Shown piece after piece: positions 1-50,170 of a DNA stretch of 50,170 nucleotides. The stretch is from an uncultured bacterium (GTDB lineage: Bacteria; JAAXHH01). The notes beneath the pieces were generated by a model. The model saw only the letters and a program-made list of their open reading frames with translations. It made no database searches and was not told where the DNA came from. Each line of letters opens with the position of its first letter. Within the stretch, counting starts at the first letter, position 1. The position numbers and the translations under genes were made by a program. The stretch is from contig CAJXCW010000005.1 of NCBI GenBank assembly GCA_913051705.1, positions 1 through 50,170 on the forward strand, read 5' to 3'.

Positions 1-175
1 AAATAATACTCGGGGCATGAAGGATGCCGTCTTCCAGGCAGGGGGAAATAATCCCTGTTCGATCCAGGGGATGATAATCAGGAAACAGATCTGCAAAGCA
101 CTTTTTCTCGTACCCATCAGGGCCTGATAATCGGTAGCTAAAGTCATCCTGACTTAATCGATCACTGGTGTGCAC
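1..175 (-). CDS. 5' end of an unrecognised gene, cut by window edge
   Basis: A frame read leftwards from a GTG at 175 stays open to the window edge and gives 58 residues. The GTG is preceded by a good ribosome-binding site (GGAGG at about 181-185) and an in-frame stop lies just upstream, so this is a credible start. The peptide has a protein-like composition, with a segment reading GYEKKCFADLFPDY followed by DRTGIISPCLEDGI. I do not recognise the family. It is divergent from gatC, so the 150 bp between 176 and 326 should hold promoters for both directions. Only the first part of the protein is visible. Confidence 0.55.
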   Translation of the reverse strand, partial: MHTSDRLSQDDFSYRLSGPDGYEKKCFADLFPDYHPLDRTGIISPCLEDGILHAPSII

Positions 176-326
176 CAGCCCCTCCTATGGTCTAATTCAC
201 CTCATCAACAGACAGGCCACCTTAAAACTGCTTGATATTAAATAATAACAAATTTATTTTTTGTATAGTTAAAAAAATAGTTTGGATATTTATGAGGTCA
301 ATAATACCAATTATACGGAGTGATCC

Positions 327-680
327 ATGAACAGAAATGACACCCCTCATCCAGCATTACACATTAATACCGAACGACTCAAGCAATTACAAAAATGGGC
401 GGCTATTGCCCCGCAATCCGATGAGGAAGATCGATATCTGATTCAGGAACTCAATAATCAACTGAAGGACATGGTCATCAAAGTACTTGATCCGAATCTG
501 GATGCGGCGCTTGAGGCCATAGAACCTACCAATTACGGTGTGGACCTCACCTCCCGGTGTGCGCCCATGAGAGAGGATGCCGTAGATCCGTGGCCGGACC
601 CTGACGCCCTGTTGGATAAGGCCCCAAGGGTGAAGGATGGATACTTTGTCGTGCCGGTCAGCAAGCACGAATCGCTATAG
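327..680 (+). CDS. gatC: Asp/Glu-tRNA amidotransferase subunit C
   Basis: Small subunit of the GatCAB amidotransferase, which converts misacylated Glu-tRNA(Gln) and/or Asp-tRNA(Asn) to the amidated form in the cytoplasm; GatC belts GatA to GatB. The 117-residue product has the family's C-terminal signature, MREDAVDPWPDPDALLDKAP followed by a GYFVVP end. The N-terminal half is helical and diverged, and is slightly longer than the usual 95-100 residues. The ATG has GGAG at 317-320 with about six bases of spacing. It is the first gene of an operon with gatA and gatB, which supports the call despite weak N-terminal similarity. Confidence 0.88.
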   Translation: MNRNDTPHPALHINTERLKQLQKWAAIAPQSDEEDRYLIQELNNQLKDMVIKVLDPNLDAALEAIEPTNYGVDLTSRCAPMREDAVDPWPDPDALLDKAPRVKDGYFVVPVSKHESL

Positions 681-703
681 CCGTCAGCCTGTTGGAGCGT
701 GAT

Positions 704-2233
704 ATGCCCGATGCCTTATGGCAATATTCAGCCACCGACTTGAGGGAAATGATCCAATCCCGACAGGTCAGCGCTGTGGAAGTATGTGAGGCCCTGATAA
801 ACAGGATAGAATCTGTTGAAGGACGCAGTGGGGGCCTGGTTCAACAAGAAGATGAAATAGATACCCGGCATATCCATGCCTTTATTCATCCGTTGTCACT
901 GGAATCCGCTCGTAAAAAAGCGGATTCGATAGATGAGATGATCAGCCGGGGAGATGATCCCGGTATCCTGGCGGGTATCCCATTTGCCGTCAAAGATATA
1001 TTCTGCGTAAAAGACACCCGGACGACGGCGGCATCGTCTATCCTTGAAAATTATGTCTCCCCCTATCACAGCACCGTTGTGGAACGTATCCTGGCGGCGG
1101 GTGGCATCTTATTAGGGAAGACCAATCTGGACGAATTCGTTTACGGCTCTTCCACGGAATCGAGTGCATTTAAACCGGTCACGCGCAATCCGGTTGATCC
1201 GTCTCGTGTGCCTGGCGGTTCCAGTGGCGGCAGTGCCGCCGCCGTGGCCGCCGGTGAAGCGGTTTTATCTCTGGGGAGTGATACGGCGGGATCCATCAGG
1301 CAACCGGCCGCGTTTTGCGGTGTGGTCGGTTTGAAACCAACCTTCGGCCGGGTCAGCCGGTGGGGTCTGATTGCTATGGCAGCCAGTCTGGATTGTGTGG
1401 GCCCATTAACCAGAAACGTCAAAGATTGTGCCCTGGTCCTTCAGGTCATCGCCGGACAGGATTCTAAGGACTGGACATCGGTCACTGAACCCGTCCCTTC
1501 GTATCCGGACCTGCTCTCTGATGCTGCTGTACATCATACATTGAAGGGGCTGAAGATAGGCTGGCCTACCGAATACTTTGAAGATCCGGAATTAATCAAT
1601 CCGGATGAAAGCGCCGATATCTTGCGTGCGATAGAACGGGCGGCAGACCTGTATAAATCATTGGGTGCTGAAATAGTGCCTGTTTCCTTACCGCATACCT
1701 CCTATGCCATCCCGGCCTACTTTGTCATCTCCCGCGTAGAGTTAGCCAGCGATTTACACCGATTTGACGGGGTGAAATATGGCCACAGAACGAATCAGCC
1801 TGTCGATGATTTATACGAAATGTACGAAGCGACCCGCACGGAGGGTTTCGGCGTTCAACCTAAACAACGTGTTCTGATGGGCATGCATGTATCGAGCGCC
1901 GGGTATGCAGACCAGTTATATGATAGAGCGTTGCGCCTCAGAGCCTTGATCAGGCAGGATTTTCATCGAGCCTTTGAAAAGGTGGACCTTATTATGGCCG
2001 CCACAACGCCGACCACTGCTTTCCCCTTAGGCGGTATTTTCGGCGACACCGTCCAGATGCAGAATGCAGACAGGCTGACTGTGCCGGCGAATCATGCGGG
2101 TGTTCCGGCTATCAGCCTGCCCTGCGGTCTTGATTCATCCGGCTTGCCCATAGGCCTGCAACTCATCGGGCCGGACTTCAGAGAAGACCGGCTCTTGCAG
2201 GTGGCCTATGCGTTTGAAAAAGAAAACAACTGA
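704..2233 (+). CDS. gatA: Asp/Glu-tRNA amidotransferase subunit A
   Basis: Amidase-signature subunit of GatCAB; it hydrolyses glutamine and passes ammonia to GatB. The Ser-cisSer-Lys machinery is visible: Lys in GIPFAVKDIF, the GGSSGGSAAAVAAG block with the cis-Ser, and GSDTAGSIRQPA with the nucleophilic Ser. The family usually reads GSDTGGS, so one Gly is replaced by Ala. An in-frame TTG at 692 exists, but GGAG at 694-697 sits ideally before the ATG at 704, so I take 704. The gene starts 23 bp after gatC stops and gatB follows 19 bp after its own stop. About 509 residues, slightly longer than usual. Confidence 0.95.
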   Translation: MPDALWQYSATDLREMIQSRQVSAVEVCEALINRIESVEGRSGGLVQQEDEIDTRHIHAFIHPLSLESARKKADSIDEMISRGDDPGILAGIPFAVKDIFCVKDTRTTAASSILENYVSPYHSTVVERILAAGGILLGKTNLDEFVYGSSTESSAFKPVTRNPVDPSRVPGGSSGGSAAAVAAGEAVLSLGSDTAGSIRQPAAFCGVVGLKPTFGRVSRWGLIAMAASLDCVGPLTRNVKDCALVLQVIAGQDSKDWTSVTEPVPSYPDLLSDAAVHHTLKGLKIGWPTEYFEDPELINPDESADILRAIERAADLYKSLGAEIVPVSLPHTSYAIPAYFVISRVELASDLHRFDGVKYGHRTNQPVDDLYEMYEATRTEGFGVQPKQRVLMGMHVSSAGYADQLYDRALRLRALIRQDFHRAFEKVDLIMAATTPTTAFPLGGIFGDTVQMQNADRLTVPANHAGVPAISLPCGLDSSGLPIGLQLIGPDFREDRLLQVAYAFEKENN

Positions 2234-2252
2234 GGATCAGGATAGAATACCC

Positions 2253-3704
2253 ATGAACTATGAGACTGTCATCGGGCTGGAAATCCATGTCCAGTTAAAG
2301 ACCCAGAGTAAACTGTTCTGCGGGTGCAGCACGCGGTCGGCCTATGAGCGGGATGTCCCGCCGAACAGGCATATCTGTCCGATATGTACCGGTCATCCTG
2401 GGGTCCTGCCTCGGCCGATTAACCGGAAAGCGGTTGAACTGGCTGTCCGGCTGGCCTCTGCCGTCCGGAGTTCGATCCATCCGGAAAGTGATTTTGATCG
2501 GAAGAATTATTTTTATGCCGATCTGCCTAAAGGCTACCAGATTACCCAGCATGGTAAACCGCTGGCTGAAGGCGGTTTTATTGATTTTATCCTGGATGGG
2601 ATCGACCAGCGTATTGATTTGAACCATATGCACCTCGAAGAAGATCCGGGCAAAAGTAAAATAGAGGGGGGCGTCTGGCTGGTGGATATGAACCGGTGTG
2701 GCGTACCGCTCGTAGAAATCGTAACACAACCGGATCTCCGGTCGGCCTCTGAAGCGGCGGCCTTTGTCACTGAGTTCCGGCGTATCGTCCGCTATCTTGG
2801 CGTGAGTGAAGGCAACATGGAGATGGGGAACTTGCGTTGTGATGCCAACGTATCCATACGGCCTTCGTCATCAGATCCATTGGGTGTCAAAACAGAAATC
2901 AAAAATCTGAATTCCATCCGCTTCCTGGAAGACGCCGTCAACTGGGAAATCAAACGCCAGATCAGGGTGCTTAATGCAGGCGGTGTGATTAAGCAAATCA
3001 CGATTGCCTGGGATGATCAGGTGAAGGAAGGCCAACTTTCCAGGGAAAAAGAATCTGAAGCGGACTACAGATATTTCAGGGAACCAAATCTCATTCCTGT
3101 GGCCATCAGTGAAGCGTTCATTGCGGATGCGTCGATAGATCTTCCCGAACTACCAGCCAGACGGCTGCGACGGTATATTCGTGAACATGAAATCAGTCCG
3201 TCTGATGCCGTGACGCTGATCGATGAACGGTCGGTGGCGGATTATTTCGAATCCGTACTCATGATCTATTCAGGCGCAACCAAAAGGGCGGCGGACTGGG
3301 TTCGTAATCATGTTTTACGCGCGCTTAATGACCCGGAAAATGCGTTTAATCAGATTAACGAATTACCGGTTACGGCGGAATATCTGGCCGAGTTGCTGGA
3401 CCTGATGGACGCCGGCGTCATCAGTGATGCACTGGGCCCCCAGATATTTCAAAAGATCATTGAAACCGGTCGATCACCGAAACAGATTATCGAACAGGAA
3501 GGCCTGCGTCCCCCTGAGGAAGATGACCTCATCCAGATCATCGATCAAGTCCTCGCAGACGACCCGGAGACGGTACGAAGATACCGTGAGGGGAACGATA
3601 AAGTCCTCAACCGCCTCATCGGTCAGGTCATGAAACAAACCAGAGGACGGGCAGACGCGCAGAAGGTGCGGTGCTTACTTATCGAACGGGCGGATGCGTT
3701 ATGA
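2253..3704 (+). CDS. gatB: Asp/Glu-tRNA amidotransferase subunit B
   Basis: The kinase/transamidase subunit of GatCAB; it phosphorylates the misacylated tRNA and swaps phosphate for ammonia. The product opens with the family's YETVIGLEIHVQLKTQSKLF and keeps CPICTGHPGVLPRPIN, the YFYADLPKGYQITQ segment, and a C-terminal YqeY-like helical tail. The frame is open from a TTG at 2208, but the conserved N-terminus begins at the ATG at 2253. About 483 residues, normal for the family. It ends the gat operon and faces a convergent helicase gene 79 bp away; I saw no clear hairpin terminator between them. Confidence 0.95.
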   Translation: MNYETVIGLEIHVQLKTQSKLFCGCSTRSAYERDVPPNRHICPICTGHPGVLPRPINRKAVELAVRLASAVRSSIHPESDFDRKNYFYADLPKGYQITQHGKPLAEGGFIDFILDGIDQRIDLNHMHLEEDPGKSKIEGGVWLVDMNRCGVPLVEIVTQPDLRSASEAAAFVTEFRRIVRYLGVSEGNMEMGNLRCDANVSIRPSSSDPLGVKTEIKNLNSIRFLEDAVNWEIKRQIRVLNAGGVIKQITIAWDDQVKEGQLSREKESEADYRYFREPNLIPVAISEAFIADASIDLPELPARRLRRYIREHEISPSDAVTLIDERSVADYFESVLMIYSGATKRAADWVRNHVLRALNDPENAFNQINELPVTAEYLAELLDLMDAGVISDALGPQIFQKIIETGRSPKQIIEQEGLRPPEEDDLIQIIDQVLADDPETVRRYREGNDKVLNRLIGQVMKQTRGRADAQKVRCLLIERADAL

Positions 3705-3782
3705 AATTGAAAGCTGGGGCGTCTATATGGTTTTGATTTAAATGATCCAATAATGATGGGCTTGTCGGTACATCTCATCGGG

Positions 3783-5030
3783 CTAATTCCCGCGTTTGCG
3801 TTTTTTCTTTTTGCGCTTTTTTTTGAGCCAGGCTTCGTGGTCGTCCATCAGGGCTTTGAGCTTGTCTTCGTCGCCAAGCGTACTGATCGTTTCTGTGTAT
3901 TCTTCTTTGTTGATGTGTAGGACCTTGATCTCTTTTTTTAACAACTGTTGGATATCCGCCAGCAGCCCTTTCTCCCCCTCGCTGCAAAACGAGATGGCGC
4001 TGCCCTTGTTAAATCCGCGTCCGGTTCGGCCCACTCTGTGGACGTAGTTCTCGGGTATATCAGGCAGGTCGTAGTTCACGACGTAGTGTACGTCCGGGAT
4101 ATCGATCCCTCGGGCGCTGACATCGGTGGCGATCAGAATATTACATGTTCCTTCCTTAAACTGTTTCATGACCTCGAATCGGTCGTCCTGATCCTTTTCG
4201 CCATGAATCGTCATTGTTGAAATCTCAAAATGTTCCATGGTTCTGGCGACCCGTTCCGCACGGACCCTTGTCCGTACGAAGACGATAATTTTGCTATCGG
4301 GGTTTTCGCCGACGAATTCCTTCAGGAAAAACCGTTTGTCGTCCATTTCAACAAACATGACATAGTGCGTTACATTTTTTGAGACCGGGTCCTCCGGTGA
4401 TATCTGGATACGCACCGCAGAACTTTTAACCTGAGAATAGGCCAGTTTTTTTATTTCTTGATTTATCGTCGCGGAGAAAAACAGGGTCTGATGTCTTCGA
4501 GGCAACATCTTCTTGATGAATGTAATATCCTCGATAAAACCCAGGTCCAGCATCCGGTCCGCCTCATCGATCACCAACGTCCTGATCCGTTTCAGATCGA
4601 TATATTTCTGATGGATAAGGTCGAACATCCGTCCCGGCGTGGTGATCAGAATATCCAGGCCGTCCTGAAGTTTTTTGATCTGAGGGTCCTGCTCCACCCC
4701 GCCGTGGAGTGCATATACTTTTACTCTGGTGTGTTTCGCGAGTGTGGCGAATACCTCTCCGATCTGCATGGCCAACTCCCGCGTCGGGACCATCACGATA
4801 CAGGTGATACCGTAGACCCGTTTGCTCGTCTTGTGCTTATGTATACGGTTGATGATCGGGATGGCGAAGGCCGCCGTTTTTCCTGTACCCGTCTGGGCGA
4901 TGGCCAAGACATCCTCGCCGTTCATGATCGACGGGATGGACTTGTACTGGATATCCGTCGGCTTCTTGAATCCCATACCATCCAGATTCCGTTTTATTTC
5001 CTGGGCGATGTGGTATCGTTCGAACTTCAT
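3783..5030 (-). CDS. DEAD-box ATP-dependent RNA helicase (RhlE-like)
   Basis: Superfamily 2 RNA helicase that remodels RNA or RNA-protein complexes (ribosome assembly, mRNA decay). Visible motifs in order: Q motif near residue 28 (FKKPTDIQ), Walker A AQTGTGKT at 45-52, PTRELAMQ, TPGR, the DEAD box near residue 155 (LVIDEADRM), SAT, ARGID and HRVGRTGR. The 415-residue length is core-only apart from a very basic tail (KKKRKKKKRKRGN), a common RNA-binding extension in the RhlE group. It lies downstream of a GH32 gene on the same strand but is separated by 79 bp containing a small inverted repeat, so co-transcription is possible, not shown. Confidence 0.93.
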   Translation of the reverse strand: MKFERYHIAQEIKRNLDGMGFKKPTDIQYKSIPSIMNGEDVLAIAQTGTGKTAAFAIPIINRIHKHKTSKRVYGITCIVMVPTRELAMQIGEVFATLAKHTRVKVYALHGGVEQDPQIKKLQDGLDILITTPGRMFDLIHQKYIDLKRIRTLVIDEADRMLDLGFIEDITFIKKMLPRRHQTLFFSATINQEIKKLAYSQVKSSAVRIQISPEDPVSKNVTHYVMFVEMDDKRFFLKEFVGENPDSKIIVFVRTRVRAERVARTMEHFEISTMTIHGEKDQDDRFEVMKQFKEGTCNILIATDVSARGIDIPDVHYVVNYDLPDIPENYVHRVGRTGRGFNKGSAISFCSEGEKGLLADIQQLLKKEIKVLHINKEEYTETISTLGDEDKLKALMDDHEAWLKKKRKKKKRKRGN

Positions 5031-5051
5031 CAGAGCCTCACTGCGTTTGGC

Positions 5052-5065
5052 AGGAGCGGGCTCCT
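5052..5065. repeat. Small perfect inverted repeat between two genes
   Basis: AGGAGC-GG-GCTCCT is a perfect six-base inverted repeat with a two-base centre in the 79 bp between the DEAD-box helicase start and the GH32 stop. It has no T-run, so it is not a classic intrinsic terminator. The sequence resembles the cores of REP-type elements, but with only one copy noticed here this is a guess. Confidence 0.3.
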
Positions 5066-5109
5066 ACCAGGACATCGGGGCATGCAGGACATATTTCCAA
5101 ATGCGGTTC

Positions 5110-6633
5110 TCAGTCCCAGATAGATTTCATCTGCCAGGTGCGTAGTGAAACGAGTTTGCTGTCGACGCCCTGGGATCGGAACGAAATTCCCAGGCTGTCC
5201 TCACGATCCGGGTAGACCCGCGCCGCCACGCACTGCTTTCCATTAACAAACACTTCGACCACGCTTTTGTCTATGAATACACGAAGTTCGAGCATCTCGT
5301 CTTCTTCCAGAACAACCGGGGCGGTCTCAGGCGCACGGGAACGTACGTCAGGCGCGGTGGAGGCGTACGAGGTATCGAGGGAGATCAGACTCTGGCCTCT
5401 AAAACCGCGCTCCTTGAAGAACGCGATGCGGGTATATTCCTCTCGGTTCGGAGACCGCAGGACGTTCATTTCTACCATAGGCGCCGTACCAGGATCTATT
5501 TCGGCGATGAGTTCTATGGCATTGCCCCGGACGGTATCGAACACCACTTCTTCATTCGCGGGTAACGTGATGTTCTCGAAGTGCTTCGGCATTTCTCGAA
5601 GAGACTCCAGATCACCGGCCGGCGCCATGAACACGTCGTCTCCTTCAACCGTCAGACGTCGGGGCAGCGTCATGATCTGGTTCCAATTTCCAGTCGGTTT
5701 GCCGGGATTCATATTGAAGATGGCGATCACCCCGCCCTCGCCGTCGGGTGTGGCGGATGGGGCATGGACCCCTGATGGGACCGCAGCACCAAAATTGAAC
5801 TTCGCGCCGTGTGTCACGATGAACTTGTCTGCGACTATATCATAATCTCCAAGGAGGTACTGGCCGCCGCTCATGTGGCTGAAAAACAGCAGCATGTGCC
5901 GGTCGCCGATCGGCCAGAAATAAGGACAGGCGCCATCGTCTCCGACCAGGGTGTACGCGTCGTCTTCGACAAACGGATGGAGGTATTCCCAGTGTTCGAG
6001 GTCCGCTGATCTGAACAGAAAATTGGCACGCACCGGCTTTCCTGCCGGGCCTTCCGGCTTGGTTCCGGCTGAAAGCGAGTAGTACATCCCGTCCTTCTTC
6101 CAGATGCACGGGTCAAAGACCCGGTAGGGCAAAGCCGAACCGTCGGTCGATTTGATCGGGATGACCGCTTTATTAGCGATCTTCTGCCAGTTCAAAAGCA
6201 GCGGATCACTCGACACGGCGACCATATTGCCCACAGCAGTCCCGTGGTACATAGCAACTACCTGGTCCTGTTCCACCAGCGTAGCTCCGGAAAAGCATTT
6301 GTCTTCCGGATCGGGATAAATACAGTACGGTAAGTCCCGCCAATGAACCAGATCTTCCGATATAGCATGTCCCCAATGTTGTCTGGTATCTTCAGGTGGA
6401 TAGGCCTGATAGAACAGGTGCCAATGCCCCTGCCAGTAACAGAGCCCATTCGGATCATTCAGCATGCCTTCGGGATTGATATAATGATAAATCGGTCGGT
6501 GCGGATCGCCTGCATACGCCTTGCGTGATGCGATCAGGCGTTGCATCAGGGGATTGGTTGTGAGCGCTAATTCCTGTTCGTCGAGCGTATCCGGGAAGGT
6601 GTATTGGGGTACAAGCGATGTATAGTCCGGCAT
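5110..6633 (-). CDS. Glycoside hydrolase family 32 (fructosidase/levanase-like)
   Basis: GH32 retaining hydrolase acting on beta-fructosides (sucrose, inulin or levan). The nucleophile motif is clear: MLNDPNGLCYWQGHWHLFYQ with Asp60 as expected nucleophile. An FDPCIWK segment stands where the family has its RDP motif, with Phe in place of Arg. The N-terminal five-blade propeller is followed by a C-terminal beta-sandwich recognised by ELRVFIDKSVVEVFVNG. No signal peptide is seen, so it should act inside the cell on imported sugar. The ATG at 6633 has AGAGGAA five to six bases upstream. 507 residues, normal. It starts 30 bp after the beta-lactamase stop on the same strand. Confidence 0.92.
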   Translation of the reverse strand: MPDYTSLVPQYTFPDTLDEQELALTTNPLMQRLIASRKAYAGDPHRPIYHYINPEGMLNDPNGLCYWQGHWHLFYQAYPPEDTRQHWGHAISEDLVHWRDLPYCIYPDPEDKCFSGATLVEQDQVVAMYHGTAVGNMVAVSSDPLLLNWQKIANKAVIPIKSTDGSALPYRVFDPCIWKKDGMYYSLSAGTKPEGPAGKPVRANFLFRSADLEHWEYLHPFVEDDAYTLVGDDGACPYFWPIGDRHMLLFFSHMSGGQYLLGDYDIVADKFIVTHGAKFNFGAAVPSGVHAPSATPDGEGGVIAIFNMNPGKPTGNWNQIMTLPRRLTVEGDDVFMAPAGDLESLREMPKHFENITLPANEEVVFDTVRGNAIELIAEIDPGTAPMVEMNVLRSPNREEYTRIAFFKERGFRGQSLISLDTSYASTAPDVRSRAPETAPVVLEEDEMLELRVFIDKSVVEVFVNGKQCVAARVYPDREDSLGISFRSQGVDSKLVSLRTWQMKSIWD

Positions 6634-6663
6634 GATTTCCTCTTTGGGAATGGGGTTAAGCGG

Positions 6664-7446
6664 CTATTCCAAGATGTTGAGGTCTTTCAACAGGTTTATA
6701 GTAATCTGTATTCTGGGTGCTTGAATATCCTGAAAGCGCTTACCCTCTATATTCATTGCAAAAAAGAATACACGACCTTCTCGTTCTACATAGCCTACAT
6801 ACCACCCAAGCGCCTTTTCTACTTCACCACCAATACCACCGCCTCCGGTCTTGGCGCTCAATGTGTACAGATCTGTTTTCTCCTGGATCAACATGTCTTT
6901 TATCAGGGCGGTAGTTCTTGATGACAAATCTAATGTCTGATCATAAAATTTCTGCAAAAATCGCACCTGTTCCGTGGCTGAAATTTTAATACTGCCGTTC
7001 AGCCAGAAGCTATCAATTCCCGAGGAAATATCCTGATTGCCGTAATCGAATCGAGTCAAAAATGCCGTCATCCGTTCTGTCCCGATTTTCCGGGCAATAT
7101 CCCTATACAGCGGTACAACGGAATGTTTGATGGCTGATTTTAAATTATGCTGTTTTATCCAGGAACGGGGCCACCACGCCTCTTCAGGGTAAGACTCCTT
7201 ATCCCAGATTAGGGTGGAATTAATGTCCGCGACGACATCGGTCTCCAGGGCAATAGCCGAATTGGGGATTTTAAATGTGGAAAAAGGCGTAAAACGGGTA
7301 TTTGCTCTATCCGCGTTGTGTATCGTGTACCGGTCATTCTGTTGATCGTAGATTACAATAGTGCCCTTGAAAGCACCGAAATGGTCTCCGAATTGGGCAT
7401 ATGCCTGGGAGGAGGATACCAGAAGAATGAGCAACAGAAATCGCAT
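6664..7446 (-). CDS. Class D (OXA-type) beta-lactamase
   Basis: Serine beta-lactamase exported to the periplasm. The frame extends to 7551, but that region overlaps the upstream PhyH gene; the ATG at 7446 begins a clear signal peptide (MRFLLLILLVSSSQAYA), giving 260 residues, the usual class D size. All signature motifs are in place: STFK at 56-59 (nucleophilic Ser and the Lys normally carbamylated), SVV at 109-111, YGN at 135-137, FWLNGS around 147-152 and KTG at 199-201. It is therefore likely active, though a BlaR1-like sensor role is excluded only by its short length. It lies 22 bp after a PhyH dioxygenase gene and 30 bp before a GH32 gene, an unusual setting with no mobile-element genes beside it. 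Confidence 0.93.
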   Translation of the reverse strand: MRFLLLILLVSSSQAYAQFGDHFGAFKGTIVIYDQQNDRYTIHNADRANTRFTPFSTFKIPNSAIALETDVVADINSTLIWDKESYPEEAWWPRSWIKQHNLKSAIKHSVVPLYRDIARKIGTERMTAFLTRFDYGNQDISSGIDSFWLNGSIKISATEQVRFLQKFYDQTLDLSSRTTALIKDMLIQEKTDLYTLSAKTGGGGIGGEVEKALGWYVGYVEREGRVFFFAMNIEGKRFQDIQAPRIQITINLLKDLNILE

Positions 7447-7468
7447 GTAAGTTCTATATCCTTTATCG

Positions 7469-8257
7469 TTACCAGTCCAGTAGGGGCAGGTGTTCCGCGG
7501 ACAGATGATCCCGCATTGAGTCTGGAAAGCCCTTGTGGTATCCGGTGTCATTCAGACTCTGCGACAGTTCGGTGGCCGAGACGTCGAAGAACGAGGAAAA
7601 ATAGACATAGCGGGGTTTGTCCGTGGCATTCCCGGAAGCCGAATGTACGGCCATCGGGTTGAAAACCAGGAGATCGCCTTCGTTGGGACAGATCTCTATG
7701 CCCTTGCTTACATCGACGTCGGCTACCTCGACCGGGTTTCCTCTCAGTGCAGCCAGTTCTTCATGTGTCTTCATTTTCGCGCTGGCGCCATAGGTCCGGT
7801 GATGCGACCCCGGTACGATCATGAAGGCGGCCCCACCCGACGGGACGGTATTGAGACAATGGACCATGTGAAAGTAGGTCTGTCGCGGCACGGCTTCATA
7901 TTGTCGTGGTAAAAAGGTGAAATCCACATGCCAGCCCAGCGGACCATACGGCGGCGGATGCGGGGACGTGCGAATCAGCACTTGCTCAAGCAGCTTCAGC
8001 TCACGGGCGTGCAAACTTTGACGGGCCAGGTCAATCAAGTTGTCATTGGCAAGGATATCCGCCATAATCGCGCCGGGTATAGGGTGGCGCAGGTTTACAG
8101 ACCATTTATCAGGCGGTTTGTCCGGTTTAACGATCGGCGGTAGAAGACTATCCATATGTTCACGGATACGGCGGGTGGTCTCCGGATCGAGAAAGTTCGG
8201 GACGATGGTATACCCTGCTTCTTCCAATTGATCCAGATTCAGTGTCCTTCCAGCCAT
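7469..8257 (-). CDS. PhyH-family Fe(II)/2-oxoglutarate dioxygenase
   Basis: Phytanoyl-CoA dioxygenase-like non-haem iron oxygenase on a double-stranded beta-helix fold. The iron ligands are visible as H110-x-D112 (GWHVDF) and H205 (AVHSASGN), with R216 a few residues later in the position that holds 2-oxoglutarate. 262 residues, normal. The substrate is unknown; bacterial members hydroxylate small natural products, phosphonates or lipids as well as phytanoyl-CoA. It sits between another PhyH gene (25 bp upstream) and the beta-lactamase (22 bp downstream), so these genes probably share a transcript. Confidence 0.9.
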   Translation of the reverse strand: MAGRTLNLDQLEEAGYTIVPNFLDPETTRRIREHMDSLLPPIVKPDKPPDKWSVNLRHPIPGAIMADILANDNLIDLARQSLHARELKLLEQVLIRTSPHPPPYGPLGWHVDFTFLPRQYEAVPRQTYFHMVHCLNTVPSGGAAFMIVPGSHHRTYGASAKMKTHEELAALRGNPVEVADVDVSKGIEICPNEGDLLVFNPMAVHSASGNATDKPRYVYFSSFFDVSATELSQSLNDTGYHKGFPDSMRDHLSAEHLPLLDW

Positions 8258-8282
8258 GTTTTATATCCTCAAAAATGCCATC

Positions 8283-9149
8283 TCAGCCAGGTTGCTCTTC
8301 TAAAAGTCGTGCGGGTATCCGGTCCCAGGGCGTCGGGGTCGCGTCGCCTGTATAGTTCGGCAGAAACGGTTCGATCATCGTCTGTTGATCTACCGGCAGA
8401 TCCTCCGGGGGCGGCACAAATAACCTGGCCTGATAGGCCGCCAGAAGCGGTTTCGACATAGATTCATAGCGTGGCATATACCACATCGTAATCACGGTTC
8501 GGCGCTGGTCGGTCCGATTGGCGTTGGCCGCATGCAACAGCCGGGCATCACCGATGACGAGGTCTCCGGCACGGACCGATACATCCACCTGTTCGGGATA
8601 GTTGGTATAGGCCGGTGAGGTGGACGGATCCTGATGCCGGACATCGCCGTCATGGCCGGTGCTCGTCACCAGGTGCAGAGGATGGGATGTATGGTGAGAG
8701 CGTGGGATGACACGCAAGCAACCGTTTTGAGGAGACGTATCCACCAGATAAAACATCAAAAACAACTGATGCGGAAGCGGTTCATAGCTGACAGGGTCGC
8801 CCCAGAACGGCCAGTCCTGATGCCAGTATGTCTGCGGGGTATGCGGCTCTTTCGAGATGATAAAAGCGCTCCAATAACGAGGATGGTCAAACCCCAGTTT
8901 GCGTAATGCTTCCAGGCTGGCACGCCAGGCAATCAATTCCTGAAAGGACGGGTCCTGAAAAGTCATGCCTACAATATTACCCTGATTGCCGCTCTCTGCT
9001 TTCTGTTCGTCGCTATACGCGTCAAGAATACAATCTGTCGCTACCCGTAAACGGCTGATCATGTCCTTACTCAACACCTGATTGAATACGACAAATCCCT
9101 TTTCCACCAGTTGCTCCAACAGGGGCTGCTGATCGTTTAAATTTGACAT
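8283..9149 (-). CDS. PhyH-family Fe(II)/2-oxoglutarate dioxygenase
   Basis: A second PhyH oxygenase, not closely similar to its neighbour in sequence but with the same architecture. Iron ligands H110 and D112 lie in YWHQDWPFWG and the distal H206 in LLHAANANRT, followed by Arg for the oxoglutarate carboxylate. The frame opens at a TTG at 9161, but that codon overlaps a strong GGAGGAC ribosome-binding site for the ATG at 9149, which I choose. 289 residues. It follows the DUF411 gene by 20 bp, suggesting one transcript. The substrate cannot be told from sequence. Confidence 0.9.
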   Translation of the reverse strand: MSNLNDQQPLLEQLVEKGFVVFNQVLSKDMISRLRVATDCILDAYSDEQKAESGNQGNIVGMTFQDPSFQELIAWRASLEALRKLGFDHPRYWSAFIISKEPHTPQTYWHQDWPFWGDPVSYEPLPHQLFLMFYLVDTSPQNGCLRVIPRSHHTSHPLHLVTSTGHDGDVRHQDPSTSPAYTNYPEQVDVSVRAGDLVIGDARLLHAANANRTDQRRTVITMWYMPRYESMSKPLLAAYQARLFVPPPEDLPVDQQTMIEPFLPNYTGDATPTPWDRIPARLLEEQPG

Positions 9150-9169
9150 GTTGTCCTCCAACCCGGGGC

Positions 9170-9607
9170 TTAGGGTTCGTGTGAGGCAAAGACGTTCACC
9201 TCGCCTTTACTATTGAAGGACAGGACGTCGTAGGCGACCGGGTTCGGGCCCGGCATCCCGGGTGATCCCTCCGGCATGCCGGGCAGGACCAAGCCGGAGA
9301 TTTCCGGTTGTTCTTTTAGAAGCCGTCTGATGTCCTTTGCGGGAATGTGACCTTCGACCACATAATCGCCCAAATACGCGGTATGACACGATGCGAGGTG
9401 GCTCGGCACACTGTCCCTGGTCGTATCCGGCAGATCGATCATTTGAATCGCAAAACCGTTTTTCTCCATGTGAGACATCCAGATATCACAACAGCCGCAA
9501 TAGGGGGTTTTGTATACCTCCATCGGCGTCTCTTGTGCTCCGAAAACAGTTAAAACGGTCCCCAGCCCCACGAGCGCCAGGCCTACGATGATTATGGAAA
9601 GGCGCAT
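9170..9607 (-). CDS. DUF411 metal-binding protein, exported
   Basis: Small periplasmic or membrane-anchored protein of the DUF411 family, often found with copper-handling genes. It has an N-terminal hydrophobic signal (residues about 4-23), then YKTPYCGCC with Cys37, Cys39 and Cys40, a nearby His46, SCHTAYLGDYVVEGHIPA, and a C-terminal PGMPEGSPGMP segment; all are family hallmarks. 145 residues, normal. The role in metal binding is inferred from the family. Here it heads a run with two iron-dependent dioxygenases rather than copper-efflux genes. Its upstream region (9608-9909) holds repeat sequence and presumably its promoter. Confidence 0.88.
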   Translation of the reverse strand: MRLSIIIVGLALVGLGTVLTVFGAQETPMEVYKTPYCGCCDIWMSHMEKNGFAIQMIDLPDTTRDSVPSHLASCHTAYLGDYVVEGHIPAKDIRRLLKEQPEISGLVLPGMPEGSPGMPGPNPVAYDVLSFNSKGEVNVFASHEP

Positions 9608-9727
9608 AAATTCCTCCTTTGCGCTTGGTACTTTGTGCTTGGTGGATGATATAGATCGTAATCATACTAATACAAATTAAGAGTTGAGAAGATGCACATA
9701 AATCATGTCGAAATATACTTGGTGATT

Positions 9728-9826
9728 TGTCATCTCGACCGACCAAAGGGAACGGAGATTTCTATTTCGAGTCCTCTCTGAGTAGATCTTTACGACTACG
9801 CCCTGCGGGTTTCGCTCAAGATGACA
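9728..9826. repeat. 99-bp element with imperfect 11-bp terminal inverted repeats
   Basis: The element starts TGTCATCTCGA (9728-9738) and ends TCAAGATGACA (9816-9826); these ends are inverted repeats with one mismatch. The interior has no open frame worth calling. The phrasing (TCATCTCGACC.. AACGGAGATTTCT.. TTCGCTCAAGATGACA) is like short non-coding repeats I know from several bacterial groups, which are spread through intergenic DNA. It occupies the middle of the 302-bp gene-free stretch 9608-9909. Only one copy is seen in this window, so repeat status rests on the inverted ends and on recall of similar sequence. Confidence 0.5.
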
Positions 9827-9909
9827 GGTCTTTCGTGCTATTTTGTCCGATTAGCCATTTGAGCTATCTGAATGTACCTTATTTTACAAAATACAAAATA
9901 CAAAATACA

Positions 9910-11001
9910 TTATTCATACACTCCCCGTAGTTTTTTACATCGATGCGGCCTGTCCAGGATATCCGTAGAATTCACGTACTGAGCCACGCCTCCTACATCC
10001 TGTGGCAGAGCCTTGACGGCTTTTGAGGATATCTGCGCGTAAAGTGCATCGACAAACCGGCTGGATTGGGGTACTCGATAGGGTCTGGTATGAAAATCGC
10101 TTATTTGCGGTTTGACCTGGTTCGTGACGGCCAGTTCGTTATGCATATGGGCCACCTGGAGATAGGGGATGGACAGATCGTTCTCACGTTCCCGCCAGTT
10201 TTTGGCACTGTGCACGGTATTGAAAATCGGCGTAAGTTGCTCCGCACATTTCAATTTTGAAAAGGCCGTACCGAACCATTTGGCATACGGCCAGTACTGT
10301 TTTTCCATGAGGAAACACAATCGCATCAGCTCAAGGATCAATCGGGCGGCAATCAGTCGTGATCCGAGGTCGTCGCCGACATCTCCGCAACGGGCCATGA
10401 ACGGCTCTTCCTGGTCGATTTTTCGCCACTGACAGGCCATCAGGTACAACCAGATTTCGTGCGGATACCAGGCGAGCGTATCCCGAGCTTGCCTTAGTTC
10501 ATTCAGGCCGTCGTGATATTTTTTACCTGAGGCAATCGTACGGAAAAATTGCGGCGCAATGAGTAACCAGTCGACAGCTTCCAGGCCGTCCAGAGGATGT
10601 AAACCGATATAATCTTCAAAAAAGCGGCGGACAGTGGTTACCTTGATCTGGTGCGAAACCGGTCCTGCCGCCACAAATTTAATGGTCCCGCCATCTATGC
10701 CGGGGTCTTCGAAATCGACAGGCAGATCATGAAACTCATGAGGCAACGAGTCGGTCATCACCGTCGCAATTTTCTGGCCTGATTGATCGCACGCCTCTTC
10801 TTCGAGAAACAGATCCAATTTCGATGGTCCCCAGTCATGGTCCATGGAATGCGGGGTATCGAATCCAAGGACATCAGACCCTCGATGCAGCTTGCCTGCC
10901 GCATGTTTCAGTCCTGGAAAATGTTCATCAAGGATAGGGTGGACCACTTCGTGATAAAACAGTTCCGACGCTTTCAGTCCGGGGATAAAATGGTCTTTCA
11001 T
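9910..11001 (-). CDS. DUF4037 (nucleotidyltransferase-like) protein
   Basis: DUF4037 proteins carry a nucleotidyltransferase-like N-terminal fold; their substrate is unknown. The recognisable block is FYHEVVHPILDEHFPGLKHA followed by GSDVLGFDTPHSMDHDWGP, in which the HDWGP element is typical. The rest is helical and includes a DTLAWYPHEIWLYLMACQW segment. The frame is open to 11079, but the ATG at 11001 has an AAGGA site at the right distance and the conserved sequence begins soon after, so I use 11001 (363 residues). It is divergent from an FMN-dependent oxidase gene across about 90 bp, which probably holds both promoters. Confidence 0.8.
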   Translation of the reverse strand: MKDHFIPGLKASELFYHEVVHPILDEHFPGLKHAAGKLHRGSDVLGFDTPHSMDHDWGPSKLDLFLEEEACDQSGQKIATVMTDSLPHEFHDLPVDFEDPGIDGGTIKFVAAGPVSHQIKVTTVRRFFEDYIGLHPLDGLEAVDWLLIAPQFFRTIASGKKYHDGLNELRQARDTLAWYPHEIWLYLMACQWRKIDQEEPFMARCGDVGDDLGSRLIAARLILELMRLCFLMEKQYWPYAKWFGTAFSKLKCAEQLTPIFNTVHSAKNWRERENDLSIPYLQVAHMHNELAVTNQVKPQISDFHTRPYRVPQSSRFVDALYAQISSKAVKALPQDVGGVAQYVNSTDILDRPHRCKKLRGVYE

Positions 11002-11091
11002 CGTGTTCCTTATGGATAGCACCCTTGACGACGACAGTACGTTTTGCTTTTTTATGGTCGTCAACAACCAATCGGTCATGGAGTCTAAAAT

Positions 11092-12237
11092 ATGGGTAAA
11101 AACACTTTAATAAAACGAATGCAACGCTTTCCATCAATCATTGATTTACAGAAGCGAGCGAAAAAAAGAATTCCGCATGTGGCCTGGGAGTACCTGGATT
11201 GCGGTACCGGGAATGAACGGGCGGTATCAAGAAACCTGGAAAAGATGGCCGAAGTGACGCTGGTGCCAAAGCTTTTAAAAGGGGATCTCAACCCTGATAT
11301 AACCACGACCTTATTCGGTCAGAGTTATGAGGCGCCTTTTGGCGTGGCGCCTGTGGGCCTGTCCGGTTTGATGTGGCCACGCTCGGAATGCATATTGGCT
11401 GAAACTGCGGCTAAATACAAGATCCCCTACAGTTTAAGCACCGTGGCGACGCAAACGCCGGAGACCATCGGACCCATTGCAGGTGATATGGGATGGTTTC
11501 AGCTTTATCCCCCTCGGGAGGTGGATATAAGAGGCGATTTACTGAAACGAGCCCATGATGCGGGGTTCAGGGTTCTGGTGGTCACGGCCGACGTCCCCAC
11601 GCCCAGCCGCCGGGAAAGGGCGCTACGTGCCGGCCTGGTCGTGCCGCTGCGTATTACGCCTGGTTTTGTTTACGAAGCGCTCATTCATCCTGTTTGGACC
11701 TATCATACCCTGAAATGCGGGTTACCCCGGTTGAGGACCATGGAAAAATACGCCGGTTCGAAAAAGATGAGGGACATCGCCAATTTTGTGGGACGAAAAA
11801 TAGGCGGCACTCTTTCCTGGGATTATCTGAAAGACTTGCGGGAGGCATGGCAGGGGCCGCTGGTTTTAAAGGGCGTACATCATCCAGACGATGCGGAACA
11901 GGCCATACAGATAGGTGTCGACGGTATCCAGGTGTCGAACCACGGCGCGCGCCAGTTCGATGGGACACCTGCCGCCATTGAATTACTACCTGCCGTTGTA
12001 CGTCAGGTGAACGGAAGAATCCCCATCTTATTTGACAGCGGCGTTCGATCGGGTCTTGATATCCTCCGGGCATTGGCGCTGGGCGCTGATTTTGTTTTAC
12101 TCGGCCGGCCTTTTATCTTCGGCGTGGCGGCCTTAGGTAAATACGGCGGGGATCATACGGTCGAAATTTTGACGACCGAGTTAAAAAACGCCATGATTCA
12201 ATTAGGCTGTGGAACCCTCGAAGAAATCAAGGCTTGA
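11092..12237 (+). CDS. FMN-dependent alpha-hydroxy-acid oxidase/dehydrogenase
   Basis: Member of the lactate/glycolate oxidase TIM-barrel family that oxidises 2-hydroxy acids with FMN. Visible landmarks are PHVAWEYLDCGTGNE near the N-terminus, APFGVAPVGLSGLMWP (FMN site), WFQLYPPREV, VVTADVPTPSRRER, a Lys in LVLKGVHHPDDAEQA, the catalytic His in SNHGARQFDG around residues 281-290, and DSGVRSGLDILRALALGA. The family usually reads SNHGGRQ, so this has a Gly-to-Ala change. 381 residues, normal. GGAG lies eight bases before the ATG. Substrate (lactate, glycolate, mandelate or other) cannot be told. Confidence 0.9.
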   Translation: MGKNTLIKRMQRFPSIIDLQKRAKKRIPHVAWEYLDCGTGNERAVSRNLEKMAEVTLVPKLLKGDLNPDITTTLFGQSYEAPFGVAPVGLSGLMWPRSECILAETAAKYKIPYSLSTVATQTPETIGPIAGDMGWFQLYPPREVDIRGDLLKRAHDAGFRVLVVTADVPTPSRRERALRAGLVVPLRITPGFVYEALIHPVWTYHTLKCGLPRLRTMEKYAGSKKMRDIANFVGRKIGGTLSWDYLKDLREAWQGPLVLKGVHHPDDAEQAIQIGVDGIQVSNHGARQFDGTPAAIELLPAVVRQVNGRIPILFDSGVRSGLDILRALALGADFVLLGRPFIFGVAALGKYGGDHTVEILTTELKNAMIQLGCGTLEEIKA

Positions 12238-12392
12238 GACGAGCAGCCCATCCGTCGATTGGTTCACCCCACAAAAGCCGCCGTTCACCATCCTGTTCCG
12301 TCGTTCACCCAAAACAGGCCCCCTGATGGGCAGCAGGACAACTTTTGAAGATACAAGGGAAAAAATTTACGCCGCGATGCACTAGGATTTAT

Positions 12393-12644
12393 TTAACTAT
12401 GGCTATTGGCAGAATACGTCTCACTGAGAATATCGTTTACGATCCGGCCTCCTATACTTTCTTGGAACCAATCGGCTTCAGTAAGCTCAATTATTCTCAT
12501 AAACATATGCATTTCTTTATCTGTAATTGGTATGCCATAGGCATTGTTGGGAGTTTGCTCAGATAGCGTTTTCCTCGAACGGTATATTGTCATGGTGGGG
12601 TTGCATATCCCGTAGCGTTTACATACAACTTTCTTTACATCCAT
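12393..12644 (-). CDS. Possible small hypothetical protein (83 aa)
   Basis: An 83-codon ATG-started frame in the 489-bp stretch between the hydroxy-acid oxidase and the large helicase. The product looks protein-like in its second half (ITDKEMHMFMRIIELTEADW), and a KRYGICNPTMTIYRSR segment vaguely recalls a helix-turn-helix. I do not recognise a family. The ribosome-binding site is weak. It could be a remnant of a larger gene. The rest of 12238-12726 shows nothing I can name. Confidence 0.35.
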   Translation of the reverse strand: MDVKKVVCKRYGICNPTMTIYRSRKTLSEQTPNNAYGIPITDKEMHMFMRIIELTEADWFQESIGGRIVNDILSETYSANSHS

Positions 12645-12726
12645 TATTCATGCAAATACCTGACGATAATCGCCTGATCTGCCAGGTCTGTTCCTGGCAG
12701 TGGTTCGAGATTTGCCTTGGCATCAC

Positions 12727-15700
12727 TCACGAATTAGTTGCCACTTCGATCATCCCATTCTCGCGCTGTTTAAACTTACCTGTTTTCAGATGATTCTGGA
12801 TAACTGACTTGATACGTCGTGCAGTGGGTTTATAGACCGCCTGAAATCCGAATAACCGTGCCGTTTGCCTAATCAAATCATCGATTTGAGTGGCAAATTG
12901 GGCTTGCAAAACCATGATTAAGGCAGCTGAAATTTCTTCTTTACAGATATGTTCGATCTTAGGAGAAGGATTCCCGGTACGTCGTCTAACTGCCGCTTTT
13001 GTACCTCCAGTAATCCATATAAAGGCACCTTGTTTTCTTATTAACCTATTTGATTGAGCATACTCTATAGCGGTTTTGACAGCCGATTTAATTCGCCCTG
13101 CTGCGCGTCCGAGCCCCCACGCAGTACGAAGGCGCCGGATGATTTCGTCAAAGTGAACCGGATACTCAACTTTAACAATATTCACTATGGCTTCTGCCAT
13201 TTTACTTGTCCATAGTTCATGCAGCTCACCTCGCTGCACAATACCGATATTGTGACACGTAGTGTATTCCGGAATTTGATCTTCAAGAGATAAAGTTTCC
13301 GGAGTTGACAGCGCTTCAGCCTCTACTTTGTTCCAAATTTCGGAAGGCTGCAGTGTAGAAACTATAATAGATTCTGACTTTTTTGTATTTGGAATTGGTG
13401 ATCTTGTTGTTTTGGAAGATTCAATAGCCCTGAGGAGCCGTATTCTGGTATCGGGCCGATTGCGATACCAGTCCGTAGACCAGATACGATGGATACGCCA
13501 TCCCAGGTTTTCCAGAATTTGATGCCTTAATCGGTCTCGATCCCGGGCTACAGGTGAGGAATAGTACATAGCACCATCACACTCAATACCTAAAATATAT
13601 CGTCCTGGGGCATCCGGATCGACAATTGCCAGATCAAGACGAAATCCAGCGCATCCAACCTGTTTGCGAACAATATGCCCCTGAGTGGTCAGGAAATCGT
13701 ATACGGCGTCTTCGAATGGGGCGTCAGTGTCCGCGCCTGATTCGGTAATGCTTCGTAGGTTACGGTTTTCAGCATAATCCAGAAAAATCTTCAGGGCACG
13801 TACACCGAAAGCGTCGGTATGTTCAGTCATTAGATCCTGAGCTCGAAAATTACTGAACACCACACATCTTTCTCGGGAACGTGTTATTAGTACATTAAGT
13901 CGTCTTTCTCCGCCTTCCATATTTAACGGTCCAAATTGTTTTTTCAATCGTCCACCCGTCTGATCAAATCCATACCCGACACTGATAAAAATGACATCGC
14001 GTTCATCCCCTTGAATGGTCTCAAGGTTCTTCACGAAAAAATGTTCATGTCGGTCTGTACTGAATAAATCCTCCATTTCAGGGTGTACACGAAGCATTCG
14101 TTCCTGTTCGTCCAGTATAGCCTGTTGTTGTTTCATGCTGAATGTACCGATACCAAGACTCTTCTCGGGGAATTCCCGGTAGTGTTCGAATGCTGCTCTG
14201 ATAACTGCTTTTGCTTCATCGCGATTTGTCGAAGATCGCCCCCGATCGTAGGTCGCTCCCGGTGTATGTTTGAGTTCCAGCCCAAGATATGATATCTTAT
14301 CAGCGGAGGATGGATATACGAGCATCTTATTGTCATAAAACTCCTGATTGCTGACGGCGATCAGAGATTCGTGACGACTACGGTAGTGCCAGTGTAGCAT
14401 CTTCGCAGGATAACTGCGTTTGCATTGATGCAGGATGCTTTCGACGTCCACAATGCGGGTTACGCCCATGTCATCCTCATCTTCTTCTTCACTGGTATCT
14501 TCCAGGAGGAGTTTATCAAAAAACGTTGTTGGTGGTAACTGGCGTGTATCACCCATAACGACCAATTGCTGTCCCCGCAGTAAAGCACCAAGCGCATCTT
14601 CCGGCCGAACCTGGCTGGCCTCATCGAAAATGATCACATCAAACGGTTTTAAAGAAGGATTTAAGAACTGAGCTACCGACAGTGGGCTCATCATCATACA
14701 CGGTTTTATCTTCTGGATCAATGTGCCAACATTTTTCATCAGTTGCCGGATGGACATAATACCACGTTTTCGATTGATCTGTCCTGAGAGAATACCTACT
14801 TCAGAGTCCTTCGATACACCTCCACTGATCTTGGGACGGATCTCGTACAGGGCATGTGCGATGCGTCGACGGTTCAATTGAATGATCTTTTCGTCTATCG
14901 CTTTAAAATTCAAGATGTTCTTTTCATGGACCTTACCCATAAAATTTCCGAGTTCAGGCCTTTGTGTAAAGGCTAATTTCAAAGCTGCTTCCGCTATGTT
15001 GCCTTCAAAAGTAGGGATTACTTCATCAGGAGTAAAGCGGCCTTCTTCGATAAGCGGAATCAGAGGTGCAGCATTTGTGCTGGTGGCGGTATCTTTAATT
15101 GAAATCCACTGGGCCCAGTCAAGGAGTTTATGTCTATTGTCCAGCCATTGCTGAATCAAACGTTTCCAATCGGTGAAAGAGACAAGGGGCGGTTTATGCG
15201 AAAAGGCGACTGTATGATCAAATTTGAGCCTTGTAGTGAGTGTTTTATAACATTCCGTGATTTGATTCAGTTGGGTTTGAACTGCCTGCACTGCGTCTGT
15301 GATATTTGTACGTTCGTCTTTCTGTTCTGCAATCTCTAATGCCTTGTCACTGAGATGCCCTTTACTCAACATGTTTCTGAATACTACGATCCATTCTCCG
15401 ATCTCCTGTAACCGCGAAGGGGCGCTGTACTCTGCCTGCCAATATGAACCGAACAAGGCTTTACCATTGTCATTATTCGCCTGGATTTCATCTATTAATT
15501 TGAGACCGGTTCTAATTTTTTCAGAATCAACCTCGAATTGTGATAACACGGAAGACGGACTGGATCGGTAGAAAGCCTCCAGTAACGGTTTTGATGTGGG
15601 TGGTCCAGTTCCCTGTTCCTCGATCATCCAATGTGACCATCGGGCAAGCCGGGTTATAGAATCCTTCCATGATCTGAGACGGCTTTCCCATTCACTGAAC

Positions 15701-18345
15701 GAAATATGAATCGTCTCGGTGAACACTGTATTTAAATCGATTCCTATAGCGACGACAAAATTCCTCAACAGAGTGTCTATAGTTTTCCGTTGCGCTTCCA
15801 ATCCTCGAATGGCGTCCATTACCTGTATCAAGTCAATGCCTGATTCTACCAGCTCAACAGCGTGTTTGGTCAGATGGCCCTGTATAAGATACTGACGAAA
15901 CGATACGATCCACGTCGCCAGGAATTCCAGATCATCAATATGACTTTTCTCCCCCTTCCAGTACCGCCCGAAAAGTCTGTAACCTTCATCTTCCCTTTTA
16001 GCAACATCATCGCGAAGATTGAGACACAGAACCAGCCGATTAAAGTCTCCCAGCATGACAGAGACCGATCGTTTTGTGGTGTCCGTATAAAATCCGCGGG
16101 CAGATTTTTTGAGTCGCCAGAACTCAGGTGAGAAATATCGAAAAACCCCTTGAGATTTTTCTGATAGTTGTACATGCAGTTCATGAATTTCGGGCGTAAA
16201 TGCCTGTTGAGACATAAAACTCGAAAGATCTTTCAATTCAACCTGCAAATGTTTGACAGACTCGATCAGGTGCTCGGCTTCTGTGTTTTTTTTGTTCCAG
16301 GCACTATTACGCAATACTTCAGACTCAATCGGTTTACTTTCCGCTATAATTCTTGCGGCTATCAGGCTCGTATCAGCGTGCTTCAAGTCAACATGGTCGC
16401 CTGTGGCACAGAGACGTTCCAAATCCTTCAGTTGATCAGTAAGAGATCTGAATTCCTCTTGAAGTGTGTCGATGCGATATACTAATGACTTGAAATCAAA
16501 GGTGTGAACATCTGACGATAAAATGCTTACAAAATATGTCTTCGTATCCTGGACAGTTTGAATATGTTTGATCAATTGTGCTGCAATCGGACTGAAGTCA
16601 TCCCATTCGATGTTGATCAGCACCTTACGAGGTATGGGGAGGCCTCGAGCCATTAAGTGACCTGCTTTGATTGCCGCTTCCGTTCCCTTCTGTGTATCAG
16701 GATGACCGGTTGCACTCCATGCATCTAGTTGTTTTAGCCGTGTCTCGAGTTTACCCAGTTCTGCCAAAAACATAGAAATAATCTCTATGATTTCGTCAAC
16801 ATCGAACTGGTTGTGTGCCTCGGGAGCGCACGCACGCCAAGCATGAAGGTGTAACGGGGAGACGACAGGTAACGTTTCTGAGAGATCGCGCAGGTGCGCA
16901 ATAATTTCATTATATTTTTCTGACGACCAGCTCTCCGGACTACCTATCGGGACGCGGATTAATGATTTTGAACGTTTGTCAAAAAAACTCTGTATGCGTT
17001 CTCTTATACCCAGAAATTCATAAGGAGATCTGTCTAAAATAAGGGGTTGTTTAATCGCGTTCACATAACTATTGAGAACGTGGCTCAGCCGGTCATGTTC
17101 TTCAAAGTCTTCAGTCAGTGATCTCACACCCTCGTGTGTTGCCTCGATCGCACTTTTAATCTCATTGAGGAATGCCCGTTTCTTGGTATAACGACTGTGT
17201 AATTCAAGACACGCTTCCCCGAGCCCACAAAGGACGAGACGTTTTTTTACCACTTCAAGCGCGGCCATCTTTTCACTAACGAACAGGACAGACTTCTCAT
17301 GAGAAAGCAGTTCCGCTATAAGATTCGTAATGGTTTGTGATTTGCCCGTACCGGGTGGTCCTTCGACAACCAGATTTCGGCCTGCCTTAACCGCTTCGAT
17401 CACGGCCACCTGGGAGGCATCTGCATCCATGACGAGAAACTGATTCCTGATACTAAGCTGACTAATCTTCCGCTCGTCCTGAAAAAAGTCTTCCCCTTCC
17501 GCTACCTTTTCATCGGGTACGAACAACGATCGGATAAGTGGATGTGAGGCGGGTTGTTTTCCTGGAGGCCAACTGTCGGGATTAAGATCACGATGCATGA
17601 CAAATTTGGTAAAGCTGAAGAAGCCAAGGTATATCCCTTGCGTGATTCTCCAAGCCTTTTGCCTGGGAATCAAATTTCCGATCCTCTTTGCGTATGTGTC
17701 GATCGCTTCTTTACTCTCCGGCATCTCAAATTCCGGCAGAGATATGCCCTGTTCGGCAAGTTTGGACTGAAGAGATACATTCGTATAAATATCTTCACCG
17801 GTCCATTTGATTGTATAAGCGGTTGCGACACGCTTTCTCTCAATCTCGACGGGAATGAGGATCAGAGGCGCTTTCCGTAATTCTTCTGAATCAGGCGATT
17901 CTTTCCATTCCAGAAAGCCCAGAGATAGAAACGAGACGGTGTAGCCCTGCTCTTCAAAGACGGTGAACGATCTTTGATAAATGGATTTCAGGCGTCGCTC
18001 CAGTTCCGAGACCGTCAACTCGGTCTGAAGAAACCGATCCGTATGCTCCTTCGGTATTTTCGACGTATCAAAGTTCCAGGATTCATCGTCTTGTTCACCT
18101 TGTGGTTCTCCAGGACTCAGACCCTTGGGGGAACGCTTCACTTCGGGTTTGGCCTGGAATTTCATTAGATGTTCCTTAAGCACCAATCTATCATAGATTT
18201 CGCATGGACGTTCATCGACCACGCGGATCGTACTGAGCTTCGTCGGCCGGAAGTTCAACATGCGATTTCGCATCGTCAAGTCCAGAAGGCGATCTCTGGC
18301 CTGCTCAAGTTCTTTAGCAATATCGGAAAGTGTCGATTCAGTCAT
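12727..18345 (-). CDS. DUF4011 / SF1 helicase / Vsr-like nuclease / DUF3320 protein
   Basis: A 1872-residue multidomain protein. In order: N-terminal DUF4011 (residues 1 to about 100, with LLDLTMRNRMLNF); split superfamily 1 helicase with Walker A GPPGTGKS at about 328-335; a long, mostly helical insertion (about 430-1200); Walker B VIIFDEASQVRPEDA near 1235; GDTRQLPP; ETIQGDERDVIFIS; and LNVLITRSRE. A Vsr/DUF559-like nuclease domain follows at about 1540-1630 (FRLDLAIVD ... GIECDG), then a C-terminal DUF3320 (about 1810-1860). This layout is the one described for single-gene helicase-nuclease defence (Hhe-type) proteins; defence is inference from the family. It stands alone, between genes unrelated to defence, and is intact. 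Confidence 0.9.
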   Translation of the reverse strand: MTESTLSDIAKELEQARDRLLDLTMRNRMLNFRPTKLSTIRVVDERPCEIYDRLVLKEHLMKFQAKPEVKRSPKGLSPGEPQGEQDDESWNFDTSKIPKEHTDRFLQTELTVSELERRLKSIYQRSFTVFEEQGYTVSFLSLGFLEWKESPDSEELRKAPLILIPVEIERKRVATAYTIKWTGEDIYTNVSLQSKLAEQGISLPEFEMPESKEAIDTYAKRIGNLIPRQKAWRITQGIYLGFFSFTKFVMHRDLNPDSWPPGKQPASHPLIRSLFVPDEKVAEGEDFFQDERKISQLSIRNQFLVMDADASQVAVIEAVKAGRNLVVEGPPGTGKSQTITNLIAELLSHEKSVLFVSEKMAALEVVKKRLVLCGLGEACLELHSRYTKKRAFLNEIKSAIEATHEGVRSLTEDFEEHDRLSHVLNSYVNAIKQPLILDRSPYEFLGIRERIQSFFDKRSKSLIRVPIGSPESWSSEKYNEIIAHLRDLSETLPVVSPLHLHAWRACAPEAHNQFDVDEIIEIISMFLAELGKLETRLKQLDAWSATGHPDTQKGTEAAIKAGHLMARGLPIPRKVLINIEWDDFSPIAAQLIKHIQTVQDTKTYFVSILSSDVHTFDFKSLVYRIDTLQEEFRSLTDQLKDLERLCATGDHVDLKHADTSLIAARIIAESKPIESEVLRNSAWNKKNTEAEHLIESVKHLQVELKDLSSFMSQQAFTPEIHELHVQLSEKSQGVFRYFSPEFWRLKKSARGFYTDTTKRSVSVMLGDFNRLVLCLNLRDDVAKREDEGYRLFGRYWKGEKSHIDDLEFLATWIVSFRQYLIQGHLTKHAVELVESGIDLIQVMDAIRGLEAQRKTIDTLLRNFVVAIGIDLNTVFTETIHISFSEWESRLRSWKDSITRLARWSHWMIEEQGTGPPTSKPLLEAFYRSSPSSVLSQFEVDSEKIRTGLKLIDEIQANNDNGKALFGSYWQAEYSAPSRLQEIGEWIVVFRNMLSKGHLSDKALEIAEQKDERTNITDAVQAVQTQLNQITECYKTLTTRLKFDHTVAFSHKPPLVSFTDWKRLIQQWLDNRHKLLDWAQWISIKDTATSTNAAPLIPLIEEGRFTPDEVIPTFEGNIAEAALKLAFTQRPELGNFMGKVHEKNILNFKAIDEKIIQLNRRRIAHALYEIRPKISGGVSKDSEVGILSGQINRKRGIMSIRQLMKNVGTLIQKIKPCMMMSPLSVAQFLNPSLKPFDVIIFDEASQVRPEDALGALLRGQQLVVMGDTRQLPPTTFFDKLLLEDTSEEEDEDDMGVTRIVDVESILHQCKRSYPAKMLHWHYRSRHESLIAVSNQEFYDNKMLVYPSSADKISYLGLELKHTPGATYDRGRSSTNRDEAKAVIRAAFEHYREFPEKSLGIGTFSMKQQQAILDEQERMLRVHPEMEDLFSTDRHEHFFVKNLETIQGDERDVIFISVGYGFDQTGGRLKKQFGPLNMEGGERRLNVLITRSRERCVVFSNFRAQDLMTEHTDAFGVRALKIFLDYAENRNLRSITESGADTDAPFEDAVYDFLTTQGHIVRKQVGCAGFRLDLAIVDPDAPGRYILGIECDGAMYYSSPVARDRDRLRHQILENLGWRIHRIWSTDWYRNRPDTRIRLLRAIESSKTTRSPIPNTKKSESIIVSTLQPSEIWNKVEAEALSTPETLSLEDQIPEYTTCHNIGIVQRGELHELWTSKMAEAIVNIVKVEYPVHFDEIIRRLRTAWGLGRAAGRIKSAVKTAIEYAQSNRLIRKQGAFIWITGGTKAAVRRRTGNPSPKIEHICKEEISAALIMVLQAQFATQIDDLIRQTARLFGFQAVYKPTARRIKSVIQNHLKTGKFKQRENGMIEVATNS

Positions 18346-18449
18346 AGCTCATAAACCTTGAAATTAGTATGATTTGATGATGGCCTATAATCTTTCCTGT
18401 GTTCATGTTAACGGCACATCGTTTTTTAGGCAATCGAACGTTTGAAGTT

Positions 18450-18480
18450 GTGGTGCGATCGGCTAAGTCGGCCCTACCAC
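18450..18480. repeat. Imperfect hairpin upstream of the large helicase gene
   Basis: GTGGT (18450-18454) and ACCAC (18476-18480) pair around an inner GGC/GCC step. A second short inverted pair, GAGCCG and CGGCTC, lies nearby at about 18533-18556. Both fall in the 218-bp gap (18346-18563) between the helicase start and the decayed sialidase-like gene. Neither has a T-run that would mark an intrinsic terminator. The function is unknown. Confidence 0.25.
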
Positions 18481-18563
18481 TAATACACCAAAAAAAGATG
18501 CAGACAGCCCGAACCGTGAAAATCGAGCCGTTTTCGCCGTCCCGGCTCCATTCTATCCCTCCC

Positions 18564-18910
18564 TCAGTAGTATGACGTGGAAATCCGGTTGTCGGCCATC
18601 TGGACAGCTACGGTATAGTCGCCGTTGATGACGCCGGTCGGACCGGCGCGAAGGGTATCATCGCGGAGGCAGACGGGCGTGGACCAGGTTGCGCCCTGGT
18701 CTTCGGAGAGAGGAGGGCATAGAGGTCTGTCGGGTCGGGACAGCGGCACATATAGATGACCAGCATCCCAGGACACATAACCAACGCCCGTTCGGCAGAA
18801 ACAGAATCTACGGATACGAGGCGGCGATACGATGGGACGCATCACAGTATATCTCACCATAAAGCCAGGACGCCCCTGATCTTCGTGACATACAGTTGTG
18901 GGTTGTACGG
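18564..18910 (-). pseudogene. Frameshifted C-terminal remnant of a BNR/sialidase-like gene
   Basis: The last ~50 codons read SEDQGATWSTPVCLRDD ... ADNRISTSYY, with an Asp-box (S-x-D-x-G-x-x-W) as in sialidases and other BNR-repeat exo-glycosidases. Directly upstream the reading frame changes: a different frame gives CPDPTDLYALLS, which would join naturally onto EDQGATW after a one-base shift near 18705. No start or N-terminal half is left before the NIF3 gene at 18922. I conclude it is a truncated, frameshifted relic rather than a working enzyme. A sequencing error would explain the frameshift but not the missing N-terminus. Confidence 0.55.
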
Positions 18911-18921
18911 CGTCCCCTGTA

Positions 18922-19716
18922 TCAATCTGCATTTGCATGCCATGCTTTCCAATGCTTGTCGAGATAATGGACATCCAGCTCGAGCCATGTATTTTGAATA
19001 TAATCAGCCATTGATTCCATGCCCCACATTTCTGTGGTTCCATGTTCAAGCGTTATGACTCCGACGCCCTGTTCTGCAAAACGCTCTCGCGCACTCCAAT
19101 AGGACGCTCCATCAAAACACATAATAAGGACATCGCTGCCAAGTTCAATCATATCTTCATGAGGACCTCCACATCCGACTCCAATGGATGGACGATGGAC
19201 GATCATGTAAGGATCGCCGATGACCTGAACCGCATCTTGTCCTAATGGCGTGACTTTTCTGGCCACGTATTTTGCGAATGACGACAAGGTTTGTTCCGGA
19301 ATTTCATACATCCCGTGCCAACGTGTTTTGTCTTCTGCAAGGAATGTATCCAGACCAAGTCCTTTGGCGAAGGTGTCCCGAATGCCTATTTGAGGCCAAT
19401 TGTCCCAGGTATCATGTAATCGTGCCACCACGAGTCCTGACGCTTCAAGCAGGTGTGTTTTTTTCAACCCCGGTCCTTTTTCTCGCCATCCACCGGGGTT
19501 ATCAAAATGATCCCACCATGTAGGCTCATGGGTTATCAGAAGGTCGCACTTTGTATCAATCGCTGATTGAATCGTCTTAATGGAAGGATACCAGCAGACC
19601 GCCACTTTTTTAATCGCCTTCTTCCCATCGCCATATTTTATGGTGTCTACGGTCTTTTCAGGGTTTACCCATGAGCTGTTCGATATCATATGATCGAGAA
19701 TGTCCTGTGTATTCAT
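18922..19716 (-). CDS. NIF3/YbgI-type dinuclear metal-centre protein
   Basis: NIF3-like proteins form toroidal hexamers with a two-metal site; their reaction is unsettled (some are annotated as GTP cyclohydrolase I type 2). Visible: VAVCWYPSIKTIQSAIDT, the metal-binding LLITHEPTWWDH, VVARLHDTWDNW, and the C-terminal TLEHGTTEMWGMESMADYI with the second His/Glu ligands. 264 residues, normal for the short form. It is 5 bp downstream of the SDR gene on the same strand, so the two are probably co-transcribed. The function is not predicted from context. Confidence 0.85.
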   Translation of the reverse strand: MNTQDILDHMISNSSWVNPEKTVDTIKYGDGKKAIKKVAVCWYPSIKTIQSAIDTKCDLLITHEPTWWDHFDNPGGWREKGPGLKKTHLLEASGLVVARLHDTWDNWPQIGIRDTFAKGLGLDTFLAEDKTRWHGMYEIPEQTLSSFAKYVARKVTPLGQDAVQVIGDPYMIVHRPSIGVGCGGPHEDMIELGSDVLIMCFDGASYWSARERFAEQGVGVITLEHGTTEMWGMESMADYIQNTWLELDVHYLDKHWKAWHANAD

Positions 19717-19721
19717 AGCAT

Positions 19722-20576
19722 TTATTCCTTTCCACGTTCTGTGATCAACCCCGGCCGCACGCCCAGGCCCATGGAGGCATCAATAACCGCTCCGTGGAGC
19801 GGCGTGGAATAGGCCGAGGCCAAAAAGACGATGATGCTGGCCAATTCGCTAGGGGCAATGAGCCGCCCTTTAGGCAGCGATGCAGTGAACGCTTGCTGTT
19901 GTGTTGGTGTCATCTGGCTGAGCGTACTGGCCTGGAACATCGCCGTATTCGTGGCTCCGGGACAAACGGCGAAGACGTCAACCAGCGTGTCTGTCAGTTC
20001 TGCTGCTAGTTGGCGGGTTAGAAACGCCACCGCGGCCTTGCTCATGCCATCCGACAACCGAAAACCAGGAAAGGCCTGGATGCCACCACCCACCGAGCTG
20101 AGGTTGATAATCTTCAGGGGATCGGTTTTGATGGCGTGTTGCATAAGGGCAAGAAAAGTCTGGCAAACTTTCAGCGTGCCGTCTGCATTGATCATGAACA
20201 TAGCCGAGTCTTGTTCGGCGGCCTCACTGGCATAGCTGGCGACTGTGGCAGATCCGACGGCCGCGTTATTGATGAGAATGTCAAGCCGTTGCCAGTGCGC
20301 CATGGCTTGTCCCATAGAGTGCTGGATAGAGGTCAAAGAGCGCAGATCAAGCAGGTGGGCGGAGACCTGGTCCGGATTTTCGGCAACCAGCCTCTCAGCT
20401 TCCTCGGCCGGTTTATTCCCCTCGGTATAGGTGAAGGCGACGTGTGCGCCGTGTGCCACCAGTGTTTGGACACACTCACGCCCAATGCCGCCAATGCCGC
20501 CGGTGACAAAGGCGATTTTACCGGTAAGACTCGGTCTGCAGTCGATAATTCTGTTGTCTGGTAAGGTCGGTGTCAT
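19722..20576 (-). CDS. SDR-family protein with catalytic Tyr replaced by Asp
   Basis: Rossmann-fold short-chain dehydrogenase/reductase homologue. The cofactor motif is TGGIGGIG near the N-terminus, with NNAAVG downstream and the catalytic Ser in IINLSSVGGG. The active-site Y-x-x-x-K is altered: the segment reads RLSDGMSKAAV, placing Asp176 where Tyr is expected and keeping Lys180. The codon is GAT, one base from TAT. It may be inactive or have another role. I take the ATG at 20576 because the upstream in-frame region overlaps the zinc-ribbon gene; the AAGGA site is rather close. It is followed 5 bp later by the NIF3 gene. Confidence 0.85.
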   Translation of the reverse strand: MTPTLPDNRIIDCRPSLTGKIAFVTGGIGGIGRECVQTLVAHGAHVAFTYTEGNKPAEEAERLVAENPDQVSAHLLDLRSLTSIQHSMGQAMAHWQRLDILINNAAVGSATVASYASEAAEQDSAMFMINADGTLKVCQTFLALMQHAIKTDPLKIINLSSVGGGIQAFPGFRLSDGMSKAAVAFLTRQLAAELTDTLVDVFAVCPGATNTAMFQASTLSQMTPTQQQAFTASLPKGRLIAPSELASIIVFLASAYSTPLHGAVIDASMGLGVRPGLITERGKE

Positions 20577-20605
20577 GTTCCTTTTTTCTCGCGGGACAAC
20601 TCCAA

Positions 20606-20938
20606 TCAAAGTTGTTGTTTTTCTCCATCACTTTTCTTCCGTGCTTTATGCCAGGTTTTTTTATCACACTTTGGACACTCACCAAGAGATACGGGCTCTC
20701 CTTTTGCTTTGTAACGTGTGCCCCCATCCCATATATCTCGTTTGTAGCCGCAGGATCGACATTCAATCAACCATTCCTTTGTACCCGCTTTGACTGCTTC
20801 AAACGCTTTTGCAGGCAGAATGAATTTTAGAAATCGGTGATGTTCCGGCACTGGTACCTGACCTTTCCTATCCCATGAAGAAACCCTTGCGATGGGAAAT
20901 TCCGAGAACTTTGCGGCACCTGGCGTAGAAGTAGACAT
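20606..20938 (-). CDS. Small zinc-ribbon protein of unknown function
   Basis: The C-terminal two thirds look genuine: ILPAKAFEAVKAGTKEWLIE, then two Cys pairs, CRSC and CPKC, about 29 residues apart, ending KTWHKARKK. This Cys spacing suggests a zinc ribbon. Similar small uncharacterised proteins with an AFEAVKAGT..W..EC..CG pattern occur in environmental bacteria. The N-terminus is uncertain; ATG 20938 is the first AUG, but the first ~35 residues are low in protein-like features, so the real start may lie further in. The stop at 20606 leaves 29 bp before the SDR start. Confidence 0.5.
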   Translation of the reverse strand: MSTSTPGAAKFSEFPIARVSSWDRKGQVPVPEHHRFLKFILPAKAFEAVKAGTKEWLIECRSCGYKRDIWDGGTRYKAKGEPVSLGECPKCDKKTWHKARKKSDGEKQQL

Positions 20939-21055
20939 AGCGCTTGCCAAGCAAGCCGCTCAACTCACGGAACCACATCTCGTCGAGTGGCTCGGAGCAA
21001 TGGGGGCGGAGAGGCTGTACATCGTTCTTTTCTTTCAAGCTGATCATTTTCCCAC

Positions 21056-21244
21056 CTATGCCAGCCCGGTAAAAGCCTTACCCTCGTAATAGGCGACCTC
21101 TTCGACGTCGTCTTCATCAAAGTGCAAGTCATCATACTTAATCTCTCTCACGTTACTCCTCTGGTGCTGACAGACGATTGAGTAATACCAATTGTTGAAC
21201 CGCTCAGCGCTCGCTGGATCCCTCTTAGAAGTCGTTACATTCAT
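21056..21244 (-). CDS. Possible small or truncated ORF (62 aa)
   Basis: The frame ends FDEDDVEEVAYYEGKAFTGLA and stops. That ending resembles the opening of MORN-repeat (YwqK-like) proteins, which normally run on for another 100 or more residues, so this may be a gene cut short. The first half is not recognisable. It lies in the otherwise gene-poor 20939-21382 stretch, next to the palindrome at 21267. Confidence 0.25.
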   Translation of the reverse strand: MNVTTSKRDPASAERFNNWYYSIVCQHQRSNVREIKYDDLHFDEDDVEEVAYYEGKAFTGLA

Positions 21245-21266
21245 AAACGCAAATTCCGACTGTGAT

Positions 21267-21312
21267 TTAATAACTGATGTTACGCAGCCTTTTGCGTAAC
21301 ATCAGTTATTAA
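21267..21312. repeat. Perfect 20-bp palindrome (dispersed repeat copy 1)
   Basis: TTAATAACTGATGTTACGCA (21267-21286) and its exact reverse complement (21293-21312) are separated by six bases (GCCTTT). The whole unit recurs in opposite orientation, slightly diverged but including the six-base loop, at about 48275-48312. So it is a dispersed repeat rather than a one-off hairpin. It lies upstream of the MORN-like fragment and downstream of a PhyH gene. It has no poly-T end on either strand. It may be the joined ends of a lost or non-autonomous element. Confidence 0.75.
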
Positions 21313-21382
21313 GTTTCTGCCGGAGCAACTTAATGTCTGTTGGAGCGACTTCAAATACACGGCCTGGTTCAACATTAGTAGG

Positions 21383-22132
21383 TTATATACCCCAGTATTT
21401 CCAAAGGTCTTCCGGAACATCATACCGGAAAGCCGTATTATATCTATCCTGATGATCAAAACGGGCGATCATGGCGACGCGAGGTGAGGGCCTTACATTG
21501 ACAGAACCGTTATGGAAGAGAAAAGCATGCCAGAGGAGCAAATCTCCGGCTTTTGCTGTAAACGCCGTGCCGCCCGTGGCCGGATTGTCACAGAAGACAT
21601 CCCAGGTGAATCCTTCCGCATCGAGAAAACTGCCGTCCAGATGCGAAGGGTGTTCCAGAAAATATCTGTGGGCCGTATGATGACTGTCCGGCCAGTAAGT
21701 GAATGCGCCGCCTCGAGGTTCTACATCGTACAGATATGCTGTTGCTCCGAGCATGAGCGGAAGCCAACTACCGCCATAACCATCGATGTGACCGGTCTGA
21801 GGCATTTCCCAGGCTTGATTCGGATCAGGCCATTTGATTTTGGGTGTTCCATGGCCATAAATAAACGCGCCGCCGCCTAATTGTTCCACAATGGAGCAAA
21901 GGGTCGGATGTCGCCAAAATGCCGATTCGGGGGGGTCGTACTCATAACGATGAATACTGCTGTCGTCTTCGGGCCAGGTCTCAGGTGTCTCAAGGTCTGA
22001 TCCCAATTTACGCCATATTTGCTCTCGCCAATTATCGAGGGATGCCTTATCGAACAGATTTTTCAGGACCAGATAGCCATGTGTTTTGAAATGTTCAATT
22101 TGTTCATCAGAAAGCAGAGATGATGAGTCCAC
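21383..22132 (-). CDS. PhyH-family Fe(II)/2-oxoglutarate dioxygenase
   Basis: Third PhyH oxygenase of the window. Iron ligands: H115 and D117 (TGHIDGYGGS) and H207 (FLFHNGSVN), followed by Arg218 for 2-oxoglutarate. 249 residues. The start is a GTG at 22132 with GGGAG about ten bases upstream. It is separated from the first two PhyH genes by 12 kb and shares little sequence with them beyond the fold motifs. It follows the haem genes on the same strand with a 99-bp gap, so it may or may not share their transcript. The substrate is unknown. Confidence 0.88.
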   Translation of the reverse strand: MDSSSLLSDEQIEHFKTHGYLVLKNLFDKASLDNWREQIWRKLGSDLETPETWPEDDSSIHRYEYDPPESAFWRHPTLCSIVEQLGGGAFIYGHGTPKIKWPDPNQAWEMPQTGHIDGYGGSWLPLMLGATAYLYDVEPRGGAFTYWPDSHHTAHRYFLEHPSHLDGSFLDAEGFTWDVFCDNPATGGTAFTAKAGDLLLWHAFLFHNGSVNVRPSPRVAMIARFDHQDRYNTAFRYDVPEDLWKYWGI

Positions 22133-22231
22133 TGATTACGTTCTCCCATATTAAAAGGTTGTGATATCAATTAACCGGCTGTCCAGGTTAATAACCCTCC
22201 AATCACCAATGGTTTTGTGCAAATTCCCTTC

Positions 22232-23269
22232 TTAATCATCACCAACGCACCATCGAGCCAATACCTTAACCCAGTCGGGATGATCATTGAGGCAGGGAAT
22301 AAGCTGGAGGGATTCGCCGCCGGCATCCAGAAAGGCGCCTCTCTCACGAAGCCCGATCTCCTCAAGCGTTTCCAGACAGTCGGACACGAAAGCCGGGCAG
22401 ATAACCAGCATTTTTTTTACGCCCGCCTCCGCCAGGCGAATGATCTCTTCGGTTGTCGACGGTTTCAGCCAGCTATCCACGCCGAGCCTTGATTGAAAGG
22501 AGATCGCGTATTTCTCCTCCGGAATCCCAGCGGCCCGGACGAATTCTTCTGTCGTGCGAAACACCTGATGCCGGTAACACGTCTCGTGTGCCACCGAAGG
22601 CACACGGCAGCAGTCATCGACCTGCAAGCAGTGATTACCGGTGGGATCGGTTTTCCGGCAATGGCGCTCGGGCATCCCGTGATAGCTGAAAAGCAAGAGG
22701 TCAAAGTCCTGCTCCAGATAGGGCCGGGCGCTTTCCACCAGAACCTGGATATAATTGGATGCATCGTAGAACGGAGGATGTACAGTTAACCGGATGGCGG
22801 ATTGAAGCTTCTTCAAAGCCCGCTGTACCTCCACCACCGCGGTTTCAAATGAGGCCATGGCATAGTGGGGATAGAGCGGAATCAAATAAATCTCATCGAG
22901 ATCCTTCTCTTTATGGATCAGATCACGGAGGCGGGATTCGATAGAAGGATGGCCGTATCTCATGGCCAACTCGACCGGCATATCGAGCTGCTCCTGCACG
23001 CCGGTGTGCAGACGCCGGCTTATCTCGATCAGCGGCGAGCCTTCTTCCCACCAGATCTGTCGATAGGCGTGTGCTGATTTTTCTGGACGAAACGGTAAGA
23101 TGCATACTTCTACGATGAATTTTCGTATCAGGTAAGGCGCATCCAGCACCCGTGCGTCCATCAAAAACTCACGCAGGTATTTCCGAACATCCGATGTCTC
23201 TGTGGAATCCGGTGATCCTAAATTGACCAGCAACACGGCGCGTTTCAAGGCAGGCTGATGATCGGACAT
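22232..23269 (-). CDS. hemH: Ferrochelatase
   Basis: Inserts Fe(II) into protoporphyrin IX, the last step of the protoporphyrin-dependent haem route. Conserved parts: KRAVLLVNLGSPDST at the N-terminus, LLFSYHGMPERHC around the catalytic His, a Cys-rich stretch with HC and DDCC, SFQSRLGVDSWLKPST, and KMLVICPAFVSDCLETLEEI. The frame continues to 23344 inside hemY, but the ATG at 23269 lies 8 bp after the hemY stop and starts the homologous region, giving about 345 residues. It is the third gene of hemN-hemY-hemH. Confidence 0.95.
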   Translation of the reverse strand: MSDHQPALKRAVLLVNLGSPDSTETSDVRKYLREFLMDARVLDAPYLIRKFIVEVCILPFRPEKSAHAYRQIWWEEGSPLIEISRRLHTGVQEQLDMPVELAMRYGHPSIESRLRDLIHKEKDLDEIYLIPLYPHYAMASFETAVVEVQRALKKLQSAIRLTVHPPFYDASNYIQVLVESARPYLEQDFDLLLFSYHGMPERHCRKTDPTGNHCLQVDDCCRVPSVAHETCYRHQVFRTTEEFVRAAGIPEEKYAISFQSRLGVDSWLKPSTTEEIIRLAEAGVKKMLVICPAFVSDCLETLEEIGLRERGAFLDAGGESLQLIPCLNDHPDWVKVLARWCVGDD

Positions 23270-23277
23270 ATATGCTC

Positions 23278-24675
23278 TCATCCTTGTGTTTCGGTCAGGT
23301 AGGTATGGATGTGGCCACTCATCAAGTGCGATTGTTTCACACAATCCGCCACAGAAATCCCACCCCGGAAATTTCCGGAGATGAACACACCCGGATGCGC
23401 TTGTTCAAATTGTTCGATCTGCGCAATGATCTCCCGGTGGCCGATATGGTACTGAGGAATGGCTTTTTTCCACGATTTGACCGCGATCAGGTCCGGGCTA
23501 GTCCGGATACCCATTAAATCCTCAATATCGCGTCGTACCAGTTCAATCAGCTGGTCTTCGGGCAACAGGGCATTCTCCGGTTGCCGGCTTCCGCCCACAA
23601 ATGTGGTGAGGGCAACACCCTGGTCCGGCGTCCGGTTGGAAAATATCGTGGAACTCCAGACGGTGCCGAGTATCTGCCGGTTTTCTTTTTCCGGCACCAG
23701 AAACCCGAAACCGTCTAATGGCACACCGGACGGCCTGGATTTAAATCCGAAGTAAACCATGGTAACGGGGGGATAATAAATCTGTTGAAGGGGGGCAACG
23801 AGTGAAGTCTGGAAATCGAGCGGCAGGTCGGGATAGACATGCGCCGGCACGGTGATCAAAAGCGCATCGGCCGTCAGTTGAAACGCACGACCATCCGTAT
23901 CACCCTCTATTTCAAATGTGGCCTCTCGGCGGCGAATGGCGCGGATCTCCCTCCCGGTGAAAATGTTCCCATCCAGATCACGACCCAGTGCGTCCACCAG
24001 GGTTTGCAACCCATCGCGGAAGGAAAACAGGCGGGCCTTTGATTTAGAGGTTTCTGTGGACTTTCGCCGTTTTCTGGCCCCCAGTATGGCGCCTTTAATC
24101 AGACTGCCATACTCCTGCTCCATCTGATGGAGTTTGGTCAGTGCACTGCGTACGCTGAGGGCTTCCGGTTTGCCGGCATAGACCCCCGCTACAAATGGGT
24201 TGATGGCATAATCCAGGAATTCCCTGCCCAACCGGCGCTGTACAAAATCCGCCAGGGACTCGTCCACATCCGGATCGGCCGGGGCGATAAACGGTTCCTT
24301 AAGTAAACGGAGCTTGGCAGAGGCTGAAAACAGCCTGGACCGCAGAAACGCCAGCGGCGACGCAGGCAAGGGATTGAGCCGGCCATGGCGGACAATATAC
24401 CGGTTTTTTGACGTGTCGTTCGCGTATTCCAGGTCGTTATTAATGTTCAACCTGGAAAACATGTCGTGAAGCAGGGGGGTGGTATCCAGGATGCTATTGG
24501 GACCGAATTCAATCAGAAAGCCATCTCTTCGTTCACTACGAATCGCACCACCGATACGACCGCTTTTCTCAAGGATACAGATATCTCTGCCTTGCTGCTT
24601 CAGAAAATGGCCGGCGGTCAACCCGGATATGCCTGCCCCGATAATGGCGACCTCTGTCCTGACCTGATTATCCAT
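23278..24675 (-). CDS. hemY: Protoporphyrinogen oxidase, FAD-dependent (HemY/HemG type)
   Basis: Six-electron oxidation of protoporphyrinogen IX to protoporphyrin IX using FAD and oxygen, usually membrane-associated. The N-terminal dinucleotide motif reads VAIIGAGISGLTAGHFLKQQ, with LEKSGRIGGAIRSE next, FAVGVYAG-like NPFVAGVYAGKPEALS in the middle, and a C-terminal GVFISGNFRGGISVADCVK that closes the FAD site. 466 residues, normal. I use the ATG at 24675; a GTG nine bases upstream is an alternative. It lies 21 bp after hemN and 8 bp before hemH. Confidence 0.93.
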   Translation of the reverse strand: MDNQVRTEVAIIGAGISGLTAGHFLKQQGRDICILEKSGRIGGAIRSERRDGFLIEFGPNSILDTTPLLHDMFSRLNINNDLEYANDTSKNRYIVRHGRLNPLPASPLAFLRSRLFSASAKLRLLKEPFIAPADPDVDESLADFVQRRLGREFLDYAINPFVAGVYAGKPEALSVRSALTKLHQMEQEYGSLIKGAILGARKRRKSTETSKSKARLFSFRDGLQTLVDALGRDLDGNIFTGREIRAIRRREATFEIEGDTDGRAFQLTADALLITVPAHVYPDLPLDFQTSLVAPLQQIYYPPVTMVYFGFKSRPSGVPLDGFGFLVPEKENRQILGTVWSSTIFSNRTPDQGVALTTFVGGSRQPENALLPEDQLIELVRRDIEDLMGIRTSPDLIAVKSWKKAIPQYHIGHREIIAQIEQFEQAHPGVFISGNFRGGISVADCVKQSHLMSGHIHTYLTETQG

Positions 24676-24696
24676 GCGGTCCACGAGCTGATGATG

Positions 24697-26094
24697 TTAC
24701 ACGGTGCGGGAATATCTCGGCTCTTTACCCTGCTGGTCGGCCTGCAGATACGCGTCAAATGCCATGGCGATATTGCGAACCACCAGCCGACCGGCATCAT
24801 GCACCTTAATGCGATCGGGGAGGACAGATACCAATCCGTCTTCGTTTAATGGCTCCAACTGAGAAAGGGCATCCTGAAAGTAGGTATCAAAATCGATCTT
24901 GAACCGTTGTTGCACGTCCTCTTTTAAAACCCGGCTGTTGCACATGATTTCGGTAATGACATAGCGACGCAATTTGTCATCATCATTCAATTCGAGTCCA
25001 ATCAGGGCAGGCATGACCCCCTCATCGAGCCGCTGCTCGTACGCTTTGTTGACCTTCACGTTCTGTGCATACACGTTGTGGAGCTGGCTGATGGAGGTCA
25101 CGCCCATCGCATAGACCTCGGCGTCGGCATAGGTGCTGTAGCCCATGAAATTGCGGTACAGGCTTTTCTGTTCCAGCGCCTTGGTCAGATCGTCGTCGGG
25201 TTTGGCGAAGTGGTCCATACCGATATACACATAACCGGCGTCGGTCAGGCGTTCGATCAACTGCTTCAGTATACTCAAGCGCTCGGACGTGTCCGGCATG
25301 GCCTCCTGGGGCAGAAGCTGCTGATGCTTCTTCAACCAGGGCACATGGGCATAGTTAAACACCGCCAGCCGATCCGGTGATAATTCGATCACTCTATCCA
25401 GGGTCTTTTCATACGATGCAACGGTTTGATACGGCAGGCCGTACATCAGATCCATATTGACCGAATCGAAACCTAATCGCCGGCTTTCCCGGATGATGTA
25501 AGTATTCTGCTCATCTGTCTGGACCCGGTTTATGACCTCCTGCACCTTGGGATTAAAATCCTGTACGCCGAAGCTCACCCGGTTAAAACCGGTTTCATGG
25601 ATAGCGGGCAGATGTTCCGGGGTTATGGTCCGGGGATCTATTTCCATGCTTATCTCTGCGGTATCGGAGAAGTTGAAACGCGCTTTGATGTATCCAGAAA
25701 TATCAGCGATCTGATCCGGCGTCAGATAGTTCGGCGTACCGCCTCCCCAATGCATCTGTACCACCTTTCGAGCCGGGTTGATCAATTTGCTCGTCAGGTC
25801 GATTTCTTTTTTCAGATAATCCAGATAGCGTTGAATGCGCCCGGCATTATTGGTAATGATTACATTACAGGCGCAAAAATAACACATCGTTCGGCAGAAT
25901 GGAAAATGGAAATACAGCGATACATCCGAAAGATGATCCCCCTGATTGGCGGAGACAATCGCCTGGTAAAAGTCCTCTGAGGTAAACGCGTCATGGAAAT
26001 GGGGCGCCGTGGGGTAACTGGTATAACGGGGACCGGGACGATTGTATTTTTTCAACAATTCCAGATCCACATCGAATTTATTATTATTTGACAT
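24697..26094 (-). CDS. hemN: Oxygen-independent coproporphyrinogen III dehydrogenase
   Basis: Radical-SAM enzyme that decarboxylates coproporphyrinogen III to protoporphyrinogen IX without oxygen. The N-terminus LLKKYNRPGPRYTSYPTAP is the true-HemN signature. The iron-sulphur motif is CRTMCYFCAC (Cys67, 71, 74, with Cys76 beside it), followed by HWGGGTPNYL and FGVQDFNPKVQEVINRVQ. 465 residues, normal. It is the first gene of the haem operon. It is divergent from a response regulator across 246 bp (26095-26340) that carries a CRP/FNR-type half-palindrome nearer the regulator. Confidence 0.96.
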   Translation of the reverse strand: MSNNNKFDVDLELLKKYNRPGPRYTSYPTAPHFHDAFTSEDFYQAIVSANQGDHLSDVSLYFHFPFCRTMCYFCACNVIITNNAGRIQRYLDYLKKEIDLTSKLINPARKVVQMHWGGGTPNYLTPDQIADISGYIKARFNFSDTAEISMEIDPRTITPEHLPAIHETGFNRVSFGVQDFNPKVQEVINRVQTDEQNTYIIRESRRLGFDSVNMDLMYGLPYQTVASYEKTLDRVIELSPDRLAVFNYAHVPWLKKHQQLLPQEAMPDTSERLSILKQLIERLTDAGYVYIGMDHFAKPDDDLTKALEQKSLYRNFMGYSTYADAEVYAMGVTSISQLHNVYAQNVKVNKAYEQRLDEGVMPALIGLELNDDDKLRRYVITEIMCNSRVLKEDVQQRFKIDFDTYFQDALSQLEPLNEDGLVSVLPDRIKVHDAGRLVVRNIAMAFDAYLQADQQGKEPRYSRTV

Positions 26095-26291
26095 GGAACA
26101 ATGCCTCTCATCAGATGGGATACGGAAAGCCGTTTATTTGCAGGCCGGCGAAACATCATTATTTAAAATAGGTTCATTTATGTCTTTTCTCAACTTCTTT
26201 TTTTTCTTCCCGATGATAGATGATAGCTGTATGGGGGAAAGTCTTAAAAAAACTCAGAAAAAACAAGATTTAGAGTCGGTGGAGAAGAAAA

Positions 26292-26307
26292 TGTGATGCC
26301 GGTCACT
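26292..26307. promoter_or_regulatory. CRP-like palindrome between hemN and a receiver-domain gene
   Basis: TGTGA (26292-26296), six bases, TCACT (26303-26307): nine of ten match the CRP consensus TGTGA-N6-TCACA. It lies 33 bp before the response regulator ATG and about 200 bp before hemN. CRP/FNR-family control of hemN is common, which makes the place plausible, but a ten-base match can occur by chance. Confidence 0.35.
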
Positions 26308-26340
26308 TACAGAGGGGACCACCTTGTTTATTTTTAAACT

Positions 26341-26700
26341 ATGAACCACTCCATTCTCATTGTCGACGACAATGAAACAGCCGCCAGAACCACCAGTGAA
26401 AACCTGAAAGCGCTGGGATATGAGGTCCGTGTCGTTCTGTCCGGTTTTGATGGCCTGCGACAACTGAAGCCCGGAATATCTCTGGCCTTGATAGACGTTT
26501 CCATGCCTGGCATCGATGGGATTGATTTCGCTATGCGTCTTCACGACTCTCAGCCCGAGGTTCGTGTCGCTTTTACCTCTGGTTTCACCCGCCAGATTCC
26601 GCATCGAGGCCCCCTTGCGTTTCAGACGGCTCCGTTTCTGGCCAAACCTTATACGGTGCCGGAATTAAAGGGATTCGTAGAAGATATTTTTTCTAATTAA
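26341..26700 (+). CDS. Stand-alone response regulator receiver domain
   Basis: A 119-residue CheY-like receiver with no output domain. It keeps the acidic pair in ILIVDDNE, the phospho-acceptor Asp in LALIDVSMPGIDG, the Thr/Ser switch in VAFTSGF and the Lys in FLAKPYT. It would act by protein-protein contact or in a phosphorelay. No kinase gene is next to it. No strong ribosome-binding site is seen before the ATG. Its 3' end overlaps, in the opposite direction, the frame of the cobyric-acid-synthase remnant. Confidence 0.88.
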   Translation: MNHSILIVDDNETAARTTSENLKALGYEVRVVLSGFDGLRQLKPGISLALIDVSMPGIDGIDFAMRLHDSQPEVRVAFTSGFTRQIPHRGPLAFQTAPFLAKPYTVPELKGFVEDIFSN

Positions 26701-26928
26701 CCGGTGTGGTTGGCTGTTCTGAGTTGAAATATCCAGGTCAGATGGGTCGTCGGGCGGCACCTTGTAGTCCGATTTCAAGGATCGAAGAAAGGCCTGCCGG
26801 AAATTAGGACTGTCGAAGAGGCTATGAAAATAGGTTCCCCGGACTTTGTCTCCGCCAACCATGATCCCATTCGAATCTTCGATCTTGTCCTGGATGAATT
26901 TAGGCAGGGAAGAATTAGGCCTTTCGCA
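26665..26928 (-). pseudogene. cobQ: C-terminal remnant of cobyric acid synthase (CobQ-like)
   Basis: The minus-strand frame reads KFIQDKIEDSNGIMVGGDKV and then RGTYFHSLFDSPNFRQAFLR. CobQ (adenosylcobyric acid synthase) proteins end with a very similar G-x-V-x-GTYLHGLFD-x-x-x-FRRAFL segment, including the catalytic His of the class I amidotransferase domain. Nothing upstream matches: the similarity stops at about 26920 and plus-strand foreign sequence begins. So at least 400 codons are missing. With the riboswitch and TonB-receptor remnant at 33.75-34.43 kb on the same strand, it marks the far end of a broken B12 locus. Assignment rests on one conserved block. Confidence 0.55.
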
Positions 26929-26936
26929 GCAATTGA

Positions 26937-27172
26937 GATGGGCTTGACTACAAACTTGATCACCTACAGCAAGATGCCGAGAAGTTTGAGAACAGGGGTA
27001 TAGAAAATTCGTACATGGTGCATCTTGTGCGAGATGATGTCGTTGATAATTTCGCCGAAGTAGAAAGTTTCATACTACAATCTAAATTCAAAGTCGCCTA
27101 CGCTCGAATCTCAGGTAGGCGGACGTTTTTCAAGTGTGTCGGTGATACAGAAATTCAGAACACGAAATGCTA
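26937..27172 (+). pseudogene. 3' remnant of an unknown gene, upstream edge of the addBA segment
   Basis: A frame without a usable start codon runs from just after a TGA at 26934 to a TAA at 27170-27172. It encodes about 78 residues, including LDYKLDHLQQDAEKFENRGI and a KVAYARISGRRTFFKCVGD-like end. The composition is protein-like and matches the direction of addB, 60 bp downstream. I do not recognise the family. Its abrupt beginning coincides with the place where the CobQ-like homology on the other strand ends, so I read it as the tail of a gene that came with the inserted segment. Confidence 0.4.
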
Positions 27173-27231
27173 ACATAAGAATTTATATGGGTGCTGCAGG
27201 AAGTATTCAACATTGACATTGGGGGCTCGCA

Positions 27232-30200
27232 TTGAACCGATTACATGAATCACTCAATATAGTATGCAAGCAACGGGTGTTCGACGAGAAAATTCTATTA
27301 GCCCCGTCGCTCCGCATCGGGCATCAGTGGTTGGACGGAGTGTCCATGGGAGGCGGGACTCCGGTAAACGTAGGAGTTTGGACGTTGAAGAGACTTGTGA
27401 TTCGATATGCTGAGTCACAACGCACTGCTGTAGGCGCAACTGTGATGACTGCGATGCGGGAGGAATATCTGATAGGTTCGCTTTTTCGTGAATTATCCGT
27501 TGAAGAAAACGGGTATCTGTTATCACTTGCTCCATATAGTGGTCTCGTTTCGACCATGTATAGACTGATTGTTGATCTACGTTTGGCGGGCCTCGAGCCT
27601 GATGACCTTGATGCGACGAAGTTTGAAAGCGAGATTAAGGCTAGTGAAACTAAGTTGTTCCTTGGGAAATGGAACGAAAAACTTCGAGAGGAATTACTGG
27701 CCGATTTTGCTCAGTTACTAATCTGGGCTACAGAGGAAATAAAGTCATGTGAAGAGAACTCGCTTCCGCATTTATTGCTACCTGAAAACTCCAATCCAAC
27801 ATGGCTTGAAGAGCAGTTCTTAGCCGCGTGGCCAGAGAGTCGCAAATCAAGCTTGCGCATTGACGGCTCGGATGATGACTCGGTGCAAGACGCATCCTCA
27901 GACTTATCTTTATTGCGCTGGGTAAACGCTGTGGACACTGCACCCCAGCCGTTGAACGATGATACTGTGCAGATATTTCGTGCCCTCGGCGAGCGAAACG
28001 AAGTGCGGGGCGTGCTTCGCAGGTGCCTGGCTCAGGCTATTCCGCTCGATACGGTCGAGCTACTCTATACAGAAGCCGGGACTTATCTGCCCTTGATTTT
28101 CGAAACGGCGCACACCGTCTTTACAGACGATACGGGTTCCACCAATGACATCCCCGTAACCTTTGCTCAAGGGGTTCCTGCTCGATACGCACGACCAGCC
28201 CGCGCACTCGCTCTTCTCGTTCAATGGGTACGCAATGATTTTCCTCAGACCATCTTTGTGCAACTGTTACAAGAAGACTTACTTGAGTTCCCTGAACTAT
28301 CCGGGCAAAAATTATCTACTTCGCGCATGGCTGCGTTGGTACGAGAAATATTCATAGGATTTGGCGAAAGCCGTTACGAATCTGTAATCAATAGCAAACT
28401 GAAAGAATTAGAAGGGCGTATTGAAGATACGAAGAACTCTGAAGACGAAGACGAGGCTCAAATCGAACGTAAACGTAAAAGCATGGAACGAAAACATGCT
28501 TCCTTCTGTCAGATTAAGGAAGAAGTTCTACCGTTCCTTGCATTGAGCCGGGCAGTAGGCTTAGGTGGGACCACATCATTAGAAGCAACACAAGAATTTC
28601 TCAATCGTTACGCAAAGGGCAACAACACTTTCGATAACTATGCGCGGACGAGTCTAAACGAACGTATTTCAGCTCTTCACACCATTATAGAATCAGATCA
28701 AGATGCGGATCACGGCTCTATGCTTGATTGGTTACAAGATTTGGTGCAAACCGCAACCATCGCCGGGGTAGGGCCTTGTCCCGGGTGCTTACACGTCGCC
28801 CCAATGTTAGGCGGTGGGCAGTCAGGCAGAGCGAATATTTTCATCGTCGGCCTGAACGACAACCGATTCCCCGGTGCGGGGTTACAAGATCCACTATTAC
28901 TCGACCATGAACGTTCAGCCATCTCCAACCGACTTCCCACTGCTTCGGGTAGCATAAAACAAAAGCGAAAGGAGTTCACAGAACTGTTAGCGCAGCTACG
29001 CGGATCGTTGACCCTGAGTTATTCCTGCCAAGATGTCGTCACCGATCAAGACGCGTACCCCAGCCCAGCGTTACTATCAATTTATCGAATTATCTCCGGT
29101 GCCCGAGAGGGTGATGTGGAAACCTTGACCGAATGGCTGGCACCAGCGGAAACCTTCGCCCCGCAGGATTCCAATGCTAATCTGACCAAGGACGAGTGGT
29201 GGCTATGGAGATTGTGTGGTCCCGAAGCCATATCAAATTCTGAAGAACTTGTCCATGAAGTGTTTCCCAACCTCGCTCATGGTAGCCATGCAGTTACCAT
29301 GCGAAGCAGTAAAGAATTCTCAGAGTTCGATGGATATGTGCCAGAAGCAGGACCGCTGCTAAGTCCAACCGCAGAGAATGGTCGTCCAGTTTCGGCGAGC
29401 GCACTGGAAACCTTGGCGAAATGTCCATTTCAATTTTTCATGCGCTACGGGCTGCGCGTACATGCGCCAGACACCATCGAGGTGAACCCATCAAAGTGGC
29501 TTGAGGCGAGTGACACGGGAACACTGCTACACGATATTTTTCGTGACTACATGCGTGAAATCCGAGATGAGGATCTGTTGCCCAACATTGAACGAGACAG
29601 CGAGCGAATACACAAGATTCTCAATGAACACGTAAACCACTGGGTGAATCTGTGTCCGCCACCAACCGAAAGTGTTTATCGACGCGAACTCGAAGCTCTC
29701 CAACGGGCAGTCAATACTTTCCTGATTGACGAAACGGAGCGATGTACGTCATCCTGCACGCCTACCTATTTCGAAGCGGCCCTAGGGATGCCCAGCGACG
29801 GCTCTGGTACACCTCTGGATTCCCGAGAACCTGTCACATTGAAATTACCAAGCGGTAAGAAAATACGTGCTCGCGGGCAAATTGATCGTATTGACCAAGT
29901 GGGAGATGAAGATGCCCACACATATGAAATATGGGATTATAAGACCGGTGGAACCTCCCAGTTTAAACAGGATGACCCGTTTCGGCAGGGGCGAAAAATT
30001 CAGAATACACTCTATATGCTGATGGCCGATCAGGCACTGAAGTCGAGTATAGATCTCAACGCTCAATTACTGCGCTTCGGGTATTTTTTTCCCAGTATTA
30101 AAGGAAAAGGAGAGCGAATATCCTGGCCGAAGCTGGAGCTAAGCGAAGGCATAACCATTTTGGATAAATTATGCGAGCTCGCGAGTAACGGAGCTTTTCC

Positions 30201-30336
30201 CCATTCGCACGACAGTAAAGATTGTCATTTTTGTGACCACACTGAATTGTCGGATACTGAAATTAATGGGCTACAAGAAAAAATGGGTGACGAATCAAAC
30301 GAATCACTTGCACCATTCCGGGAGTTACGCACCTAA
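27232..30336 (+). CDS. addB: AddB-like PD-(D/E)XK nuclease subunit
   Basis: Partner subunit of an AddAB-type helicase-nuclease that resects double-strand DNA ends for recombination. The N-terminal part is helicase-like but shows no Walker A. The middle has IFIVGLNDNRFPG, followed by LSYSCQDV. The C-terminal nuclease has SALETLAKCPFQFFMRYGL, RARGQIDRID and IWDYKTGG (Asp902, Lys904). Cys731, Cys998 and Cys1001 match three of the four cluster-binding Cys of AddB; the fourth position seems to be Ser. The start is a TTG with GGGGG six bases upstream. 1034 residues. It overlaps addA by one base (TAATG). It sits inside remnants of a B12 operon. Confidence 0.8.
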   Translation: MNRLHESLNIVCKQRVFDEKILLAPSLRIGHQWLDGVSMGGGTPVNVGVWTLKRLVIRYAESQRTAVGATVMTAMREEYLIGSLFRELSVEENGYLLSLAPYSGLVSTMYRLIVDLRLAGLEPDDLDATKFESEIKASETKLFLGKWNEKLREELLADFAQLLIWATEEIKSCEENSLPHLLLPENSNPTWLEEQFLAAWPESRKSSLRIDGSDDDSVQDASSDLSLLRWVNAVDTAPQPLNDDTVQIFRALGERNEVRGVLRRCLAQAIPLDTVELLYTEAGTYLPLIFETAHTVFTDDTGSTNDIPVTFAQGVPARYARPARALALLVQWVRNDFPQTIFVQLLQEDLLEFPELSGQKLSTSRMAALVREIFIGFGESRYESVINSKLKELEGRIEDTKNSEDEDEAQIERKRKSMERKHASFCQIKEEVLPFLALSRAVGLGGTTSLEATQEFLNRYAKGNNTFDNYARTSLNERISALHTIIESDQDADHGSMLDWLQDLVQTATIAGVGPCPGCLHVAPMLGGGQSGRANIFIVGLNDNRFPGAGLQDPLLLDHERSAISNRLPTASGSIKQKRKEFTELLAQLRGSLTLSYSCQDVVTDQDAYPSPALLSIYRIISGAREGDVETLTEWLAPAETFAPQDSNANLTKDEWWLWRLCGPEAISNSEELVHEVFPNLAHGSHAVTMRSSKEFSEFDGYVPEAGPLLSPTAENGRPVSASALETLAKCPFQFFMRYGLRVHAPDTIEVNPSKWLEASDTGTLLHDIFRDYMREIRDEDLLPNIERDSERIHKILNEHVNHWVNLCPPPTESVYRRELEALQRAVNTFLIDETERCTSSCTPTYFEAALGMPSDGSGTPLDSREPVTLKLPSGKKIRARGQIDRIDQVGDEDAHTYEIWDYKTGGTSQFKQDDPFRQGRKIQNTLYMLMADQALKSSIDLNAQLLRFGYFFPSIKGKGERISWPKLELSEGITILDKLCELASNGAFPHSHDSKDCHFCDHTELSDTEINGLQEKMGDESNESLAPFRELRT

Positions 30337-33300
30337 TGACAACACCAGCCGATCAGGAACAACGCGATCATATACTCAATGATTTGGATAGCAACATTGT
30401 TGTCGAAGCCGCCGCCGGAACGGGAAAAACGACCAGTATGGTAGGTCGTATGGTGGCATTACTCCTGGAAGATAAATGTAAAATCAGTACAATAGCCGCT
30501 GTGACATTTACTAAAAAGTCCGCCAGTGAGTTGCGCGAGCGGTTCCACGCCGAACTGATGAGCCGTGCTCGATCGACTGAAGTCTCCGAATCAAAGCGCG
30601 GGCTGTTACGAAATGCTGTGGAGAACATTGAACAATGTTTCATTGGAACCATCCATTCATTCTGTGGGCGCATTCTTCGTGAACGCCCGATTGAAGCGGG
30701 AGTACGTGTCGCGTTCGAAGAAATAGACGAAGTTGCCGATCAACGGTTACAAGAAGAAGCTTGGGACATGTTCGTGGCAGAAGCCTATACAAAGCAAGAT
30801 AGTGTCCTCGATGAATTGACCGATGTAGGTCTAACGATTGGGCAGTTAGGCGACGCATTTAAGAAATTCGTACTATATCCAGATGTGGAGACATGGCCAT
30901 CCGAAAAACCCAAGTCTATACCATTCATGGCGATTGCTGATGCTGTGAACGCGTACGTGAATCATATTCGTGAGATCGAATACATGCTGCCAGTGAATCC
31001 GGGATCGGACAAACTTTCTGTAGAGTATCGTAAGTTGGAACGCGCCGTGCGTCAGCGTGATTTGTCGAACCCCTTGGTGCTGATGGAAATATTGGAGGGT
31101 TGTAAATACTCCGACAAAATGCTTACTCAGAAGCCATGGGGCGACTACAAACAAAACAGTAAAGACGAGCGTGATCGGTGGGAGGATTTCTATGCCTCGA
31201 CCATCAAACCCGCCCTGAGCCAATGGCGTGAAATACGTTACGAGATTATCATTCGAGTACTACAATCAGCAACGGATGTATATGACAAAATGCGAATCGG
31301 GCGTGGCTTACTCAACTTTCAAGACTTGCTGATGAAGGCCTCGGAAGTACTCCGTGACAGCCCCCATGTTCGGGCCTATTTCAAAAAGCGTTTCACTCAT
31401 CTGCTTATAGATGAGTTTCAGGATACCGACCCCGTCCAAGCCAAGCTCATGATGTATCTGACTGCAACCGACGAATCGGAACCGCAATGGGATCAATGCA
31501 TTCCACGTCCGGGTTCATTATTCGTGGTCGGCGATCCAAAACAATCCATCTATCGCTTTAGACGCGCCGATATCGTCACGTACAACCGTGTCAAAGAAAT
31601 CATTGAGCAAAGTGGAGGAAAAATCCTTACATTGTCTGCCAATTTTCGTACAAGTCCGGAAATTCTCAAATGGGTTAACGATGAATTTACTGAACGGTTC
31701 CCTGAGTCTGCTACAAATCATGCACCCGCTTACGTACCATTTGATTACGGACGCCAAGATGGAACAAAAGGTGATTTCCATGGCGTGCAACGATTGGACA
31801 TCCCGGAAGATTACTCCAAGAAACCTTACCTGTCACTCGGCTACGAGGCCGATGCGATCACCAATACCATTGCCGGCGCACTTGAGAAAGGCATGACCGT
31901 CAGCCACTCAGCCCACGAAGAAGCAAAGGGAGCCAAGCCCCAAGTCCAGCCCGGTGATTTCCTGATTGTTACGCGTGGCAAAAAGAATATGAATGAATAC
32001 GCTAAACGATTAGGCGCCCTAGGCATTCCACACGAAGTAACGGGGGGAACCGTATTAAACGAAATACGCGAAATTGCATTGCTTTATACCCTGTTGAATT
32101 GCGTTGTTCATGCAGACGACCCCGTGGCATTGGTCAATCTACTGCGAGGCGAGTTGTTCGGGTTTAGTGACCGCTTACTATTCCGTTTCAGGCAATCCAA
32201 CGGGCGTTTCAAGTACACCTCTCAGGTACCGGAAGAATTAACGACAGAAGATACTGAACGTTTTACGGATGCCTTCAGCCGTCTCAAGCAATACTCCACA
32301 TGGTTGCGTCATTTACCACACGTGTCCGCACTCGAACGAATTGTGCAGGATTCTGGATTACTCGCTCTCGCCGCATCAAAAGAATCCGGCAACATACGCG
32401 CTGGAAGTCTCGAAAAAGTTATTGAGATCGTTCGTGCTGAGCAATCCCAGATTCACGATGTTGCGGGACTCGCCGAACTCATCCGGAAACTCTCCGAGGG
32501 CGAACTGGACCACGACGGAATGATCGCCGGACAAGCACCCGAATCAGTCGTACGCATCATGAATCTACACAAAGTTAAAGGGCTTGAGGCATCCATCGTG
32601 TTTCTCGCCGACACGAAAGGCGAGAAAAAGCACGAAGTAAGTTTGCATGTAGATCGTTCAGAAGCGTCCCTCACACGGGGATTCATGTCTATTCGCGGGG
32701 AGTCAGGTACCTTTACCTCTGGTCCTTTGTTGGCGCATCCTCATGATTGGGAATTGGCGCAAGAAACCGAAGAGCCGTTCCAAAATGCCGAAACCACTCG
32801 TCTTCTGTACGTAGCCGCGACCCGAGCAGGTTCGAATCTGGTGGTATCCAGTTTGGTTGGCAGTAATCGTGGACACTTCTGGCATACTTTCGACGAAGCC
32901 CTACGCGCTCAACCACCCCTGCGGCAACCCGAAAGAGCAAGTGTCCTTATACAGGAAACAGTAGATAGCAATATCAACGAATACTCGAATTCGATAGAGA
33001 CTCAATCCCAAGCCCTCAATACATTATTCACTCCCACCTACGCACGAGGCGGTTCCAAAGACATCGCGCTATCCGATTCAATTGCACCCAAGTCCGCATC
33101 CCACGGCGAACACGGAACCGAATGGGGAACACTGCTCCATATCCTCTTCGAACGCGCGATGAAACATCCAGACCACGACATCCGTCCACTCGCCATCAGC
33201 CAACTAAACGAAATAGGACTCCCTCAATCACGACTGGACGAAGCCCTCGATACGGTCACCACCGTCATGCAATCCGACATCTGGAAACGCGCACAAGCAA

Positions 33301-33605
33301 ACGACCACGTACTCACCGAAGTACCCTTCCAATACGCCCAAACCACCACCGACGACTCCGGCAAACAAACCCCCATCATCCTGAGGGGCATCATCGATCT
33401 ATCCTTCAAAGAACAAGACGGCTGGGTAATCGTAGACTACAAAACAGACCAATCAGCTAAGGAAAACCTCGACCAAATGATCGAATACTACACCCCACAA
33501 CTAAAGGCCTACGCCGAAGCATGGGAACAATGCACAGGAGAAATCGTTAAAGAAAGTGGATTGTATTTTTCCACAGTTAATAGGTATCTTAGAACCATAG
33601 AATAA
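30336..33605 (+). CDS. addA: AddA-like UvrD helicase with C-terminal nuclease
   Basis: ATP-driven 3'-5' helicase and nuclease subunit of an AddAB-type complex. Motifs: Walker A EAAAGTGKTT at about 26-35, VTFTKKSASELRER, IGTIHSFCGRIL, Walker B LLIDEFQDTD (Asp359), VVGDPKQSIYRFRRAD, LSANFRTSPEIL, VRIMNLHKVKGLEA, RLLYVAATRA. The C-terminal nuclease has GTEWGTLLHILFE, IILRGIIDLSF and VIVDYKTD (Asp1034, Lys1036). 1089 residues, slightly short for AddA. Start overlaps the addB stop (TAATG), so translation is coupled. The last ~500 bp are strongly C-rich and G-poor, unlike the first part of the gene. Confidence 0.88.
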   Translation: MTTPADQEQRDHILNDLDSNIVVEAAAGTGKTTSMVGRMVALLLEDKCKISTIAAVTFTKKSASELRERFHAELMSRARSTEVSESKRGLLRNAVENIEQCFIGTIHSFCGRILRERPIEAGVRVAFEEIDEVADQRLQEEAWDMFVAEAYTKQDSVLDELTDVGLTIGQLGDAFKKFVLYPDVETWPSEKPKSIPFMAIADAVNAYVNHIREIEYMLPVNPGSDKLSVEYRKLERAVRQRDLSNPLVLMEILEGCKYSDKMLTQKPWGDYKQNSKDERDRWEDFYASTIKPALSQWREIRYEIIIRVLQSATDVYDKMRIGRGLLNFQDLLMKASEVLRDSPHVRAYFKKRFTHLLIDEFQDTDPVQAKLMMYLTATDESEPQWDQCIPRPGSLFVVGDPKQSIYRFRRADIVTYNRVKEIIEQSGGKILTLSANFRTSPEILKWVNDEFTERFPESATNHAPAYVPFDYGRQDGTKGDFHGVQRLDIPEDYSKKPYLSLGYEADAITNTIAGALEKGMTVSHSAHEEAKGAKPQVQPGDFLIVTRGKKNMNEYAKRLGALGIPHEVTGGTVLNEIREIALLYTLLNCVVHADDPVALVNLLRGELFGFSDRLLFRFRQSNGRFKYTSQVPEELTTEDTERFTDAFSRLKQYSTWLRHLPHVSALERIVQDSGLLALAASKESGNIRAGSLEKVIEIVRAEQSQIHDVAGLAELIRKLSEGELDHDGMIAGQAPESVVRIMNLHKVKGLEASIVFLADTKGEKKHEVSLHVDRSEASLTRGFMSIRGESGTFTSGPLLAHPHDWELAQETEEPFQNAETTRLLYVAATRAGSNLVVSSLVGSNRGHFWHTFDEALRAQPPLRQPERASVLIQETVDSNINEYSNSIETQSQALNTLFTPTYARGGSKDIALSDSIAPKSASHGEHGTEWGTLLHILFERAMKHPDHDIRPLAISQLNEIGLPQSRLDEALDTVTTVMQSDIWKRAQANDHVLTEVPFQYAQTTTDDSGKQTPIILRGIIDLSFKEQDGWVIVDYKTDQSAKENLDQMIEYYTPQLKAYAEAWEQCTGEIVKESGLYFSTVNRYLRTIE

Positions 33606-33627
33606 TGTTTACATGGGATTGAAAATT

Positions 33628-34002
33628 TCAACAGCAAAGACCAACGGGAGAAAACCGAATGTCAGATGGGGATATCAAAGATGCAGGGCAATATGGGTTC
33701 GATAAAGAGGATGCTAATAAAGTCCTGGAAGATCTCAAACAAATATGTAGAGGGCCTGCCAACTGGCGCAGGACTTCAGAGACCGAAGTTTGACCGGAGC
33801 GTTCGATCTCCGCCACAGTGATAACAGTAATCGAACTGGCCACGTTCTTGATCGGCGTCTCGGTGCTTGTGGCCGTGACCACGGTAGCGTCCAGAAGGAA
33901 TGAAGGAATGGAATCGGCGGATGCCGTTAGATTTTGAGCCGATATCGTTTGTGATGAGATGATCATACCAACGGCAAAGCAAATAGTAAACAGGCGTTTC
34001 AT
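33628..34002 (-). pseudogene. N-terminal remnant of a TonB-dependent (BtuB-like) receptor
   Basis: The minus-strand frame begins with a signal peptide (MKRLFTICFAVGMIISSQ, then TISA). It continues into a plug domain start: LDATVVTATSTETPIKNVAS, SITVITVAEIERSG, VSEVLRQLAG. That matches BtuB-type outer-membrane receptors, which are 600 residues or more. After LAG (about 33752) the sequence stops resembling a receptor and runs to a stop at 33628. The barrel and most of the plug are gone. GAGG lies six bases before the ATG. A cobalamin riboswitch upstream supports corrinoid uptake as the original role. Confidence 0.8.
33659..33793 (+). pseudogene. 5' remnant of an unknown gene downstream of addA
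   Basis: An ATG at 33659 with GGGAG nine bases upstream opens a frame encoding MSDGDIKDAGQYGFDKEDAN, then KVLEDLKQICRG. At about 33752 the sequence becomes antisense to the TonB-receptor remnant, and the frame stops at 33791-33793. So the first ~31 codons look like a real gene start, and the last ~13 are accidental. I do not recognise the family. It is probably the third gene of the operon from which addB-addA came, cut at the insertion boundary. Confidence 0.4.
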
Positions 34003-34101
34003 GTTGTTCCTCTTGAATCAGTAGGTGAAGTGTTTCAGATCAGGCGTTGTTGGCCCTCACGAGGTTCGTCCTTTCATCCTTTCGCCCATCCCTCCTTTCA
34101 C

Positions 34102-34139
34102 AAAAAAATCCCCGAACCTGATGCTACAGGTCCGGGGAT
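34102..34139 (-). terminator. Intrinsic terminator, probable riboswitch expression platform
   Basis: On the minus strand a 13-bp stem with one mismatch (ATCCCCGGACCTG and CAGGTTCGGGGAT) is followed directly by seven T. It lies about 130 nt after the cobalamin aptamer and 100 nt before the receptor ATG, the right place for transcriptional attenuation. Confidence 0.75.
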
Positions 34140-34268
34140 GCCGTTTTTCATCCTCGATATTTGTTTACAGATAGTCTTCGGGCGATTTCAGGAACACCCT
34201 CGATACCATACGAAAGACTATACCGCCTGAGAAAATGACTTCAATCCACGGAAGTCTTACAGGCTTTT

Positions 34269-34425
34269 TACAGGTCGGTCTTCTGGCTTCCGGATCATCC
34301 TACTTGCTGCGCCTTCCCATTCCTGTTGGCACAGTGGCCTGTGCAGCGTTCGTTCCCGGTTACAGCGGCGGGTCCGCGACGGATTCACACCGTCTTCCCT
34401 CGTTCACTCATGCTGAACCACCTGT
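34269..34425 (-). promoter_or_regulatory. Cobalamin riboswitch
   Basis: On the minus strand the leader contains GGTGTGAATCCGTCGCGGAC, then CCGCCGCTGTAACCG, and the B12 box AAGCCAGAAGACCGACCTG, all conserved in cobalamin aptamers. The outer helix P1 can form from ACAGGT (34420-34425) and ACCTGT (34269-34274). Binding of adenosyl- or other cobalamin would favour the downstream terminator and shut off the receptor gene. The aptamer looks intact even though the gene it controls is truncated. The divergent 34426-34622 stretch holds its promoter and that of the plus-strand gene at 34623. Confidence 0.92.
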
Positions 34426-34622
34426 TATATTACGATATGCTGTTTGACGGGACGACTGTCAATAAAATATTGATAAACGCTTGAAAGTGCTCTGGATCGA
34501 TATTATATATATCGATTAACAACAACATATTGCCGATTGGCAAAGCTATTAGGAGCAGGTAATACAACGCAATCTTACCCAATAAGGAGAAAAGGCGAAA
34601 ATCAATTCACTCGCCACTTACC

Positions 34623-35858
34623 ATGCCCATCCATCCAGAACATACCTGGGGACATGCGCTTGCATTCGGTGAAGAATACTATCGCAATGCCGTCAAACTC
34701 ATTTCCGCGATACTCGCCGACACGCCGATCTTAACTGAGGTGTCGGCCAAAGTAGTGGAAGCGCTTAGAGCTGGTCACAATGTATACGCCAATGTGACCA
34801 CCGGACATATGCCGACCTATGAACTGGTCAACGAGCGGGAAGGCAATCCTGCGCAGTTCATCTTCAATGGCAATGACGCCAACACGCCGGAGGAATACGC
34901 CGATATGGGGCCGGGCGACGTGTTGTTCACGAACCGGGTTAGTAACGAAGTCAAAGCGGCGCGTGATGCCGGCGCGTATGTGGTCGTATACACCACCTGC
35001 TATGTTAACAACCAGTGGACGCCGCCTGGAGAAGTTCATCCGAATGAAGACGACCTGATGCCGGAAGACGTGGCCTCGCGGGTCATCGAGTCCCATATCC
35101 CCTGGAAACAGGGGTTGTTGCACATCCCTCAGATTCCTGAGATGCCGGTGTTCCCCGGTTCGGCCAACGGTTCCTGTACGATCCACTGGATGATCACAGC
35201 CGAAGTCGCCCACGCGATAGCAACCGGCGATATGCCGGACGGGGCAAGAGGTCGTGAATATGCGGATATCCTGATAGAACGCCTATCCGATATGTTTGCA
35301 CTGGAATTTGATCGGATGAAGGCCGTTGCCCCGACGATCGCAAAACGTATTATCGACGGCGGCCATTATTTTGTGCAGAGTGGCAATGAGGGGGTAAAAT
35401 CAGAATCCTGGGGTGTCGCTGCGGGTTTGATGTTGGCCAACGCGTTCGAGCCGCGCCCGGCCGCAGACGGTGGCAACAAGGATGTGACTCTGATCGCCGC
35501 CGTTAATACGCACGATGCGCAGGAACTCACCTGGACGGATGAAGCCCGTACCAACGGCCACTACATCGTCGGCATTGGCCCGGCGGAGCACGACGACCTG
35601 CGCAGCCGATGCGACGTGTATTTCAGCAATCAATGCGCCGAGCCGGGCGGCGTCCTGTCGATCCCCGGGCGGGATGAAAAAATATGTCCCACAACCGGCG
35701 TGATGAATAATGTCATGATGCAGATGTTCTCAGCCCAATTTGTTGATGAAATGTGCCGCCGCGGGGCAGTACCCTATTTCTACATGGGCGGTTATCGAAC
35801 GGTAGGCGGCCCCTACAATGAGCTGTCGCGGAAGTTTTTTGATGAAAGAGGGTATTAA
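34623..35858 (+). CDS. Uncharacterised protein, possibly SIS (sugar isomerase) fold
   Basis: 411 residues. The N-terminal pattern (EYYRNAVKLISAILADTPIL, VVEALRAGHNVYANVTTGHM, GDVLFTNRVSNEVKAARDAG, AYVVVYTTCYVN) resembles a SIS phosphosugar-binding fold, with a longer unknown C-terminal half ending YFYMGGYRTVGGPYNEL. I do not recognise a named family. The first ATG (34623) has no good ribosome-binding site; AAGGAG (34584-34589) and AAGG (34592-34595) lie far upstream, the latter well placed for an in-frame ATT at 34605, so the true start is uncertain. A sugar-related SDR and transporter operon follow. Confidence 0.7.
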   Translation: MPIHPEHTWGHALAFGEEYYRNAVKLISAILADTPILTEVSAKVVEALRAGHNVYANVTTGHMPTYELVNEREGNPAQFIFNGNDANTPEEYADMGPGDVLFTNRVSNEVKAARDAGAYVVVYTTCYVNNQWTPPGEVHPNEDDLMPEDVASRVIESHIPWKQGLLHIPQIPEMPVFPGSANGSCTIHWMITAEVAHAIATGDMPDGARGREYADILIERLSDMFALEFDRMKAVAPTIAKRIIDGGHYFVQSGNEGVKSESWGVAAGLMLANAFEPRPAADGGNKDVTLIAAVNTHDAQELTWTDEARTNGHYIVGIGPAEHDDLRSRCDVYFSNQCAEPGGVLSIPGRDEKICPTTGVMNNVMMQMFSAQFVDEMCRRGAVPYFYMGGYRTVGGPYNELSRKFFDERGY

Positions 35859-35861
35859 TAA

Positions 35862-35959
35862 TTATGAATTATGATTTTTGAATTGTGATTGTAAAACCAG
35901 GGTAGGCATAGTGAATCATGTATTCCAGTCATATCTTCCAATTCATAATTTATAATTCA
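35862..35959. repeat. Inverted low-complexity words around an intergenic spacer
   Basis: AATTATGAATTATGATTTTTG-type sequence at about 35862-35890 is mirrored by CAATTCATAATTTATAATTC at about 35938-35958. The two could pair in RNA. Between them is about 45 bp with nothing recognisable. This AATTCATAATT word belongs to the group of simple words seen at several gene junctions here. Confidence 0.45.
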
Positions 35960-35982
35960 ACAATACGTTAAAGGGGTTTTTC

Positions 35983-36810
35983 ATGTCACATCCATTGTTT
36001 GACTTAACCGGTCGGGTGGGATTGGTGTCGGGGGCGGCGAGCGGGATAGGGAAGGCCATGTCGATCGGGTTTGCGGAAGCGGGGGCGGATTTAATACTGG
36101 CAGATCTGAATGAGGCCGGTATGAAAGATACGGTGCGGCAGATCGAAGCTGCCGGCCGACGGGCGGTGCCTGTGGTTTGCGATGTGTCCGATGGCGCGCA
36201 GATTAGAGCGATGTTTGAACGTCTCGACCGGGAATATGGACGGATCGATATGATCGGCAATGTGGCTGGCGGGGATGGTCCCGGCAACAAGCTGCCATTG
36301 GAGATCTCCGAAGAGGTGGTCGTCAGAACTTTGCAGGGTCTGATTGTAGGGCGATTGATCTGCTGTCAGGAAGCGGCAAAACGAATGATGAAGGGTGACG
36401 GTGGCAGTATCATTAATATTGTCTCTATTGGTGGTTTGACTTCGCTTGGTCGCAGCCATATGGCCTATGGTATCGGCATGGGTGGCGTGGCCCAGATGAC
36501 GCGGGATTTAAGCACCGAATGGAGCAGCAAAGGTGTACGCGTGAATGCCATTGTCTGCGCTCAGATCATGAATCAGGGCCTGAAAGAACGGATCGCGGAT
36601 GATCCCAAGCTTGGAGATACCTTCTTAAGGGGACTGCCGATCGGCCGACTGGGACAACCGGACGATATTAAGGGTCTGGCCATTTTTCTGTCCTCGGACG
36701 CCTCAGCCTGGGTGACCGGGGCTTTGATTCCGCTGGACGGCGGCAACCTGGCCAAGAACGCCGGCGGCTCGCATCCCGGCATGCCGAACGCGCCGGACGA
36801 GCAGACATAG
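35983..36810 (+). CDS. SDR-family oxidoreductase with catalytic Lys replaced by Met
   Basis: Classical-SDR fold: cofactor motif SGAASGIGKAMSIGFAEAG, Asp-containing ADLNEAG (suggesting NAD preference), VCDVSD, NVAGG in place of NNAG, catalytic Ser148 in IINIVSIGG, and C-terminal VTGALIPLDGGN. The Y-x-x-x-K motif reads YGIGM: Tyr162 is kept but Met166 stands where the catalytic Lys should be (codon ATG, one base from AAG). Reduced or altered activity is likely. 275 residues. It lies between a SIS-like gene and a methyltransferase gene on the same strand, with repeats on both sides. Confidence 0.87.
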   Translation: MSHPLFDLTGRVGLVSGAASGIGKAMSIGFAEAGADLILADLNEAGMKDTVRQIEAAGRRAVPVVCDVSDGAQIRAMFERLDREYGRIDMIGNVAGGDGPGNKLPLEISEEVVVRTLQGLIVGRLICCQEAAKRMMKGDGGSIINIVSIGGLTSLGRSHMAYGIGMGGVAQMTRDLSTEWSSKGVRVNAIVCAQIMNQGLKERIADDPKLGDTFLRGLPIGRLGQPDDIKGLAIFLSSDASAWVTGALIPLDGGNLAKNAGGSHPGMPNAPDEQT

Positions 36811-36855
36811 TTGGTGAATGGTGAATGGTGATTGAGTGATTGAATGATTGAAAAG
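36811..36855. repeat. Low-complexity TGATTGAG/GGTGAATGG word array
   Basis: The 54-bp gap between the SDR and methyltransferase genes is almost entirely GGTGAATGGTGAATGG and TGATTGAGTGATTGAATGATTG. The reverse complements of the same words (TCAATCACC, TCACTCAATCACC, TCACCCATTCACC) appear at about 38652-38690, 39600-39660 and 42823-42833, and GGTGATTGAAAAG recurs at about 47662. They always lie at gene junctions. Confidence 0.55.
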
Positions 36856-36864
36856 GTAAAGTAG

Positions 36865-37500
36865 ATGCTATCTGTCCGATCGTATTTTTTTGCTAAATTT
36901 TATGACGCCACGATGAAAGAAGTCGAAGAGGCGTGTTTAGGTGCGTGGCGGGCGGAATTGCTGGCAAAGACGGCAGGAGATGTACTCGAGATAGGCGCCG
37001 GTACAGGGGTCAATATATCGTACTATCCACCCGGTATCCGCCGGTTGATTTTGTCGGAACCTGACCGAAACATGCGTGAAAGACTGGCACAGCGTGTCGA
37101 AGAATCGGGGATAGAACAGGCGACTGTAGCTGATTCAGGTGCGGAATTGATCGATTTTCCGGCGGCATCATTTGATTGTGTAGTATCCACCCTTGTTCTG
37201 TGCTCGGTAAAGGATCAATCGGCCAGTCTGCAAGAGATATACCGGCTGCTGCGTCCGGGCGGCGCGTTTTTTTTCATTGAACATGTTCTTGCTGAAGATA
37301 ACCCACGGATCATCCGATGGCAGAAGTTCTTCAACCCCTTATGGAATTTCATGTGCTGCGGCTGTCATTTAACAAGAGATACCGCGGAGGCGATAAGGCA
37401 GACCGGGTTCCAAACGGATCAGTTGGAACGGGTAATCGTTGAAAGTGCGCCGGCGGTTATACAGTCTGGCATTATGGGCATAGCTATAAAGCCGGCGTAA
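36865..37500 (+). CDS. Class I SAM-dependent methyltransferase
   Basis: SAM-binding motif I reads DVLEIGAGTGVNISYY, followed by an acidic residue at the ribose site (SEPDRNMRERL), motif II around FDCVVSTLVLCSVKD, and LRPGGAFFFIEHV. The C-terminal GCHLTRDTAEAIRQTGF is typical of the METTL7/UbiE-like group of small methyltransferases. 211 residues, normal. The substrate is unknown. It converges with the transporter ATPase gene, whose stop is 2 bp away, so there is no room for a separate terminator. Confidence 0.85.
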   Translation: MLSVRSYFFAKFYDATMKEVEEACLGAWRAELLAKTAGDVLEIGAGTGVNISYYPPGIRRLILSEPDRNMRERLAQRVEESGIEQATVADSGAELIDFPAASFDCVVSTLVLCSVKDQSASLQEIYRLLRPGGAFFFIEHVLAEDNPRIIRWQKFFNPLWNFMCCGCHLTRDTAEAIRQTGFQTDQLERVIVESAPAVIQSGIMGIAIKPA

Positions 37501-37502
37501 AA

Positions 37503-38597
37503 TCATCCCTCCAGCAAGGTCCGTCCTGTTTCTCCGTCAAACAGATGCAGCTTATTCGAATCGAAGTAAATCGGGACCACCTCACCACGATCGATTCGTA
37601 CATCCGGTCGTGTACGCGCTTTTATAGACCGGCCCTCTATATCAAGCGTCAGATATAAATCACTGCCCATAGGTTCCCGTACCGCCACCGTGGCCTGTGC
37701 CGTCGGCGTTCGTACCGTCCCCACCTCGATATCTTCCGGACGGATGCCCAGGCGGACGGAGGTGGTTGCGGAATGTGATAGTCGTTTCATAAGCAGTGGA
37801 TTCATTTCGCACGTAAAACCGGCGCCCGTAACCTGTCCGGTTGATTCATTGATCCGTTTCAATTTACCCTCCAGCAGATTGATGGGCGGGCTGCCTACGA
37901 ACGTCGCGACAAAGGTATTGGTGGGTTGATTGTAAATTTCATCCGGTGTGCCTACCTGCTGAATGCCGCCTGCCTTCATTACCACGATTCTGTCGGACAT
38001 GATCAGGGATTCGGCCTGATCATGCGTCACATACACAAACGTCTTTTCCAGCTCGGCATGCAGCCGTTTCAGTTCCGTACGCATGATGACCCGCAACTGC
38101 GCATCCAGATTGGACAGCGGTTCATCGAGCAGGAACACCCTGGGATCACGAACGATGGCACGGGCCAGGGCAACACGCTGGCGCTGACCACCGCTTAATT
38201 CTCTGGGTTTACGCTGGATCAAATGCTCAATGTCCATCGTCCGAGCCGCCAGAAGCACTCTTTTTCCGACATCCGATTTGGGAACATTCCGCATACGTAG
38301 ACCGAACGCGATATTATCAAATACCTTCATGTGCGGATACAGCGCATACGTCTGAAACACCATCGCAATATCCCGCTGTTCGGGCGGCACATGGGTAACC
38401 TCATCCTCATCGAACCATACCGTGCCCGATGTAGGCGTCTCCAATCCTGCGATAATGTTGAGCGTCGTCGTCTTCCCGCACCCCGACGGCCCGAGCAAAG
38501 TCAAAAACTCCCGGTCAGCAACCTCAAGGGTCACATCGTCTACCGCAACCACGTCCCCGAATTGCTTCGTCAGCTGATCAAGCCGGATTTTAGCCAC
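37503..38597 (-). CDS. Carbohydrate ABC transporter ATP-binding protein (MsmK/UgpC-like)
   Basis: Energising subunit of a CUT1-type sugar importer. Walker A GPSGCGKTT at about 36-44, Q-loop MVFQTYALYPHM, signature LSGGQRQR at 134-141, Walker B VFLLDEP at 154-160, switch His in VTHDQAE, and a C-terminal MalK-type regulatory domain (LGIRPEDIEV ... TGRTLLEG). The start is GTG at 38597 with AGGA seven bases upstream, giving the usual VAKIRLDQLTK opening; a longer frame to 38654 runs into repeat words. It is the only ATPase for the two permease pairs upstream, so it probably serves both. Confidence 0.95.
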   Translation of the reverse strand: MAKIRLDQLTKQFGDVVAVDDVTLEVADREFLTLLGPSGCGKTTTLNIIAGLETPTSGTVWFDEDEVTHVPPEQRDIAMVFQTYALYPHMKVFDNIAFGLRMRNVPKSDVGKRVLLAARTMDIEHLIQRKPRELSGGQRQRVALARAIVRDPRVFLLDEPLSNLDAQLRVIMRTELKRLHAELEKTFVYVTHDQAESLIMSDRIVVMKAGGIQQVGTPDEIYNQPTNTFVATFVGSPPINLLEGKLKRINESTGQVTGAGFTCEMNPLLMKRLSHSATTSVRLGIRPEDIEVGTVRTPTAQATVAVREPMGSDLYLTLDIEGRSIKARTRPDVRIDRGEVVPIYFDSNKLHLFDGETGRTLLEG

Positions 38598-38682
38598 TTG
38601 TAAATCCTTTTTTCTTTTCAATGCGCTTACGATCCAACCGGTTTTGCCTTTCAATCACCAAATCACTCAATCACCATTTTCA

Positions 38683-39537
38683 TCACCCCGTCACCGCCCC
38701 ACCAATGCCGTGTATAATCAGTCGTTGAAAGATAAACGCCAGGACCAGCGGCAGGAGGATGACCAGCACCCCGCCGGCGGCAATCAGCGTAAACGGCACC
38801 TGAAGCTCCTGAGCAAAATCAGAGGCCAGAACCGTTACGGGTTTGGACGCTATCGTGGTCGTAAAGAGCAGTGCAAACAGGAATTCGCCCCAGGAGGCGA
38901 TGAACGAGAAGATGCCTACGGCGACCAGACCGGGCGTCGTTACAGGTAAAAATACGCGAAGCAGAGCCCCTAACGGCGTACAGCCGTCTACACGGGCTGC
39001 GCGCTCGAGGTCCAGTGGCACGGTTTGGAAATATCCTTTTAATATCCAGATGGTAAAAGGCAGCGTGAAGGTCGTATGGGCCAGGATCACCGCGAGATGC
39101 GTATCCAGCAAACCGAAGCTGCGCATAAGCAGATACATCGGGATCATAATCGCCACGCCGGGGATACTACGCGAGCCAAGATAGAAGAGCAGAAGCAGCA
39201 TGCTTCCCTTAAACGGAATACGCGCGAGCGCATAGGCCGCCAGAGAACCGAAAATCAAATTGAGCATCATAACCGCCGTACCGATGATCAGGCTGTTACC
39301 GATAGCTCGAGGAAACTGGCGTGCAATCGCGGCGCCGATATCCGCCTGACGGCTATCCACCTGGAAATACAGGCTATAATTAGCCGTCGTCGGATCCTTC
39401 GGCACCCAGTGCCCCTGACTCGCCTCCCGCTCCGGCATAAAACTGACCGCCACCACCCAGGCAAACGGCAGCACCAGATATACCGTAGCCAGCAAAGCAC
39501 AAAAATAAATAGCGATGCGATGGGATAAGATTTTCAC
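38683..39537 (-). CDS. Sugar ABC transporter permease (MalG-like), module 2
   Basis: Inner-membrane permease of the CUT1 family with six predicted membrane segments. It has the N-terminal YLVLPFAWVVAVSFMP helix and the cytoplasmic EAA loop LDLERAARVDGCTPLGALLRVFLP that docks the ATPase. 284 residues, normal. It pairs with the MalF-like gene at 39655, from which it is separated by 117 bp holding TCACC-rich simple words. The C-terminus also runs into the same word type. Confidence 0.92.
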   Translation of the reverse strand: MKILSHRIAIYFCALLATVYLVLPFAWVVAVSFMPEREASQGHWVPKDPTTANYSLYFQVDSRQADIGAAIARQFPRAIGNSLIIGTAVMMLNLIFGSLAAYALARIPFKGSMLLLLFYLGSRSIPGVAIMIPMYLLMRSFGLLDTHLAVILAHTTFTLPFTIWILKGYFQTVPLDLERAARVDGCTPLGALLRVFLPVTTPGLVAVGIFSFIASWGEFLFALLFTTTIASKPVTVLASDFAQELQVPFTLIAAGGVLVILLPLVLAFIFQRLIIHGIGGAVTG

Positions 39538-39654
39538 TGTACAACCTCTCTGTTTCTAACTACGGGGAACACGGAAAATTCTACTGTTCGTAATGGTTTT
39601 TCAATCACCCATTCACCAAAAAGCACAGCGAGCGAAATCCATCACCACTTCCCC

Positions 39655-40593
39655 TCACCCCTGCACCATCCCCCGCCGATACAACAGTCGGATATACAGA
39701 ATCGCCATCGACATGGTGATCAGCGTGATCAGATAGGAATATGCATTGGCGCCACCGAAGTTAAGTCGGGCGAACGCTTCTTTATACGTCTGCCAGGCGA
39801 TTACATAGGTGGCATCCCCCGGTCCGCCGCCTGTCAGGGCATAGATCAGATCGAAGGCCCGGAAGCCGTTCATGGTTTCGAATATGGCGACGACGAGGAT
39901 CGCATGATAAAGCCAGGGAAGCGTGATGAACCTGAACCGGCGCCACGATGAGGCGCCGTCCACGCGGGCCGCCCGCAATTGTTCCGAAGGAATCGCCTGT
40001 AACGCCGCCAGGAAAATAATACAGGCAAACGGCACACTGCGCCAGACATGCGCGGCAATCGCCGCATTCAAAGCCACAAACGGAGAGGCCATACCGAGGT
40101 ACTCGATCTCCGCGCCGGTCAGTGTGTTAAACAGCCGGACCGTCTCCCCCATCATCGTGTTAAACGCGCCGTAATCCCCGAGGAGTCCGACCCACATGAG
40201 TCCATTGACTACCCCAGGTATCGCCCAGGGTATCAGCAATAATGCCCGGACTATTCCACGTCCGGTAAACGGTTCATGAAGCAGTAAAGCAATCGCCAGA
40301 GCAATGATAAGGACCAGAAGAACAGCCAGGATAGTAAAATAAAGTGAGACAACAAGTGAATGCCAGAACTCATTGCTGTTCAATATGATCCAGTAGTTCT
40401 CCAATCCGGAAAATGCAATCTGATCCGGTCGTCTCAGATTGTACCGGTGCAGGCTGATCCAGAACGAGAGGCCGATGGGGTAGGTGATCAGCGTCAGGAG
40501 TAGGATGATCGCCGGCATGTTTAATAATAAAGGAAAAGTGATCGGTGCTTTGTACTTTGTGCTTTGTACTTTGTTTGCGAGATTTACAGACAT
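39655..40593 (-). CDS. Sugar ABC transporter permease (MalF-like), module 2
   Basis: CUT1-family permease, six predicted membrane helices, EAA loop QLRAARVDGASSWRRFRFIT. 312 residues. The start at 40593 has GGGGG seven bases upstream and lies 4 bp after the binding-protein stop. The first ~20 residues (NKVQSTKYKAPI) are encoded by a CTTTGTACTTTGTGC-type tandem word, so repeat DNA has become part of the N-terminal cytoplasmic tail. The first membrane helix begins after it, so the protein should still work. Confidence 0.92.
   Translation of the reverse strand: MSVNLANKVQSTKYKAPITFPLLLNMPAIILLLTLITYPIGLSFWISLHRYNLRRPDQIAFSGLENYWIILNSNEFWHSLVVSLYFTILAVLLVLIIALAIALLLHEPFTGRGIVRALLLIPWAIPGVVNGLMWVGLLGDYGAFNTMMGETVRLFNTLTGAEIEYLGMASPFVALNAAIAAHVWRSVPFACIIFLAALQAIPSEQLRAARVDGASSWRRFRFITLPWLYHAILVVAIFETMNGFRAFDLIYALTGGGPGDATYVIAWQTYKEAFARLNFGGANAYSYLITLITMSMAILYIRLLYRRGMVQG
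40546..40574. repeat. Tandem TACTTTGTGCTTTG word inside a permease gene
   Basis: Three or four copies of a 7-8 base unit (GCTTTGT / ACTTTGT) lie within codons of the MalF-like permease N-terminus. The same words occur in intergenic DNA at about 9622-9642 and 48313-48329. The position inside a coding region, in frame and without a stop, is unusual. Confidence 0.6.
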
Positions 40594-40597
40594 ATGA

Positions 40598-41977
40598 CTA
40601 CCCCCACTCGCTTTTAAGTTTTCTGCATCGTTGCGCGATACGAGCCAGGCCGTCCCGGGGGGACTGTTCTTTTAGTAAGATTTTCTGAATCTCCGGCTGG
40701 TAGTAAATATTGAAATCGGGGAACCAGGGGGCTTTGATGTTTTCCCTGGTGCGGACGTATTTCGACTGCGCTCTGATGAGATCGATATCGCCCCATTGAT
40801 CTGTCTGGGCGATAATCTCCGGGTGATTCAACAGAGACTGGTAGGCGAAACCCAGTCCTCGCAGCCGAAACCAGCGCAGCGCCGTATAGTATTCTCCAGC
40901 CGTATCTTTAGCCCCGAGAAATTTCATCAGGTGCCAAGCGTCCTGCATCTTATCCTCCCGACACCTTGAGGTCAGGCAATACATTCGCGTCCAGCCCAAC
41001 GTACCGGATTGATCTGGCGCCATACTCGGTATCGATGTCATTTTGAGGATTTTAACATGCTGCGCCTGAGAATCCATCCGCTGTAGCTCCGCTTCAGCCA
41101 CGGCGGAGTTGGTCCGGTTGTTTACCCATTCCAGATCATACTTATTGATAATCCCGAATGCCTGCCGACCTGCGGCGATATTCTCGCGGATGAGCCCCAT
41201 CGTCAGCGAACTGGGTGATATGATCCGGTGTTTGTGCATGCCGTCTACGATCCATTGAAGGATACGCTCGGACCTTCGGTCCTCATCATCCGGGAAGATG
41301 GGATTGAGCATGTCATCAAACAGGTGCACTTCACTGGCGTAGTTCAGTGTCCACCAGTCGCTGAAGCCGAGGACGCTCTGCCTGAAATTCAGCATAATGG
41401 GATAGTTGATGGGCTGTCCATCCGGTGTTCGGATGCGTGCCTCTTTTATTTTGATGGCCTGCTCCGTTAATTCATCCAATGTCCGTGCAGACTGATTAAA
41501 CCCGGCCGCTTCCAGCATGCGTTCATTATAAACCCAGATATTAAAATCCGTGTAATATGGCAAACCGTATCGGCGGCCATTATAGATCATGGCTTCCAGA
41601 TTATAGTTAAAAAGATCGTCCGTGGTATCTTTCATATCAGGGTCATCCGCCAGTAAATCGTCACAGGGGCGTAGCCAGCCGGCTTCCACCCATTCTGCAA
41701 AATCATCATCCCGTACATAACAGCATTCTATCGGTGTTTCGCCTATAAACATGGCGATCATCTTATCATGATAGTTACCAGATATGGCATTGTAGTCTAC
41801 GCTGAGACCGGTCTGCTGCTCGAAATAATCCAGATTCTCACGCACCAGAGCCGGCTCATACGCCCATCCTTTAAACAGGATCCCCGGCGAAGGAGGTGGT
41901 TGACATCCGGCCAGAAGTCCGATACCGGCAGCCGTGGATGTCTTCAAAAAGGTGCGACGTGTCATCCTTCCGGTCAT
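40598..41977 (-). CDS. Extracellular sugar-binding protein, Tat lipoprotein, module 2
   Basis: Solute receptor of a CUT1 ABC importer. The ATG at 41977 overlaps the upstream permease stop (ATGA). It starts a twin-arginine signal (MTRRTFLKTSTAAGIG) ending in a lipobox LLAGC, with lipidated Cys25. The mature part has family-1 binding-protein features (FEQQTGLSVDYNAISG, YGLPYYTDFNIWVYNERML, AWHLMKFLGAKDTAGEYY). About 459 residues. A longer frame reaches 42172 but lies within the permease gene. Together with the two permeases downstream it forms the second import module. Confidence 0.9.
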   Translation of the reverse strand: MTGRMTRRTFLKTSTAAGIGLLAGCQPPPSPGILFKGWAYEPALVRENLDYFEQQTGLSVDYNAISGNYHDKMIAMFIGETPIECCYVRDDDFAEWVEAGWLRPCDDLLADDPDMKDTTDDLFNYNLEAMIYNGRRYGLPYYTDFNIWVYNERMLEAAGFNQSARTLDELTEQAIKIKEARIRTPDGQPINYPIMLNFRQSVLGFSDWWTLNYASEVHLFDDMLNPIFPDDEDRRSERILQWIVDGMHKHRIISPSSLTMGLIRENIAAGRQAFGIINKYDLEWVNNRTNSAVAEAELQRMDSQAQHVKILKMTSIPSMAPDQSGTLGWTRMYCLTSRCREDKMQDAWHLMKFLGAKDTAGEYYTALRWFRLRGLGFAYQSLLNHPEIIAQTDQWGDIDLIRAQSKYVRTRENIKAPWFPDFNIYYQPEIQKILLKEQSPRDGLARIAQRCRKLKSEWG

Positions 41978-42831
41978 GCTTTGATCGCCCCCGTCGTAAT
42001 GCCGCTGATGAAATGCCGCTGAAACAGGATGAAGACTACAATGAGCGGTAAGGTAGCGAGCAGACCGCCGGCCATCAGCATACCGAACGGGGTTCGGGTT
42101 TCGCCCTGCATCAGATAGATCAGAATCGGCAGCGTCTGCATCGCTTCGGTCCGTAACATCAGAAAGGCCCACATCAGATTGTTCCAGGCGCTGATCATCA
42201 GCATAATACCCAGTGCCGCCAGCGCCGGCTTGGCGATGGGTAACACCACGCGCCAGTAGATCCCGAATTCACTGCATCCGTCGATACGGGCGGCATGCAT
42301 GAGATCATCCGGCACATGCGCCCGGATATATTGCCGCATCCAGAAAATACCGAACGCGCTGGCCGCGCCCGGAATAATCAACGACCAGTAGGTATTGACC
42401 AGGCCCATCTTCATCATGATCACGAACACCGGAATCAGGGTGACGGCCACGGGGATCATCATCGTGCCCAGTACGAAGACAAACAGAGGACGGTTGCCCG
42501 GCGCAAGGGGGAATTTGGCAAAGGCGTATCCTGCCAGAGAGCAGAGAAACAGCGCCAGAATACAATGCCCGCCTGCGGTCACAACAGAATTGATAAACGC
42601 CCTGAAAATACGGGTCTCCCGCCATATATCGGTAAAATTATCCCAGACGGGGGGAAACGGCAGCCAGACCGGCGGCGTCGCAAAGATCTGTGGTTGCGTT
42701 TTAAACGCCGAGATCGCCAGCCAGTAGAAGGGGAAAAGGAAGATGGCTGCGAGCAGGGACAAGAGAATGTATAGACCTATACGATGAGGGGTCATTGGCG
42801 AGTTGGTGGGTTGGTGCGTTATTTCAATCAC
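41974..42831 (-). CDS. Sugar ABC transporter permease (MalG-like), module 1
   Basis: CUT1 permease with six predicted membrane helices, starting IGLYILLSLLAAIFLFPFYW, and EAA loop DLMHAARIDGCSEFGIYWRV. A GTG at 42831 overlaps the upstream permease stop by eight bases; an ATG at 42795 would remove 12 residues (VIEITHQPTNSP) that come from GGTTGGTG-type repeat words. Which start is used is open; coupling favours the GTG. 285 residues from the GTG. Its stop overlaps the next binding-protein start (ATGA). Confidence 0.9.
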   Translation of the reverse strand: MIEITHQPTNSPMTPHRIGLYILLSLLAAIFLFPFYWLAISAFKTQPQIFATPPVWLPFPPVWDNFTDIWRETRIFRAFINSVVTAGGHCILALFLCSLAGYAFAKFPLAPGNRPLFVFVLGTMMIPVAVTLIPVFVIMMKMGLVNTYWSLIIPGAASAFGIFWMRQYIRAHVPDDLMHAARIDGCSEFGIYWRVVLPIAKPALAALGIMLMISAWNNLMWAFLMLRTEAMQTLPILIYLMQGETRTPFGMLMAGGLLATLPLIVVFILFQRHFISGITTGAIKA

Positions 42832-43711
42832 CCTTATTGGTTCTCAGGATACCTAAGGATAATAGAAATACGACGACTGCAATGGTATAGGCTACGGCGG
42901 AGGCGTAGCCGAAACGGAAGTCTACAAAGGAGGTGTTGAAAAGATACAGACCGAAATTCAGCGAGGAGATACCCGGTTCACCCCGGGTCAGGACGAACAC
43001 CTCGTCGAACATGTAGACGGTGCCGATCAGCGAGGTAATTCCACAGAATAAAAACGTGGGACGCATCAAAGGCAGGGTGATATGCCATAGTTGATGAAAT
43101 ATACCGGCCCCGTCGACTGTGGCGGCTTCATAGTATTCTTTTGATATTCCCTGTAAACCGGCCAGCATCAGAATCATATTATAACCGGTCCAGCGCCACA
43201 GGACCAGAATCGATACCGACACCTTGGACCACGCTTCACTGTCCAGCCAGGGAATCGGTTCGATAGGCAGCCATGGGATCCATACGCCGATCCAGATAAG
43301 AACCTGGTTCAGCACACCGGTTTCCAGACCGTACAACAGAGTAAAGACAATAGCGACCACGACCATCGGCGTGATACTCGGCAGAAAGAAAGCAGCCCGA
43401 AATAACGCCCGGAATCGCAGCAGCGGTGTATTCAACCAGACGGCAAAAAGAAACGCAAAAATCAACATCGGGGGGACGTACAATAATCCGATAACCAGCG
43501 TGTTCCAGAGAGCGGTTAACAGCACCTCGTCTTCCAGCATGGCGGTAAAGTTCGCCATACCAACCCAGATCCACGGCGTCAGTCCATCCCATTTGACAAA
43601 GCTCAGATAAAACGAAAACAGCAGCGGATAGAGACCGAACACGCCAAACAGAATAAAGAACGGCGAGATGAAGTAGTAGAAATGACGATAGGTTCGGATT
43701 TCAGGCCACAT
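42824..43711 (-). CDS. Sugar ABC transporter permease (MalF-like), module 1
   Basis: CUT1 permease, six predicted membrane helices, with opening IRTYRHFYYFISPFFILFG and EAA loop YYEAATVDGAGIFHQLWHIT. 295 residues, normal. It starts 5 bp after the anchored binding-protein gene and its stop overlaps the next permease start, so translation is probably coupled through the whole module. Confidence 0.93.
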   Translation of the reverse strand: MWPEIRTYRHFYYFISPFFILFGVFGLYPLLFSFYLSFVKWDGLTPWIWVGMANFTAMLEDEVLLTALWNTLVIGLLYVPPMLIFAFLFAVWLNTPLLRFRALFRAAFFLPSITPMVVVAIVFTLLYGLETGVLNQVLIWIGVWIPWLPIEPIPWLDSEAWSKVSVSILVLWRWTGYNMILMLAGLQGISKEYYEAATVDGAGIFHQLWHITLPLMRPTFLFCGITSLIGTVYMFDEVFVLTRGEPGISSLNFGLYLFNTSFVDFRFGYASAVAYTIAVVVFLLSLGILRTNKGD

Positions 43712-43716
43712 GAATC

Positions 43717-45099
43717 TTACCTTACCCTCGAGGGAGATTCCTCGATTATGACACCCGATATAGCCCGCCCTGTTCGGCTGGCCAGTTTACGTTCGAAGTT
43801 TTCCAGGAAGGTGTCTATATCCATGCCGGTCGTCGCCCACTGGCTGAGGGCTTGCCCCAGGTACCTTTCAGCCGGCATCCAGTCGCGGGTGCGGTTGAGG
43901 ACCGGAATGCGCGTCAGATCTGTGGAGAAAAGTCGGCGTACCATCTGATTACCATAAAAAGGATCAGGTTCATTAAAAAAAGGATCGGTCTGAGCCGGCA
44001 AATAGGCAGGATACAGATCGTAATTCCGGTATTGCGCGATCTGCCCTTCAATGGTACATAGTGCGTATTCGAGGAATACCCACGCCGCCTCTTTCTGCGT
44101 ACTCTGTTTCGGGATAATCAGTACCGATCCACCCAGATTACTGTTTCTCAGACCACCGGATGTAATGGCCGGCAAACGGAATACGCCCCAGTTGGAGGCC
44201 TGTCCGGCAAAATCCTGGACCGTATCTTTAATCGTGCCCCCGAACCAGACGGCCGTCGCGTAGGTCGCGATGGTATCGTTTTTCAAACCGGCCAGATATT
44301 CAAGGGTCCCCGGTCTGGCGCCGTAGCAAATGCCGGAGTCCAGAAGCCGTTTAATCAAAGACAGAACTTCGCGCGCCTCGGACGAGTTGATGACGATACG
44401 TCCCGTGTCATCAAATATTTGCGCCCCGTTCTGCTGCATCAGAATTTCAAACATTCCCTGCATACGCCCGGTCGACAGAGCCAGCATACGGGTATGCCCA
44501 CCGGACTGCTCCAGAATATGTTGGCCGGCTTCGATAAAATCGTCCCAGGTCTCGATCTGATTTGGATCAATGCCGTACAGGTTGAAGATATCTCTTTTGT
44601 AGAAGACGGCGCAAGGCCCCATGTCCCAGGGGATCGCGTAGATACGGCCGTCATATTCGCAGTTAGCCCAGAAGGATTCGGGAAACGCATGACGATATTT
44701 AGCGGCGACCTCCGTCAGATCCGCCAGTTGTCCGGTCGCCGCATATCGGGGTGCTTCTCGAATTTCTATCTGCGAAATATCCGGCGCGCCTACACCGGCG
44801 GAGAGGGAAAGAAAGAACCGGGCCGGCATGTTGGCGCCGGTCATGTTCACGTTAACGGATATGTTCGGATAACTGGTATTGAAAGCGGGTACGAGGGCGC
44901 CCAGACTTTTGGCCGCGATGTCCCAGCTCCATACTTCTATCGTGCCGGTGTGTTGCGCCGGATTCTCTAATGTCTGCGCCTTTAACGGACGATCATATCG
45001 CTGTGGCGGTTCCATAAGATAATCCATGCCTACGACAGCGATGTACAGAACGAACAGGCCAAAACCTGTGATAGTGACAACCAGCGGCACGCGATTCAC
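43717..45099 (-). CDS. Extracellular sugar-binding protein, N-terminally anchored, module 1
   Basis: Family-1 solute-binding protein for the first import module. The N-terminus (residues about 5-25, VPLVVTITGFGLFVLYIAVV) is a hydrophobic segment without a lipobox Cys, so the protein is probably held by an uncleaved membrane anchor. The mature part begins GTIEVWSWDIAAKSLGALVP and has the typical DGRIYAIPWDMGPCAVFYKR hinge-region segment. 460 residues. It follows the large enzyme gene by 17 bp. The different anchoring from the module 2 receptor suggests the two are not a recent duplication. Confidence 0.9.
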   Translation of the reverse strand: MNRVPLVVTITGFGLFVLYIAVVGMDYLMEPPQRYDRPLKAQTLENPAQHTGTIEVWSWDIAAKSLGALVPAFNTSYPNISVNVNMTGANMPARFFLSLSAGVGAPDISQIEIREAPRYAATGQLADLTEVAAKYRHAFPESFWANCEYDGRIYAIPWDMGPCAVFYKRDIFNLYGIDPNQIETWDDFIEAGQHILEQSGGHTRMLALSTGRMQGMFEILMQQNGAQIFDDTGRIVINSSEAREVLSLIKRLLDSGICYGARPGTLEYLAGLKNDTIATYATAVWFGGTIKDTVQDFAGQASNWGVFRLPAITSGGLRNSNLGGSVLIIPKQSTQKEAAWVFLEYALCTIEGQIAQYRNYDLYPAYLPAQTDPFFNEPDPFYGNQMVRRLFSTDLTRIPVLNRTRDWMPAERYLGQALSQWATTGMDIDTFLENFERKLASRTGRAISGVIIEESPSRVR

Positions 45100-45116
45100 A
45101 AATGATCTATCCTTGA

Positions 45117-47525
45117 TTATATGTTGATGGTTCGCATGATGACTTCACCGGGTGAGAGCGTAATTTTATCCAACGGGTCATCATGCCATACATGGACGGT
45201 TGCATCATCGGTATTATGCATGGCTACCTGCCCGGTCGATACAGCGGTTACTTCCATCTCTCCTTCGACACGCAACCGGCAGATGGCAGGATGTAAAGCC
45301 ACACCGGAGGAGGTGAGGTCCGAATGGTAGGTCACGGATTCGGCTGTTATGGTCGTGGCCCCGGCAAAAATTGGTACGAAATCGAATGCAGATCGGGAGG
45401 CCTGCAACGTGTTGTGACCGTCAAAATCCGCCAGAGCCAGATAATTTTCCGTGATCATACCGAAGGCGTCACCCTCTGATTTCAGTTCGATGAAGGTCAT
45501 TGTTTCCGTTTTCTGATGCGTTTGATCTGGGGCCAGGAGAGTGGTAAGCGCTGCGATCGTCTGTCCTTTGCTCACCCCTTGATCTTCCACCATATGACTC
45601 AACGTCAAATCATCCGCCACGGCCCACCAGGTCTCGAAATAGTGTCGATTATGATACATGGTAGAGCCTGTCCCTTTGAATACGATGCCCAGCCGGTCAT
45701 CCACATTTATCCAGGCGGGGTGATCATAAGTCCGGATAACCTCTTCATCCGGATTTGTCGTAACATAGCCGATGAATACGTCTGAGCCGTCAGGAGTAAA
45801 CAGCGTTCTGGTGCCGTTGCAGTTGCCCGGCATGTCGCTGAACGTCTCGTTAATAATGCGCAGGAATCCTTGATCGATGCGCTCGACGGTAATATCTTTT
45901 CGTGCGGTCAACCTCTCTATGCACAACGACGTCCCATCGGGCAACCCGGCGAACAGCACCTGCTGACGGACCGTCCCCTGTGCCCGGTTCATATCCATAG
46001 CCACCGCAAATGCCTCGTCTTTTTCATCTATTCGTAAAGAAAGGAGATCCTGGTTATCCGGCCGATCTTTGACCGTAATATGTGCCAGGAAGGAATGAGA
46101 GGCGGGTGCAATGGTATAGATACCGTCCCGGGTCAATGGCAAGGCCATGATGCAATTACGCCAGGCGAACGACGTCTGCCCGATCTTATGTCGCTGAAAT
46201 ATGAAACCGGAATGGGGATAGGTTTTTACCCCTATCATGCGTTCTTCAAACGCGGCTTCAGGTGTCGGCGGAGGCCCGTCTCCATAAAGCCGATGCAATA
46301 AATAGGTATAGCCCGGTAAAGCAATAAAAGATTCCCGAAAAATGAGCGGGTCCTGAATATCATGGCACAGGTCACTGATACGTTTATCGTACATCCGTCC
46401 GTGGTTGCCTTCCTGCTGTTGCGTCAGCATGGTCAGGGCCTGTCGTTCCAGATAGGCGGCATCAGGATCTTTCAGCAGTAAGGCCGCCGCCGCATGGATG
46501 CCCGTGCCCGGATCAGGGGAAAGGTAGGGCCAATCCATACCCTGCACAGGATGGCATGATCCCGTACGATCGGTCATGCGTTTAAGCTGGTCGTAGATGC
46601 GCTGTCGATTAAAAAATGCGGGCTCAGGGATCTGACGGCCGTGGATACCGTATACCAGGCCGATTTTACCCAGAAACATGATCGCAGAAGCAGTATAGCT
46701 GGGGTGAATCATACCATGATTTTCCACCATGTAATCCGGTAAGGTAGTCATGGTTTTACCGGTCCACCGGGCTACAGTGCGCTCATCATCAAACCATTGC
46801 TGATTTTTAGCATCCTGGGGCGTGGCGGCTGTTGAGAACATCAATTGCCGGGCCGTACGCGCCCAGATATCTACCTGTGGGGCCTCAGACAGCATACATT
46901 CCACCGATGCCAGACCCGCGGCCGTCCAGGCGTTTTCCTCCATCTGGGTGTCAAAATAGACGCCGTTTTTAGGCGCCATCTCTCCGAAACGATGTCCATA
47001 ATCCGCATAAATGGCGGCCAGCATCGCCCAGGTCTCATCGTCTACAAGGTCACCTAGCAACAGGGCGGTCACGGCCATGCGAACGATCGTGGTGCTGCAC
47101 TGACTCTCTGGAAAAAAACCTTTCCCTCGCTCTCCCCATTTTGTACCAAAAAAATCCGGACGCCCCAGAGCGGTCTTCGGCCGAAGACAATCTTCAGGAC
47201 CGGTGTCATGCGTATAACACAAATACCTGAGCGCCTTCAAAGCGATCCGGCGCGTCTCATCCCGTGAGCAGCCGGTGTGCTGTTCATCGTATTCCGGTGA
47301 ACTCGCCGCCAGGGCAAAGGCAAAAGCGCCTGATACCGTCTCAATGCCGTACCAGTTACAGCCCCCTAAGAAATAGCCGCAATCAGGTCGGTCCGGCCAG
47401 TCATCGTAATATGCGAGTCCGACCGGGATCCATCGTTCCAGGATATGTAGGTACCGGCGACTCACAGGCGTTTCTTCAGATGACAAGTCGATATGTCGAT
47501 GGTCGGTCAGAAATTCAGCCGACAT
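45117..47525 (-). CDS. Predicted alpha/alpha-toroid plus beta-sandwich carbohydrate enzyme
   Basis: 802 residues, first gene of the sugar-import operon. The N-terminal half looks like an alpha/alpha toroid (repeated helix pairs, for example ENAWTAAGLASVECMLSEAP and FPESQCSTTIVRMAVTALLL). The C-terminal half is beta-rich (HYFETWWAVADDLTLSHMVE; PAICRLRVEGEMEVTAVSTG). This two-part layout is shared by heparinase II/III-like, PL8-like and related polysaccharide lyases. I cannot place it in a family or name catalytic residues. No signal peptide is seen, so it would act in the cytoplasm on an imported oligosaccharide. The operon promoter should lie in 47526-47776. Confidence 0.7.
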   Translation of the reverse strand: MSAEFLTDHRHIDLSSEETPVSRRYLHILERWIPVGLAYYDDWPDRPDCGYFLGGCNWYGIETVSGAFAFALAASSPEYDEQHTGCSRDETRRIALKALRYLCYTHDTGPEDCLRPKTALGRPDFFGTKWGERGKGFFPESQCSTTIVRMAVTALLLGDLVDDETWAMLAAIYADYGHRFGEMAPKNGVYFDTQMEENAWTAAGLASVECMLSEAPQVDIWARTARQLMFSTAATPQDAKNQQWFDDERTVARWTGKTMTTLPDYMVENHGMIHPSYTASAIMFLGKIGLVYGIHGRQIPEPAFFNRQRIYDQLKRMTDRTGSCHPVQGMDWPYLSPDPGTGIHAAAALLLKDPDAAYLERQALTMLTQQQEGNHGRMYDKRISDLCHDIQDPLIFRESFIALPGYTYLLHRLYGDGPPPTPEAAFEERMIGVKTYPHSGFIFQRHKIGQTSFAWRNCIMALPLTRDGIYTIAPASHSFLAHITVKDRPDNQDLLSLRIDEKDEAFAVAMDMNRAQGTVRQQVLFAGLPDGTSLCIERLTARKDITVERIDQGFLRIINETFSDMPGNCNGTRTLFTPDGSDVFIGYVTTNPDEEVIRTYDHPAWINVDDRLGIVFKGTGSTMYHNRHYFETWWAVADDLTLSHMVEDQGVSKGQTIAALTTLLAPDQTHQKTETMTFIELKSEGDAFGMITENYLALADFDGHNTLQASRSAFDFVPIFAGATTITAESVTYHSDLTSSGVALHPAICRLRVEGEMEVTAVSTGQVAMHNTDDATVHVWHDDPLDKITLSPGEVIMRTINI

Positions 47526-47776
47526 GATCAGGCTCCGGGAATCAGGTTGTTATCATGCTGATATAATATATTCATCAGGCCATTGAGCGCAAGCTTGCGA
47601 TCTGAGCAGGTGTCCGACAGCGTACATATTCTGTATCAGACACGATGCGAGCACTTCGTGGTTTGGTGATTGAAAAGATTCACTCCCTAAATTAAGTTTG
47701 TTGTTGGGAAGCCCTGGCTTTACACTTCACCAGATCACAATTTCTTATGGGAGAATCTACTTGAGGAGGATGAAAA

Positions 47777-48145
47777 TTAATCGGATTGCAACACGCCATA
47801 TACGTCCAGGTGGGTCTGGACCTGCCCCAGGTCAATGGGTTTAATGAGGAAATCTGCCGCACCCAATTCCAGGGCCTCTCGTCCGATGATATCATCGTTG
47901 ACCGCAGTGAGCATGATGATACGAACATGAGATGATTTAGCGCTGATCTTCTGAAGCACTTCCAGGCCGTCCATATCTGGCATTTTAATGTCAAGCAGCA
48001 TCAGATCCGGCTGAAACTCGTCGAATGTAATGATCGCTTCAGCGCCGCCGGATGCTTCTCCAACGTCATATCCTTTTTTAGAGAGGAACTCCTTCAGCAC
48101 CTGCCGAACCATCGCATTATCATCGACGACTAAAACACGCTTCAT
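47777..48145 (-). CDS. Stand-alone response regulator receiver domain
   Basis: CheY-like 122-residue receiver with all key residues: acidic pair in VLVVDDNAMVR, phospho-acceptor Asp in LMLLDIKMPDMDG, Thr in IIMLTAVND and Lys in FLIKPIDL. No output domain. It lies between the sugar operon (251 bp away, no gene in between) and a gene-poor stretch. No kinase is adjacent on this strand; a kinase C-terminal fragment occurs 1.6 kb away on the other strand. No strong ribosome-binding site is seen. Confidence 0.88.
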   Translation of the reverse strand: MKRVLVVDDNAMVRQVLKEFLSKKGYDVGEASGGAEAIITFDEFQPDLMLLDIKMPDMDGLEVLQKISAKSSHVRIIMLTAVNDDIIGREALELGAADFLIKPIDLGQVQTHLDVYGVLQSD

Positions 48146-48272
48146 TAAGACTCCTGAAAATAATAACAGATATAAAACAGTCGTATATCTTCAATTCGTT
48201 TCAGTTAGTGGCTTGTAAGGGGATCGTTATTACGTACTCCTCAATAATATATCACTTTCATTATAAAAACAA

Positions 48273-48411
48273 GTTATTAACTGATGTTACGCAAAAGGCT
48301 GTGCAACATCAGAGTACTTTGTGCTTTGCTAAAATCGATTCAAAAACTATGATTATCATTGCAGTGGACGCTCTTAACAAAGTACATTACGCGGTCTTTA
48401 CGTAACATCCG
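48273..48411. repeat. Dispersed palindrome (copy 2) with a partial third copy
   Basis: Bases 48275-48312 repeat, in opposite orientation and with a few changes, the palindrome at 21267-21312, including its AAAGGC loop. Seventy bases further on, TTACGCGGTCTTTACGTAACATC (about 48387-48409) looks like a decayed third arm pair. Between them are ACTTTGTGCTTTG words. The remainder of the 478-bp gene-free stretch 48146-48623 shows nothing else I can name. Confidence 0.6.
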
Positions 48412-48623
48412 GCACTTGTCGATAATCTGCAGGTAATTTTTATATTTCTATATGTTTGGTTAGCATCAATATTTCCTATTCACTTTAAACCACAAAGCGA
48501 GGTGATACAACAGACCAACCCTCAACAGCCGGACATCGGGCCGGCGACACTTCTCCAATCTACTTTTCCGACGAACATACGGGTCGTCAATATACCTTAA
48601 TCATACGAATAAGGAGAAGAATC

Positions 48624-49163
48624 ATGTCCACGCTGCGTACCATGACTGAGCCGCAGGAACTTGATCTCCTGGTGACTTTTTTTGATTTAACCGGTTTTGC
48701 CCGCTATGCCCGGAAGCGTACCAACCGGGAAGTATTGGACGCCCTGTCCACGTATTACGAACTCATCGGTGATCATGTAGAACCCTCAGGTGGCGCCGTT
48801 ATTAAATTCATAGGCGACGCTGGACTGGTCGTATATCCTGAAGAACATGTTAATCAGGGCGTATTAGCTCTGAGGGCCGCCAAAGAGGCCGGTGATGCCT
48901 GGTGGGCCCGGCAGGATGCCTCGAGCCAGTCCATTTACAAGCTGCATTTCTGTCCGGTCTGTTGCGCCCATGTGGGCACAAAGTCTAACAAACAGTTCGA
49001 TGTCTTCGGTAATACGGTCAACACTGCGGCCATGCTGAAATCCCACGGTTTTGCCATGACCGCCCAGGTGTTCCGTCAACTCACCCCGGAAACGCGTAAG
49101 CTGTTCAAGAAGCATACGCCGCCTATCACCTATATACCCCTCGAAGAACCGCATAAGGATTAA
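48624..49163 (+). CDS. Class III adenylate/guanylate cyclase-like domain protein
   Basis: A 179-residue stand-alone cyclase homology domain. Metal-binding Asp21 (TFFDLTGFARY) and Asp65 (KFIGDAGLVVY) are present, as are the purine-recognising Lys61 and Asp126 (FDVFGNTVN), a pattern that favours ATP over GTP. The transition-state Asn133 is kept, but the Arg expected four residues later is Met137 (NTAAML). Activity is therefore doubtful. AAGGAGAAG precedes the ATG at good distance. No sensor domain is attached. It could be a cAMP source for CRP-like regulation or a degenerate regulatory domain. Confidence 0.85.
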   Translation: MSTLRTMTEPQELDLLVTFFDLTGFARYARKRTNREVLDALSTYYELIGDHVEPSGGAVIKFIGDAGLVVYPEEHVNQGVLALRAAKEAGDAWWARQDASSQSIYKLHFCPVCCAHVGTKSNKQFDVFGNTVNTAAMLKSHGFAMTAQVFRQLTPETRKLFKKHTPPITYIPLEEPHKD

Positions 49164-49277
49164 CAGCAGGATGGCGGGGTGGGAGGGTGGAGGAATCCGC
49201 TTCATTATTTCCTTCCCGCTTTCAATCATTCTGTTATTCAGCCACTAAATCCTAACCTGTATCGGGAGGGGTATACC

Positions 49278-49783
49278 ATGTCTCATCCATTTATTGACGC
49301 ACTCAAAAACAATGACCTTGATGCGGTCAAAGCTTTGCCCAAAACGGATTTACATAATCATTCGATCCTTGGCGCCCGAGTCGAGCGTGTCGAAGCTTGG
49401 AAAGCATGTCCGATTCCGCGGCCTTCTGATAAAATGAACGGCGTACGTGGTATGATGGATTATGCCGGTTCGACATTGTATCCATATCTTCATTCGCAAG
49501 AAGGCTTTGAATTCACTGCGGATGCAGCCATCCAGGATGCGATTGAAGATGGTGTAAGCCTGCTGGAAACCAGCGTGGATGTAAAATTTGCTTTTCTATA
49601 TTCAGATCGAGTACACGGGCTACACCAATTTTTATCTTCTTTACTGGATAGGTACCAGGACCGTATTACGGTGCATGTTGAGATGGGATTTTCGCGTGGA
49701 GATTCTGAAGAACGACTGGACATGGCCTATCAATGTATCGAGACGGCCTTTTTTACCGGTATCGGCCTGTATGGCGATCAGAC
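49278..49783 (+). pseudogene. N-terminal part of an adenosine-deaminase-like amidohydrolase, truncated
   Basis: From the ATG at 49278 (preceded by GGGAGGGG) the frame encodes KALPKTDLHNHSILGARVER, the metal-binding LHxH motif of the adenosine deaminase family, then a protein-like sequence through YQDRITVHVEMGFSRGD to GIGLYGDQ. Family members need about 330-350 residues and further His/Asp ligands in the second half of the barrel, which are absent. At about 49783 the sequence changes to a histidine-kinase fragment in another frame; the original frame stops at 49835. So the enzyme is cut at about half length. Confidence 0.7.
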
Positions 49784-50083
49784 TTTGATCTGCTTAAAAA
49801 TGCGCTCCAGGCTATCAAGGAAACAGGGGGAATAAAAATCCGTACTTTTGAGAAAGACGACCAGGTCTATATCCAAATCAGCGATATGGGCGTGGGCATT
49901 CCTCCGGCGCAATTGGAGGGCCTTTTTGATTTTCACGCCACGCAGGACCGGATGAAGATGGGATTCGGATTGTCCACCGACTTCAGGATTATCCAGGATC
50001 ATAAAGGGGAGATCCGGATCAAGAGCGAAGTGGGAAAGGGAACGGAGGTGACGATCCGCCTTCCAAAGAGGGAGCAGGGATGA
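49784..50083 (+). pseudogene. C-terminal ATPase fragment of a sensor histidine kinase
   Basis: The frame gives LLKNALQAIKETGGIKIRTF (N box), ISDMGVGIPPAQLEGLF (G1), MGFGLSTDFRIIQDHKG (G2) and VGKGTEVTIRLP, the order of a GHKL ATPase domain. There is no dimerisation/phospho-acceptor His domain: upstream sequence belongs to the amidohydrolase fragment. A Met at 49733 opens the frame, but its first ~17 residues are accidental. Without the His domain it cannot be a normal kinase. Confidence 0.65.
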
Positions 50084-50084
50084 G

Positions 50085-50170
50085 AGGTTATTTAACTTTG
50101 AAGCGGAACAACAGGAACGGCGACGGGAAGGAAACCTTAGGATGATCGAGAGCACGTTGCAGGTAGTGAA
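50085..50170 (+). other. Open frame running off the window, possible kinase-like coil
   Basis: The frame reads RLFNFEAEQQERRREGNLRM and then IESTLQVV to the window edge. The charged, heptad-like pattern fits a coiled coil or signalling helix. No good start codon lies upstream before a stop at 50049, so it may start later or be a fragment. Too short to identify. Confidence 0.2.

Follow-up and report, generated by a model that had tools for sequence, protein, structure and literature searches.

The window, by which we mean the whole stretch of 50,170 nucleotides that was analysed, is contig 5 of a draft genome of 5.45 Mb from an uncultured bacterium that appears to be related to Candidatus Latescibacterota (405 contigs, completeness 97.2%, contamination 5.7%). 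On its plus strand lie two intact reading frames that overlap by one base and encode an addB-type nuclease (27232-30336; 1034 amino acids, TTG start) and an addA-type helicase-nuclease (30336-33605; 1089 amino acids). As the first-pass annotation had noticed, this pair is enclosed by minus-strand remnants of B12 genes, namely a cobalamin riboswitch with the beginning of a BtuB-like receptor gene on the right and the end of a CobQ-like gene on the left. Profile searches bear out these assignments, that of CobQ less firmly than that of BtuB.

In AddA, a UvrD-like helicase is followed by a PD-(D/E)XK nuclease at the C-terminus, as indicated by matches above the cut-offs to PF00580 (E 1.6e-53), PF13361 (2.1e-16) and PF12705 (2.0e-10) and by the motifs GTGKT, DEFQDTD, GDPKQSIYRFR and GIIDL..VDYKTD in its translation. 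It also matches TIGR02785 and the structure of Bacillus subtilis AddA (PDB 3u44_A, E 2.2e-35). AddB was assigned from PF12705 (E 5.3e-28) and from an alignment in which the C-terminal PD-(D/E)XK nuclease (GQIDRID...WDYKTG) retains the invariant residues G882, D885, D902 and K904, while no PDB entry was matched by sequence. Three of the four iron-sulphur cysteines are present in AddB (C731, C998 and C1001) and the fourth is substituted, the window reading CHFCDHTELS where a relative (L077) reads CRFCDYAPVC. Most AddB relatives have all four; since a relative from Salinibacter is without all four, these cysteines are not an absolute marker, and the pair was filed as AddAB-like. Measured against curated equivalog cut-offs (TIGR02773, TIGR02785 and others), both proteins score much too low, AddA reaching 264 of 708 bits (TIGR02785) and AddB 65 of 904, which marks the pair as a divergent AddAB-like branch. 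AddBA would work as an ATP-dependent dual-nuclease helicase that resects double-strand ends.

On the right flank, the minus strand carries a complete cobalamin riboswitch aptamer (34256-34440; RF00174, 105.8 bits, E 1.4e-25, model positions 1-189), followed on its 3' side by a Rho-independent terminator that forms the expression platform (34139-34108; a 13-pair stem and then T7), so that the interrupted locus keeps both elements. The btuB-like 5' remnant (34002-33753, minus strand) comprises ∼83 codons and was delimited by profiles and by alignment with sister genomes; it encodes a signal peptide and the start of a TonB plug, and it matches TIGR01779 (TonB-B12) with an E of 1.4e-8 over model positions 14-74 of 614 only, and PF07715 with 1.5e-4. 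Three sister genomes (G004, G007, G008) share the cobalamin riboswitch, a terminator-like stretch and a homologous BtuB N-terminus with the window. Their BtuB proteins are full length (641-659 amino acids), whereas in the alignment the similarity of the remnant to them ends at about residue 83, at 'LRQLAG' (∼33753). The truncated btuB frame enters the insert for ∼40 codons before a stop at 33628, giving a fusion frame of 124 codons (34002-33628), and the sole terminator-like site 3' of it, on the antisense side of addA, is weak (33485-33468). With riboswitch and terminator intact, low B12 would be predicted to cause read-through into this fusion frame and then into the 3' part of addA in antisense orientation. 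A different kind of irregularity was seen in a genome of the third genus (G013), where the riboswitch-linked btuB seems to be split into two overlapping frames, possibly by a frameshift (L027, 763-2881).

On the left flank, a cobQ-like gene is represented by its final ∼75-90 codons (26665 to ∼26935, minus strand), assigned from profiles, a match within its own genome and alignment. This remnant matches NF001989 (E 4.6e-5, model positions 403-453 of 480) and TIGR00313 (E 0.007), and a genome-wide search for cobQ recovers the same site (26728-26880, E 6.5e-4). The assignment is weaker than that of btuB because it is based on ∼50 residues, mainly the motif GTYxHSLFD (here GTYFHSLFD).

Between these remnants the insert measures ∼6.8 kb, and all four gene ends that meet at the two junctions are truncated. 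The insert begins with the 3' remnant of a gene X (∼26940-27175, plus strand), whose frame opens at the left junction and runs for ∼77 codons and a stop before addB. It ends with the 5' remnant of a gene Y (33659-33752, plus strand; translation MSDGDIKDAGQYGFDKEDANKVLEDLKQICR), ∼31 codons downstream of addA that are cut at the right junction. These two truncated genes had been overlooked in the first-pass annotation. The right junction is placed at ∼33752 (zone 33749-33756), where the BtuB similarity ends and which the plus-strand frame reaches, and the left one within ∼26890-26940, the zone between the end of the CobQ similarity and the start of the open plus-strand frame. Neither remnant matched Pfam, had a convincing relative among the 16 genomes of the phylum-level searches or recurred beside the addBA genes of relatives, and X also had no convincing relative on plasmids. 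As first reported, the insert contains no transposase or integrase reading frames and its edges no terminal repeats; together with constant boundaries, these features of a mobile element were not found. Edges that cut genes, with no element ends, give the insert the look of a random fragment rather than a purpose-built element. Elsewhere in the window, a plus-strand frame (49179-50100) has an N-terminal half that was read as deaminase-like (no Pfam match) and abruptly gives way to a histidine kinase's C-terminal ATPase domain; this join at ∼49.78 kb lies 0.4 kb from the contig end and is possibly chimaeric.

The addBA insert is compositionally foreign, while its flanks are host-like. Codon usage was scored against 247 host reading frames sampled over 400 kb of this draft; addB ranked lowest of all and addA at the 0.4th percentile, compared with the 72nd to 88th percentile for the nearest flanking genes. 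The tetranucleotide correlation of the insert with the genome (0.309) falls below that of each of 100 host segments of equal size, whereas the flanks are normal (0.64-0.66). Likewise, addB and addA have a GC3 of 0.47-0.50 and the two edge remnants values of 0.45 and 0.32, compared with 0.61-0.64 for the flanking genes. A maximum-likelihood tree places the window AddA with that of a Planctomycetales metagenome-assembled genome (MAG; 39% identity, support 100/98) and apart from the clade in which the AddA proteins of Latescibacterota fall. No relative of the window AddB was found in the 13 other family genomes. A viral origin was considered and rejected, as no relative lies on a viral contig and matches to phage records are weak only.

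We then compared the B12 genes of the host with those of its family. Searches of the draft genome for a second btuB, cobQ or addB of the window type found none. Most family genomes contain the riboswitch, with an intact btuB behind it in all three g2 loci that were read fully (L024, L025, L026). Full-length cobQ is present in eight of the 12 sister-genus genomes, and in seven of these eight it shares a contig with btuB, the two genes being convergent and 14-17 kb apart. The other four (within G001-G012) have no cobQ above the family cut-off, so the family may have lost cobyric acid synthase more than once. The first-pass annotation had taken the outer pieces to be collinear ends of one operon. 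Collinear they are, but this arrangement of btuB and cobQ in sisters lends no support to a single operon, and an intact collinear run from riboswitch and btuB to cobQ was found in no sister genome, just as no family relative shows the arrangement of the window. The window genome has a second riboswitch (L028), the genes downstream of which were taken to encode an ABC importer of the B12 type and an adenosyltransferase; together with B12-binding domains encoded elsewhere in the genome, this suggests that the organism probably still uses B12. Synteny of the flanks was also tried as a guide, but HemN, the protein encoded at 34.6 kb and the other flank proteins do not occur as a block in family genomes.

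Our preferred explanation, which we hold to be probable, is that a foreign addBA fragment was joined into the B12 region illegitimately and that host DNA was deleted in the process. A fragment of ∼6.8 kb, made up of the tail of gene X, addB, addA and the head of gene Y, would have been placed by illegitimate recombination into a chromosomal region for B12 uptake and synthesis, at the cost of the greater part of btuB, the 5' portion of cobQ and anything between them, and both junctions would exist in the living genome. The replacement of B12 genes proposed in the first-pass annotation is thus a reasonable one, given that both genes are truncated without intact copies in the draft and that the insert is foreign and absent from 13 family genomes. 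Ku-dependent joining was discarded, since no Ku was found in 13 family genomes, the window genome included; the join may instead have been driven by microhomology or another error-prone route. As btuB and cobQ are convergent rather than collinear in sisters, an insertion would require a further rearrangement.

The main alternative is an assembly chimaera, in which host DNA was misjoined to a fragment of another organism at one or both junctions. The fragmentation of the assembly into 405 contigs and its contamination of 5.74% agree with such an artefact and count against a real insertion, as does the second abrupt gene-to-gene join on the same contig at ∼49.78 kb. Genes truncated to the left and right of each junction with no mobile element present, a composition that shifts sharply at the junctions and an arrangement found in no family relative are likewise what a chimaera would produce. 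However, two independent misjoins would be required for one piece of foreign DNA to end up flanked by two B12 genes that share an orientation. Because btuB and cobQ are linked in sisters and both remnants derive from B12-related genes on one strand, a random misjoin of the flanks is unlikely. Moreover, neither the barrel part of btuB nor the front of cobQ was found on another contig, and the draft assembly contains no repeat that spans either junction. A repeat-mediated misjoin in particular was set aside after a self-search of 7.7 kb, which returned only terminator-like matches and short fortuitous ones outside the junctions. We regard a chimaera as rather unlikely.

The first-pass annotation had further suggested a transferable defence or repair cassette. 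On such a reading the addBA pair would be mobile as a whole and have inserted itself at the B12 locus. Distant addBA-like pairs do occur on 15 plasmids, several of them adjoining defence-type genes (DUF1156/SNF2/Cas ring nuclease; DUF4011; methyltransferase and helicase), which speaks weakly for mobility and leaves room for a defence role. In addition, an anti-phage nuclease of the DUF4011 type is encoded in another foreign block of the window. Against this, the insert lacks element ends and its edges cut genes, and the closer addBA relatives, those of Gemmatimonadota and Latescibacterota, occupy conserved chromosomal contexts (a downstream gene is common to L079, L080 and L082, and a lysC-like gene lies upstream in L081 and L082) and none was found on a viral contig. 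In a Bacteroidetes MAG (L078), genes adjoining the addBA relative were read as Ku-, LigD- and SbcCD-like. Such contexts and neighbours make repair at least as likely a role as defence. PADLOC gave no match for AddB and matched AddA only through the shared UvrD-type core, mostly with GajB models, so that no defence profile reaches beyond the helicase core. In the light of these observations a mobile cassette appears very unlikely, and the suggestion is not upheld.

The second foreign block deserves a description of its own. Its DUF4011 anti-phage nuclease-helicase gene (12727-18345, minus strand) is compositionally foreign, lies 9 kb from the addBA insert and scores 1401 bits with NF058533 ProA (cut-off 1500) and 1754 bits with PADLOC PDC-S37. 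Between this gene and a NIF3-like gene, at ∼18560-18920 on the minus strand, there is a frameshifted remnant that was read as sialidase-like (no Pfam match). A DUF4011 protein of the same kind is encoded two genes from a distant addBA-like pair on a plasmid of Halomontanus rarus (L149, 5796-17056). The window also contains two copies of a MITE-like palindromic repeat (CTGATGTTACGCA...TGCGTAACATCAG) at 21274-21315 and 48271-48312, and similar copies occur elsewhere in the genome, on further contigs.

That addBA is native to the lineage and was moved by chromosomal rearrangement rather than transfer is highly improbable, for although AddBA of the same broad clade is carried by G014, which belongs to the same order, and by further MAGs of Latescibacterota, the pair has host-atypical codons and tetranucleotides, an AddA nearest to that of a Planctomycetales MAG and outside the Latescibacterota clade, and no counterpart in 13 family genomes.

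The sister genus has an adjacent pair of AddB (TIGR03623, 854 bits) and alphaproteobacterial-like AddA, seen in two genomes read fully, and AddA matches of this type were obtained in all 12 sister genomes. For the window genome and the third genus, the AddA search otherwise returned UvrD-type proteins of other kinds, mainly of the PHP-UvrD type, and a TIGR03623-type pair was not found by this search in the draft assembly of the window genome. The captured AddBA could thus be the only AddAB-type enzyme there, and it may have replaced the TIGR03623-type AddBA that the genome seems to lack. Replacement of analogous complexes by one another has been described for the distribution of AddAB (PMC1193525; PMC6452273), and a comparison of bacterial recombination systems found scant evidence that such genes are transferred, although it singled out AddAB among proteobacteria as a likely case (PMC1193525). 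A more far-reaching proposal, in which the captured enzyme is now the sole one of its type and riboswitch-driven antisense transcription into addA couples B12 to the processing of double-strand breaks, strikes us as extremely speculative.

Provided that the junctions are real, the locus would represent the transfer, in the form of a random fragment, of a DNA repair complex of the housekeeping type into a family in which no Ku was found, and the cost to the cell would be a B12 receptor and cobyric acid synthase. It also indicates that context alone is insufficient to name a defence cassette when the fragment has no mobile-element ends.

Compared with known systems, the window pair resembles AddAB/RexAB (B. 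subtilis AddA, 3u44) in its adjacent addB-addA genes, its UvrD-type helicase and the C-terminal PD-(D/E)XK nuclease of each protein; it differs in falling far below the Gram-positive and alphaproteobacterial equivalog cut-offs and in being one iron-sulphur cysteine short in AddB. The TIGR03623-type pair of the sister genus is equally adjacent and has the same kinds of helicase and nuclease domains, but it is only distantly related, the window AddB scoring 32 bits where the sister AddB scores 854 and the AddA proteins lying on separate branches of the tree. The plasmid pairs (Salinibacter pSR116, Halorientalis, Halomontanus, Sphingopyxis) share the adjacent genes for a PD-(D/E)XK nuclease and a UvrD-type helicase at ∼23-32% identity; several stand in defence-gene neighbourhoods, and the haloarchaeal AddA proteins branch far off. 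The addBA pair of Planctomycetales HKST-UBA33 (L076) has other neighbours than that of the window, with a sigma-54 activator upstream and no relative of X or Y. Nevertheless, it is the closest pair found, with the same gene order, 39% identity in AddA and 35% in AddB, and a sister position to the window in the AddA tree.
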